A stretch of DNA of 49,309 nucleotides from assembly GCA_029974595.1 (NCBI GenBank), contig JARKRC010000036.1:1-49309 (forward strand), in the 5' to 3' direction. The stretch is from Ereboglobus sp. GTDB taxonomy: Bacteria > Verrucomicrobiota > Verrucomicrobiia > Opitutales > Opitutaceae. The notes beneath the pieces are model-generated. The model searched no databases. It was not told the DNA's origin and saw only the letters and a program-made list of their open reading frames with translations. The position numbers were made by a program, and so were the translations under genes. Shown piece after piece: positions 1-49,309 of the stretch. The stretch's first letter is position 1, and each line of letters begins with the position of its first letter.

Positions 1-124
1 CGCCAAAGTCGATCAAGGCCGAGTCGTTTCCAAGCCGGCCTCAATCCACCTGCGCTTCGCTTCGGGGCGGGCAGGGGCGTTCGCCCCTCCCCTGCGCCCC
101 TCCCCGAAACTTATGGTTTCCTTC

Positions 125-156
125 AGCGGAATACCGATACAGCGGAATACCGATAC
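125..156. repeat. 16-bp perfect tandem duplication
   Basis: AGCGGAATACCGATAC occurs twice in a row with no spacer and no mismatch. It abuts the composite repeat and probably marks a replication-slippage or insertion scar. Confidence 0.85.
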
Positions 157-176
157 GTGGGGTTTGGACGGGTTGG

Positions 177-353
177 GTGGCACGGGCGACTCGCCCGTGT
201 CTTCCGAACATGCCCGGCACTTCATGCCACGCGAACGCCTCCCGCATCTGCGTGCATCTGTGGTCCAGAACCTCCGGCCCCTGCGCGCGACTCTGCGGTA
301 GTCTCCGATCACGTCTTTTACCGATCTCCTGAAATTGATAAACCACTACGCGG
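177..353 (+). repeat. Composite intergenic repeat, copy A
   Basis: It starts with the REP-like palindrome GTGGCACGGGC-gactc-GCCCGTG. A degenerate 'catctgcgtgcatctgtgg' block follows, and it ends in a segment resembling acgtcttttaccgatctcctgaaattgat. The same order of blocks recurs at 14196-14387 on the same strand. The distal part recurs inverted at 2420-2518. Nothing in it looks coding. Confidence 0.75.
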
Positions 354-377
354 ATCGTTACTTGCCTCAAGTTGCAC

Positions 378-405
378 TTGACTTCTTATACCCTCATCAT
401 AAAAA
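378..405 (+). promoter_or_regulatory. Candidate cassette (Pc-like) promoter
   Basis: TTGACT (378-383), a 16-bp spacer and TAAAAA (400-405) form a plausible sigma-70 promoter reading toward the cassette genes. It lies about 80 bp upstream of the first recombination point. The match is weak; position and orientation are the main support. Confidence 0.3.
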
Positions 406-486
406 ACTTATCCATGATTAAATCCAATACCCCTCCCTGCTCTCCTCTCTCAAAAGCCGGAACTCCGAGTTTCGATCAATAACACT

Positions 487-493
487 GTTAGGC
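487..493 (+). other. Integron core site at left edge of cassette 1
   Basis: GTTAGGC fits the integron core GTTRRRY. Cassette 1 would begin at the TT (488). The predicted partner GCCTAAC, its exact reverse complement, is the R'' box of this cassette's attC at 797-803. This is either the end of attI or the R' box of a lost upstream attC; no R'' box is visible to the left, so attI is favoured. Confidence 0.6.
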
Positions 494-500
494 AAAAATT

Positions 501-782
501 ATGAGCATTCACTTAATATCCTATGACCTCGTTGCGCCTGGCCGCGACTATTCGTCCTTGATCAAGAAAATTAAAACCGCGGATGGTTGGTGTCACGTGC
601 TCGAATCCACGTGGCTAGTGAAGACGGATAAGACCGCATCGCAGATCTATTCGCTTCTGACGCCGTTAATGGACTCGAACGACAAGCTCTTCGTCGCTCG
701 TATCGATCAGACAAACAAAGATTGGTATGTCACCAATACGGTAGGACAAACTGTCATCGATTGGATCCGATGGAATCTCTAG
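501..782 (+). CDS. Cas2-fold / SinR-like small protein (cassette 1)
   Basis: This 93-aa protein begins MSIHLISYDLVAPGRDYSSL. That resembles the small SinR-like proteins with a Cas2/VapD ferredoxin-type fold: a first beta strand ending in YDL, then an ESTWLVKT strand. It starts 13 bp after the GTTAGGC core site and ends 14 bp before an attC, so it fills a single integron cassette of 356 bp. No CRISPR repeats or other cas genes are visible, so a role in spacer acquisition is not supported. Free-standing relatives include toxin-like RNases, but I see no antitoxin here. The family assignment comes from recalled sequence similarity and is moderately sure; the function is unknown. Confidence 0.75.
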   Translation: MSIHLISYDLVAPGRDYSSLIKKIKTADGWCHVLESTWLVKTDKTASQIYSLLTPLMDSNDKLFVARIDQTNKDWYVTNTVGQTVIDWIRWNL

Positions 783-796
783 CCAAGCATGAAAAT

Positions 797-849
797 GCCT
801 AACAAGGCGCTGGAGCCAATTCCGGTAGCTGTCACGTCTGACGTTCGGC
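797..849 (+). other. attC site 1
   Basis: The R'' box is GCCTAAC (797-803) and the R' box GTTCGGC (843-849), with an imperfect palindrome between them (GGAGCC ... GGTAGCT). R'' is the exact complement of GTTAGGC at this cassette's own left end, as expected for a cassette that was once circular. Length 53 bp. Confidence 0.7.
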
Positions 850-858
850 AAAATAAAA

Positions 859-1452
859 ATGTCCTCGCTCGAAAATCAGCTTTTATCCGCTATCAAATCG
901 CAGAATGTCTCTGCGATAAATGCACTTTTAGCAGCTGGAGCCGATCCCAATCATACCGACGAATATGGAGACTCTGCACTCATGGAAGCATGCGACAGTT
1001 GGCACGATCCAGAGAAGCGATTGATGATGGTGAGAGCTCTACTTGATGCAGGCGCCGACCCTCAATATACAGACAAGGATGGAGGCGGAGTTCTTTTTTC
1101 ATGCGTTATCGCGAAGGATGCTAACCTAATCGAGCACCTTTTGACCCGAGGAGCCAACCCGAATAAAGAGCATGATATGGGAGAGCCATTGTATGATTGG
1201 GCAGAGTTCGATTATCGCTACGATGAGTATGATCTGAACATGCCGGAAGACCCAACCGATGAAGATCGCAAGTCAGAAGAAGCGTGGCTTGGGTATTTAT
1301 CTAGGCTCGCATCAAAATATGGGAAGAATCCCCCTGATTATTTGATCGCGCTTAGGCGGGCAGGAGCTTTAACCGGAAGAGAAAAACAAATCACAAAACA
1401 AGCCGAACAAGGCGGTGGAGGCAACTCGCTGAAGCGGGTGCCTCACCTTTGA
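859..1452 (+). CDS. Ankyrin-repeat protein (cassette 2)
   Basis: A 197-aa protein with no signal peptide. Residues about 1-110 form three ankyrin repeats, seen as the recurring LLAAGADPNHTDEYGDSAL, LLDAGADPQYTDKDGGGVLF and LLTRGANPNKEH. An acidic stretch follows (about 125-150), then a helical tail. Ankyrin repeats mediate protein-protein contacts; the partner is unknown. The frame runs into attC2: the last residues (EQGGGGNSLKRVPHL) and the TGA stop are encoded by the recombination site, a common feature of cassette genes. It starts 15 bp after the preceding core site with no clear Shine-Dalgarno. Codon use is AT-rich compared with the flanking chromosome, consistent with acquisition. Confidence 0.85.
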   Translation: MSSLENQLLSAIKSQNVSAINALLAAGADPNHTDEYGDSALMEACDSWHDPEKRLMMVRALLDAGADPQYTDKDGGGVLFSCVIAKDANLIEHLLTRGANPNKEHDMGEPLYDWAEFDYRYDEYDLNMPEDPTDEDRKSEEAWLGYLSRLASKYGKNPPDYLIALRRAGALTGREKQITKQAEQGGGGNSLKRVPHL

Positions 1453-1460
1453 CGTTTGTC
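1402..1460 (+). other. attC site 2 (59 bp)
   Basis: R'' GCCGAAC (1402-1408) and R' GTTTGTC (1454-1460) enclose an internal stem, GAGGCA pairing with TGCCTC, topped by CGCT/AGCG. R'' exactly complements GTTCGGC at the left end of this cassette (843-849). The 59-bp length equals the classical '59-base element'. It contains the stop codon of the ankyrin gene. Confidence 0.8.
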
Positions 1461-1493
1461 TGAATCCCTTTTTCCCATTTCAGCCTATCACAG

Positions 1494-2099
1494 ATGCTTG
1501 AGTTCATAGGAATATTCTTAGCCCTTGTCGGTATTTTATTTGCTTTTGAAGCACCTAGAAATGCATTTCTTCGCTTATTCCGCCGCAATGCACAAGTAAA
1601 TCTTCATACTAGAAGGCTATCGCCTGAAAGTAATACACCGGACAGTAGAACCATTTCGAAAAAACAAACCTTTGGAGCCACTCAATCAGGAAGGCAGCCC
1701 TTTTTCATAAATGAACCATTCACAGAACTACGTTCGGCAAAGCATGTAGCTCAAAAATCCAAAAGACCCCTATTTTTAGTCATTTATGATGATTCTCATC
1801 CCACCAAAAGCGAACTTTACTATTCTTTGGGTTGCTTTCTAAATTACTTCACTACGAAGAGATTAGTGGATGACCATTTCGTGTCAGCTTTATTGCCATC
1901 GACATCTGATTCTGTAAGAGAATTAATACCTTCGGACGATCCATTAGAGAACTGTCTATGGGTAGTAATAAGCCATGATGGCAAAATCCTCAGGTGTGAA
2001 GGCGTCTACGCAAATCCAGACGAAGGACTTAAACGTGTGAGATCTGTTATCGCTGAACTTGACAGCAAAAAGCCGAACAAGCCGGTGTCTCGCCTCTGA
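1494..2099 (+). CDS. Membrane-anchored thioredoxin-fold-like protein (cassette 3)
   Basis: A 201-aa protein. Residues about 2-22 (LEFIGIFLALVGILFAFEAP) form one N-terminal membrane segment, followed by a basic, polar linker. From about residue 75 on, the pattern AKHVAQKSKRPLFLVIYDD ... CLWVVISHDGKILRCEGVY resembles thioredoxin-like domains: an incoming 'SAKHVAQ' helix, a hydrophobic strand, then a long helix. There is no CxxC where the redox motif would be, so it is probably not an oxidoreductase. The C-terminal residues and the TGA stop lie in attC3. It is very AT-rich, unlike the chromosome. No function can be assigned; the fold assignment is tentative. Confidence 0.75.
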   Translation: MLEFIGIFLALVGILFAFEAPRNAFLRLFRRNAQVNLHTRRLSPESNTPDSRTISKKQTFGATQSGRQPFFINEPFTELRSAKHVAQKSKRPLFLVIYDDSHPTKSELYYSLGCFLNYFTTKRLVDDHFVSALLPSTSDSVRELIPSDDPLENCLWVVISHDGKILRCEGVYANPDEGLKRVRSVIAELDSKKPNKPVSRL

Positions 2100-2107
2100 C
2101 GTTCGGT
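2072..2107 (+). other. attC site 3 (short)
   Basis: R'' GCCGAAC (2072-2078) and R' GTTCGGT (2101-2107) are complementary, apart from an end G-T pair. The central region is only about 22 nt, with a GGTG/CGCC mini-stem. It is much shorter than attC2 and may be an internally deleted but still foldable site. Its R'' does not complement its own cassette's left end (GTTTGTC), unlike the other two. Confidence 0.6.
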
Positions 2108-2113
2108 GAAAAT

Positions 2114-2203
2114 ATGAGCGATTCTATATTCTATAATCTTCCTCTCAGAGAGCTGGCAACGACCTTAGGTAACATGAGCAGCAAAGTCGCAATCCGCGGT
2201 TAA
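2114..2203 (+). CDS. Truncated cassette 4 open frame
   Basis: A 29-codon frame beginning MSDSIFYNLPLRELATTLGN starts 7 bp after the attC3 core site, the usual position for a cassette gene. It stops at TAA just before the IS110 remnant. No attC follows. I read it as the 5' part of a fourth cassette cut by the insertion sequence, with the stop perhaps supplied by the junction. No similarity recognised. Confidence 0.35.
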   Translation: MSDSIFYNLPLRELATTLGNMSSKVAIRG

Positions 2204-2224
2204 GCAGACTAGACTTGGGTTGTC

Positions 2225-2427
2225 ATGTATTACACAGGAATCGACTATCACAAACGTTACTCTGTGGCGTGCACGCTCGACGCGCAAGGCCGCAAGAGCG
2301 CATAGGCGCGAACGCGCCGGAGGCCTTCGCGGGATACTTCAAGGCGCTCGGAGGCCCGAGCAAGGTGGCCATGGAAGCGTGCTGGAACTGGGGAGTGCTC
2401 TACGACCTGCTCGAACAAACCGAAGGT
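2225..2427 (+). pseudogene. IS110-family transposase, N-terminal remnant
   Basis: The start (MYYTGIDYHKRYSVACTLDA) has the D of the RuvC-like DEDD catalytic domain of IS110 transposases. The frame is lost near 2300. The continuation RIGANAPEAFAGYFKALGGP and the motif MEACWNWGVLYDLLEQ (second acidic residue) lie in another frame. Similarity ends around 2425, where the composite repeat begins. So both a frameshift and a truncation are present, and the element cannot move on its own. Some IS110/IS1111 elements target integron attC sites, which would suit this position after a cassette; that link is inference. Confidence 0.75.
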
Positions 2428-2518
2428 GGTGTTTTGTCAATTTTAGGAGAGCGGCAAAAGACGTGATTCGCGATTGTTTCGGAATCGTGCGCAGGGGGCG
2501 GCGACGGAGACCACATAG
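2420..2518 (-). repeat. Composite intergenic repeat, copy C (partial, inverted)
   Basis: The sequence from gaaggtggtgttttgtcaat through the cggcaaaagacgt segment is the reverse complement of the distal half of the repeat at 14196-14387. It lies exactly between the two unrelated transposase remnants, so it, or a recombination through it, forms their junction. Confidence 0.75.
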
Positions 2519-2521
2519 CTG

Positions 2522-3178
2522 TCCTACAAGAGCGACGATCTGGCGATGGGCGGACTCATCGCGCAGACCCCGGAACTGGCCGGGAAAATCAGCGTGTTCG
2601 ACCGGGGCATCAGTTCGCGCCGGTGTTTCGACGCGTTGAGCGAACAAGGAAAATACTTCGTATCGCGATTGAACCCCAAGCTAAGCGCCACCGGCATCGA
2701 GCCGCGCAAAGTGCCAGCCGCGCGAAAAGACGGGCGCCTGAGAATCCTGCGCGACTGCACCGCATACCTGCACGGCAAAAACTACCGCACCAAAAGACGC
2801 TATCGAATCATCAGCGCGCAGCGTGAGGACGGAAAAAAGTTCGTCTTTGTAACCAATCTGATGGGCCAAAGCGCGCAAAAGATCGCGGCGATTTACCGGA
2901 GACGGTGGGATATCGAGGTGTTTTTCAAGTTTCTCAAACAACACCTCAACTTTGGGCACTTGGTCTGGCGCAATCAAAACGGCATGCAGGTGATGCTCTA
3001 CATGACGATGATTACGGCGATCCTGGTGCTCGCCTACAAAAAGCTTAACGCGGTGCCGCTGGCCAAATACGCGAAGATGCAATTTGAGATGGCGCTCGAC
3101 AGCCTGCTTATCGAGCAAATCGTAATGTGGTGCGGAGGCGACCCACGCAAGGCCAGCCATATCCTATGCCATCTCTAA
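2522..3178 (+). pseudogene. IS4-family transposase, C-terminal remnant
   Basis: About 218 codons encode the C-terminal part of a DDE transposase. FDRGISSRRCFDAL contains the second D region. YRRRWDIEVFFKFLK matches the IS4 signature Y-x2-R-x3-E-x6-K exactly and carries the catalytic E. The N-terminal half with the first D is missing; an in-frame stop at 2516 and the repeat border truncate it. The first Met in frame (2546) is internal to the domain, so a functional protein is unlikely. The original right IS end should lie shortly after 3178 but was not identified. Confidence 0.8.
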
Positions 3179-3238
3179 GCTCTCATCCCCATGTTTCGGA
3201 CAGCTATGCGGAAACCGTCGCTTCTACTATACGGAAGG

Positions 3239-3291
3239 GCGCGCACGGTGTGCGCGTCGGGCGGCGGGGACGCCGCCCCTTGTCGCACGCG
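3239..3291. repeat. Solitary half-copy of the RAYT-associated palindrome
   Basis: The sequence gcgcgcacggtgtgcgcg, then GGGACGCCGCCCC and TTGTCGCACGC, matches the right half of the 136-bp elements that flank the RAYT gene at 25304. It sits just downstream of the ilvD stop codon, a typical position for REP elements. Confidence 0.7.
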
Positions 3292-3313
3292 TATTTTGAA
3301 GACGTTTCGGGAC

Positions 3314-5146
3314 TCAGCGCTTCCGTTTGCCGCCTGTGCGCGCGATTTCGTGCGCGGGCACGACGGACGACAAATGCTTGTCGGTCACCGCGCCTTCGCT
3401 GGCCGTGCTGACCAGCTTGGCATACTTGGCGAGCACGCCTTGCGTGGCGTAGGGTTTGCGCGGTTTCCGCGCCTTCGTGCGCGCGGCGATTTCGCGGGCG
3501 GGGATGCTGAGCGTGATTTCGTTTTTCACCGCGTCGATGGTGATCGGGTCGCCGTTTTTGACGATGCCGATGACGCCGCCAATCGCCGCTTCCGGCGTGA
3601 TGTGGCCGACGACAAATCCGTGCGAGCCGCCCGAGAAACGTCCGTCGGTGATGAGCGCGACCTCCTTGCCGAGGCCGCGGCCCATGATGGCGCTGGTCGG
3701 CGCGAGCATCTCGCGCATTCCGGGGCCGCCGACCGGGCCTTCGTTGCGGATGACGACGACGTGGCCGGAGCGCACGCGTCCGTCGAGAATCGCGGCAAGC
3801 GCGGCCTCCTCGCCTTCGAACACGATGGCGCGGCCCGAAAACGTGAGACCTTCCTTGCCGGAGATTTTTGCCACGGAGCCGCCGGAGGCGAGATTGCCGT
3901 AGAGGATGCGCAGATGGCTGTCGGGCTTGATGGGCTGGTCAAAGGGCCGCACCACGTCCTGATCCTTCGGATAGGGTTTTACGTCCTTCAGGTTTTCCGC
4001 GACGGTTTTTCCGGTGACGGTGAGGCAGTCGCCGTGGATGAGGCCGCGGTCGAGCAGCTCCTTCATGAGCGGGGGCAGGCCGCCGATGCGCGTGAGGTGC
4101 ACCATGCCGTATTTGCCGGATGGCTTGAGGTCGGCGAGCACGGGCACGCGTTTGCCGATGCGTGTGAAATCGTCGATGCCGAGCTTGACGCCCGCCGTGT
4201 GCGCGATGGCGAGCAGGTGCAGGACGGCGTTGGTCGAGCCGCCGAGCGCGATCACGACGGTGATGGCGTTTTCAAAGGCTTTTTTCGTGAGGATGTGACG
4301 CGGGAGGATGCCCTTTTTGGCAAGCTCCACGACGGCGGCGCCGGCGCGGCGGCAGTCCTGCTGCTTTTCGCCGGAGATGGCAATCTGCCCGGATGAGTTC
4401 GGGAGCGAAAGGCCGAGCGCCTCGATTGCGCTGGCCATCGTGTTGGCCGTATACATGCCGCCGCAGGATCCGGGGCCGGGGATGGAACACTCTTCGATTG
4501 TCTTGAGCGCGGGGACGTCGATTTTGCCCGCGGCGTGCTGCCCGACGGCCTCGAAAACCGAGACGATGTCGAGGTCCTTTTTTGTTTCGGGATGGATGCC
4601 GGGGAGAATCGTGCCGCCGTAAACGAAGACGGAGGGCCGGTTGAGGCGCGCCATCGCCATGACGCATCCGGGCATGTTTTTGTCGCAGCCGCCAATGGCG
4701 ACGACGCCGTCAAAACCCTCGCCGCCGACCACGGTTTCGATGGAGTCCGCGATCACCTCGCGCGAGACGAGCGAGTAGCGCATGCCGGGCGTGCCCATGC
4801 TGATGCCGTCGGCGATCGTGATGGTGCCGAAAATGATGCCCTTGCCGCCGGCCTCGTTGACGCCCTGCTCGGCGTATTCGGCGAGCGTGTTGATGTGCAT
4901 GTTGCACGGCGTGAGCATCGACCAGGTGGAGGCCACGCCGACGACGGTTTTGCGAAAATCGGGATCGGTGAATCCCACGGCACGAAGCAGCGAGCGATTG
5001 GGCGCGCGGTCGGCCCCATCGTGAACGATGGAGGAGAACTGGCGTTCGGCGCCGGAGGGCGTGTTGGCGGCGCGGGCGGTTTTGCGCGATTGGGTGGCGG
5101 AGGTTTTTTGTTTCATGGAAAATATGATTTTGCCGGCCCGGCTCAT
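3314..5146 (-). CDS. ilvD: Dihydroxy-acid dehydratase
   Basis: This 610-aa enzyme dehydrates 2,3-dihydroxy-isovalerate and 2,3-dihydroxy-3-methylvalerate to the 2-keto acids, the third step of valine/isoleucine synthesis. Family motifs are clear: [17 protein letters not shown], the Fe-S cysteines in [15 protein letters not shown] and [16 protein letters not shown], and the C-terminal [14 protein letters not shown]. Length is at the family's upper end because of an N-terminal extension of about 30 residues. The ATG at 5146 overlaps the stop of the upstream Crp/Fnr gene (ATGA), suggesting translational coupling. An alternative ATG at 5116 lacks a Shine-Dalgarno. Pairing with a Crp/Fnr regulator is unusual and suggests co-transcription. 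Confidence 0.95.
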
Positions 5147-5871
5147 GCCTGTCCGCTGGCGCGGGCTTCGAGCGCGCCGCGGTCGAGCAGGTGCAGCGTG
5201 GTGCCCTCGACGCGGATGATGCCATCCTGCCGGAAACGGGCAAAGGTGCGCGAGAGGGTTTCGCTGGTGACGCCGAGCTGTCCGGCGAGGACTTTTTTGC
5301 TGACGGGCAGGACGAACGACACCGGCCCGGCCTTGGGGCTGTTTTCAAGGAGCCACGCCGCGAGCCGGCTTTCCACCTGAAACCCCTTGAGCCCGTGGAG
5401 CGATTGCATGAGCTGTTTCAAGTGCATGCTCATCGAGGCGAGCATGTGCAGCGCCAGTTCGGGGTCCTGGCGGATCAGGTCGCGAAAATGATTCTTGCCG
5501 ACGCGGATCACCTGCGAGGCTTCCAGCGCCATGGCGTTGGCGGGATAACGCTCCGCGCTGGCGAGCACGATCTCGGCGAAACTGTCCGGAGGGCTGAACA
5601 CCCAAAGGATCTGCTCGCGTCCGTCGGGCGTGAGCCGGGAGATGCTGATGCGCCCGCTTTGGAGGACAAAAAAGCCGTCGGCTTTTTCTCCTTCGCGAAA
5701 CAGGATTTCGCCCTTTTGCAGTGTTTTGATGGAGCAGCCTTCCGCCACGGCGGCAAGGTTGGCCGGAGGCAGGGCGGCGAACATCCGGCTCTGCCTGAGC
5801 GTGGCGATCAATGCGGTCAGGCGATGCGGATTGGCGGGTGTAGAAGGGACGGGTGTCGGCGCGTTGTTCAT
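5143..5871 (-). CDS. Crp/Fnr-family transcriptional regulator
   Basis: A 242-aa regulator. Residues about 30-150 form a cyclic-nucleotide-binding-like beta barrel (LQKGEILFREGEKADGFFVL, then GRISISRLTPDGREQILWVF). A dimerisation helix follows, and residues about 190-230 form a winged helix-turn-helix (VLAGQLGVTSETLSRTFARF). The recognition helix SETLSR is of the Crp/Fnr type. The N-terminus lacks the four-cysteine Fe-S set of FNR (one Cys only), so it is more like the DNR/NnrR or Crp branches. It lies near the nos locus, whose promoter carries two TTGAT-N4-ATCAA-type sites, so it is a candidate NO- or oxygen-responsive activator of nos. That link is inference. It overlaps ilvD by 4 bp. Confidence 0.9.
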   Translation of the reverse strand: MNNAPTPVPSTPANPHRLTALIATLRQSRMFAALPPANLAAVAEGCSIKTLQKGEILFREGEKADGFFVLQSGRISISRLTPDGREQILWVFSPPDSFAEIVLASAERYPANAMALEASQVIRVGKNHFRDLIRQDPELALHMLASMSMHLKQLMQSLHGLKGFQVESRLAAWLLENSPKAGPVSFVLPVSKKVLAGQLGVTSETLSRTFARFRQDGIIRVEGTTLHLLDRGALEARASGQA

Positions 5872-5902
5872 ATTCGAAAGGGAGACTGGTCCGGCGAGGT
5901 CA

Positions 5903-6367
5903 TCAGTCCTCGATTTCCGGCATGGAGCAGGCCGGGCTCGAAAGCTCGCGCGCGGGAGCCGCCGGCGATGGGCGGACGGGCAGCTCGGATGCGGCTTGCT
6001 CGATCAGTGCGGCGAGCGCCGTGCGGTGGCAGCGGCAGGCGTCCTCGCAGAAGCATCCGAGGTTGATGCGCATGCGCGCAGCCTGCGCGGCGAGCAGGCG
6101 GATGGCCTGTGTGGGCGCGCTCGCTTTCATTTCCTTGCGATAGCGCGAGGCAAATGTCCGGTAGTCGATGCGCCCTTTGCGGTAGGCGGCCACGAGTTCC
6201 CGGCTTGGCGACAGAAGGGGAAGCCAGACATCAAAGTAACCACGCGCCGCGTAATCCTCATGGCGCACGCTTCTGGGCGGAAACCGGGCCACGCCGATGG
6301 AGAGCCCGGGCAGGCCGGCGGCTTCTCCGTAACGGTAGGTATGCAATTTCAGTTTCATGGGAATCAT
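5903..6367 (-). CDS. DUF488 family protein
   Basis: A 154-aa protein that starts MIPMKLKLHTYRYG and contains GLSIGVARFPPRSV. Later come the helix-rich SRELVAAYRKGRIDYRTFASRY and GCFCEDACRCHRTALAALI. This layout (short strand, RFPPR, then C-x-C-x3-C-x-CHR) fits DUF488, whose biochemical role is unknown. The cysteine-rich GCFCEDACRCHR could bind a metal, but nothing here proves it. Its ATG at 6367 overlaps the stop of the MarR gene (ATGA) and has GGAAGG just upstream; ATG 6358 is an alternative start. The pair is therefore almost certainly one operon and may respond to the same signal. Confidence 0.8.
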   Translation of the reverse strand: MIPMKLKLHTYRYGEAAGLPGLSIGVARFPPRSVRHEDYAARGYFDVWLPLLSPSRELVAAYRKGRIDYRTFASRYRKEMKASAPTQAIRLLAAQAARMRINLGCFCEDACRCHRTALAALIEQAASELPVRPSPAAPARELSSPACSMPEIED

Positions 6368-6810
6368 GCGCCTTCCGGCATTTGCATCGCCGCGCGGTGG
6401 AGCAGCCGGGCAAGTTGCGGGCCGGTTGATTGCAGCTCGGCGCGATGGATGCGGTAAAGTTTTTCCAAGGTTCCCAGCCCCCGCGCCGTGAGCGAGATGT
6501 GGACGCGCCGGCGGTCTTCCTTCGATGGCGAGCGCCGCACGAGCCGGAGCGTCTCCATGCGATCCGCGAGCCCAACGGCGCTGTGATGGGCGATTTGCAT
6601 TTGCTCGGCGAGCTCTCCGACGGTCACCCAGTCCTTTCCGGGAAATCCCTGGATGGAGAGCAGCGCCTGGTATTGCTGCGGAGTGAGGCCGTGGCTGGTC
6701 GCCGCCTCTTTGCTGAAGCCCAGAAATTTGCGCAGCGCATAACGGAATTCCGCAAGCAACTCGTAATCGGCCTTGCCGAGCGCGCTCTCATCGCCGGGGG
6801 AGAATTTCAT
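6364..6810 (-). CDS. MarR-family transcriptional regulator
   Basis: A 148-aa winged-helix protein. LTPQQYQALLSIQGFPG leads into the wHTH: VTVGELAEQMQIAHHSAVGL is the helix-turn-helix and RRSPSKEDRRRVHISLT is the wing with the typical (D/E)xRxxxI/L motif. MarR proteins are dimeric, usually repress their own operon and respond to small ligands or oxidants. I chose ATG 6810. A TTG start at 6846 with GGAGG three bases upstream would add 12 residues. An AATATCG-N5-CGATATT palindrome touches the ATG-proximal DNA and is a likely operator. Co-transcribed with the DUF488 gene. Confidence 0.9.
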   Translation of the reverse strand: MKFSPGDESALGKADYELLAEFRYALRKFLGFSKEAATSHGLTPQQYQALLSIQGFPGKDWVTVGELAEQMQIAHHSAVGLADRMETLRLVRRSPSKEDRRRVHISLTARGLGTLEKLYRIHRAELQSTGPQLARLLHRAAMQMPEGA

Positions 6811-6812
6811 GA

Positions 6813-6831
6813 AATATCGTTTTGCGATATT
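6813..6831. promoter_or_regulatory. Palindromic operator candidate for the MarR operon
   Basis: AATATCG-TTTTG-CGATATT is a perfect 7-bp inverted repeat with a 5-bp spacer, 2 bp upstream of the MarR ATG. Its size and position suit a MarR dimer blocking transcription or translation initiation. If translation starts at the upstream TTG, the site would lie inside the coding region. Confidence 0.5.
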
Positions 6832-6917
6832 CCCATGCCGGCGCAAGCACCTCCACGGTTTCCCCCCGCCGCGCGCGTTATTTTGACATTACTTTGAAGC
6901 TCATCCGCCGCGTCGTC

Positions 6918-7733
6918 TCAATTGTCCAGCCGCCGCCGGGCTCCGAGCCACGCGGCGGCCAGGGTGAGCGCAGTCCAGCCGGCGGCAAGGACGGCGAACC
7001 ATTCCGCGGCGTGTTTCACCCACCAGCCGGCGAGCCCGCCATCCTGGAGGCCGCTGAACGCGGCGCGCTCCACGGCAAAGAGCACGGTGACGCGAAAGGC
7101 GTCGAGCGGGTTGAGCATGAGCGGCAGCACCCAGAGGTCGGGATTGTTTTGAATGAACGGCGCCCCGGCCAGCGCGAGCAGCAGGAGGTCGGCGCCGAAA
7201 AGCAAAGCCATCCACGCGGCCAGCGCAGCAATCAGTCCGCGCACACTGTCGCGTATCCAAAACCCAAGCGCAAGCCCCGCCAGCGCGCAGACGACGCTTA
7301 CGCCCGCGGCTCCAGCGACCGTGAGAAAAAGCTCGGGCGAGCCGCCGCCGGCCAGCGTGGTTGGCAGGGCGAGCACCCCGGCGGAGGCCGCCGCGATGAG
7401 GGAGAGCATGGCGGCCTTGCCAGCGAGCCAAGGGCCGATGCCCGCGGGCTGGCTCAGGAGCCAGGGGAATTCGTCGGACTCGGCCTGCGCGGAACTGAGC
7501 CCGAGCAGAAACACGGAAAGCGAAAGCGCGTAGAGCATCGCGTTCAACAGCCACCACGCCGCGCCGCGCGCGAGCGCGTCCTCCGGTGTCAGAAGCGGGA
7601 GCAGTCCGGCGATGAGCACCAGCAGCAGATGCGCATGAAGAAAACGGTTGAGCCGGTGGCTGAGCCATTCGCGTCCGGCGGCGGCGCGGGCGACTTGGAG
7701 GAATGCGGGAAACGGAGGCGAGGCGGGCGTCAT
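6918..7733 (-). CDS. nosY: NosY-like ABC transporter permease
   Basis: A 271-aa integral membrane protein with about six hydrophobic segments (for example AHLLLVLIAGLLPLL, LYALSLSVFLLGLS, GVSVVCALAGLALGFWI and MALLFGADLLLLALAG). Together with the ATPase it would form the NosFY transporter, which with NosD supplies a sulfur species for CuZ centre assembly in N2O reductase. It lies 11 bp downstream of nosF as the last gene of the nos run. Permease sequences diverge quickly; the identification leans on position and topology. Confidence 0.85.
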   Translation of the reverse strand: MTPASPPFPAFLQVARAAAGREWLSHRLNRFLHAHLLLVLIAGLLPLLTPEDALARGAAWWLLNAMLYALSLSVFLLGLSSAQAESDEFPWLLSQPAGIGPWLAGKAAMLSLIAAASAGVLALPTTLAGGGSPELFLTVAGAAGVSVVCALAGLALGFWIRDSVRGLIAALAAWMALLFGADLLLLALAGAPFIQNNPDLWVLPLMLNPLDAFRVTVLFAVERAAFSGLQDGGLAGWWVKHAAEWFAVLAAGWTALTLAAAWLGARRRLDN

Positions 7734-7744
7734 GGCAAACGGAT

Positions 7745-8458
7745 TCAGGCAGTCGCGGAAACAAGTTGGGCCGGCGGCGGAGACGAATGGTGAAAGTCCT
7801 GGAACCGCCGGCGGAGCTCGTCGGGCGGCACTTCGCCGGCGGAGCGTCCTTCGGAGAGCAACACACAGCGGTCAACGCGGCCCTCCCATTCGCCGAGCAG
7901 GTGCGTGGCCATGAGAATGGTGCGGCCGCGCCGGGCCTGGATTGTGAGAAAGTCCTGAAGTATCTCGCGCCATTCGGGGTCGAGATGCAGGCCCGGCTCG
8001 TCGAGCAGGAGCACGGGTGTGTCCGCAAGCGCGAAGACTGCGAGCGCGAGGCGCTGGCGGAGACCACCGGAGAGTTTTCGCGTGGGCATGTCCAGGAATC
8101 GGGCAAGTCCCCAGTCATTGAGCGCGTCGGGCACGGCGCTGAGCGGGCGTCCGCGCAGGCGGGCATGAAACGCGGCGACTTGCGCAACGGTGAGACGCGG
8201 GTGAAAGCTGGGCGATTGCGGCAGCCAGGAAAGGGAGGCGAGGGCGTGGCGCCGGGCGCGTTGCAGATCGTGGCCTGCGATGAGCGTGGAGCCCGCGTCG
8301 GGCGCGCTCAGGCCCGCAAGGATGCGGAGCGTGGTGGTTTTGCCCGCGCCGTTCGCGCCTATGAGGAGCGTGATGGCGCCGGGTGCGGCGGTGAAATCGA
8401 GACCGCGAAGCACGCGGCGCGAGCCGAAGGATTTTGCGAGTCCAATCGTCTGGATCAT
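7745..8458 (-). CDS. nosF: NosF-like ABC transporter ATPase
   Basis: A 237-aa ABC ATPase. Walker A is GANGAGKTTTLRIL, the signature is LSGGLRQRLALAVF, Walker B is VLLLDEPGLHLDP, and the H-loop is ATHLL. The start MIQTIGLAKSFG at 8458 overlaps the nosD stop (ATGA), so translation is coupled. It energises the NosY permease in maturation of the Cu-S cluster of NosZ. A longer in-frame extension upstream is the shadow of nosD and should not be used. Confidence 0.93.
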   Translation of the reverse strand: MIQTIGLAKSFGSRRVLRGLDFTAAPGAITLLIGANGAGKTTTLRILAGLSAPDAGSTLIAGHDLQRARRHALASLSWLPQSPSFHPRLTVAQVAAFHARLRGRPLSAVPDALNDWGLARFLDMPTRKLSGGLRQRLALAVFALADTPVLLLDEPGLHLDPEWREILQDFLTIQARRGRTILMATHLLGEWEGRVDRCVLLSEGRSAGEVPPDELRRRFQDFHHSSPPPAQLVSATA

Positions 8459-9798
8459 GGCGCGGCGGTGGTGAGCGGGGCGGGATCGGTGATGCCGCTG
8501 ATGCCCGGGATGGCGAGGCGGCTGTGGACGAGGCGGAGAAGCCGTTCGCCGGGGCTGGCAGAAAGGAGGCCGATGGCGGGAAAGTTGCGACGCCACGGGC
8601 CGAAGAGATCGGGCTCGCGATGCGGAAGGTCGGCGATGCCGTCGCGGTTCAGGTCCAGCGCGAGGGAGCCTTCCCAGCGGTTGCCGCGGCCTTTCGCGGC
8701 CCAAGCGTTGGCGACATTGCGCCCGCTGGTCTCGACGGGATGGATGTTGCGGGAAAACGTGTTTTCCGAAAACACGGTGTCACGGGTGCTGTCGCTCACG
8801 CGGAGGCCCACGTAGTTGTTGAGAATGCGGTTGGAACGAATGGTGTTGTTGTTGGAATTCTCCATGAAAAACCCGAGCGTGTTGCCCGCGATCAGGTTTT
8901 CCTCGACGACGGTGTCGTCCACGGACTGGAGAAGCAGGCCGTAAGCGCGGTGGTTGCGGTTGCCGGTGAAGCGATTCGCGCGCAGCACGAGGTGCTTTGA
9001 ATACATGAGGGCGGAGCCGGCGGCATTGTCCGAGAATGTGTTTTCCTCGAAACGATTGTCGTCCGAATACATGTAGTGCAGGCCGTAGCGCACGCCGGTG
9101 ATGGTGTTGCGGCGCACCAGCGTTTCGTCGGTGAAGGAAAAGTAAATGCCGTCGCGCGTCCCGGTGATGGTGTTGCCGCTGATGAGGTGCCCGACGGAGT
9201 TCCACAGGTGGATGCCGTTGCCGCGCCGGTCCTGGATGGCTTCGATTTCGCAGAGTTCGGATTCGGCGGGTTTCAGGCTTTTGGAGAGCGGGTCAATGCT
9301 TCCGGCGGCGGCGACGGGGGCGCCGTCGCCAAGGATGACATTGTCCTCGATGCGGCAGCTTCCGGCCTTGCGCACGTAGATGCCGTGAAGGCTGTCGATG
9401 ACGCGGTTGCCGTGGATGAAGGCGCGCGGTCCGGTGATGTGGACGGCGGCGTGGTCGGAGGAGAGGTCGCGTCCGGAACCGCGGATGGTGAAACCGGCCA
9501 GCTCCACATCGGGGGCGCGGATGGCCACCACATGGGTGCGGCGGTCCCCGCGAAGAATGACGGCCCCGGCGGTTCCGGAATCCGGGGTCACGGCGAGCAG
9601 GCGCAGGGGTTTTTCCAAGACAAAAGGCCCGTCATAATCGCCGGGCGCGACGAGGATGGTGTCGCCGGGCGCGGCGGCGCGAATGCGCTCGCGAAGCGCG
9701 TCGCCGGGTGTCGGCGTTGTCGTGCCGGAGGAGGAATAAGCCGGTCCGGAGGCAAGCGCGAGCGCGATGAGGAACAGGTGAAGGCGGGAAAGGCTCAT
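8455..9798 (-). CDS. nosD: NosD, periplasmic copper-centre assembly protein
   Basis: A 447-aa protein with a Sec signal (MSLSRLHLFLIALALASGPAYS). A right-handed parallel beta-helix follows, made of many copies of patterns such as GNTITGTRDGIYF, ENTFSDNAAGSALMYSKH and RNTITGVRYGLHYMYSDDN, the carbohydrate-binding/CASH repeats of NosD. It works with NosFY in making CuZ of N2O reductase. The start at ATG 9798 overlaps the upstream gene's stop (ATGA). Length is typical for the family. Confidence 0.95.
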   Translation of the reverse strand: MSLSRLHLFLIALALASGPAYSSSGTTTPTPGDALRERIRAAAPGDTILVAPGDYDGPFVLEKPLRLLAVTPDSGTAGAVILRGDRRTHVVAIRAPDVELAGFTIRGSGRDLSSDHAAVHITGPRAFIHGNRVIDSLHGIYVRKAGSCRIEDNVILGDGAPVAAAGSIDPLSKSLKPAESELCEIEAIQDRRGNGIHLWNSVGHLISGNTITGTRDGIYFSFTDETLVRRNTITGVRYGLHYMYSDDNRFEENTFSDNAAGSALMYSKHLVLRANRFTGNRNHRAYGLLLQSVDDTVVEENLIAGNTLGFFMENSNNNTIRSNRILNNYVGLRVSDSTRDTVFSENTFSRNIHPVETSGRNVANAWAAKGRGNRWEGSLALDLNRDGIADLPHREPDLFGPWRRNFPAIGLLSASPGERLLRLVHSRLAIPGISGITDPAPLTTAAP

Positions 9799-10424
9799 TG
9801 CTCCGGCAGCGTCTCGTGGCGCGAGCACCACATGGCGAAAACGATCAGCAGGGGTACAAGCCCGAGGCACAAGGCGCCGGATTGGGGAAGACTGGTCTGG
9901 ATGAAGTTGGCGATTTTCTGGCTGCCGAACATCACGGGCATGAAAGGCTCGATCGTCATGGGAGCGCGCGGGTCGAGTTCATGCCCGTAATTGTAGAGGC
10001 GCACATAAAAGTTAATGAGCGAGAAGGTCGTGAAGTAGACGAAGAGCACGACGAGATCGACGAGGCTTTGCATGCGTCCGATGAACACCGCGCGAAGCGC
10101 AAGCAACGCGAAGGCCCCGAGCGCGAAGGGCAGCCATGTCATTTCCACGAAATCGGCCTGGGCGATGGGCTTCATGCCGATGTAGTGGTTGAGCGTGTTG
10201 ATCTCGTGCAAATCCTGGCCGCCGTTGCCGCCCACGAGCTTGTGCGCATAGATGTTCAGGGCCAGCCCTTCGCGGTATTGCGGGGCCACGAGGTGAATCT
10301 TCCAGAGCGGAAGAAACACCGCGGCCACCAGCGCCGCCGCCGCCGCAAGGAGGATCAGCCTTGAGGCGAGGCTCAAGGGGCGGTGAAGGAAACGGTGTTC
10401 GCGGACGAGAAGATTTTTAATCAT
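9795..10424 (-). CDS. Conserved integral membrane protein of the nos cluster
   Basis: A 209-aa protein with about five hydrophobic segments (LILLAAAAALVAAVFLPLW, LPFALGAFALLALRAVF, SLVDLVVLFVYFTTFSLI, ALCLGLVPLLIVFAM). The periplasmic loops are rich in H, N and Y (NTLNHYIGMKPIAQADF, RLYNYGHELDP, IEPFMPVMFG). Membrane proteins in this position, directly after nosZ and before nosD, are characteristic of clade II nos operons. Their exact role (electron supply or maturation) is not established. I do not give a symbol because I cannot tell whether it is NosB proper. It follows nosZ by 55 bp, across a strong hairpin. Confidence 0.8.
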   Translation of the reverse strand: MIKNLLVREHRFLHRPLSLASRLILLAAAAALVAAVFLPLWKIHLVAPQYREGLALNIYAHKLVGGNGGQDLHEINTLNHYIGMKPIAQADFVEMTWLPFALGAFALLALRAVFIGRMQSLVDLVVLFVYFTTFSLINFYVRLYNYGHELDPRAPMTIEPFMPVMFGSQKIANFIQTSLPQSGALCLGLVPLLIVFAMWCSRHETLPEQ

Positions 10425-10454
10425 GGCGGCTGGCTGGCGGAAGCGGCGGACGCG

Positions 10455-10478
10455 CCGGCGGGGAAGGTTTCCCGCCGG
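10455..10478 (-). terminator. Intercistronic hairpin after nosZ
   Basis: CCGGCGGG and CCCGCCGG pair across an 8-nt loop. The hairpin starts right after the nosZ stop, without a T-run. It is better read as an mRNA 3'-end stabiliser or attenuator that lets nosZ be made in excess over the assembly genes than as a full terminator. Confidence 0.5.
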
Positions 10479-10479
10479 T

Positions 10480-12387
10480 TCACGACTTCGGCTTTACGGT
10501 GAGATAGCCCTGCATCTCCTGGTGGAGGGCGGAGCAGAAGTTTGTGCAGTAGAAGGGAAACACACCGGGGCCTTTCACTTTGAGCCGGAGCGTCTTTGTC
10601 TCGCCGGGATCGATGATGATGTTGGTGTTCTGCTCCACTATGGCGAGGCCGTGGATCATGTCGGTGGTCTGCTCGATGTTGGTGACGTGGATGATGAGTT
10701 CGTCGCCTTCGTTGACATCGATGCGATCCGGAATGAAGCGGCTGCGAATGGCCACCATCTTCACCTCGACGGTGTTGCCGCTGCGGTTGATCGAGGCGTC
10801 CTTCGCCTCCCAAATGGCGTGCGGATGCGTGCTCTCGGCCTTGGGATAAACCTCGATGGGCTTGATGGCGTCGGCCTTGAGAATCTGGGCAAAATGCGGC
10901 TCGGGTTCGGTGAACGCCTCGTAAAGCATTTCCATTTTCTTGCCGCTGATGTCGATGAGCTGGCTCGATTCGGGCTGCGAGGGACCGACGGAAATGTGGC
11001 GGCCTTTGGAGAGCTTGTTCATCGCGACGAGGTATTTTCCGTAAGGCTCGCGCGTGTCGCTGGCGCCGATGACGAGGTGGCCGATGTTGTAGTGGACGTC
11101 GATCTTGTCGAGCACGACGCGGTTGAGGTCGGCGCGCTCGGCGTCGCTCCAGGGAGGGAGTTTCCACTTGGCGACGGCGGATTCGACATAGAGCGAAGTG
11201 TAGGCGTTGCCCTTGCCGTCATACTGCGTGTGAAGGGGGCCGAGACCCACGGGAACCTCGCCTTCGAGCACGGATTCGTAGCGGATGACGGGCACGCCGC
11301 GGAATTCGCCGTCGAATTCCTTTTTGGCAATGGCGGCCTGGATTTTTTCGAAATCGAAAACCGAGGTCACCGGCTGGAGCTTTCCGGAGGCGGCGATCCA
11401 GCGTCCGGAGGGATCGGTGTCGATGCCGTGCGGCGACTTCGGAACCGGCAGGAAATAGAGCACGCCGGGAACCTTTGCCGGATCAATGACGGGCACTCCG
11501 GAAAGGAGCGAGGCGCGGCCTTCGCGGACGGCGGCCTCGGCGGCGCGCCAGTTGACGATGGCGGCGTAGTCGCGGTCGCGCTGGGTGGAGGTGGCTTCGA
11601 GGGTTTCGTACGCCATCTCGGTGTTGTAGGAAGTCCAGAAAGCCCAGCCGCTGCTCGGCCCTTTGCCGGTGGAGCCGAGATCCCAGTTGAAGGGCGGCGT
11701 GAGGATCTGCCAGCCGACGCTCATCTTACCGTCCTTCGGATCGACCTTGATGCCGCTGACCATGCCGTTGAATTCTTTCTCGTAGCTGGTGGGATCGGCA
11801 TAACGGCCTTTCGGAAGCGGGACGGAGAAGCGTGTGGCGACGAGCACGTATTCGGTGTTTTCGGTGACGAAGGACGAGCCGTGGTTGCCGCTGGAGTTGG
11901 GAATGGGGCCGAGGATCTGGTGCGTCTTGAAGTCGCGCAGGTTGATGCGGGCGACGCGGTTGTTGGCATTGTCGTTCACGAAGAGCCAGCGCCCGTCATA
12001 AAGGCCGTTGCTCTGCGAGAGGCCGGGATGGTGGACGTCGCCCCAGGTGAAGTCGCCGAGCATCTGCTTGGTCTCCTCGTCGAAACCGTATCCGGTGCCT
12101 GGATACGGAGCGAAGACGGGGATGGTCGAGATGTGGCGCATCGAGGGGAGGCCGGCGACAAAAACCTGCCCGGAGTGGCCGCCGGAATAGAAGAGATAAT
12201 ATTCGTCCATCTCGCCGGGCGCAACCCAGGTGCGGGCGGCGGGCGAGCTGGCGGAGCCGGCTTTTGCGGCTCCCGTGGATGTGGAGCCGGGGGGATTGCA
12301 ACCTGCGAGGAGGAATACCGCGGCCAGCGCGGTTGCAAGGGCGGCCGGGGCGGATTGGAGCATGAGGCGGGGGAGGGATGTTTTCAT
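10480..12387 (-). CDS. nosZ: Nitrous-oxide reductase (clade II type, lipoprotein signal)
   Basis: A 635-aa terminal oxidoreductase that reduces N2O to N2. The N-terminal seven-bladed propeller carries the CuZ histidines (DVHHPGLSQSNG, SSGNHGSS, KSPHGID, GPLHTQYDG, VHYNIGHLVIG, STHPHA). The C-terminal cupredoxin domain carries CuA: CTNFCSALHQEMQGY, with C614, C618, H622 and M625 counted from the C-terminus, plus the MIHG histidine. The leader is not a twin-arginine signal but a Sec leader ending in FLLAGC (C30), a good lipobox. That predicts unfolded export and a membrane-anchored mature enzyme. Sec export is usual for clade II; the lipobox is a noteworthy detail. It lies 38 bp after the azurin-like gene and reads in the same direction. 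Confidence 0.97.
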   Translation of the reverse strand: MKTSLPRLMLQSAPAALATALAAVFLLAGCNPPGSTSTGAAKAGSASSPAARTWVAPGEMDEYYLFYSGGHSGQVFVAGLPSMRHISTIPVFAPYPGTGYGFDEETKQMLGDFTWGDVHHPGLSQSNGLYDGRWLFVNDNANNRVARINLRDFKTHQILGPIPNSSGNHGSSFVTENTEYVLVATRFSVPLPKGRYADPTSYEKEFNGMVSGIKVDPKDGKMSVGWQILTPPFNWDLGSTGKGPSSGWAFWTSYNTEMAYETLEATSTQRDRDYAAIVNWRAAEAAVREGRASLLSGVPVIDPAKVPGVLYFLPVPKSPHGIDTDPSGRWIAASGKLQPVTSVFDFEKIQAAIAKKEFDGEFRGVPVIRYESVLEGEVPVGLGPLHTQYDGKGNAYTSLYVESAVAKWKLPPWSDAERADLNRVVLDKIDVHYNIGHLVIGASDTREPYGKYLVAMNKLSKGRHISVGPSQPESSQLIDISGKKMEMLYEAFTEPEPHFAQILKADAIKPIEVYPKAESTHPHAIWEAKDASINRSGNTVEVKMVAIRSRFIPDRIDVNEGDELIIHVTNIEQTTDMIHGLAIVEQNTNIIIDPGETKTLRLKVKGPGVFPFYCTNFCSALHQEMQGYLTVKPKS

Positions 12388-12425
12388 AGGAGCAAAAGGA
12401 ATGGAAAAAGGATGCGGAGGAGCGA

Positions 12426-12953
12426 TTATTCGACGATGAGATCGCCCTTCATGCCGACCTGGAAGTGGCCGGGGAACGAGCAGACGAACGGGTAGCGTCC
12501 GGGGCTCGCGGGAGCCTTGAAGGTGATCGTGTCGCTTTCGCCGGGGCCGAGCAGCTTGGTGCTGGCGAGGATGCGGGATTTGTATTTTACGGGCACGTAG
12601 TCGGTCTTCACGGCCTGCGCGGCATCATTGATGAAGGTCGTCGCATCGAGCCCAAGGCCGAGCACGATGAAATTGTGGCCCATGGAAAACTTCGGCATGG
12701 TGCCGACGTTCTTGAGCGTGATCGACAGGGCCTCTCCGGGTTTGGCGCGGATTTCCGTGAGGCTGAATTTCATCGTATCATTGGCGGTGACTTCAATCGC
12801 GCGGCCTGTGGCGGGCGCGGGGGCGGAGGCGGTTTTCCCGGAACTGGTTTTTCCGGCATTGCCGGAAGGTCCGCAACCCGTGAGAAACAACAGGAGCGCG
12901 GCGGATGCCGCGATGGAAATATGACGGAGGAAGTAATGGGTGATGTTTTTCAT
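12426..12953 (-). CDS. Azurin-like blue-copper lipoprotein
   Basis: A 175-aa protein with a lipoprotein signal (LLLFLTGC, Cys27), a short Ala/Ser/Pro linker and a cupredoxin domain. MKFSLTEIRAKPGEALSITL and TMPKFSMGHNFIVLG provide the first His ligand. PFVCSFPGHFQVGMKG provides Cys, His and Met with spacing C-x4-H-x4-M, one residue longer than in classical azurin. It is the first gene of the nosZ transcript and likely carries electrons at the outer face of the membrane to NosZ. The electron-donor role is inferred from position. Confidence 0.92.
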   Translation of the reverse strand: MKNITHYFLRHISIAASAALLLFLTGCGPSGNAGKTSSGKTASAPAPATGRAIEVTANDTMKFSLTEIRAKPGEALSITLKNVGTMPKFSMGHNFIVLGLGLDATTFINDAAQAVKTDYVPVKYKSRILASTKLLGPGESDTITFKAPASPGRYPFVCSFPGHFQVGMKGDLIVE

Positions 12954-12991
12954 GAACGCATCGATTTTAGGACGGCGCGAAACAGGATGCC

Positions 12992-13005
12992 TTGATATGC
13001 ATCAA
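12992..13005. promoter_or_regulatory. FNR/DNR-type box 1
   Basis: TTGATATGCATCAA is a perfect FNR-type palindrome (TTGAT-N4-ATCAA). It is centred about 45 bp upstream of the azurin/nosZ start codon and serves the leftward nos transcript. A Crp/Fnr regulator is encoded 7 kb away. Confidence 0.75.
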
Positions 13006-13068
13006 GTGGAGCGCACTTGCAGCCGCGTCCCTGCATTGAAACCGCGGCGCGCGGCACACGCGGGCATG

Positions 13069-13082
13069 TTGATCCATGTCAA
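13069..13082. promoter_or_regulatory. FNR/DNR-type box 2
   Basis: TTGATCCATGTCAA matches TTGAT-N4-ATCAA in all but one position. It is centred about 44 bp upstream of the SCO gene's ATG, mirroring box 1. Each divergent gene thus has its own site. Confidence 0.65.
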
Positions 13083-13119
13083 GGCGGACGCGCTGCGGGC
13101 TTGCCATACTCGCGGGAGC

Positions 13120-14004
13120 ATGTCCTCCCGAATCGCTTTTTTTATTTTGAAAGGATTTTCACTGTTTGCGTTGCTGTGCGGATGCGGCGCGGTGTTTGCC
13201 GCGCAAGAAAATGAAGCCGAGCGCGTGTTCGACGTCACGGGCATCGTCCGCGCCCGGCTGGACGACGGGGATCTGCTGATCGCGCATGACGAAATCCCCG
13301 GCTACATGGCGGCGATGACGATGGCGTTCACGCCGTCGTCTCCCAAGGAGGCCGCGGGCGTGAAGGTGAACGATCGCGTGCGCTTCCGGCTGCGGGTGAA
13401 GGGCACGGAGTTTCTGGCCGAGTCATTCTTCGTGACCGGGCGCGCCGAGCCGCCGGCTCCGCCGAAAAATCGCGGGCGCTCCGCGCGACTGCGCGAGGGC
13501 GACGCGGTGCCGGCATTTTCGCTGCTCGACGAGCGCGGAAAACCGTTTTCGACGAGTGATCTTCAGGGGCGCTTTACGGTCGTCACCTTTATTTTCACGC
13601 GCTGCCCGTCGCCGGAGTTCTGCCCGGCGATCTCGCGCAAATTCAACCAGCTCCAGGCCGCCGCGCCGAAGGGGCTGCCGCCCGAAACGCTCGCAAAGAC
13701 GCGCCTGCTCTCCATCACGCTCGACCCGGAGTTCGACAAACCGGACATCCTCAAGGCCTATGGCGAGGCGGTTGGCGCGAAGCCGGAATCGTGGAATTTC
13801 GCGACCGGAAGCAAAGCCGAGATCGACGCGCTCGTGAAGGCCTTCGCCGTGTATCGCGAACACAACGGCGTCACGCTGGACCACACGCTCACCACGGCGC
13901 TGATCGGCCCCGATGGAAAAGTCGTCGAAATCTGGCGCGGCAATGCGTGGACGGTGGACGAGGTTCTCACGAGCGTGAAAAACGCCGCTGCTGCCACGCG
14001 GTGA
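13120..14004 (+). CDS. CusF-like plus SCO1/SenC copper chaperone
   Basis: A 294-aa exported protein. The signal region MSSRIAFFILKGFSLFALLC is followed by a CusF/CopC-like copper-binding domain of about 70 residues (FDVTGIVRARLDDGDLLIAH, then MAAMTMAFTP with its M/H residues). The C-terminal thioredoxin-fold SCO domain starts at DAVPAFSLLDERGKPFSTSD. The copper cysteines lie in FTRCPSPEFCPAISRKF, so the spacing is C-x5-C rather than the classical C-x3-C. The conserved histidine is in LDHTLTTALIGPDG. It probably delivers copper to CuA of NosZ. It is divergent from nosZ, shares its regulatory region, and has GGGAG before ATG 13120. Longer upstream starts are not supported. Confidence 0.88.
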   Translation: MSSRIAFFILKGFSLFALLCGCGAVFAAQENEAERVFDVTGIVRARLDDGDLLIAHDEIPGYMAAMTMAFTPSSPKEAAGVKVNDRVRFRLRVKGTEFLAESFFVTGRAEPPAPPKNRGRSARLREGDAVPAFSLLDERGKPFSTSDLQGRFTVVTFIFTRCPSPEFCPAISRKFNQLQAAAPKGLPPETLAKTRLLSITLDPEFDKPDILKAYGEAVGAKPESWNFATGSKAEIDALVKAFAVYREHNGVTLDHTLTTALIGPDGKVVEIWRGNAWTVDEVLTSVKNAAAATR

Positions 14005-14080
14005 GAATATATCTCGCGCCGGGGAGGGGAACTGGCCTTTGACACATTTTAAGGTGAAGTGAAGCGCAGTTGGTTTGTTT

Positions 14081-14138
14081 TCACGCGGAGACGCCGAAAA
14101 TCGCTTGTAATCCTCCGCGTCTCTGCGTCTCCGTGTGA
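14081..14138. repeat. Imperfect hairpin
   Basis: TCACGCGGAGACGC (14081-14094) pairs with GCGTCTCCGTGTGA (14125-14138) with one mismatch. It may end the SCO transcript or be a small palindromic element; no T-run follows. Confidence 0.6.
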
Positions 14139-14195
14139 GCTTAAAAGCCGCAAGAAATGGCTGTGATTTTAATTAAAACGCCATGGGGGGATTGC

Positions 14196-14387
14196 GTGGC
14201 ACGGGCGACTCGCCCGTGTTTTCCGAACATGGGCTGGCGCCCATGCCTCCCGAACGGCTCCGACATCTGCGAGCATCTGTGTCCATCTACGGTTCAGAAT
14301 CTCCAGCCTCTGTGTGCGATTTCGGGGCAATCGCGGATTACGTCTTTTGCCGCTGTCCTAAAATTGACAAAACACCACCTTCTCTGA
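14196..14387 (+). repeat. Composite intergenic repeat, copy B
   Basis: It begins GTGGCACGGGCGACTCGCCC, passes through a second palindrome (atgggctggcgcccat) and a 'catctgcgagcatctgtgtc' block, and ends in the taaaattgacaaaacaccac segment. Block order matches 177-353. Its middle block is a degenerate relative of the inverted ends of the GxxExxY module at 29739-30230. Confidence 0.8.
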
Positions 14388-14446
14388 GCAAGTTTTTCTC
14401 GGGTCATTGGTTGTCTTCGGCTCCCAACACCTTGGCGCACCGGATG

Positions 14447-14894
14447 TCAATTTGGCTCGTAACAAATACCATCTTTAATAATAAATCGCGCACTTGCGAA
14501 TCCTTGCGCCATCCCTAATCCGCGCATTGAGACCACATACAGTCCATCAGTTAGTTGCTTTGCTTCAGTATGAACTTTAGTGATATTGCCGCAAATGCCG
14601 TATCTTACGATTTTTGTTTTCACATCACACTCTATGGACCAAAAAAAAATCACTTCCTGGCCAGTCGTTCTCATCTTTCATTTTTTTAACCATTATATCA
14701 GTTATATGATATTTAATCTTTTTCTCAGGCTTGTTATATTTATAAAAAGTAAACTGCAGGTCATTTGCCGTTCCCGTCACACGAACCCCAAATATTTCAG
14801 AGCATCCTGATTGCATTAACATTAACGCCACCAAGGCAGCCAGCGATAACTTACGCAAAGGAATTGATGCCATGTGTTTCATAATTATTTTCAT
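14447..14894 (-). pseudogene. Small lipoprotein gene with homopolymer frameshift
   Basis: Two overlapping frames together give one plausible protein of about 149 aa. The first starts MKIIMKHMASIPLRKLSLAA, has a lipobox (LMLMQSGC) and reads to a run of nine A (T on the coding strand) at 14641-14649, where it shifts into early termination. With eight bases the frame continues ...SDFFWSIECDVKTK... to GLYVVSMRGLGMAQGF and ends at 14447. The gene is AT-rich compared with its neighbours. No family recognised. The shift may be a sequencing error, a true null mutation or slippage-based switching; the sequence alone cannot tell. Confidence 0.6.
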
Positions 14895-15382
14895 TTAATT
14901 ATATTTTTAATCTTACCTAAAGAGGTGCGAAAACGGGTCGATCCGAGAGATGTTGATTTTTCCATTGTTCATCGGAGATCAAATGAGGGCGGGCATTGCT
15001 TCTTGAGGCTCGTATTTTGAAAGTGGCGGGCGGAGGTCGCGCAACCGGGCGGCGGGTGAGCTAGGCGATAGAATAGGTGGCAGGGGTTGTGTGGTTTGGA
15101 GAGGCTTTGATGCGGCCAATTGGTAGGGGAAACAGCGCAAAAGACAATGTCCGATTTTGCATGGATTTGTGCCCTTTTACGGCTCACGCGACGGCGCGGC
15201 GACGCAACGGGAACTGCCGCTCCGGTGACTTTTTTTGTTGGGTCGTAGCGGCGCTCGTTTTGTTCGGCGCAGGCTGCGTGCGCGGTGCGTTTTCGAAGTT
15301 CGACTGACTTCAATAAATGGCAAGCGATACGTGGATTATGGCTTGTCGGGGCGCGGTTTTTTTCTCCATTTTTTCACCACAC
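14895..15382. other. Gene-free stretch upstream of cstA
   Basis: No convincing gene on either strand. A GC-rich central part is flanked by T-runs near 15229 and 15356. It probably contains the cstA promoter and leader, but no consensus promoter or operator stands out. Confidence 0.5.
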
Positions 15383-17452
15383 ATGAGCACAACAGCCCCT
15401 GTTTCCGCCTTCCGTCGTTTTCCCAAACCGCTCCGCATCCTGATGTGGTGCGCGATTGTCGCCATTGGCGTCGCCTCGCTCGGCATACTCGCGTTTTCAC
15501 GCGGTGAAAGCATCAGCGCGCTCTGGATCGTGGTCGCTTCGGTTTGCGTGTTCGCCGTGGCGTATCGTTTTCATTCGGCGTGGCTCATGGCGAAGGTGCT
15601 CACGACCGACGACATGCGCGCCACGCCCGCCGTGACGCGCGAGGACGGGCGAGATTACGTGAAGACGAACCGCTGGGTTGTCTTCGGGCATCACTTCGCG
15701 GCCATCGCGGGGCCGGGTCCGCTTGTCGGCCCCGTGCTCGCGGCGCAATTCGGCTACATGCCCGGGCTTCTCTGGATGCTCATCGGCGCGACGCTTGGCG
15801 GGGCGGTGCACGACAGCGTGATTCTTTTCTGCTCCATCCGTCGTGGCGGAAAAACAGTCGGACAGATGATTCGCGACGAGACGGGGCCGTTTGCCGGACT
15901 GCTGGCGCTTGTGAGCATCGTCTCAATCATGGTGATCATCATCGCCGTGCTTTCGCTCGTGGTGGTCAACGCTCTCGCCGAAAGTCCGTGGGGGCTTTTC
16001 ACGATCGCCGCGACGATGCCGCTCGCGATGCTCATGGGCTGCGCGCTGCGTTTCTGGACGCCGGGGCGCATCGGGCTTGTGAGCGCGTTCGGCGTGGTCG
16101 GGCTGATTGCCGCGGTGGTCGGCGGAAAGTTTTTGCACGGCAGTCCGCTCGAATCGCTTTTCCTTCTCAAGAGCACGACGCTCGCGTGGTGGATCATGGG
16201 TTACGGCCTGCTCGCGAGCGTGCTTCCGGTCTGGCTGCTGCTCGCGCCGCGCGACTATCTGAGCACGTTCATGAAGATTGGCGTGGTCGGGTTGCTCGCG
16301 GTCGTGATCGTCATCATCGCGCCGTCGCTCCAGATGCCGGCGCTCACGAAGTTCATCGACGGCAGCGGGCCGGTTTTCGCGGGGCCGGTGTTTCCGTTCT
16401 GCTTCATCACGATCGCGTGCGCGGCGGTGTCGGGTTTCCACTCGCTCATCGCCTCGGGCACGACGCCAAAACTCATCGCGCGCGAAAAGGACATCCGCGT
16501 GATCGGCTACGGCGCGATGATCACCGAGATGCTTGTCGGCGTGATGGCGCTCATCGCGGCGTGCACGATGCATCCGGGCGAATATTTCGCGATCAACATG
16601 AAGGGCGAGCCCGCCGCCGTCGTCGCAAAGGTCACCGAGCTCGGCTATCCCGTCACCGAGGCGCAGATGGCAAAGCTCGCGGAGGATGTCGGCGAGCACA
16701 GCATGATCGGACGCGCGGGCGGCGCGCCGACCTTTGCCGTCGGCATGGCGGAGATGCTCTCGCGCGTTTACGAAAGCAAGACCGCGAAGCAAATCTGGTA
16801 TCACTTTGCGATCATGTTCGAGGCGCTCTTCATCCTCACGACCGTGGATGCGGGCACGCGCGTCGGGCGTTTTCTCGTGCAAGACCTGCTCGGCATGGCG
16901 TGGAAACCGCTTGGCCGCACGACCTCGCGCGCGAGCGCATGGCTCGCGAGCATTCTCTTCGTCGGCGCGTGGGGCTGGTTCCTTTATCAGGGCGTCGTCG
17001 ATCCGCTCGGCGGCATCAATTCCCTCTGGCCGATTTTCGGCGTGGCCAACCAGCTCCTCGCCGTGCTCGCGCTTTCGCTCGGCACCACGGTGCTCATCAA
17101 GATGGGCAAGGCGCGCTACATCTGGGCGACGCTGCTGCCGCTCGTGTGGCTGTGCTCGGTCACGATCAGCGCGGGGCTCATGAAGATTTTCAGCGCGGAT
17201 CCGCGCCTTGGTTTCCTCAGCTACGCCTCGGTTTTGCGCGGTAACATCGCGGGCGGCGGCACGGAAAAACAACTCGCGCAATGGAGTCAGTTGCTCACGA
17301 CGAATTACGTGAACAGCGTTGTGACGGGCATGTTTCTCGTGCTCGTGATTCTCGTCGTCGCGGTGAGCGCGCGCCAGTGGCTGCGGCTTCTCACCAAGCG
17401 CGAATTGCCCGTGCTTTCGGAGGAACCCTACGTCGCGGTGACGACGAAATAA
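15383..17452 (+). CDS. cstA: CstA family carbon-starvation / pyruvate transporter
   Basis: A 689-aa inner-membrane protein with about 16 hydrophobic segments. The family signature HHFAAIAGPGPLVGPVLAAQ is at about residue 90-110, with GGAVHDSVILF following and TTVDAGTRVGRFLVQD in the second half. Relatives import pyruvate or peptides when carbon is scarce. The start at ATG 15383 (MSTTAPVSAFRRF) gives the usual cytoplasmic N-terminus; an upstream in-frame start would add 22 residues and is less likely. It stands alone, with the ceramidase-like gene 37 bp downstream. Confidence 0.95.
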   Translation: MSTTAPVSAFRRFPKPLRILMWCAIVAIGVASLGILAFSRGESISALWIVVASVCVFAVAYRFHSAWLMAKVLTTDDMRATPAVTREDGRDYVKTNRWVVFGHHFAAIAGPGPLVGPVLAAQFGYMPGLLWMLIGATLGGAVHDSVILFCSIRRGGKTVGQMIRDETGPFAGLLALVSIVSIMVIIIAVLSLVVVNALAESPWGLFTIAATMPLAMLMGCALRFWTPGRIGLVSAFGVVGLIAAVVGGKFLHGSPLESLFLLKSTTLAWWIMGYGLLASVLPVWLLLAPRDYLSTFMKIGVVGLLAVVIVIIAPSLQMPALTKFIDGSGPVFAGPVFPFCFITIACAAVSGFHSLIASGTTPKLIAREKDIRVIGYGAMITEMLVGVMALIAACTMHPGEYFAINMKGEPAAVVAKVTELGYPVTEAQMAKLAEDVGEHSMIGRAGGAPTFAVGMAEMLSRVYESKTAKQIWYHFAIMFEALFILTTVDAGTRVGRFLVQDLLGMAWKPLGRTTSRASAWLASILFVGAWGWFLYQGVVDPLGGINSLWPIFGVANQLLAVLALSLGTTVLIKMGKARYIWATLLPLVWLCSVTISAGLMKIFSADPRLGFLSYASVLRGNIAGGGTEKQLAQWSQLLTTNYVNSVVTGMFLVLVILVVAVSARQWLRLLTKRELPVLSEEPYVAVTTK

Positions 17453-17489
17453 GGCGGCCTCGATGCGACTGCGGCGCGACTGGTTTTTC

Positions 17490-18815
17490 ATGAGAAAACA
17501 AATGCAAGCCGCCGTGTTTTTTCTTGGGCTGGCCGCGATGTCGCTGGTCGCGGCAGCCGTGCCCTGTCGTGTCGGCTGGGCGTCCGCCGACATCACGCCG
17601 GAGGGCAGGGCGGCCATGCGCGGAGGTGCTGTTTCGACGGGTGTGATGGATCCGCTTACTGCCACCGTTCTCGCGCTGGAATCGGGTGACGGGGCGGCGT
17701 CGGAAAAGGTCATTTTTATCAGTTGCGATTTGCAGCACATCACCGACGGCAACCGTCCGGGCGTCAATATGCGCGATGATGTCCGCAAGCTCGTCGTGCG
17801 CGCCGTGCCGGAATTGAAGGCCGAGCAGATCATCCTGATGGCGACGCACACGCACGCGGCGCCTTATGCCTCGCGGGATGAGCAATACAGCCGGTTCGCG
17901 TCGGCACGGATCGCGGAGGCTGCCGTGAAGGCTTGGAAAAACCGGAAGCCCGGCGGCATCAGCTACGGGCTGGGCCATGCGGTGGCGGGGCACAATCGCA
18001 TCGCGGTCGATCGCGACGGCGTCGCGCGCATGGTCGGGAGCATGCAGCGCGGAAGCGTCAGCGCGCCCGGATTCAGCCACATCGAGGGTTTTGAGGATCA
18101 CTCCGTCCATCTGCTTTATACCTGGGACAAAGAGGGCAAATTGACCGGCGTGGTCGTAAACGTCGCCTGTCCGGCGCAGGTTCAACGCGGAACACTTGTC
18201 AGCGCGGATTTCTGGCATGAGGTGCGCGGCGAGCTGGCGGGGCGGCTGGGGCCGGATGTGTCCATCCTTCCGCAGCTCAGCGCGGCGGGCGATCAGGCGA
18301 CAACCGTGATGGTCGAAAAAAAAGCGGAGGAGCGGATGCAGCGGCTCATGTTTCCCAAAACAACGGACAGCCGCCTTCTGCGAAGAAAACAAATCGCGCG
18401 GCGCATTGCCGATGCGGTCGCGTCCGTCCTGCCCTTGATGAAGGGCGTCATCGAGTGGAATCCGGTTTTGGCGCACAAACACGAACGCGTCGATTTGCCG
18501 CGCGGATTTCCGCGGCCCGATCCTTCGCTGCCGGTTTATCCGGTTGAGATTCATGCGGTGCGGATCGCCGATGCCGCGATGGTCACCAACCCGTTTGAAC
18601 TTTATCTCGATTGCGGCATCCGGATCAAAGGGAGAAGCCCCGCCATCCAGACTTTTATGATACAGCTTGCCGGTTCGGGTGCTTATCTCCCGACGCGGCG
18701 CGCCGTTGCGGGAGGCGGGTATGGCGCGATTGCGCAGACGTGTGTGGTCGGTCCGGATGCGGGCGATCAACTGGTCGATGCCTCGTTGCGACTGCTCAAT
18801 GATCTCTGGCGGTAA
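17490..18815 (+). CDS. Neutral/alkaline ceramidase N-terminal-domain-like secreted protein
   Basis: A 441-aa protein with a Sec signal (MQAAVFFLGLAAMSLVAAAV). It has hallmarks of the neutral/alkaline non-lysosomal ceramidase domain: VGWASADITPEG at the mature start, a long strand with FISCDLQHIT, the metal-site motif MATHTHAAPYAS, and GHNRIAVDRDG. The family hydrolyses N-acyl amide bonds in ceramides. Many bacterial members are uncharacterised and this one lacks the C-terminal domain of true ceramidases, so the substrate is open. The alternative ATG at 17502 is internal to the signal. It may share the cstA transcript. Confidence 0.75.
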   Translation: MRKQMQAAVFFLGLAAMSLVAAAVPCRVGWASADITPEGRAAMRGGAVSTGVMDPLTATVLALESGDGAASEKVIFISCDLQHITDGNRPGVNMRDDVRKLVVRAVPELKAEQIILMATHTHAAPYASRDEQYSRFASARIAEAAVKAWKNRKPGGISYGLGHAVAGHNRIAVDRDGVARMVGSMQRGSVSAPGFSHIEGFEDHSVHLLYTWDKEGKLTGVVVNVACPAQVQRGTLVSADFWHEVRGELAGRLGPDVSILPQLSAAGDQATTVMVEKKAEERMQRLMFPKTTDSRLLRRKQIARRIADAVASVLPLMKGVIEWNPVLAHKHERVDLPRGFPRPDPSLPVYPVEIHAVRIADAAMVTNPFELYLDCGIRIKGRSPAIQTFMIQLAGSGAYLPTRRAVAGGGYGAIAQTCVVGPDAGDQLVDASLRLLNDLWR

Positions 18816-18981
18816 GGCGTGCCCGGCGGGCGTGTCCTTCCCCAAATAACTGTGCTCCAAAAAATACGCGCATCCGCCATGCCCCAATTTTTTGGGCCAG
18901 CTTGGCACTGATCCTGCTTTTTCGAAGGGCTCGAACCATCGGGTAAACCAGTCCAATACTTTTATAATAATCAGGAAAAAA

Positions 18982-21900
18982 ATGAGTTATGTAACAAATA
19001 ATGCGCACGCCGCATCCACCGGCCGACAGCGGCCCGGCAAGCAGGGGCTTTACGATCCTTGGTTCGAGCACGATGCGTGCGGCGTCGGTTTTGTTGTGGA
19101 CATGAAGGGGCGGGCTTCGCACCGCATCGTCGAGCAGGGTCTGGAGGTCCTCGAAAAACTCGACCATCGCGGCGCCACCGGCGCCGAGCCCAACACTGGC
19201 GACGGCGCGGGCATACTCCTGCAGATTCCGCACGAATACTTCGTGCGCGTTTGCAAGGACGTGAGCATCAATCTCCCCGGACGCGGGCACTACGGCACGG
19301 GCCTTGTTTTTCTGCCGCGCAATCCCGCCAAGCGCCGCAAGCTCGAAGACCACCTCGCGCAAATCATTCGCAGCGAGGGGCAGCTTTTTCTCGGCTGGCG
19401 CACCGTGCCGACCAACAACGCCATGCTCGGCGACACGGCGAAATCCTGCGAGCCGTTCATCCGGCAGATTTTCATCGGACGCTCACCGAAGGTCACCGAC
19501 GAGCTCGCCTTCGAACGCAAGCTCTACGTCATCCGCAAGCGCGCCTCGCACGAGGTCGTGAGCGAGGGGCTCGGCGGCTCGGACATGTGGTATCAGCCCA
19601 GCCTCTCGTCGCGCACCATCGTTTACAAGGGCATGCTGCTCGCCACGCAGCTCAACGGCTACTTCCTCGACCTGCGCGAACCCGATTTCAAGACCGCCAT
19701 CGCGCTCGTCCACTCGCGTTTTTCCACGAACACATTCCCGAGCTGGGACCGCGCGCATCCGTACCGCTACATCGCGCACAACGGCGAGATCAACACCCTG
19801 CGCGGCAACGTGAACTGGATGCACGCGCGGCAGGCGCATTTTTCCTCCGACCTTTTCGGCGACGACGTCAACAAGGTCCTTCCCGTCATCAATATGAACG
19901 GCAGCGACTCGGCGATGTTCGACAACACCTTCGAGCTTTTGCACCTCGCCGGACGCTCCATGCCGCACGTCGCGATGATGATGATTCCCGAGCCCTGGTC
20001 GAATCACAAGACCATGCCGCCCGCGCGCCGCGCGTTCTACCAATACCACGCCTGTCTCATCGAACCTTGGGACGGCCCGGCGGCGCTTGTTTTCACCGAC
20101 GGAAAACTCATCGGCACCATCCTCGACCGCAACGGCCTGCGCCCCGCGCGCTACTACGTCACCAAGGACGACCTCGTTGTCCTCGCCTCTGAGGCCGGCG
20201 TGCTCGACGGCATCCCCGCCTCCGACATCGCGACGAAGGGCCGTCTTCAGCCCGGACGCATGTTTTTGGTCGATACGCTCAAGGGCTGCATCCTCGACGA
20301 CGAGCAGGTGAAGGACCAGCTCGCCGCCGAGTATCCCTACCAGCAGTGGATCAACGACCACGTTGTCTATCTCAAGAACCTGCCCGCCGCGCCCGATCTT
20401 CCCGCGCCCGCGCCCGACACGCTCAAGCAGCGCCAGCTCGCGTTCGGCTACACCCACGAGGACGAGCGCGCCGTGCTCACGCCCATGGCGCGCGACGGCG
20501 TCGAGGGCATTGGCTCGATGGGCAACGACGCGCCGCTCGCCGTCCTCTCCAACAAGGCCAAGCTGCTCTACGATTATTTCAAGCAGCTCTTCGCGCAGGT
20601 CACCAATCCGCCCATCGACAGCATCCGCGAGGAAATCGTCACTTCCACCGAGACCCGTCTCGGCGCCGAGGGCGACCTGCTCAATCCCGCGCCTTCCTCC
20701 TGCCGCCGCGTCGAACTCGACTGGCCCGTCATCACCAACGGCGAGCTCGCCAAAATCCGCCGCATGCAGCTCCCCGGCCTCAAGGTCGGCGTGCTCCCGA
20801 TTCTCTTCCGCGTTGCGCGCGGCGAGAAAGGCATGGCCAAGGCGATGGACGACCTCTTCCGCGAAGCCAGGCGGCTCATCGCCGAGGAGGAGGTCAGCAT
20901 CCTCATTCTCAGCGACCGCGGCGTGAACAAGGACAACGCGCCCATCCCCGCGCTCCTCGCTGTCGCCGGGCTGAACCATTTTCTCATCCGCGAAGCGCTC
21001 CGCACAAAAGTCAGCCTCGTCGTCGAAACCGGCGAGGCGCGCGAGGTGCACCACTTTTCGCTCCTCATCGGTTACGGCGTGAGCGCCATCAATCCCTACG
21101 TCGCGTTCGAGACAATCGACGACCTCATCAAGCAGGACCTATTGCCCGGGCTCGATTACAAGACCGCCTGCAAGAACTTCGTGAAAGCCGCCTCCAAGGG
21201 CGTCGTCAAAGTCATGTCCAAGATGGGCATTTCCTCGACGCAGAGTTATCGCGGCGCGCAAGTCTTCGAAGCCGTCGGGCTCAGCCAGGAAATCATCGAC
21301 CTGTATTTCACATGGACGCCCTCGCGCATCGGCGGCATCGGCCTCGACACCATCACCGAGGAGGTGCTCATCCGCCACCGCGCCGCGTTCGATTCGCGCG
21401 GCCCCGTCGCCATGCACGATCCCGCGCTGCCCGCGGGCGGCGAATACAAATGGCGCGATTCCGCCGAGCACCACCTTTTCAATCCCGAGACCATCCACTT
21501 CCTCCAGAAAGCCGTCCGCATCGGCTCCTACGATGTTTTCAAAAGCTATACGCGCCTCGTTGACGACCAGTCAAAAAACCTCTGCACGCTGCGCGGCCTG
21601 CTCGATTTCAAATCCGCCGATGCCGTGCCGATCGACGAGGTCGAGCCCGTCGAGTCCATCGTCCGCCGCTTCAAGACCGGCGCGATGTCTTACGGCTCCA
21701 TTTCGCAGGAGGCGCACGAGACGCTCGCCATCGCCATGAACCGCCTCGGCGGAAAATCCAATACCGGCGAAGGCGGCGAGGATCCCGAGCGCTTCAAGCC
21801 GCTGCCTAACGGCGACTCGAAAAACTCCGCCATCAAGCAGGTCGCCTCGGGCCGCTTTGGCGTCACCAGCGAATACCTCGTCAGCGCCCGCGAAATCCAG

Positions 21901-23625
21901 ATCAAGATGGCGCAGGGCGCGAAGCCCGGCGAGGGCGGACAGCTCCCCGGCCCCAAGGTCTATCCGTGGATCGCCCGCACCCGCCACACGACCGCGGGCG
22001 TCGGCCTCATCTCGCCGCCGCCGCATCACGACATCTATTCGATCGAGGATCTCGCCGAGCTCATCCACGATTTGAAAAACGCAAATCGCGAGGCGCGCAT
22101 CAGCGTAAAGCTCGTCTCCGAAGTCGGCGTCGGCACCATCGCCGCCGGCGTCTCCAAGGCGCACGCCGATGTTGTCCTCATCTCCGGGCATGACGGCGGC
22201 ACCGGCGCATCGCCGCTCAATTCCATCTGGCACGCCGGCCTGCCTTGGGAACTCGGCCTCGCCGAGACCCACCAGACGCTCGTCCTCAACAATCTCCGCA
22301 GCCGCATCGCCGTCGAGACCGACGGACAGCTCAAAACCGGGCGCGACGTTGTCATCGCCGCGCTCCTCGGCGCGGAGGAATTCGGCTTTGCCACCACCGC
22401 GCTCGTTTCGACGGGCTGCATCATGATGCGCGCCTGCCACCTCAACACCTGCCCCGTCGGCGTCGCCACGCAGGATCCGAATCTGCGGCAGAAATTCGCC
22501 GGCAAGCCCGAGCACGTCATCAACTTCATGACCTTCATCGCGCGCGAAGTGCGCGAACTCATGGCGCGCCTCGGCTTCCGCACCGTCGATGAAATGGTGG
22601 GCCGTGTTGACCGCCTCGAAGCCCGCCAGGCCGTCGAGCACTGGAAGGCGAGGGGACTCGACTTCTCCAATATCCTCTACGTGCCCGATTCCGGCCCCGA
22701 GGTCGGGCGCCATTGCCAGATTCCGCAGGATCACGGCCTCGAAAAATCGCTCGACATGACCGTGCTCCTCGACATCTGCAAACCCGCCATCGAGAAGAGC
22801 GAGAAAGTCATCGCCGAGATTCCCGTGCGCAACATCAACCGCGTCGTCGGCACCATCACCGGCAGCGAAGTCACGCGCAAGTGGGGCGCGCAAGGCCTGC
22901 CCGACGACACCATCGACATCCGCTTCAGCGGCTCCGCAGGCCAGAGCTTCGGCGCCTTCATCCCGCGCGGCATGACCTTCCGCCTCCACGGCGACGCCAA
23001 CGACTACGTTGGCAAAGGCCTCTCCGGCGGACGCATCATCATCCGCCCGCCCGCCGGCTCCACCTTCGATCCCGCGAAAAACATCATCGCCGGCAACGTC
23101 GCCCTCTACGGCGCCACATCGGGGGAAATCTTCGTCAACGGCGCCGCCGGCGAACGCTTCTGCGTGCGCAACTCCGGGGCAAACGCCGTTGTCGAGGGCA
23201 TCGGCGATCACGGGCTCGAATATATGACCGGTGGCCGCGTCGTCATCCTCGGCCCCACGGGACGCAATCTCGCCGCGGGCATGTCCGGCGGCGTCGCCTA
23301 CGTGCTCGACGAAAGCGGCGCGCTCCCCGCCAGCATCAACGCCGGCATGGTGCACATCGAAAAAGTGGACACGCCAAAGGAAGCCCGCGAGCTCCGCGAC
23401 CTGATCGAACGCCACGCCGCCTGCACCGGCAGCGTCCTCGCGCAACGCGTTCTCGACAACTGGGACGCCACGCTCCCGAAGTTCGTCAAAATCATGCCCA
23501 AGGACTACAAGCGTATGCTCGAACGCATCGAGGAGGCGAAGTCCGAGGGCCTGGCCGGCGACGACGCCATCATGGCCGCCTTCGAGTCCAACGCCCGCGA
23601 CCTCAGCCGCGTCGGCGGAAATTAA
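18982..23625 (+). CDS. gltB: Glutamate synthase, large subunit
   Basis: A 1547-aa enzyme subunit that transfers the glutamine amide nitrogen to 2-oxoglutarate. A propeptide of about 32 residues precedes the catalytic Cys33 in [13 protein letters not shown] (class II amidotransferase). A central FMN-binding synthase domain follows, with [30 protein letters not shown] and [11 protein letters not shown]. The 3Fe-4S cysteines are in [17 protein letters not shown]-terminal GXGXG beta-helix carries repeated G motifs ([16 protein letters not shown]). ATG 18982 has CAGGAAAA upstream; a longer in-frame start is not supported. gltD follows at 51 bp. Confidence 0.98.
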
Positions 23626-23675
23626 AGCAACGTCCCGATCAGGGCATTCACCTTTTAAAAACGAACAAAAACATT

Positions 23676-25154
23676 ATGGGAAAACCAACAGGCTTCCTCG
23701 AATACATGCGGGAGACTCCCGTTGATCGCACACCGCTCGAACGCATCAAAGACTGGTCGGAGTTTCATCTTCGCATGGACGAAAGGAAACTCCGCAATCA
23801 GGGCGCGCGATGCATGGACTGCGGCGTCCCTTTCTGCCAGACCGGAAAACTCATCAGCGGCATGGCGGCGGGCTGCCCCATCCACAACCTCATTCCCGAG
23901 TTCAACGACCTCGTTTACCGCGGACTCTGGCGCCAGGCCTACGAACGCCTGAACAAGACGAACAACTTTCCCGATTTCACCGGACGTGTCTGCCCCGCGC
24001 CCTGCGAAGGCTCGTGCGTGCTCGGCATCACCAGTCCGCCCGTCGCGATCAAGAACAACGAATACGCGATCATCGAGCGCGCCTTTGAGGAAGGCTGGGT
24101 GCTCCCCCACGAACCCAGAACGCGCACCGGCAAAAAAATCGCCATCATCGGCTCCGGCCCCTCCGGACTCGCCGCCGCCGAGCAGCTCAACTCCGCCGGC
24201 CACACCGTTGCCATCTATGAGCGCGCCGACCGTCCCGGCGGACTCCTCATGTATGGCATCCCCAACATGAAACTCGACAAGCGCGAGGTCGTCCTCCGCC
24301 GCATCGAGCTCATGAAACAGGCGGGCGTCACGATCTATTGCAACGCCGACATCGGCGACCACATCCCGCCGCAGGAACTCCTCGCCGAGCACGACGCGCT
24401 CATACTCTGCACCGGCGCCACGCAGCCGCGCAACCTCCCCGTCGAGGGCCGCCAGCTCGAAGGCGTGCATTACGCGATGGAATTTCTCACCTCCAGCACC
24501 AAGGCGCTGCTCTCCGAAAACGCCCCCGCCATCACCGCGCGCGACAAACACGTCATCGTCATCGGCGGCGGCGATACCGGCACCGACTGCGTGGGTACCT
24601 CGCTCCGCCAAGGCTGCCGCTCCGTCACGCAAATCGAAATCATGCCCAAGCCGCCGCTCGAACGCCAGCCCGGCAACCCCTGGCCCGAATGGCCCAAGGT
24701 TCTCAAGACCGATTACGGCCAGGAGGAGGCCATCGCGCGCCAGGGCGCCGACCCGCGCGTCTTCCAGACCACAGTCAAGAAATTGCAAGGCGACTCCCAA
24801 GGCCGCCTACAAAGCATCGTCACCGTGCAGGTGAAGTGGGACAAAAACGACAAAGGCCAGTTCATCCCCGTCGAACAGCCCGGCACGGAAAAAGAACTCC
24901 CCGCGCAACTCGTCCTGATCGCGATGGGCTTCCTCGGCCCCGAGCAGCCGCTCTTGAAAGAGCTGAGCATCGAGACCGATGCCCGCAGCAACATCAAGGC
25001 CGAGCACGAAAGGCACCGCACCAACCATCCGAAAATCTTCGCCGCCGGCGACTGCCGTCGCGGCCAGAGCCTCGTGGTCTGGGCGATCAACGAAGGCCGC
25101 GCCGCCGCCCGCGAATGCGACCGCTACCTCATGGGCGCGACGCAACTGCCGTAA
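23676..25154 (+). CDS. gltD: Glutamate synthase, small subunit
   Basis: A 492-aa flavoprotein that passes electrons from NAD(P)H to the large subunit. The N-terminal cysteines for two 4Fe-4S clusters are in [20 protein letters not shown] and [12 protein letters not shown]. The FAD site is [17 protein letters not shown], and the NAD(P) site is [17 protein letters not shown]. The C-terminal FAD motif is [19 protein letters not shown]. It forms an operon with gltB. Just 7 bp after the stop begins the palindromic element that opens the RAYT module. Confidence 0.98.
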
Positions 25155-25160
25155 AACAAC

Positions 25161-25296
25161 GCGTGCGACAAGGAGGGGCGGCGTCCCCGCCGCCCGACGC
25201 GCACGAAGTGCGCGCCCCTCAAGTTGCTGCGAACGTCTTTTTTGCGAGGCTTCGCCTCGTCAGGCGGCGGGGACGCCGCCCCTCCTTGTCGCACGC
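25161..25296. repeat. 136-bp RAYT-associated palindromic element, left copy
   Basis: Perfect 26-bp inverted ends (25161-25186 and 25271-25296, starting GCGTGCGACAAGGAGGGGCG) enclose two smaller hairpins: gcgcacgaagtgcgc and GAGGCttcGCCTC. It is nearly identical in length and sequence to 25985-26120, in the same orientation, and a half copy lies at 3239-3291. Lying just after gltD it could also act as a transcription barrier between converging genes. Confidence 0.9.
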
Positions 25297-25303
25297 GCCC
25301 TTT

Positions 25304-25936
25304 TCAACACAAACGCGCCCTTTCGCCCTCAAACAATATAAACTGATTTGTCAGCAATTTCGCCTTCTCCGGATTTTTCCGGATATAACGCACGCAGCGC
25401 CCGAAGTGCGTCGCGTCGCGCACGAGCCGGTCGTAATAGTCCTTTTGCCAGCCGGGCCACTTTTCGCCCAAAAGATTTTTCAATTTGTGTGAAGTGAATC
25501 CTTTCCACGAATGAACCAAATCCGGCGGTTGCGCGCCGTTGAGCGTGGCGAAGAGCGTGTGCACATGATTGGGCATGACAACAAAGGCGAGCTGATGGCA
25601 GCGATCACCTTCGAAGTGCTGCAATGCATCCGCGACAACGGCGGCGATGTCATTGCTTCGCAGCACGCAGCTTCCCATCCCATTGTCGAGCCATGCCTCC
25701 ATTTGGCTGGAGAACAGTTGATGATATTCCGTTTCCTGCGCGGCGGTGTGTGGCGGCGGATTGCGTTTCAGCCACGCATCGCGATCCCATATCCAGCGCT
25801 CGCGCAATTCGCGCGGAATCGAATCGGCGAGGCGAAAAGTCACAAAATACGTCGCGTCGATTTGCGCCCAGTGCGGCAGACGGTTCTGGAGCTGCATGAT
25901 TTCCGCATAGGGGTTGAAGAAGCGGAGCTGTTCCAT
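25304..25936 (-). CDS. RAYT: REP-associated Y1 (HUH) transposase
   Basis: A 210-aa IS200-like protein. The HUH motif is VVMPNHVHTLFA (H124, H126), the catalytic tyrosine lies in WQKDYYDRLVRD (Y167/168), and the family patterns LPHWAQIDATYFVTFRLADSIP and FGRCVRYIRKNPEKAKL are present. RAYTs nick and rejoin single-stranded REP hairpins and are thought to spread them. I chose ATG 25936 (MEQLRFFNPY) because the longer frame upstream just translates the flanking repeat. It is bracketed by two 136-bp palindromes, and looks intact and recent. Confidence 0.93.
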   Translation of the reverse strand: MEQLRFFNPYAEIMQLQNRLPHWAQIDATYFVTFRLADSIPRELRERWIWDRDAWLKRNPPPHTAAQETEYHQLFSSQMEAWLDNGMGSCVLRSNDIAAVVADALQHFEGDRCHQLAFVVMPNHVHTLFATLNGAQPPDLVHSWKGFTSHKLKNLLGEKWPGWQKDYYDRLVRDATHFGRCVRYIRKNPEKAKLLTNQFILFEGERARLC

Positions 25937-25984
25937 GCGTGGAGGGTGTTTCGCGCAAAAAACAGAGACAAGCGCGAAAGCGCC

Positions 25985-26120
25985 GCGTGCGACAAGGAGG
26001 GGCGGCGTCCCGCCGCCCGACGCGCACAAAGTGCGCGCCCCTCAAGTTGCGGCGAACGTCTTTTTTGGCGAGGCTTCGCCTCGTCGGGCGGCGGGGACGC
26101 CGCCCCTCCTTGTCGCATGC
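25985..26120. repeat. 136-bp RAYT-associated palindromic element, right copy
   Basis: Same structure as the left copy, with inverted ends at 25985-26010 and 26095-26120 that differ at one position. It starts 14 bp beyond the class II aldolase stop codon, so it also marks the 3' end of the microcompartment operon. Confidence 0.9.
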
Positions 26121-26134
26121 GTTCTTCGCACGCC

Positions 26135-27235
26135 TTACTTCGCGCCGAGCTGCTTCATGATTTCGCCGGTGAGTTTTTGCACTAAGGCTTCGATCTCGGG
26201 ATTTGCATTGGGCTCGGCGGGCGTGGCGTCGGGAACCTGACACACCACGCCGGGACGGAACTCGCTGTTGTCGCAGAGTTCGCACTCCTTCAGGCCCTCG
26301 CGATTGTCGGGCATGCCGAGCGATTTGCGGATTTTGATGAACTCGCGCGCATTCGCGCCGCCCACGCCTTCGCCGAGCGGCGCGCCCAGTTGCGAGGCGA
26401 TCCACACGGTCTGGCAATAGGCGTCGGCGTTTTCCATTTTCCAATACGCGTCCTCGATGTCTTTGCCCCACGTGATGACACCGTGGTTGGCGAGGAGGAC
26501 GCACTGGTTGTCCTTGCCGACTTCGCCAACCGTGTCGGCCATTTGCGTCGAGCCCGGCGTTTCGTAGCGGGCGATGGCGATTTTGCCGAGGAAGATGTCG
26601 GCCTCGGGAATGAGGCAGGTGGGCGGCTGCACTTTCGCGACGGCGAACGCCGTGGCGTGCGGCGGGTGCGCATGGCAGCAGGATTTGCAGAGGGGCTGGC
26701 GTTTCATGATCGCGATATGGGTCATGCATTCGCTGGTGCGTTTGCGCGCGCCGGCGAGTTGTTTGCCTTCCATGTCAACGAGACAGATGTCCTCCACTGT
26801 CATGAAGCCTTTGGAAATGAGCGTGGGCGTGCAGAGGACGAGATTGTCGCCGACGCGGACGGTGAGATTGCCGCCGTTGCCGTCGGTGTAATTGCGAGCC
26901 CACATGCGCTGGCCGATATCGACCATGCGGTGCTTGATGGCGACGATGGCGGGGGAGTTGAAAAACGCGGCGATGGCCTCGGGCGTCTTCGGGTCGGAGC
27001 CGGGGGTCCACTTGTATTCGTAATCGGGCACGACGGGTTCATATTTTTTGCCGGGAAGTCCGGCGACGGGCGCAAAGCCGGAGGATGCGGGCACGGCTGA
27101 TTTGATGGAGAGCTTGGACTGGCCGTGGTCGCGGAGATAATCCTGCGCGCCGGGTGTGAGGCGGGCATCAGCCGGAACGGGCTGGCCGTTGCGAATGAGT
27201 TTCTCGACGTCGCGTGCTGTGAGGAATTGAGACAT
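26135..27235 (-). CDS. Microcompartment class II aldolase (fuculose/rhamnulose-phosphate type)
   Basis: A 366-aa enzyme. The core has class II aldolase metal ligands in CCHAHPPHATAFAV (H-x-H) and LLANHGVITWG (third H), preceded by NYTDGNGGNLTVRVGDN. Family members cleave L-fuculose- or L-rhamnulose-1-phosphate to DHAP and lactaldehyde. The N-terminal helix MSQFLTARDVEKLIRNGQ, before a variable linker, and the C-terminal helix NPEIEALVQKLTGEIMKQLG are amphipathic and look like encapsulation peptides, so the enzyme is probably cargo of the compartment. Last gene of the operon; the REPtron follows. Which sugar phosphate it cleaves cannot be read from the sequence. Confidence 0.93.
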   Translation of the reverse strand: MSQFLTARDVEKLIRNGQPVPADARLTPGAQDYLRDHGQSKLSIKSAVPASSGFAPVAGLPGKKYEPVVPDYEYKWTPGSDPKTPEAIAAFFNSPAIVAIKHRMVDIGQRMWARNYTDGNGGNLTVRVGDNLVLCTPTLISKGFMTVEDICLVDMEGKQLAGARKRTSECMTHIAIMKRQPLCKSCCHAHPPHATAFAVAKVQPPTCLIPEADIFLGKIAIARYETPGSTQMADTVGEVGKDNQCVLLANHGVITWGKDIEDAYWKMENADAYCQTVWIASQLGAPLGEGVGGANAREFIKIRKSLGMPDNREGLKECELCDNSEFRPGVVCQVPDATPAEPNANPEIEALVQKLTGEIMKQLGAK

Positions 27236-27244
27236 GGTGGGAAA

Positions 27245-27367
27245 GTAGGAAGTAGGAATTAGGAATTAAGAAGTAGGCGCTGCCGCGCCGGTGGTTTGGC
27301 TGGTGATGTTGGTTTTTTGAAAATGTGAGAGTTGGGTCGGTCGGTTTGTTTTCTTAAATCTTAATTC
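27245..27367. repeat. Intercistronic inverted repeat (aldolase / BMC-P)
   Basis: A purine-rich arm (aagtaggaagtaggaattag onward to 27276) and a degenerate partner (cttaaatcttaattct, ending 27367) flank a GC-rich centre. The right arm runs over the stop codon of the upstream pentamer gene. Same family as 27695-27866 and 32256-32370. Confidence 0.55.
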
Positions 27368-27687
27368 TGCTTGGGCGGGTTGTAGTCGATCTGGTCAACG
27401 ATGCAGGCGATGTAGGCGTCAACCGGGGCGTCGGCGGTGAAGGGCGCGGCGGCTTCGGCGCCTTCGGTGAAGCCGACGATGTGGCCGATGTCCGCGCCGA
27501 GCTGGTCGTAGGCGATGAGCGTGTTCACCTTGGCAAGTTTTGGCGGTTGGGGCGCGACGAGTTTTTTTCCGGAAAGCGCGGTGAGATCGGCGCGTGCGAG
27601 CGGCTGCACGAGCAGAAGCCGCCCGCCTTTGTAGGCGGGTTCCTGAAGCGTCATGGTGACGCGGCCGATGACAGTGCCGAGGCGCAT
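27361..27687 (-). CDS. BMC-P pentameric vertex protein (EutN/CcmL family) 1
   Basis: A 108-aa protein. MRLGTVIGRVTMTLQEPAYK is the typical first strand of EutN/CcmL, then GGRLLLVQPL, the LIAYDQLGADIGHIVGFTEG loop, and the final DAYIACIVDQIDY strand. Five subunits cap a vertex of the shell. It is the longest of the three pentamer paralogues here; planctomycete/verrucomicrobial compartments typically encode three. The last residues and the stop run into the intercistronic repeat. Confidence 0.93.
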   Translation of the reverse strand: MRLGTVIGRVTMTLQEPAYKGGRLLLVQPLARADLTALSGKKLVAPQPPKLAKVNTLIAYDQLGADIGHIVGFTEGAEAAAPFTADAPVDAYIACIVDQIDYNPPKQN

Positions 27688-27694
27688 GGTGGGA

Positions 27695-27866
27695 AAATTA
27701 AGAATTAAGAATTATGAATTAAGAAGTGGGGGCCTCCCGGCCCCGACAGCGCGCGGCATGGCCGCGCAGAAAATGTGGTGGAAAGGTGTCATGGTGTTTA
27801 TGTGTTTATCGGCGCGGGAGCGCCGGCTGTTACTTCTTACTTCTTAATTCTTACTTCTTAATTTCC
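27695..27866. repeat. Long intercistronic hairpin (BMC-P 1 / BMC-P 2)
   Basis: The left arm, around aagaattaagaattatgaat, and the right arm, ttacttcttacttcttaatt, pair imperfectly over about 30 bp. The enclosed loop has its own GC hairpins (gggggcctcccggccccg, gcgcggcatggccgcgc). The right arm encodes the last codons and TAA stop of the upstream pentamer gene. Confidence 0.7.
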
Positions 27867-28126
27867 TTGGCGTCGTCCACGACGCCAAGGACGTGGTTGC
27901 GGAGGGGGCTGTGTTTGTCGCGCACGAGTTCGCGGGTGCGGGAGCCGTCGGTGCTGAGGAGGACGCGCTGGTGCAGCGCCGCGCCGAGGGTGTCGGTTGC
28001 GAGGATGGGCGCGCCGGTGTCGTTGCCGTTTTCGTCGAGCGGCTGGCATATGACGGTGCGCGTGCCGCGCATGCTGGGATGGCACGCGGGAGCGATGATG
28101 GTTCCGTCTATGCGGCAAAGATTCAT
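27851..28126 (-). CDS. BMC-P pentameric vertex protein 2
   Basis: A 91-aa EutN/CcmL protein: MNLCRIDGTIIAPACHPSMR, the RTVICQPLDENGNDTGAPIL strand with the conserved 'QPL' position, ATDTLGAALHQRVLLSTDGS, and the C-terminal VLGVVDDAKEI. Sequence identity with the other two is clearly low, so the three vertex proteins are old paralogues. The IKK tail is encoded by the repeat arm, so the C-terminus was reshaped by the repeat. It sits between two hairpins. Confidence 0.9.
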   Translation of the reverse strand: MNLCRIDGTIIAPACHPSMRGTRTVICQPLDENGNDTGAPILATDTLGAALHQRVLLSTDGSRTRELVRDKHSPLRNHVLGVVDDAKEIKK

Positions 28127-28132
28127 GATGGT

Positions 28133-28234
28133 ATTTTCGATTTTGGATTCTCGATTTTCGATTGGGGAGCTTCCGCTCCGGCTCGCTTTTCTTATCGCGC
28201 GGCAGCGCGTAATCGAAAATCGAGAATCGAAAAT
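28133..28234. repeat. Intercistronic hairpin (BMC-P 2 / aldehyde dehydrogenase)
   Basis: ATTCTCGATTTTCGATT (28147-28163) and its exact reverse complement (28211-28227) form a 17-bp perfect stem, extended imperfectly outward. A GC-rich loop holds GGAGCttccGCTCC. It ends 5 bp before the dehydrogenase stop codon. Confidence 0.8.
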
Positions 28235-28238
28235 TTTA

Positions 28239-29699
28239 TCAGTAGATTTTCAGCGCGTCCACGAGGACGCAGCGGCGGGTTCTTGTGAAGGTTTGCGGGT
28301 TGGTGATGCCTTCGCCGGTCGTGGTGGCGATGCTGTAGCTCAGATAGCCTTCGCCGCCAAGTCCGAGACCGGTCGTGCTGGGGCCGTTTTTCACGAAGAG
28401 CGTCGTGTCGAGTTCGCGGGCCATCTGCGTCATGCGATCGACGTTGAGGGAGTGGATGATTGCGGAATGCTTGTAGCCGTGCTCGGATTTTTTCGCGAGG
28501 GCGATGCCTTCTTCGATTGTTTTGACGCGGACGATGGGGAGCATCGGCATCATTTGCTCTTCCATCACGAAGGGATGGTCGGGATCAGTTTCGCCGAAGA
28601 GGAGCGGTGTGGCGTCGGGGAGATTCAGGCCGGCGCGCGAAGCGAGGACGCTGGCGTTTTTGCCGACGAGTTCGCGGTTGAGCACGGGATGCGAACAGCC
28701 GCCTGCGTCAGGTTTCATGGTGAAGACTTCCTTGGAGAGTTTTTCGATTTGCGCGGGGAGAAGGCGCACGGCCCCGGCTTTTTCAAGGGAGCGGACGAAG
28801 GCGTTGGCGACTTTGTCGAGGACGAAGACCTGTTTTTCGCCGATGCAGAGGAGGTTGTTGTCGAAGCCCGCGCCGTAGATGATGTCTTTCGCGGCTTTGT
28901 CGGTGCAGACGGTGTCGTCAACGAGGACAGGCGGGTTCCCGGGGCCGGCGCAGATGGCGCGCTTGCCGGATTTCATGGCGGCGTTCACGACGCCGGGGCC
29001 GCCGGTGACGACGAGGAGGTTGACGAGGGGCGATTTGCAGAGGGCGTCGAAGGATTCGAGCGTCGGTTTCTCGATGGTGCAGACGAGGTTTTCGATGCCG
29101 GTGGCGGCTTGGATGGCTTCGTTGTAGGTGCGGATGGCGAGGGCCGCGGAGCGCGCGCCGCCGGGGTGCGGGTTGAAGAGGATGGAGTTGCCGGCGGCGA
29201 CGGCGTTGATGATGTTGCCGGAGAGGGTGGGGACGGAGTGGGTGACGGGAAGGATGGCCGCGACGACGCCGAAGGGCGTGTATTCCTCGTGCATGAGGCC
29301 GTGGTCGCCGCTGAGTGCGTAAGGGCGTATCCATTCGACGCCGGGGACGAGCGGGACGAGGTGGAGCTTGGCGATTTTGTGTTCGAGGCGGCCGATCTTG
29401 GTTTCCTCGAACTCGAACTTGCCCCAGGCGTCGGCGTTGGCGATGGCGAGTTTCTTGACGATGTCGATGACTTGTTTGCGGGCGGCGACGCCCTTGGCGC
29501 GGAGTTGTTCGAAGGCTTTTTGCGCGGCGGCGGCGGCGGCCGGGACGTCCTGAAAGATGCCATGGCGCGGGCTGCTGGTCGCGGAGGAGCTGACAATCGC
29601 GGGCGCTGTGGCGGCGGGAGCGCCGCTGGCGCTGCGGATGTTGCGCACAACTTCGGAGACAATGGAGCGGACCAGATTTTCGTCTATTTGAAGAGCCAT
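28239..29699 (-). CDS. CoA-acylating aldehyde dehydrogenase (PduP/EutE-like, BMC cargo)
   Basis: A 486-aa enzyme that would oxidise lactaldehyde (or propanal/acetaldehyde) with NAD and CoA to the acyl-CoA. The catalytic Cys is C285 in GAGFDNNLLCIGEKQ, with the usual PduP-type context. The nucleotide-binding region has ILFNPHPGGARSAA and VVTGGPGVVNAAM, and the end has GLGGEGYLSYSIATTTGEGI. The N-terminal helix IDENLVRSIVSEVVRNIRS followed by an Ala/Pro linker is a classic encapsulation peptide, so it should lie inside the shell. It follows the GxxExxY module, which separates it from the upstream shell gene. Confidence 0.95.
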   Translation of the reverse strand: MALQIDENLVRSIVSEVVRNIRSASGAPAATAPAIVSSSATSSPRHGIFQDVPAAAAAAQKAFEQLRAKGVAARKQVIDIVKKLAIANADAWGKFEFEETKIGRLEHKIAKLHLVPLVPGVEWIRPYALSGDHGLMHEEYTPFGVVAAILPVTHSVPTLSGNIINAVAAGNSILFNPHPGGARSAALAIRTYNEAIQAATGIENLVCTIEKPTLESFDALCKSPLVNLLVVTGGPGVVNAAMKSGKRAICAGPGNPPVLVDDTVCTDKAAKDIIYGAGFDNNLLCIGEKQVFVLDKVANAFVRSLEKAGAVRLLPAQIEKLSKEVFTMKPDAGGCSHPVLNRELVGKNASVLASRAGLNLPDATPLLFGETDPDHPFVMEEQMMPMLPIVRVKTIEEGIALAKKSEHGYKHSAIIHSLNVDRMTQMARELDTTLFVKNGPSTTGLGLGGEGYLSYSIATTTGEGITNPQTFTRTRRCVLVDALKIY

Positions 29700-29738
29700 T
29701 GGAATCGTTGTTTTCGTTTAAGTTTTTAAGGGAGTTTT

Positions 29739-30230
29739 TTTAACCGCAGATGAACACAGATGGACGCAGATGTCGGAATTGTTGGCGCGGGTTTATCCGG
29801 CGGTTGCTGGCGTGAGGATAATGCGTTCCCACTCCAGCTTGGATTTCTTGAAATTGATGATGAGGCCCACAGGGAGGCGCGTGATGCGGAGGTAGTTGAT
29901 CATCTGGCCGCGTTCTTGATCGGTGATTCGGTCGATGACTTTGGTGTCAATGATAATGCTGTCGTAAACGATGAGGTCGGGAATGTATTCAGCTATCCGG
30001 ACGTCTTTATAAATAACGGGAAATATTTTTTGCTGATTGCAGGGGATGTTTCGAAGTTTGAACTCTACAACCAAGGCGTTCTCGTAGGGTTTTTCGTGAA
30101 GGCCGTGACCGAGCAGATTGAGCACTTCCATCGCGCAGCCTATGATTTCATAGGTTTCTTTTTGGCCGCTTTGTTTTGCGGTTTGGATGGTTTGATTATC
30201 TGCGTCCATCTGTGTTCATCTGCGGTTAAA
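29739..30230. mobile_element. Putative minimal mobile module with 33-bp perfect inverted ends
   Basis: 29739-29771 and 30198-30230 are exact reverse complements over 33 bp (left end TTTAACCGCAGATGAACACA). They enclose a single gene of the GxxExxY family that fills the 492-bp unit. The right inverted end contains that gene's start codon. It splits the otherwise compact microcompartment operon between a shell gene and the dehydrogenase gene. No target-site duplication was recognised. The inverted ends and position are seen; mobility is inferred. Confidence 0.65.
29793..30209 (-). CDS. GxxExxY protein, PD-(D/E)XK nuclease-like
   Basis: A 138-aa protein. The family motif is G36-LH-E39-KP-Y42 (GHGLHEKPYENALVVEF). 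A nuclease-type core follows, IPDLIVYDSIIIDTKVID, i.e. P77-D78, nine residues, then D88-T-K90, which fits PD-x(n)-(D/E)xK. The C-terminal INFKKSKLEWERI is also typical. The family is widespread in repeat-rich genomes and its role is not settled. Its N-terminal MDAD comes from the right inverted end, so the gene and the ends form one unit. It has no evident function in the microcompartment and reads with the operon. Confidence 0.88.
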   Translation of the reverse strand: MDADNQTIQTAKQSGQKETYEIIGCAMEVLNLLGHGLHEKPYENALVVEFKLRNIPCNQQKIFPVIYKDVRIAEYIPDLIVYDSIIIDTKVIDRITDQERGQMINYLRITRLPVGLIINFKKSKLEWERIILTPATAG

Positions 30231-30244
30231 CACGGCTTGGAAAA

Positions 30245-30544
30245 CTAGGCTGCGCGCTTGCCCAGCACCTCGACGGTATCGACGAGGCCGACGACGGCGG
30301 CGTCGATGGGGAGGGCTTTCATGCCGGCGGCCATGCGCGCGCTGCTGCCCTGGCAGAAGAGGACGAGATCGCCCATGCCGGCGCCGAGGGCGTCAACCGC
30401 CACGACGGTGCTGCCGCCGGGCTTGAGTTGGGCGGGGTTCGCTTCGTCGGGAAACATCGGGCGAAGGACCAGGAGTTTGCGGCCTTTCATGGTTTCGTCT
30501 TTTTTGGTGGAAACCACGGAGCCTATGACGCGGGCGAGAAACAT
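30245..30544 (-). CDS. BMC-P pentameric vertex protein 3
   Basis: A 99-aa EutN/CcmL protein: MFLARVIGSVVSTKKDETMK, GRKLLVLRPMFPDE, and the most canonical loop VVAVDALGAGMGDLVLFCQG, SSARMA (as in EutN/CcmL), ending AVVGLVDTVEVL. I chose ATG 30544 rather than the longer frame, since upstream residues translate an intercistronic repeat. This is the closest of the three to classical EutN/CcmL. It lies 15 bp downstream of the right end of the GxxExxY module. Confidence 0.95.
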   Translation of the reverse strand: MFLARVIGSVVSTKKDETMKGRKLLVLRPMFPDEANPAQLKPGGSTVVAVDALGAGMGDLVLFCQGSSARMAAGMKALPIDAAVVGLVDTVEVLGKRAA

Positions 30545-30547
30545 GGT

Positions 30548-30586
30548 GAGAAGAAGTAGCGAGTAGTGAGTAGCGAGTAGGGCGCG
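30548..30586. repeat. Purine-rich direct-repeat patch between BMC-P 3 and BMC-H 3
   Basis: gaagtagcgagtagtgagta followed by another gcgagtag unit is built of 'gtagYgagta' units. It is similar in style to the arms of the other intercistronic repeats but without a clear second arm. Confidence 0.5.
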
Positions 30587-30667
30587 GCATTGGATGCGCG
30601 CGCCCGTTGGCTGACGGGTCAGGCAGGCCGGGAGCCTGCGCTGGGACGGCACGCGTGCGCCGTCGTG

Positions 30668-30961
30668 TTATTTTTTTGCGGCGGCGGCTTTCGGGAGCAC
30701 GGCGGCGACGTCTTCGTGGGGACGGGCGATGACTTGCACGCTGACGACTTCGCCGTAGGTGCGGGCCGCGGCGGAGCCGGCCTCGGTCGCGGCCTTGACG
30801 GCGGCAACGTCGCCGGTGATGACGGCGGTCACGAGCGCGTTGCCGACTTGTTTCATCGGGCCGACGAGCGTAACGTTGGCGGATTTGAGCATCGCGTCCA
30901 CACCGGCGACGAGCGCGGTGAGGCCACGGGTTTCGAGGAGTCCAAGGGCGGATTGTGCCAT
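30668..30961 (-). CDS. BMC-H hexameric shell protein 3
   Basis: A 97-aa single BMC domain: [20 protein letters not shown] (usual 'ALG-E-RG' start), [20 protein letters not shown], the pore loop [20 protein letters not shown], and [18 protein letters not shown] followed by an Ala/Lys tail. Hexamers tile the facets. The pore loop reads V-G-N-A instead of the common I-G-G/S-G, which should change the central pore. It lies between the kinase gene and BMC-P 3. Confidence 0.95.
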
Positions 30962-31053
30962 GATGTTTTTTAGGTGGGTTGAGTGTTGGTGGTTGTGGTT
31001 GAAGAGAGTGTGGCGCGGGCGACTTAGGTCGATTTAAGTCGATGTGAGTCGAT

Positions 31054-32250
31054 TTAAGTCGTGGATGCCTTTTCGAGCGAAGCGATCAGCCGCGCGGTTT
31101 CGCGGGCGACGACGAGTTCTTCGTTGGCCGGGATGACGAGGACTTGCGTGCGCGAATCGGAGGCGGCGAGGTTTTGCTCGGGGGAGCCTGCGGCGTTTTT
31201 GGCGGGGTCGAGCGCGAGGCCGAGCCCGGCGAGGTTTTCGCACACGGCGGCGCGGAGCCATGCGTTGTTTTCGCCGATGCCGGCGGTGAAAACGAGCGCG
31301 TCGCAGCCGCCCATCTCCACCCAGAAGGCGCCGATCCAGTGACGTATTGATTTTATGAATACATCGATCGCAAGCTGCGCGCGGGCGTCGCCCTTGTCGG
31401 CGGCGGTTTTGATGTCGCGCAGGTCGTTGCTGATGCCGGAGAGACCGAGAAGGCCGGATTCTTTGGAGAGTTGTTTCTCGGCGTCGGCGAGGGAGAGGCC
31501 GAGGCGGCGCATCGCGCAGGGAATCCCGGCGGAGTCGAGGTCGCCGACGCGGTTGTTTTGCGGAAGGCCGGATTGCGGGCTCAAGCCCATGCTGGCGCCG
31601 ATCGCGACGCCGTCGCGGATGCCGGTCACGGAGCTGGAGCCGCCGAGGTGGCAGGAAATCACGCGGAATGGGGAATGCGGAGTGCGGGATGCGGAATGGT
31701 TTGGATCCGCGATATAAAGGTTGCGGGCGCGTTCGGCGATGTCGGCGCGGCCGAGGAGATCGGCGCTGCGTTCGGCGACGAACTTGTGGCTCGCGCCGTG
31801 AAAACCGTAGCGGCGGATGCCGGCTTGATACCACGTTTCTGGGACGGCGTAGCGGTGCGCGCTTGGGGGCACCCATTGGTAGAAGGCGGTCTCGAAGAGC
31901 GCGACGCGAGGCACGTTGGGAAGGCGTTCGCGGAAGGTGCGGATGCCGGCCGCGTAGGGCGGATTGTGCGCGGGCGCGAGGTCGGCGGTGTCGAGGAGCG
32001 CCTGCTCGACTTTTTCGTCGGCAAGGAGGCAGCCGGTGATGCCGCCGCCGAGCACGGTTTTGAAGCCGACGGCGTCGATGGTCCCGTGTCCGGCGGAGGC
32101 GAGCTCGTCCATCGCTTGGTCGATGACCGCGCCGTAGTCGGTGACGCGTTCAAAACCGCCGCGCGCGAGCATGTCGGCGCGTTCGCCTTCGATGCGATAA
32201 AGGCGGTATTTGAACGAGGTGGAACCGAGATTGGCGACGAGGACGCGCAT
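31054..32250 (-). CDS. Acetate/propionate-kinase family kinase of the microcompartment operon
   Basis: A 398-aa ASKHA kinase: N-terminal ANLGSTSFKYRLYRI, HNPPYAAGI, VALFETAFYQWVPP, RRYGFHGASHKFVAE, the HLGGSSSVTGIRDGVAIGAS phosphate-binding region, and FTAGIGENNAWLRAAV. It would convert the acyl-phosphate made by PduL (lactyl-, acetyl- or propionyl-phosphate) to the acid with ATP formation. It is divergent from housekeeping AckA (NLGSTS for N-GSSS), as expected for the compartment-linked form. An insert of about 14 residues (around 182-196, HSASRTPHSPFR) is encoded by a repeat patch and sits just before the conserved VISCHLGG strand; whether activity survives is unknown. Confidence 0.9.
   Translation of the reverse strand: MRVLVANLGSTSFKYRLYRIEGERADMLARGGFERVTDYGAVIDQAMDELASAGHGTIDAVGFKTVLGGGITGCLLADEKVEQALLDTADLAPAHNPPYAAGIRTFRERLPNVPRVALFETAFYQWVPPSAHRYAVPETWYQAGIRRYGFHGASHKFVAERSADLLGRADIAERARNLYIADPNHSASRTPHSPFRVISCHLGGSSSVTGIRDGVAIGASMGLSPQSGLPQNNRVGDLDSAGIPCAMRRLGLSLADAEKQLSKESGLLGLSGISNDLRDIKTAADKGDARAQLAIDVFIKSIRHWIGAFWVEMGGCDALVFTAGIGENNAWLRAAVCENLAGLGLALDPAKNAAGSPEQNLAASDSRTQVLVIPANEELVVARETARLIASLEKASTT
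31663..31699. repeat. Short repeat inserted in the kinase coding region
   Basis: gcggaatggggaatgcggag, then tgcgggatgcggaatgg, is made of 'ggaatgcgg' units and preserves the reading frame. A related patch at 33747-33780 lies upstream of the PduL start. Confidence 0.65.
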
Positions 32251-32255
32251 GGCGG

Positions 32256-32370
32256 AAAAGTAGGAAGTAGAAATTAGGAATTAGAAAGTGGGAGCTGCCG
32301 CTCCGCTTGTGCGGTTGGCGCGGTAGCGCCTTCTGAACTTTCTAATTTTTAATTCCTACTTCTTAATTTG
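32256..32370. repeat. Long intercistronic hairpin (kinase / BMC-H 2)
   Basis: The left arm (starting aagtaggaagtagaaattag, ending at 32290) and the right arm (actttctaatttttaattcc onward to 32370) pair over about 30 bp with a few mismatches. The loop contains gagctgccgctc and ggcgcggtagcgcc hairpins. It starts 6 bp upstream of the kinase start codon and would be transcribed in the operon mRNA. Confidence 0.75.
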
Positions 32371-32374
32371 TTTT

Positions 32375-32653
32375 TCAGGCGACCCACTTGCCGAGGACGG
32401 CGATGTCTTCGTGGGGGCGCGGGATGACCTGGACGGCGACGATGTCGCCGACGCGGCGGGCGGCTTCGGCGCCGGCGTCGATAGCGGCCTTGAGGGCCGC
32501 GACATCGCCGCGGAAAAAGGCCGCGACGTGACCGGAGCCGATGGCTTCGTAGCCGGTCATGGTGACGTTGGCGGCTTTGAGGGCGGCGTCCGCAGCTTCG
32601 ATGAGCGTGCAGAATCCCTTGGTTTCAATCATACCGAGTGCTTCTTGTGCCAT
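32375..32653 (-). CDS. BMC-H hexameric shell protein 2
   Basis: A 92-aa single BMC domain: [40 protein letters not shown], the pore loop [20 protein letters not shown], and [21 protein letters not shown] histidine directly after the GSG pore turn is unusual and would line or flank the pore. It lies 53 bp downstream of BMC-H 1, so both are made from the front of the operon, as expected for the major facet proteins. Confidence 0.95.
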
Positions 32654-32706
32654 GGTGATAAAAGAGTTTAAGTTGGGAGTTTAAGTTTAAGTGGGAGGCG
32701 CGCGCC

Positions 32707-32976
32707 TTAGATGCCGAATTGCTTGAGGAGTTCGGCGTGCGGACGGGCGATGACGTGGGCGCAGACGAGTTCGCCGACTTGCTTGGCGGCATCGGCTCCG
32801 GCATCGACGGCGGCTTTCACGCTGCCGACGTCGCCTTTGACGAGGACGGTGACGAGGCCACCGCCGATTTGCACTTGCTTGACGAGCGTGACGCCCGCCG
32901 CCTTGACCATCGCGTCGCTGGCCTGGACCGCGCCGACGTAGCCTTTGGTTTCAATCATTCCGAGAGATTCGCTCAT
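32707..32976 (-). CDS. BMC-H hexameric shell protein 1
   Basis: An 89-aa single BMC domain: [40 protein letters not shown], pore loop [20 protein letters not shown], and [20 protein letters not shown]. It has the most conventional pore of the three (I-G-G-G) and is probably the main facet tile. Second gene of the operon, 85 bp after pduL. Confidence 0.95.
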
Positions 32977-33061
32977 GGGATGTGTTTTGTTTTTAGGTTT
33001 GGGTTGTTGTGGTTGATGACGTTGGTGGTTTGGGAAAAATCAGGAAGAGCGAGGGGCTTTC

Positions 33062-33739
33062 TCATTTGATGAGTTCGCAGGGCGTGTTGGCGCCGAGGCC
33101 GCAGGCGTTGGCTTCGTCGGTGTCGATGTGGACTTCGAGTTTGAAGTCGGGCGAGACGCGCACGAACATGCGGTCAAAGGTGACGCCGCAATCGCCGCCG
33201 ACGCGCAGTTTCATGTAGGCGCTGTTTTTCACGCCGTAGAACGCGGCGTCGTCCGGATGCATGTGGACGTGCGGCGCGGCGCGGATGACGCCGACGGGCA
33301 GTTCGAGAAAACCGGCGGGGCCCATCAACATGCAGCCGGGCGTGTCCTTGATGTTGCCGGAATTGCGGACGGGGATTTCGAAACCGAGCGAGATGGCGTC
33401 GGTAAAGGCGAGTTCGACCTGGTTGAGGTCGCGGCAGGGGCCGAGGATGCGGAGGTTCGAGATGACGCGCGAGCGCGGACCGATGAGCGTGACGGTTTCC
33501 TTCGCGGCGTATTGGTCTTTCTGATACAGCCACTTTATCGGCGTGAGCGTCCGTCCTTTGCCGAAGAGGGTTTCGACGGCTTGCGGGGTGAGGTGGCAAT
33601 GGCGCGCCGAGACGTTGACGAGAAGGGGATTGGGCGCGCGGACGGTCCGGGGCATCGGCTGGCCGAGGCGCTCATAAAGCGCACGCCGGACTTGGTGCTC
33701 GATGGTGGCGCGATGGGGGGATGGCGGCGCGAGGGACAT
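33062..33739 (-). CDS. pduL: PduL-type phosphotransacylase
   Basis: A 225-aa enzyme that exchanges acyl-CoA and phosphate, recycling CoA inside the compartment and making the acyl-phosphate for the kinase. Zinc-binding histidines are seen in LVNVSARHCHLTPQAVE and APHVHMHPDDAAFYGV. LGPCRDLNQVELAFTDAISL and FKLEVHIDTDEANACGLG complete the two beta-barrel halves. An N-terminal helix, HRATIEHQVRRALYERLG, resembles an encapsulation peptide. I chose ATG 33739; the longer frame (TTG start) translates a repeat patch. First gene of the operon; the start has no clear Shine-Dalgarno. Confidence 0.95.
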   Translation of the reverse strand: MSLAPPSPHRATIEHQVRRALYERLGQPMPRTVRAPNPLLVNVSARHCHLTPQAVETLFGKGRTLTPIKWLYQKDQYAAKETVTLIGPRSRVISNLRILGPCRDLNQVELAFTDAISLGFEIPVRNSGNIKDTPGCMLMGPAGFLELPVGVIRAAPHVHMHPDDAAFYGVKNSAYMKLRVGGDCGVTFDRMFVRVSPDFKLEVHIDTDEANACGLGANTPCELIK

Positions 33740-33828
33740 GGTTGGCGGGAAATGCGGAAGTGGGAATGCGGATTGCGGAATCAAGAAGCGGTTTTGCGGT
33801 GAACTGGATGCAGACGATTTTCCGTTTA

Positions 33829-33840
33829 TGACGCAAGTCA
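33829..33840. promoter_or_regulatory. Candidate operator upstream of the microcompartment operon
   Basis: TGAC-GCAA-GTCA is a perfect 4-bp inverted repeat with a 4-bp spacer, about 90 bp upstream of pduL and next to an AT-rich stretch. Short palindromes occur by chance; no regulator gene for the operon lies in the window. Confidence 0.25.
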
Positions 33841-33951
33841 ATCATATAATTTCGACATATTTTGCGCTGGCTGACCGGTGCTTTCACCGCGTATGGAGGC
33901 GTGGCGCGACAGTCAGCGACAGCCAAGGCGGGGAAATCTTTGCCCGTGGAA

Positions 33952-33977
33952 TTGGAGGGCGTAGCTCCGCCTTCCAA
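33952..33977. repeat. Palindrome TTGGAGGGCG-tagctc-CGCCTTCCAA
   Basis: A 10-bp near-perfect inverted repeat around an AGCT core, downstream of the metalloprotease stop. It may end that transcript (no T-run) or be another REP-type palindrome. Confidence 0.5.
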
Positions 33978-34051
33978 ATCAAATATCGGCTGCATCTCCT
34001 TTATGTGACGCACAGGTCTCGCAGTCTGTATTGCAAGGGGCTGTGCGAGCT

Positions 34052-37000
34052 TTATGACTGTTTTGGAGCGAATGTCCTGCGGAGGGCAAGCAGAAGGCCG
34101 ATGGCGGCCATGCTCCAGAGACTCGGCGCACCGCCACCACCGCCGTTGCTGTTTGAATTGTTGTTATTATTGCCGTTGTTGCTCGTGCCACTGGTAGCGG
34201 CGGCGGCTTGGGTGACGGTGCAGATGCCATCGGTACCGGAGGCTGTGACTGTAATGACGCCGGTGCGTGCGGTTGTCGCGGTATTGACGGCATAGGTGGC
34301 GGTAAGAGTGGCGGTTCCCGAACCGAAGGACGGGGAGACAGATAACCATGAGGCCGACGAGGCTGCGGTCCAAGCGACATTGGCGTCGACAAAGACCGTG
34401 AATTGACCGCTTGTTGCGGACACTTGCTGTGCATCGGGGCTGATATTGAGCATGGCGGCCGTGCCGCTCGTCCAGGCGACTTGATCGAGCCAGGCGGCAT
34501 CGGCTCCGACGGCGAGATAGGGATCCTTTTTGTAGCTCCATTTCAGCACTTGCGCGCCTGTTCCGGTGAGGGTGAAGCTGCGTTGCGCCCAGTCTTTTTC
34601 GCCGGAGGTTCGAGCGCGTTCGGTGCCGTTGACATAAAAGTGGAGGATGTCGCCCCAAGTGCCGGTATGGTCGGTTTCTTCTGCCTCGGAGGAAACTTTC
34701 CACCAAAAGCTGAGGATACCGGGGCCGTTTACAGTGGTTTGAATCCAGGTTTCCTGTCCGGTGGTGCCGCTGGGCACAAGGGTTCCGAAGATGATGCCGC
34801 TGCGAGCTGCGTGCTGCCCGTCGTGCGTGGTGATGTTTTGCGTCGTCCAACCGGCATCGCCGCCGGTTGTCCATGCAAGGCTGTTGTTGAGCGCGGTGGC
34901 AAAGGGAATGTGGAGGGGCTGCGCGACTTTGCAGGTGCGGTTGATGCCGCCGCTGGTGATGGTGACGGTGCCGTGGCGGGGGAGGGACGTGTCGTTGGCG
35001 GCGTGGGTGACGGTGATGGTGGCATTGCCGGTGCCGGAAGCGGGGGTGACGGTCAGCCATGCCGCGTCGGTTGTGGCGGTCCAGGTTTTGCTGGTTGTGG
35101 CTGTAATGGTGAACTGGCCTGCGCCCGAGGCTGTTTCCCTGCTGGCGGGAGTCGTGGCGAAAATGAAGTCGGAGGGCGTCCAGACAACATTGCCGACCCA
35201 AGCGGAGCCGGTGGTTGAAGGGGAGGCTTTGAGAAAGGTCCAGCCGAAGGAGTGCGTGCCGGTGGTGGCGATGGCGATGGTTTGTTGTTGCCAGTTTTGC
35301 ATGCTGCCGGAGATGTCTGCGCGGACGGTGGTGCTTCCACTGGCGGCGTCGGTGGTGGCAAAGGTGAGCTCGTCTGATGCGCCGCCGGAGATTCTCCACC
35401 AGAAGCTGACGGTGCCGGGGCCTTCCACTGTGGTGACGATGCCGGAGGATTGGCCTTGGGTGATGGCGCCGCTTTGCGCCGCGGCGATGCCGTCGTGGGT
35501 GATGGCGGCCTGCCCGAACCAGCTGGCGGCACTGCCGGGTTCGGTTGTCCAGGTAAGGTCGCTGTTGAGGGCGGCGGCGAGCGTGGGGTTTGATTGGATG
35601 AGACTGGAGACGAGAGTGTATTGGCCGATGGCGCCGTAGGCGGTGTAGCCGGTGCGGGAGCTTTGCGAGGAGGCGTAGGGATTGCCTATGCTTCCGGAGG
35701 TGATGCGCACATACCACTGGCCGGCGGCGAGGCTTCTGCTGAGCGAGGCGGTGGTCGCGGAGGCGGGATTGTTGGAGTCAAGGACGCTGCCGCTGGAGTT
35801 GAGGATTTCGAGTTTTAGGTCGGTGTTGCCGACGATGGCACCGGTGCCTGAAAGGCGGCAGGGGTCGAGTGTGAAGGAGACGGTGCCGGAAGAGGAAAGG
35901 TTGAGCGAATAATAATGGGCGTCGCCGTCGTGGCGGATAATGCCGGTCGCGCCGAGGAGGCCGGTCGCATCCGGGACGAGCGGGGCGGCGGTCGCAAGGG
36001 TGTTGGAGGCGAGGTTTCCGCGATAGCCGACTTTGCCTTCGATGATGGCGAGGTCGTCCTCGTGGTTGTTGGCGTCGTAGTATTCGCCTTTTGACCATTG
36101 GACGATGTTTTTGTCGTAGCCGGCTCCCATGATGGGCGCCCAAGAGATGGCGCCGGTGCCGTGGCCAAGGTAGTAGCCGTTGTCTTCGCTTGTGGTATCG
36201 GCGCCGGGGCCGTCGTGACTGAGGCCGAGGTTGTGGCCGAGTTCATGCGAGACAGCATAGGCGATCTTGCCGTCGGCGGAAGTGAGTTTGTTGTAATAGA
36301 TGAAGGCCGGGCTGTAGTCGGTGGCGTAGTCAACTTCGCCGAAAACATTCCAGAGGGCGACGCCTCCGGCACTGTCTCCGGCGGGCATGGTTCTGCCGTT
36401 TTTATCTGTGCTTCGCGTGATGAGCGCGCGTCCGGTGGTGCGGGTGAAGGTGGCGGGTTTTTCGGTGGTCACGTCGACATCGAAGGGCGCGAAGTCCTCG
36501 GCAACGCGTTCCCAGATTTGGATGATGCTTCTCTGTTCCGCATCGCTGAAGGTTGTTTCGTCGCTATCGGTATCGTAGGGGCGGGCGCGGTAGATGGTGA
36601 CTTTGCCGTATTCCTCGATTTTGTTCCACACGGTGTTGGAGATGTCCATGCCGCCGAAATCAAGGAAGAGCACGCGGCTCGCGCCGGGGCGGGAGTGACG
36701 GATGGGCGGCTGGCTGATTGGGACGGGCGCGGCGGCGGGTTCCGCGTCGGGGGCAGAAGGCGTTTCGGCAGGTGTAATAGCGTCGTCGTCGCTGGTGGGG
36801 AAAAACTGGCACACGTAGTAGATCATGCCTTTCGAGGTGACGTGCAGGCTGGCATAATCCGCATCGGGCACGGGTTTCGCGGCGAGAGCCTTGAGGACGC
36901 GGGCTTGGGCTTCAGGGGCGAGGCGGAGAACTTCGTCGCGGAAGCGGGTTGACGGGATGTTTTCGAGGGTGGCGCGTTGTTTGGACGAGAGTGAAGCGAT

Positions 37001-37324
37001 GCGTCCGGATGCGTCCGGTGTGTGCGCGGCTGACTGCCGCAGGGGAGCGACGGATGGGCGGGATGCGGCGCGCTTCTCGGCTGCGGTGGCGACGCGAGGG
37101 ATGCGCGTTGCGGTGGCGTCGTCGGATTGCCGGGGTGTTGCGATGGCGGGCTGTGAGATCGGGTCTTGCGCAGCGGCAGCGGATTGTTGGGCGGTGGATT
37201 GCGACGCGATTTTTTCTTCGGGGCGATGCGAGCGAAAAACAAGCACGGTGCCTGCAACGAGAAAACACATGGCCACGGAAATCGAAATAATACGCCAATG
37301 CCTGATTTTTTTTGGAGAACTCAT
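34052..37324 (-). CDS. Secreted metzincin-type metalloprotease with BACON domains and C-terminal sorting tail
   Basis: A 1090-aa protein. Residues 9-31 are a signal or anchor helix. After an Ala/Ser/Pro-rich pro-region comes a peptidase domain with the full zinc motif HELGHNLGLSH (H360, E361, H364, H370). A bacterial pre-peptidase C-terminal type beta domain follows (DGDAHYYSLNLSSSGTVSFT). Then come two concanavalin-like segments (GPGTVSFWWRISGG and GPGILSFWWKVSSE) interleaved with two BACON-like domains (about 715-800 and 990-1065, AWLTVTPASGTGNATITVT and SWLSVSPSFGSGTATLTAT). The C-terminus is Asn-rich, then GGGGGAPS, a 15-residue hydrophobic helix and RR, which looks like a cleavable surface-sorting tag. 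The substrate is unknown; polysaccharide-associated proteins are plausible through the BACON/LamG-like parts. Confidence 0.88.
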   Translation of the reverse strand: MSSPKKIRHWRIISISVAMCFLVAGTVLVFRSHRPEEKIASQSTAQQSAAAAQDPISQPAIATPRQSDDATATRIPRVATAAEKRAASRPSVAPLRQSAAHTPDASGRIASLSSKQRATLENIPSTRFRDEVLRLAPEAQARVLKALAAKPVPDADYASLHVTSKGMIYYVCQFFPTSDDDAITPAETPSAPDAEPAAAPVPISQPPIRHSRPGASRVLFLDFGGMDISNTVWNKIEEYGKVTIYRARPYDTDSDETTFSDAEQRSIIQIWERVAEDFAPFDVDVTTEKPATFTRTTGRALITRSTDKNGRTMPAGDSAGGVALWNVFGEVDYATDYSPAFIYYNKLTSADGKIAYAVSHELGHNLGLSHDGPGADTTSEDNGYYLGHGTGAISWAPIMGAGYDKNIVQWSKGEYYDANNHEDDLAIIEGKVGYRGNLASNTLATAAPLVPDATGLLGATGIIRHDGDAHYYSLNLSSSGTVSFTLDPCRLSGTGAIVGNTDLKLEILNSSGSVLDSNNPASATTASLSRSLAAGQWYVRITSGSIGNPYASSQSSRTGYTAYGAIGQYTLVSSLIQSNPTLAAALNSDLTWTTEPGSAASWFGQAAITHDGIAAAQSGAITQGQSSGIVTTVEGPGTVSFWWRISGGASDELTFATTDAASGSTTVRADISGSMQNWQQQTIAIATTGTHSFGWTFLKASPSTTGSAWVGNVVWTPSDFIFATTPASRETASGAGQFTITATTSKTWTATTDAAWLTVTPASGTGNATITVTHAANDTSLPRHGTVTITSGGINRTCKVAQPLHIPFATALNNSLAWTTGGDAGWTTQNITTHDGQHAARSGIIFGTLVPSGTTGQETWIQTTVNGPGILSFWWKVSSEAEETDHTGTWGDILHFYVNGTERARTSGEKDWAQRSFTLTGTGAQVLKWSYKKDPYLAVGADAAWLDQVAWTSGTAAMLNISPDAQQVSATSGQFTVFVDANVAWTAASSASWLSVSPSFGSGTATLTATYAVNTATTARTGVITVTASGTDGICTVTQAAAATSGTSNNGNNNNNSNSNGGGGGAPSLWSMAAIGLLLALRRTFAPKQS

Positions 37325-37439
37325 GGTGGGAGATCTTGAGGATGGGAAAAGTATGCTCTCGGAATGGCACTATTGCTGCAAGAAAGCTGCAAGGAGATTC
37401 TCGGACACGCGGGAACGGAGGGTGTTCGCGTTTTTTTAC

Positions 37440-38729
37440 TTACGCGAGTTGCCGCGCGAGCCAGTCGGCGGCGGTGCCGGTGGTCGGCTGGTGCAGGATT
37501 TCCCGGAGGCGGGCGGCGCAGCTTTCCGTGTGCGCGAGACGCGAGGGATTCTCGAGGCAGTCGCGGAGTTGCGCGACAAGGGCGTCGGGGGTGGCTGCGC
37601 CTTGGATGTGCTCGGGATACATCGGTTCATTGAGGAGCAGGTTGGCGATACCGATGTAGGGCACTTTTATCAGGAGGCGTCCGAAGAAATGGGTGATGGG
37701 GTTCATGCGATAGACGACCGCGCCGGGGATTCCGGCGAGCGCGCAGTGCATCGACATGGTGCCGGAGCTGGTGAGCAAGGCGGACGCCGCCACAGGCGCG
37801 CCGGTGGGACGAAACGTGATGCCGGGCGGGATGGGAAATCTGCGCAGGACGGAGAGGATGTCTTCACTGGGGTAAAGAACGACGGCGGGGCGGGAGGGTG
37901 GTCGGGTGGCACGGGCATCCTGCCCGTGTTCTGGAGAGATGGCGGAAGCGCGTATGCTGGTCGCTTCATTCAAACCCACGGGCTGGAAGCCCGTGCCACC
38001 CGACCCTTTCAGATTCAATCCGGCGCAATAACGTTCGTAGCCGGCAAGCATCAGCGGAAAGATGCGGCTGACTGCTTGCTTACGGCTGCCGGGGAGGAGG
38101 AGAATCGGGCCGCTGGCGTCGTAGGCGATGGGCGCGGCGTAGTCATCGGCGACAAAGGGATGTCCGACAAATTCGACTTTTCCGCGCAGCGCGGTGTCGT
38201 CATAACAGGCGGGCTCAAAGGGAAAGATGACCGCCATGGCGTCGAGGTCGCGCGCCATCGCGAAACGCCGCCCGGCTTTCCACGCCCAGATTTGCGGGCT
38301 GATGTAGAAAAGCGTGCGGGTGGGGCCGCCGCCTTTTGCGGAGAGGCCGCGTTTGCGCATTTCTTTCGCGAGGCGCAGGTTCATGCCGGGGTAATCGACG
38401 AAGCACACGGCGCGGGGTTTATAGACGGAAACCCAGCGCAGGATTTCGTTGAAGAGCGCCTTGAAGAAGGAAAAATGTTTCAGCACTTCCACGAAGCCGA
38501 TCACGGAGGTGGCGGTCATGTCGTGGAGGAGCTGGGCGCCGGCTTCGGCGAGCTCGGGGCCGCCGAGCGCCGAGATGGAGAGGTTTTTGCCGTCGGGGCG
38601 CGCGAGGAGTTCGCGCACCATGCGCGCCGCGTGCTGGTCGCCCGAGTGTTCGCCTGCGATGATGAGCACGTCCACGCGCGAGGCGCGCGGGGCGGGAAGG
38701 CGGAAGGGCAGGGCGGCAGGTTGGGACAT
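37440..38729 (-). CDS. lpxB: Lipid-A-disaccharide synthase (with repeat-encoded insert)
   Basis: A 429-aa glycosyltransferase that joins UDP-diacylglucosamine and lipid X in lipid A synthesis. Family motifs: VLIIAGEHSGDQHAARMV, LGGPELAEAGAQLLHDM, VDYPGMNLRLAKEMRKRG, YISPQIWAWKAGR, LLLPGSRKQAVSRIFPLML, LLTSSGTMSMHCALAGIP and the C-terminal LLNEPMYPEHIQG. The usual length is near 380. The excess is an insert of about 40 residues at 241-280 (GGTGFQPV ... EHGQDARATRPP) translated from a BIME. The insert lies between LLLPGSRK and VLYPSED, in a surface region. ATG 38729 starts MSQPAALPFR; the longer frame lacks support. Confidence 0.95.
   Translation of the reverse strand: MSQPAALPFRLPAPRASRVDVLIIAGEHSGDQHAARMVRELLARPDGKNLSISALGGPELAEAGAQLLHDMTATSVIGFVEVLKHFSFFKALFNEILRWVSVYKPRAVCFVDYPGMNLRLAKEMRKRGLSAKGGGPTRTLFYISPQIWAWKAGRRFAMARDLDAMAVIFPFEPACYDDTALRGKVEFVGHPFVADDYAAPIAYDASGPILLLPGSRKQAVSRIFPLMLAGYERYCAGLNLKGSGGTGFQPVGLNEATSIRASAISPEHGQDARATRPPSRPAVVLYPSEDILSVLRRFPIPPGITFRPTGAPVAASALLTSSGTMSMHCALAGIPGAVVYRMNPITHFFGRLLIKVPYIGIANLLLNEPMYPEHIQGAATPDALVAQLRDCLENPSRLAHTESCAARLREILHQPTTGTAADWLARQLA
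37901..38004. repeat. BIME inside lpxB
   Basis: GTCGGGTGGCACGGGC (37901-37916) and its exact complement (37989-38004) bracket two smaller palindromes, CACGGGCatccTGCCCGTG and CACGGGCtggaAGCCCGTG. The element is read through in frame by lpxB. The same family occurs at 46467-46569, 14196-14217, 177-197 and 49166-49186. Confidence 0.9.
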
Positions 38730-38889
38730 GCGGTTGGTTTTGTTTTGAGCAGAAAAAGCGCCAAGGGCGCAAAGATTCGGAATCAATTAATCACGGAAAC
38801 ACGGAAGCACGGAAGTGAGCCGAATTAATAAAACGGTTTTTCCGTGGTTTGATTTCTTTGCGGACTTGGCGTCTTTGCTGTTCAAAAAA

Positions 38890-40446
<1,557 letters not shown>

Positions 40447-40571
40447 AAATTGAGGGGCGCGATGATGAGGTTGGAGGAGAAGAGGTGGCAAGAGTGATGT
40501 CGGATGCGCGACCGCTCCGCCCGGACGTGTTCGGCGCCATACTTTATGGATTCAATCTGTTTTGCCTGTTT

Positions 40572-40595
40572 CGGACGGCTTGGTGTTTCCGTCCG
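40572..40595 (-). terminator. Hairpin after the DUF362-like gene
   Basis: CGGACGG and CCGTCCG pair across a 10-nt loop immediately downstream of the stop codon. There is no T-run on either side, so it is at best an incomplete terminator. Confidence 0.4.
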
Positions 40596-40597
40596 TC

Positions 40598-41635
40598 TCA
40601 CTTGTCCGCGTCAATGATCCGGTCGGGTGTGATGCGGACTGAGCCGACGCCGAGCGTCTCGGCAAAGTTGAGCGTGTGGATGTCTTCCGACACCGGCTTG
40701 AATCCATTGCGCGCGCGCCAGTGGTTCATGCGCGTCAAAATCATCGCGTCGAGCGCCACCGGGTCGCTGCTCAGCCACAGATACGGCTCCGACACCGTGT
40801 AGAGCGAATTGAAATACGGGCCGCCGATGAACTGGTAGTGCTCCAGGCTCGCGATCGTCAGCACCCATGTCTGGCGGAGCTCGGGAATCGCGCTCATTTC
40901 GGCGACAGCCGCAGGCGCGTTTGCCGGGCTGCGGAAGAAGCGCGCGGTGTTGCTCGCGTTCCACAGGGTCGCGTTCACCAGCGAGCCGTTCACGCCGAGG
41001 ATCGGATGATCGGTGAACACCGGCAGGTTGATCCAGAAATCCGCGTCCAGGAACAGCGGCGTGGCCAGAAAGCTCTTGCGGTCCTGCTCCTTGGTCGTGT
41101 TCGGGTCCTGTCCTTCCACGCTTTTCTCGGCAAAAATCGAATCGAAGCGCGACGGCAGCGGGCTGTCATAAAACCACACCGGATCGTAATACCGTCCCGA
41201 CTCAAGCACGTAAATCGGATGTCCCTTGAACGCATAATCCCCCTGGGCGTAGGCCGGCAGGTACCCTGTCATACGCAGGCGCATCTGGTTCAGGCCGACG
41301 AGAAAAATATTGTCCGGATCGAACCCGCGCCGCTCCATCGCCGAGATGACCGCTTTCACGAGCGCGATTGGCGTCGCCATGCCCGGCCCCGAGTCCGTGT
41401 AGATTTTCAAGCCCACCTTTTTTTTCGGTCCCGGGACCAGCTTGCGTCCCGTGGCGGCCTCGTATTTCGAAAGCAGCAATTCCACCTTCGCATCGTAGGC
41501 GCCCGCGTCGAACCGCGGCAGCTTCGCCTCCCATACCGGAGTGAGGGAAGACGCCGACGACGGGTTGGCCGCGTGCAAAAACGCCGCCGCAACCAGCGTG
41601 GCCGAAAAAAACAAGACTGCCTTGAAAAATCGCAT
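40598..41635 (-). CDS. Secreted DUF362-like protein
   Basis: A 345-aa protein with a clear Sec signal (FFKAVLFFSATLVAAAFLHA-AN). The body has KVGLKIYTDSGPGMATPIAL, VKAVISAMERRGFDPDNIFL and FWINLPVFTDHPILGVNGSL. It ends SSDPVALDAMILTRMNHWRA. Such 'D-W-INLP ... GVTG ... DPVALD' patterns are typical of DUF362, usually iron-sulfur or redox-linked proteins of unknown role. No ferredoxin cysteines are present here. No operon partners. Confidence 0.7.
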   Translation of the reverse strand: MRFFKAVLFFSATLVAAAFLHAANPSSASSLTPVWEAKLPRFDAGAYDAKVELLLSKYEAATGRKLVPGPKKKVGLKIYTDSGPGMATPIALVKAVISAMERRGFDPDNIFLVGLNQMRLRMTGYLPAYAQGDYAFKGHPIYVLESGRYYDPVWFYDSPLPSRFDSIFAEKSVEGQDPNTTKEQDRKSFLATPLFLDADFWINLPVFTDHPILGVNGSLVNATLWNASNTARFFRSPANAPAAVAEMSAIPELRQTWVLTIASLEHYQFIGGPYFNSLYTVSEPYLWLSSDPVALDAMILTRMNHWRARNGFKPVSEDIHTLNFAETLGVGSVRITPDRIIDADK

Positions 41636-41789
41636 GGGAAATTAGTCGTCTGTATTGAGAAAAAGTTTCGTCAGCCGGGATTTCATGGCAGAGCGCGCAC
41701 CCCGTTAAAAGGGAAATCGCACCCGTTGCGCGGCTGCTGGCGATTTATTTCTGGCGCCGGCACAACGCGCCTGTTCGCATGCCCGCCGC

Positions 41790-42125
41790 ATGGACAAAAC
41801 CTTCCCGCTTGAAATCACCGTCGAAGAAGCCGCGCGCCTGCTCAAGACCGATCCCGGCGGCGTCATGCTGATCGACGTGCGCGAGCCGCACGAAACCGCC
41901 ATCGCGAGCATTCCGGGCGCAACGCACATTCCCATGCGGCAAATCCCCGGCAGCCTTTCAACCCTGCCCCGCGACAAACGCCTCCTCATCCAATGCCACC
42001 ACGGCGGACGCAGCATGCGCGTCACCGAATATCTCCGCGCCAGCGGCTTTGAAAACGCGGCCAACATTGCCGGAGGGATCGACGCCTGGGCGCAGCGGAT
42101 CGACCCGGCGATCGCGCGCTACTGA
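41790..42125 (+). CDS. Single-domain rhodanese
   Basis: A 111-aa sulfurtransferase-type protein: ITVEEAARLLKTDPGGVMLI, DVREPHETAIASIPGATHIP, and active-site loop LIQCHHGGRSM with the catalytic Cys, then EYLRASGFENAANIAGGIDAW. It may carry persulfide sulfur or act in thiol chemistry. No export signal. Its last 7 bp overlap the 3' end of the convergent AsmA-like gene, so their transcripts are antisense at the ends. Confidence 0.93.
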   Translation: MDKTFPLEITVEEAARLLKTDPGGVMLIDVREPHETAIASIPGATHIPMRQIPGSLSTLPRDKRLLIQCHHGGRSMRVTEYLRASGFENAANIAGGIDAWAQRIDPAIARY

Positions 42126-45100
42126 TGCCTGGGGCCGCGCGGGGCAACGGGCGCGGCGGCGTTGTTTTCTGAGGCGTTCTTTTGCTCCACGGCCTCCGCC
42201 TCCGCCGCGACGTGTTCTTTTTCCAGTGAATCCGTGTCCGAGCCCTTGCCGGCGATCGCGCGGATGAAGCTGGTCGGGCCGTAGCTGAAGCGCCACTTCG
42301 GCGCGTCGAGCGAACCGGTCAGCTTCAGTTCCGTCAGATGCGTGATCGGCACGAGAACAAAACCGAGGCCCCTGCCGAGGATGCCCTTGCTTTCGGAGAG
42401 CGGGTAAACCTTTGCCGTGAGGTTTGCGAAGCGTGTGTCGAGCGTGTATTCGCCGCTCAATTTCACCTGCGCCTTCTGCCCGGTGAGAATCGCCTCGGGG
42501 ATGATCACGCGCCGGCCGTCGAGCGTGAAACTAGCCTGTCCGTTGCTGAGGCTGAGCGTCGTGAAGTTGAGCACCTTGACGTCGCGCAGCGCCTGCGAGA
42601 GCGAGCCGAAGACATTCACGTCGACAAGCTCCGCGCCGGTGATTTCCGAGCTTCCGCGACCCTTGAAACTGAGGCTGTCGCGCAACAGTCCTTCGGCGGA
42701 AAGGCGGAGGTTGAGCAGCGCGCCCGGCGGCTGCTTGTGGTAATCGCCGGACGGCGCCGCCGGCACGGCGCGCCGGCGCGCCGCTATTCCCTCGATCAAC
42801 TGCGACGCCCGCCCGAAGTTCGCCCCGCGGATGTCCAGATCGAAGCCGAGCCGGCGTTCCGCGCCCGTGCCCGAGAGCTTCGCCTTCAAGTCAAGATGCC
42901 CGCCTGCAAACTGCGTGTTCAGCCGCTCGATGTTGAACGCGTCGTCGCGGATGCGGATGCTTGTGGAAAGCGTCCTGAAGGGAATCCCGTCGTAGGTGAA
43001 CGGCTCGTTGCCCTCGGCGTCGATATCGAGCAGCACGTGCTCGCCGCGCGGCGACGCGGGGCCGTCGATGCGACCGGCGACGCGTACGCGCGCGGGCGGT
43101 TTTTCGAATTGCAGCAGGGCGAGATCGCCGGCGATTTCGGGGGCAATCGCCGGCGCCACGGCGGACGGATCGAGGTTTTCCGCCTTGAAATCGAGCACGG
43201 TCAGCACGGGGCGGTTGCCAGGATCGACGCGCTGGTGCGTGAACGTTCCGCGCGCATAACCGCTGCCCCGCCGCGCGAAAAGGTCGGTCGCGTCATAGTA
43301 ATCGGGCCGCGCAAAAAGCGAGAGCACCACGTTGTCGAGCGCGACTTTGTTGTAAGTGAGCGCGGCGGCGTCGGCAAAGACGAACACGCGCGCGGTGTCT
43401 GCATGCCTGAAATTGCCCTGCACGTCCACGTCGCCGAACGGAGCCGCGCCATCAAAGGTGAAGCTGCTCCAGAAATCCGGCCACCATGCGCCGAGCCAGC
43501 CGTTGATCGCGGGCGGCCTCAATCTGCCCGCCAGCAAAAAGCGGTAGTCGAGCGTGTCGAAATTCATCCTGAAACTGCCGCGCGCAAAACTCTCGCCGAC
43601 CACCGCCATCGCGGGAGAAAAAATGATTTCGCGCCCCTCGTGGTCGTAGGCGAATTTTCCCCGCGCGCGGGTGACGGGCACGCCGTGCGCATCGATCGCG
43701 CCGATGTCGAGCGAGCCGGCGGCGCCGGTGAAGCGCCATCCGGAATCGAGCCGCGCAGTCGTGCTGATTCCGATCGGGCGCGCGGGTTTGAGGATTTCGC
43801 CGATGTCGTATTTCAATTCGCGCGAGAGCGCCCCGATGTGCTCCGGCGTCGCGCGCGTGGTGATGGACGCCTCCGCCTTTTTGTTTTCGAAATCGGCCTC
43901 GGTTTCAAACACGACGGGTTCGCCGAGCAGGCGCGTTGTCACTTGTGCGTGGATTTTTTGCGGGAATCGTCCGCGTATGCGGGTTATGACCGATTGTACG
44001 GTGATGTCGCGCGCCGTGAACGAATCCGCGGTGGCGGACAGGGAAAGACTGGCGACGGGCAAAGCGCCAGCCGTGTCCGCGTCCTGTTTTTTCGCGCCGA
44101 GCCGCAGGGCGTCGGCCATCGGCACGACCAGCGCGAGCCGCGCATTGCGGGCCCGGAGATTGAGATCGTTTTGCCAGAGCGCGTCCGTGGTTGAGAGTTG
44201 GATGCGCAGGAGCGACGGCGGATTTTGCGATTCGTCCGCCGGGGTATTTTCCGGCAGCAGGGAGGCCAGTTCCACGGTCGTGCGCGCGATGAGCGGCCCC
44301 AGGGCAATGCGCGGCGCGGGGGGATCGCCGGCATCGCTTGCGGCGGCGTTTTTCGCGTTGCTGGGTTTCGCCACGAGCAGGCTGTTCGCGGTGAGTTCCA
44401 TGCGCGCGGAGGCGATGCGTCCCGCTTCGGGCGTGAGTGTGACGTCGAGCATCGGGCTGTCGAGCGCCGCGAGTCGCGCCGTCCACGAGTCGAACTGGCG
44501 CGCGGCTTTCAGATACGCCGCGATCATGTCCGACAGGATGTCCGCGGCCTGGCGTTTTCGTTCGCCATCCTGCGGAAGCGCCGCCGCGCCGCGGCACAGG
44601 ATGGACAGGTTGCCGAAGCGCGCAGTCAGGCCGCTTATGAAGAGCGTGTTTTCTTTGACCTCCAGTTCCGCGTAGATGTCGTCGATCACGGGGGCGTTCG
44701 CGCCGTCGCTTGAAAGCATGGCGGGCATCCGGAAGCTCGCGCCGTCGATGCGGGCCGCCGCGCGCGGTGCGATATTGCGCACCCACAGCGCGTAGGGGTT
44801 TATCTCGAAGCGCACCGCCTTCACCGTGAGCACCGGGTCGGGGTGCCGGCTGGAAAACAGCTTCAGGTCGCGCACGAGCACATGGCCGGATGCGTCGCAA
44901 TGGATCGCGCCGAACGTGAAACGCAGCCCGCGCTCCGCCATGCGCTGCTCGGCGTTGCGCAGCACGGCGTCGGGAATCGCGATTTCGTCCGACATCGCGA
45001 TGCGCGCCTGCATGAAAAGCAGCGCCGCCAGGCCGAGCCAAAGCGCCCAAAGCGCGAGCGTGCAGACCCCGCGGATGCACCCGCGGCAAACCAGCCAGGT

Positions 45101-45184
45101 GAAATGTGGACGTTTTGGTTTCAGTGGAAAATGCGTGCGATGGGAAAAAGGGAAAACTTCAGCCATTGGACACTGCCCCGGCAT
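42119..45184 (-). CDS. Large AsmA-like / DUF3971-type envelope protein
   Basis: A 1021-aa protein with one N-terminal membrane helix (about residues 38-60, GVCTLALWALWLGLAALLFM) and a long periplasmic beta-rich body. The C-terminal part has AsmA-type repeats: GALLNLRLSAEGLLRDSLSF, KGRGSSEITGAELVDVNVFG, SLSQALRDVKVLNFTTLSLS and GEYTLDTRFANLTAKVYPLS. It ends in a charged, Ala-rich tail (EKEHVAAEAEAVEQKNASEN). AsmA-family proteins are thought to bridge inner and outer membranes and move phospholipids. ATG 45166 is an alternative start. It is monocistronic. Confidence 0.85.
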   Translation of the reverse strand: MPGQCPMAEVFPFSHRTHFPLKPKRPHFTWLVCRGCIRGVCTLALWALWLGLAALLFMQARIAMSDEIAIPDAVLRNAEQRMAERGLRFTFGAIHCDASGHVLVRDLKLFSSRHPDPVLTVKAVRFEINPYALWVRNIAPRAAARIDGASFRMPAMLSSDGANAPVIDDIYAELEVKENTLFISGLTARFGNLSILCRGAAALPQDGERKRQAADILSDMIAAYLKAARQFDSWTARLAALDSPMLDVTLTPEAGRIASARMELTANSLLVAKPSNAKNAAASDAGDPPAPRIALGPLIARTTVELASLLPENTPADESQNPPSLLRIQLSTTDALWQNDLNLRARNARLALVVPMADALRLGAKKQDADTAGALPVASLSLSATADSFTARDITVQSVITRIRGRFPQKIHAQVTTRLLGEPVVFETEADFENKKAEASITTRATPEHIGALSRELKYDIGEILKPARPIGISTTARLDSGWRFTGAAGSLDIGAIDAHGVPVTRARGKFAYDHEGREIIFSPAMAVVGESFARGSFRMNFDTLDYRFLLAGRLRPPAINGWLGAWWPDFWSSFTFDGAAPFGDVDVQGNFRHADTARVFVFADAAALTYNKVALDNVVLSLFARPDYYDATDLFARRGSGYARGTFTHQRVDPGNRPVLTVLDFKAENLDPSAVAPAIAPEIAGDLALLQFEKPPARVRVAGRIDGPASPRGEHVLLDIDAEGNEPFTYDGIPFRTLSTSIRIRDDAFNIERLNTQFAGGHLDLKAKLSGTGAERRLGFDLDIRGANFGRASQLIEGIAARRRAVPAAPSGDYHKQPPGALLNLRLSAEGLLRDSLSFKGRGSSEITGAELVDVNVFGSLSQALRDVKVLNFTTLSLSNGQASFTLDGRRVIIPEAILTGQKAQVKLSGEYTLDTRFANLTAKVYPLSESKGILGRGLGFVLVPITHLTELKLTGSLDAPKWRFSYGPTSFIRAIAGKGSDTDSLEKEHVAAEAEAVEQKNASENNAAAPVAPRGPRHQ

Positions 45185-45421
45185 GCGAGTTCAAGGCGCA
45201 ACTTCGCCCCGAGTTTTTACGAAACGCGCCGGGCGGGTTGGGCGGCACAGGCTTCCGTCCCATGTGCAGCGACCGGCACGGGCACGGATGCCTGCGCGGC
45301 TCAAGCGGGCTTGGCGGCGGATCAAAAAAACCCTTGTCGCACTTGTCCGAGCGGCTACTTTCGAAAACTTCGTCAAGTAAACCGGCTTCGGCCACAGATA
45401 AAAACAAACGCACTCATCATC

Positions 45422-46372
45422 ATGATCGTTACAACCGCCCAACTCTTCAAACACGCCTACGGCAAATACGCCATCGGCGCTTACAACATCAACAACGCCG
45501 AGCAGGCGATGGGCCTCTTCAAAGGCTGCATGGCTTCCAAAGCTCCGTTCATCATTCAGATTTCCAAGGGTGCGCGCAAATACACGGACAAGCTGATGCT
45601 CGAAGGCATCATCCGCTCCGCCGACACCATTTTCCCGGACGCCATCTTTGCCGTCCACCTCGACCACGGCGACGAGGAGACCTGCTACGATTGCATCAAC
45701 TCCGGTTTCTATTCCTCCGTCATGATCGACGCCTCGCACGAATCCTTTGAAAAGAACGTCGAGATTTCCAAGCGCGTCGTCGAGGCCGCGCACAAGAAGG
45801 GCATCTCCGTCGAGGCCGAGCTCGGCCAGCTCGGCGGCGTCGAGGAAGACGTCAAGGTCGAGGACGGCCACGCCACGCTCACCGATCCCGCCGACGCGGA
45901 AAAGTTCGTGAAGCTCACCGGCTGCGACTCCCTCGCCTGTGCCATCGGCACCTCGCACGGCGCCTTCAAGTTCAAGGGCAAGCAGTCTCTCCACTTCGAT
46001 GTGCTCGAGCAGATCAAGAACCGCCTCCCCGGTTTCCCGCTCGTCATGCACGGCTCCAGCTCCGTCCCGCAGGACGAGGTCGCGCGCATCAACGCCGCCG
46101 GCGGCTCCATCAAGGACAGCGCCGGTGTGGACGTGAACGAATACCTGCCCGCCGCCAAGCTTGGCGTCACCAAGATCAACATCGACACCGATGGCCGCCT
46201 CGTCTGGACGCGCGTCCACCGCGAATTCTTCCGCGACAAGCCGGGCGATTTCGACTTCCGCGCCCCCGGCAAGGTTTACATCGAGGAATACGCGAAGTTT
46301 ATCGCGAGCCGCAACCAGCTCCTCGGCAGCGCCGGCCAGCTCGACGCCGTCCGCGCCAGCCTCGGCAAGTAA
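45422..46372 (+). CDS. fba: Class II fructose-bisphosphate aldolase
   Basis: A 316-aa zinc aldolase of glycolysis/gluconeogenesis. The first zinc His and catalytic Asp are in FAVHLDHGDEETC, followed by MIDASHESFEKNV, AELGQLGGVEED, the second His in ACAIGTSHGAFKFK, the third in PLVMHGSSSVPQDE, and the phosphate site KINIDTDGRLVWTR. ATG 45422 starts MIVTTAQLFKHAYGKYAIGA, a canonical N-terminus. A strong terminator follows at 35 bp. The microcompartment aldolase would feed DHAP into this step. Confidence 0.97.
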   Translation: MIVTTAQLFKHAYGKYAIGAYNINNAEQAMGLFKGCMASKAPFIIQISKGARKYTDKLMLEGIIRSADTIFPDAIFAVHLDHGDEETCYDCINSGFYSSVMIDASHESFEKNVEISKRVVEAAHKKGISVEAELGQLGGVEEDVKVEDGHATLTDPADAEKFVKLTGCDSLACAIGTSHGAFKFKGKQSLHFDVLEQIKNRLPGFPLVMHGSSSVPQDEVARINAAGGSIKDSAGVDVNEYLPAAKLGVTKINIDTDGRLVWTRVHREFFRDKPGDFDFRAPGKVYIEEYAKFIASRNQLLGSAGQLDAVRASLGK

Positions 46373-46406
46373 TCCGCCGCGCGCCCGAAGCGCTCCGCAC
46401 ACTTCA

Positions 46407-46438
46407 CGCGACTCCGCCAGCCGGAGTCGCGTTTTTTT
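46407..46438 (+). terminator. Intrinsic terminator of fba
   Basis: CGCGACTCCG (46407-46416) and CGGAGTCGCG (46422-46431) make a perfect 10-bp stem with a 5-nt loop, followed directly by seven T (46432-46438). Confidence 0.95.
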
Positions 46439-46466
46439 GGTCGGGCCGCGCCGCATCAAGCAGCAC

Positions 46467-46569
46467 GGATCGGGTGGCACGGGCTGCCAGCCCGTGGGAT
46501 CGGGTCGCATGGGCATCCTGCCCATGCCTGAAGTCCAAACACGGGCAGGATGCCCGTGCCACCCGATCC
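46467..46569. repeat. BIME between fba and the TonB receptor
   Basis: Perfect 18-bp inverted ends (GGATCGGGTGGCACGGGC and its complement at 46552-46569) bracket CACGGGCtgccaGCCCGTG and CATGGGCatccTGCCCATG. Same family and same design as the BIME read through in lpxB. Confidence 0.9.
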
Positions 46570-46703
46570 GCCTCGGCTCCCTCCACGCCATCCCTCCCTC
46601 CGCAAAAATTCCTTGCCTTCGCCCTTCGCCCCGCCGCATGGTGCGCGGCTCCCGGCGAAGTTTGCCGGGCGTTCTTTTCACACCACACACATCACGCTCA
46701 GGG

Positions 46704-46850
46704 CAATGGGAAAAACCGTGAAAACCGGTTGCAGTTGCGCTGCGGTAACGCATCAGTCCAGACCATCTCCGCGCCGTCCGAAAAAACGCGCGCGGGAAAA
46801 ACCAGTCGGCAGTCGCCGGCGAAGGTGATGGCGAGGCAGGTGTCGCGTTC
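46704..46850 (+). promoter_or_regulatory. Cobalamin-riboswitch-like leader
   Basis: The stretch caatGGGAAaaacCGTGAAA, then aCCGGttGCAGttGCGC and tGCGGTAAC, matches the conserved 5' core of B12 riboswitches (GGGAA ... GTGaAA-CCGG-GC-G ... GCGGTAA). It is followed by CAGTCCAGACC and later CCAGTCGGC, which resemble the B12 box AGTCAGGAGACC. It lies on the coding strand of a BtuB-like receptor, with no gene between. The 3' half is poorly conserved, so its boundaries are approximate. Bound cobalamin would lower expression. Confidence 0.6.
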
Positions 46851-47036
46851 GGAATCACAACGATTTCGCCCGCGCCGCCACCACATGCGGAGTCCGAATA
46901 TCCACCCTTGGGCGCTCACGCGGTCGGCGCGAAATTTTTGCGCGCGCCGGATCGCGAAATCTTCATCGCAAAAATGAAGCGTGAGAGCAGTGCCTTGAGT
47001 CGGTTGCGCCAGACCAACACAGATGCGCAACGACCC

Positions 47037-47070
47037 CTGTCTGCTCTTGCCATTAACACAAGAGAGACAG
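47037..47070 (+). promoter_or_regulatory. Start-site hairpin (possible riboswitch expression platform)
   Basis: CTGTCT-g-CTCTTG pairs with CAAGAG-AGACAG: 12 bp with a 1-nt bulge and a 9-nt loop. It ends 4 bp before the GTG start. The purine-rich AGAGAGACAG, the only Shine-Dalgarno candidate, is buried in the stem, as in translational OFF switches. Confidence 0.6.
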
Positions 47071-47074
47071 ACCC

Positions 47075-49084
47075 GTGATTGACAAAAAACATCATTGGCT
47101 GGCCCGCCTTCCGGGACAGCTTTCCTCAACATTCGCGAACGCCGCCGTGCTCGCCCTGATCGCCGCTGTTGCCGCAACAGCCGCTTCCGACGCCCGCGCC
47201 CAAGCCGTGCCGCTGAGCGTCGCCGTGCAAAAAAACACGCCCGCCCCCGTGCCCGCTGAAACCGCATCCGCCGGAACCGCCGCGACGGTTCGCGCCGACG
47301 ACGAGACCGTCCAGCTTGGCCGCTACGTCGTCTCCGCATCGCGCACCGCGCAGGACCCGCGCTACACGCCGAGCAGCGTGACCCTGCTCGATGCCAGCGA
47401 TCTTGCTGTTGGGCAAATCACCGATTTGCACACCGCCCTTGCCCAGCAACCCGGGGTGATAATCGTCAACAACGGCCCTGCCGGTTCCCGTTCCAGCATC
47501 CTCATGCGCGGCGCGCAGAGCCATCAGACGCTTCTCGTCGTTGATGGCGTGCGCATGAATGACAAGGCCGCCGACTATGGCAATTACCTTGGCGTCGCGG
47601 ACCTTTCGGGAATCGACCGAATCGAGATCCTCCGCGGCCCGCAAAGCACGCTCTACGGCAGTTCGGCGATGGGCGGCGTGGTTGCCTTCAACACGCCTCG
47701 CGGTTCCGGCGCGCCGCACGGCTCGCTTTCCGCTGAAGCCGGGGCGTTTCATACATGGCAGGCCTCCGCCAGCATCGCAGGCGGCACGCGTTTCATCGGA
47801 TACAGCGCTTCGGTCAATCGACTCGAAACGGAAAACGATGCGATGAACAACGAATATAAACACTGGGGTTACACAACCCGCCTGGAATATGCCCCCGCTG
47901 AAAACATCCTCTTGGGCGGCACCTTTCGCGGCGATAACGGGGAATATCAAGAGATCGTCGGGGGTAGCAACATCGACATCGACAACTACCTCGGCACGCT
48001 CTACGCGCAGGCCAGGATCGGCAGCGCCTTTACTTCGCGAATTACTGGCGCGTTGCACGAGCGCCATTATGTTTCCGCAAAAAACGCCGCTCGCAGCGAA
48101 TGGTATAACAAACGAAAAATTGCCGATTGGCAAAACACATGGCAGGCCATGCCCGAACTCGAAGTCGTCGCCGGTCTTAATTATGAAGAAACCGGTTACT
48201 ATAAAAACGACAGCGGCAGGCTGCATTACGACGACGATGCCTTCGCTGCTTACGTATCCATGACGTATCGTCCGCTTGAACAACTGGCGTTCACCGGCGG
48301 CGTTCGTTACGATGATTTTGATTCTGCGGGAGACGCGACCACCGGCCGCATCGGGGCCACTTGGCTTCCGACCAAAACTACAAAGATAAAAGCCACCTAT
48401 GGCACTGGTTTTGGCGCGCCCGCGCTGGACGACACTTATGGCACGCCCGCGACCATGTTTTACGCTCAAATCCCGAATCCCGACATCAAACCCGAAAAAT
48501 CGAAAGGTTGGGATGTCGGCATCGAGCAGGATTTCCTTGGCAAACGCCTGACCGCCGGAGTCACCTATTTTGAAAACCGCTTCACCGACTTGCTTGTCTG
48601 GAAAGACACCGTCATTCCAGTCCCGCCCACCTACTATATGGAAGGATACATGGACAATATCGAAAAAGCCTCGACAAGCGGCGTGGAGATCGCGGTTGTT
48701 GCCCGGCCCATCGAGACGCTCCAAATCCGTATTAACTATACCTATCTCAATGCCAACAACGACACCCAAGGCACCCGCCTCGCCCGCCGTCCCCGCCACA
48801 CCACCGACGGCGAAATCCGCTGGCAAGCCATGCGCGACTTGACGGTCGGCCTCGGAGCGCACGGCGTTGCCGACCGCATTGACAGCTATGTATACGGAAC
48901 CCAAATCCCTGTGACGATCGAAGATTACACGCGCGTTCGCGTTTTTGCCAGCTACACATTGCGTCCCGCCAACCTCACTTTCAAAGTGCGCCTTGAAAAC
49001 GCCCTCAATGAAAAGCACGAGGAAATCAAAGGCTATCCGGCCCTTCCCTTCGGCGCTTACGCTGGCATCGAGTGGAGGTTTTGA
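47075..49084 (+). CDS. TonB-dependent receptor, BtuB-like (probable cobalamin/corrinoid uptake)
   Basis: A 669-aa outer-membrane beta-barrel. The Sec signal ends near ASDARA-QA. The TonB-box-like ETVQLGRYVVSASRTAQ is followed by the plug domain (LHTALAQQPGVIIVNNGPAG, ILMRGAQSHQTLLVVDGVRM, IDRIEILRGPQSTLYGSSAM), then a 22-strand-type barrel ending IEWRF with the C-terminal Phe needed for BAM recognition. It resembles BtuB in length and plug motifs, and the leader carries a cobalamin-riboswitch-like element, so corrinoid uptake is the best guess. The start is GTG, just after a hairpin. Confidence 0.85.
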   Translation: MIDKKHHWLARLPGQLSSTFANAAVLALIAAVAATAASDARAQAVPLSVAVQKNTPAPVPAETASAGTAATVRADDETVQLGRYVVSASRTAQDPRYTPSSVTLLDASDLAVGQITDLHTALAQQPGVIIVNNGPAGSRSSILMRGAQSHQTLLVVDGVRMNDKAADYGNYLGVADLSGIDRIEILRGPQSTLYGSSAMGGVVAFNTPRGSGAPHGSLSAEAGAFHTWQASASIAGGTRFIGYSASVNRLETENDAMNNEYKHWGYTTRLEYAPAENILLGGTFRGDNGEYQEIVGGSNIDIDNYLGTLYAQARIGSAFTSRITGALHERHYVSAKNAARSEWYNKRKIADWQNTWQAMPELEVVAGLNYEETGYYKNDSGRLHYDDDAFAAYVSMTYRPLEQLAFTGGVRYDDFDSAGDATTGRIGATWLPTKTTKIKATYGTGFGAPALDDTYGTPATMFYAQIPNPDIKPEKSKGWDVGIEQDFLGKRLTAGVTYFENRFTDLLVWKDTVIPVPPTYYMEGYMDNIEKASTSGVEIAVVARPIETLQIRINYTYLNANNDTQGTRLARRPRHTTDGEIRWQAMRDLTVGLGAHGVADRIDSYVYGTQIPVTIEDYTRVRVFASYTLRPANLTFKVRLENALNEKHEEIKGYPALPFGAYAGIEWRF

Positions 49085-49122
49085 CGCTTTGCCAATGAAG
49101 AATGGAGAATGAGAAAAGCCGG

Positions 49123-49309
49123 ATGAGCACGAACCAGCACATCCCGCAGCGACATGCCGCAACGTGGCACGGACTGCCAGCCCGTGAGACGACGCGCAGC
49201 GTCGCCGGTTCGCCCCTGCTGTTCACCCCCGTGCGCATCCTCGCCGCTCTCCTCCTTTTCACTCTTCACCTTTCACTCTTCACCCTTCGCGTTGCTTCCG
49301 GCCCACCCC
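49123..49309 (+). CDS. 5' end of a possible exported protein (runs off window)
   Basis: Open to the window edge. From ATG 49123 (MSTNQHIPQRHAATWHGLPA) the frame passes through a REP-like palindrome and then a hydrophobic run, PVRILAALLLFTLHLSLFTL, like a signal peptide; a GTG at 49231 would start right before it. The hydrophobic part is encoded by 'cactcttcacctttcactct' repeat-like sequence, so it could be a chance frame. A periplasmic cobalamin-binding protein would fit the neighbourhood, but nothing here shows it. Confidence 0.3.
   Translation, partial: MSTNQHIPQRHAATWHGLPARETTRSVAGSPLLFTPVRILAALLLFTLHLSLFTLRVASGPP
49166..49186. repeat. REP-like palindrome near right edge
   Basis: GGCACGGactgccagCCCGTG is a single unit of the same family as the BIMEs at 37901 and 46467. 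Confidence 0.7.

Follow-up and report, generated by a model that had tools for sequence, protein, structure and literature searches.

GxxExxY nuclease genes and their inverted ends: a candidate REPtron-like repeat system in Ereboglobus and other genomes

Among described systems, the REPtron, in which a RAYT (TnpA-REP) gene is found together with REP sequences and REPINs (PMC3116915, PMC8266576, PMC3733652; see also PMC4596501), offers the nearest comparison for the locus reported here. In the excerpts of these papers used here, REPtrons contain a gene flanked by repeats whose further copies are scattered over the genome, mostly in intergenic regions and as inverted doublets. Repeat abundance correlates with gene presence, and the genes are repeat-specific, conserved and apparently vertically inherited. 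All of these features have a counterpart in the GxxExxY system, with two genomes (G002 and G003, see below) as exceptions to the correlation of repeats and genes. The differences lie in the enzyme, which is a HuH (Y1) transposase in REPtrons and a PD-(D/E)XK nuclease here, and in the repeat itself. While REP sequences are described in these excerpts as palindromic with a GTAG tag, the GxxExxY arm is built from direct 7-bp units in 8-10-bp steps behind an AACC-like tip, and the arm studied here contains neither GTAG nor CTAC and has a longest self-complementary score of 4. In the TIRtron/TIRYT arrangement, as outlined in the excerpt of PMC3733652, a nuclease/transposase gene likewise lies between gene-specific terminal inverted repeats, some of which are dispersed; the enzyme is unrelated, however, and in the GxxExxY system the type of end goes with the protein clade, and does so across phyla. 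Insertion sequences and their MITEs share the terminal inverted repeats, the single gene and the short gene-less derivatives that keep a gene end, but here no DDE or HuH domain and no target duplication were found and gene copies are few (1-11 per genome where present).

Rpn proteins (YhgA-like, PF04754) are likewise small PD-(D/E)XK proteins and are reported to have once been named transposases; the protein described here has no Pfam match to PF04754. The GxxExxY family (TIGR04256/PF13366) is named by its motif only. Two papers of the open full-text literature mention it, one for a gene of that name in an algal virus (PMC12085832), the other for a domain assignment next to a reverse transcriptase (PMC8934634). 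Within that open full-text literature no link between GxxExxY genes and flanking repeats was found, and neither the arm sequences nor the family accession turned up a paper of relevance.

A single GxxExxY gene between inverted ends in a microcompartment operon

The module lies in a stretch of 49,309 nt from Ereboglobus sp. (GCA_029974595.1, contig JARKRC010000036.1), here called the window, between genes for EutN_CcmL (PF03319) and an aldehyde dehydrogenase (PF00171), with a BMC-domain gene farther out (Table 1). Its two arms are exact inverted copies of 33 bp with a spacing of 426 nt, whereas 200 two-base-block shuffles of the segment gave inverted matches of at most 11. Together with the family matches given below, this confirms the original prediction of perfect inverted ends around one PD-(D/E)XK-like gene. 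The first 12 nt of the reading frame, ATGGACGCAGAT, encode MDAD and lie inside the upstream arm, and the ATG of the arm is the sole in-frame ATG, GTG or TTG between arm and domain. The idea that one end supplies the start codon is therefore correct for the window gene. It does not extend to the system as a whole, since the start codon lies solely in the arm at 12 of the 98 loci with arms, and an arm-borne start was discarded as a defining trait. Arm-like copies occur at many sites of the source genome, and no Rfam family matched at the gathering threshold within positions 28800-31200. A different dispersed repeat of ~100 bp is found 3' of the dehydrogenase gene (window 28125-28240), with dozens of matches across the four genomes of the genus.

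Table 1 Features of the GxxExxY module and related arm copies in the window
Feature	Position	Strand	Remarks
3' arm, downstream of the GxxExxY gene	29739..29771	+	Tip TTTAACC outermost; 10-bp period
Units of the 3' arm after the tip	29739..29771	+	CGCAGAT-GAA-CACAGAT-GGA-CGCAGAT
5' arm, upstream of the gene	30198..30230	-	Perfect inverted copy, tip outward
GxxExxY gene	29793..30209	-	138 aa; PD-(D/E)XK nuclease fold
Overlap of arm and reading frame	30198..30209	-	ATG GAC GCA GAT (MDAD)
3' arm with last codons and stop	29737..29803	+	~90% identical dispersed copies in G003, as one end of gene-less elements
Single dispersed arm copy	14259..14294	-	89% match

The window protein is a member of the GxxExxY family by score (133 bits against TIGR04256, cut-off 35; 122 bits against PF13366 PDDEXK_3, cut-off 22) and by motif. 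The motif, in the region of G36-H39, reads GHGLHEKPY and is followed by PD at 77-78 and DTK at 88-90. Across 40 sequences D78 is invariant and E88 and K90 are conserved in at least 90%, with D at position 88 in the window protein. A Pfam scan returned PDDEXK_3 and a sub-threshold match to Phage_endo_I only, with no DDE, HuH/Y1, serine or tyrosine recombinase domain. The structure model is confident (pLDDT 91, pTM 0.82), and VIA-align matched it best to 4ic1 (SSO0001, Z 9.4), with the archaeal Holliday junction resolvase Hjc at Z 6.8. Foldseek against the PDB gave nothing at E <= 0.001, the best match being lambda exonuclease (1.1e-3), and solved relatives were not significant by sequence (E at least 0.39) or by profile (E at least 1.2, T7 endonuclease I among them). 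As modelled, the protein has a PD-(D/E)XK superfamily fold, with no finer placement.

Selection on the genes is strongly purifying. Twelve pairs were tried, of which three had a stop inside the matched stretch and one was saturated and thus gave no value; of the 8 measurable close pairs, 7 had a dN/dS of 0.04-0.11, and the remaining one (L016/L020), whose members are almost identical, had 0.33. These low ratios indicate that the genes are kept for function. That this function is defence, or that of a toxin-antitoxin nuclease, is highly improbable. Rpn, another small PD-(D/E)XK family, is reported in the excerpt of PMC10327210 to comprise toxin-antitoxin anti-phage proteins, but PADLOC returned 0 families for the window protein up to E = 10, and no regular partner gene was seen in a non-systematic look at the loci viewed. 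PHROGs gave 0 matches, and GxxExxY was found in 0 phages, 8 plasmid records and 1 confirmed IMG/VR locus. In the viral fold library BFVD there were two close fold matches, G8DDC4 and R4TGU4 from a Halogranum virus; going by such fold matches and one algal-virus annotation, GxxExxY-like proteins are present in a few large viruses.

Arms at other GxxExxY loci and their relation to the protein

The gene-plus-ends system is widespread and larger than the single module first noted. The six genes found by PF13366 in the source genome each lie between inverted arms, and the six unit sequences are all different (CACGGAG, CGCRGAG, ACAGGAT, CGCAAAG, CGCGGAA and CGCAGAT). Each locus was scored by how well its two 300-bp flanks match in inverted orientation, the best match being taken. 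Of 42 loci from the own genome, genus and family, 27 reached at least 16; among mismatched pairs 8 of 400 did so, and among pairs taken from stretches ~1 kb away 0 of 40. Among named GTDB loci, which come from many phyla and one Methanoperedens archaeon, 38 of 77 did so (controls 6/600 and 0/58), and in close relatives (the 23 closest in the family, at 56-77% identity, plus six more) all 29 loci scored at least 15. All three sets consist of best-scoring loci and are not random samples; of 80 GTDB loci, 77 had enough flank for the arm score and 78 for the unit arrays described next, and one locus (L032, identical to L087) is present in two sets. About half of the GTDB loci fall below 16, and at 18 of 149 loci a two-unit array is missing from both sides; the two facts count against a REPtron-like reading.

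The arms follow a common grammar, with an AACC-like tip on the outside, behind which units of the CRCNRAN kind recur at intervals of 8-10 bp. In close relatives this mostly takes the form of AACC and three C[AG]C[AG][AG]AT units in 10-bp steps. Upstream units run toward the gene with the tip outside, and the downstream arm is the mirror image. At least one correctly oriented two-unit array was found at 37 of 42 family, 66 of 78 GTDB and 28 of 29 close-relative loci. In the same three sets, upstream arrays lay on the correct strand at 33, 49 and 26 loci and on the opposite strand at 7, 13 and 2, while downstream arrays were correctly oriented at 35, 58 and 28 loci and opposite at 12, 13 and 3. 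The two strands of farther stretches gave 5 and 1 of 82, 1 and 6 of 136, and 2 and 1 of 55. In at least one locus of good score (L040) the best-matching arms show the opposite polarity. The suggested check of whether the same ends flank other GxxExxY genes turned out positive for inverted ends and negative for an identical sequence, as each gene has its own version of one pattern. Steps of 8-10 bp place the units on about one helix face, a layout on which copies of a small protein could form an array.

End type tracks the protein. Over the 98 loci with arms, the similarity of arms and that of proteins were correlated (Spearman 0.32), compared with 0.06 for flanks outside the arms. Restriction to pairs with less than 0.6 of full similarity gave 0.19 for arms and -0.02 for outer flanks, and restriction to less than 0.5 gave 0.11 and -0.02. 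Permutation gave p 0.001-0.002 for the correlation of arms and protein, and eight unit labels (five labels were set by hand) required 22 changes on the protein tree against a shuffled mean of 53 (0 of 200 shuffles as low), in both cases with shared ancestry left in place by the randomization. A split into AT- and AG-ending units needed 4 changes. One label, AAG, is unclustered on the tree (118 of 500 shuffles as low), which counts against the REPtron-like reading. The ACAGGAT genes L011, L101 and L111 form one clade, and another clade with AACCACGAATTAACACGAAT-like arms consists of L064, L065 and L067, in records named Cloacimonadota, Neomarinimicrobiota and Gallionellaceae. The part of the original prediction by which ends and gene belong together is upheld by this match between end type and protein.

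Dispersed copies of the ends and a possible mechanism

Copies of the ends were counted in 100 genomes of the family with three unit types (AGAT, GAAT and GGAT), and reversed-pattern controls were near zero. In the 15 gene-less genomes the median was 0 copies (range 0-7), compared with 11 in the 85 genomes with a gene (p = 5e-7); 9 of these 85 have no copy of the three patterns, which again counts against a REPtron-like system. In 24 genomes with a window-clade gene, for which end types were assigned by eye, the gene's own end type made up 0.58 of the copies on average as opposed to 0.38 after shuffling (p = 2e-4) and was the commonest type in 15. In several of the genomes where it was not, there is a second gene, which has CGCGGAT ends. 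Beyond the family, 6 of 8 genomes that carry AT-type genes have CACGAAT copies, as does 1 of 11 that carry AG-type genes. Exceptions, which count against the REPtron-like reading, are G002 with 23 AGAT copies and G003 with 49, in which no AT-type gene was found, the G003 assembly being 65% complete.

Neighbouring arms within 200 bp formed 33 pairs with tips outward, 1 reversed pair and 0 on the same strand, as counted from six position lists of five chosen genomes, two of the lists being partial (40/43 and 40/92) and that of G075 left out. In the source genome, 5 of 7 viewed copies consist of two 30-nt arms separated by 23-27 nt.

If another enzyme such as a RAYT moved the repeats, GxxExxY genes would be mere cargo. 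RAYT genes with long flanking inverted repeats have been described (PMC3733652, in the excerpt used), and the role of GxxExxY in movement is one that we infer. End type nevertheless follows the GxxExxY clade across phyla, and genomes without the gene are nearly free of copies, so that a passenger role is quite improbable.

Instead, the system probably works like a REPtron that is built on an unrelated PD-(D/E)XK nuclease. The module would then be the gene-bearing copy of a short repeat family, in which a GxxExxY nuclease of ~125-140 aa may recognise its own ends, that is, the AACC-like tip with two to four 7-bp units. With roughly one unit to each helix turn, a single arm could accommodate several protomers side by side, and two arms with tips outward would constitute the unit that is propagated. 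With the gene inside the arms, such a unit could serve as an autonomous or helper copy, while those with 10-140 bp inside would represent dispersed non-autonomous copies. The nuclease might introduce a nick or a cut at the tips or close to them, and the host's replication or repair machinery would copy the interval to a new intergenic site. Since each protein clade has its own unit sequence, several such systems, six in the source genome, could exist side by side in one genome.

A broader reading is put forward with more reserve. GxxExxY modules may perhaps be the first class of elements, whether mobile or domesticated, whose driver is a stand-alone PD-(D/E)XK nuclease reading short iterated units in the ends, the ubiquitous dispersed repeats with 8-10-bp periods in Verrucomicrobia, Planctomycetes, Bacteroidetes, Chloroflexi and other phyla being their non-autonomous copies and the natural diversity of clades and units a ready-made recognition code. 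The data suggest an overlooked class of tiny mobile or semi-tamed elements. A large family without assigned function and common, unexplained intergenic repeats would become one system with a testable mechanism. If this is true, a REPtron-like element has arisen with an unrelated nuclease, often with several specificities per genome, and the pairing of clades and unit sequences offers naturally occurring data from which to learn how so small a nuclease reads DNA.

Sites in relatives and gene-less derivatives

Sites were compared with the relatives G001, G002 and G003 by a composite query that covered 6 of 14 prepared sites, two of which (L195 and L010) had no useful match. At the gyrA site the source genome has a module, G001 and G002 have an inverted element of another type, and G003 has 2.1 kb of other DNA. 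At the uvrA-like site the module of the source genome is replaced by a solo end in all three relatives, and at gatA/gatB a module in G002 corresponds to a gene-less CACGGAG pair in the source genome. A dispersed-pair site (L192) holds another, degenerate pair in G001 and G002 and none in G003. Elements of different types seem to use such sites repeatedly, a pattern that is compatible with movement or conversion and proves neither. The gyrA-site element of G001 and G002 (L206, L207) has GGAGTC/GGAAGTC-like repeats and is perhaps a further unit type with its own nuclease, and the ~2.1 kb upstream of gyrA in G003 (L208, C262:2700-5200) appear by eye to contain a DNA methyltransferase gene and a restriction-type gene.

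At the microcompartment site, a distance of ~1.6 kb separates the EutN and dehydrogenase genes of three congeners (L179, L180 and L181) and holds a PAP2/GDPD gene, which is absent from the source genome and has no repeats around it. A clean empty site at this operon is ruled out by that gene, and the site does not represent a simple insertion. The module had been proposed to split the shell gene from the dehydrogenase gene. Its neighbours are as proposed, but with the PAP2/GDPD gene in between in all three congeners it splits no adjacency seen in relatives. Neither is the module fixed at this site, as 0 of the 3 congeners carry it there. A search for empty sites and target duplications had been suggested as a check, and no clean empty allele and no clear target duplication were found at the four orthologous sites and the microcompartment site. 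Target duplications at own-genome pairs and G003 elements were not convincing either. The proposal was that gene and ends move or are maintained together; for movement, the sites compared show no such traces and no insertion was caught, which counts against the REPtron-like reading.

These sites bear most directly on the main rival of the REPtron-like reading, namely homing or gene conversion, in which the nuclease would cut pre-existing arms, the module would be copied in by homologous repair and the arms would spread by other means. The solo ends at the uvrA-like site, the gene-less pair at gatA/gatB and the lack of target duplications at the compared sites speak for homing into existing ends. 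On the other hand, the ends at gatB differ in subtype between the two genomes and the gyrA site carries another element type in G001 and G002, which indicates that the ends are exchanged too and not the gene alone. Homing is rather unlikely, and the REPtron-like reading is retained.

Many copies look vertically inherited, since at mutL and near alaS congeners again carry modules with their genes and matching end types, which counts against the REPtron-like reading. By eye, five modules (L009, L011, L012, L013 and L015) lie immediately upstream of alaS, an uvrA-like gene, gyrA, mutL and gatB and share the orientation of these genes, and a preference of modules for house-keeping operons is possible. 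In Bacteroides finegoldii a module (L200) lies between radA and the gene of a FAD-dependent protein. An immobile regulatory or house-keeping nuclease, with arms that act as operator or binding sites in autoregulation, repair or chromosome organisation, would agree with the strong purifying selection and with positions directly upstream of gyrA, mutL, alaS and gatB (translated flanks, by eye). It remains improbable, as arms vary between genes of one genome, relatives differ in the element type at the same site, and the copies include inverted pairs that face outward as well as derivatives that retain part of the gene.

Such derivatives were found in G003, a genome of the same genus, as dispersed elements of ~150 bp with one end ~90% identical to the 3' end of the window module. 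Ten copies were read, of which nine have an opposite arm 128-160 bp away and one is cut by the contig end. Inside the arm, the elements share 25 of 26 nt with the 3' end of the module, including the stop codon (p = 0.0005). A shared 5' interior was not supported, as the sequence beside the 5' arm is not recognisably that of the module (p = 0.81), which counts against the REPtron-like reading. At L189, a direct repeat of ~15 nt was discounted as a target duplication because similar AATGGTT..-like strings also separate neighbouring elements of the clusters. In these G003 clusters (L183-L190), gene-less elements with various end types are arranged in series, with a recurring AATGGTTCGGTTTT-like string between them. 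This string, present on both sides at L189, could hold a target rule.
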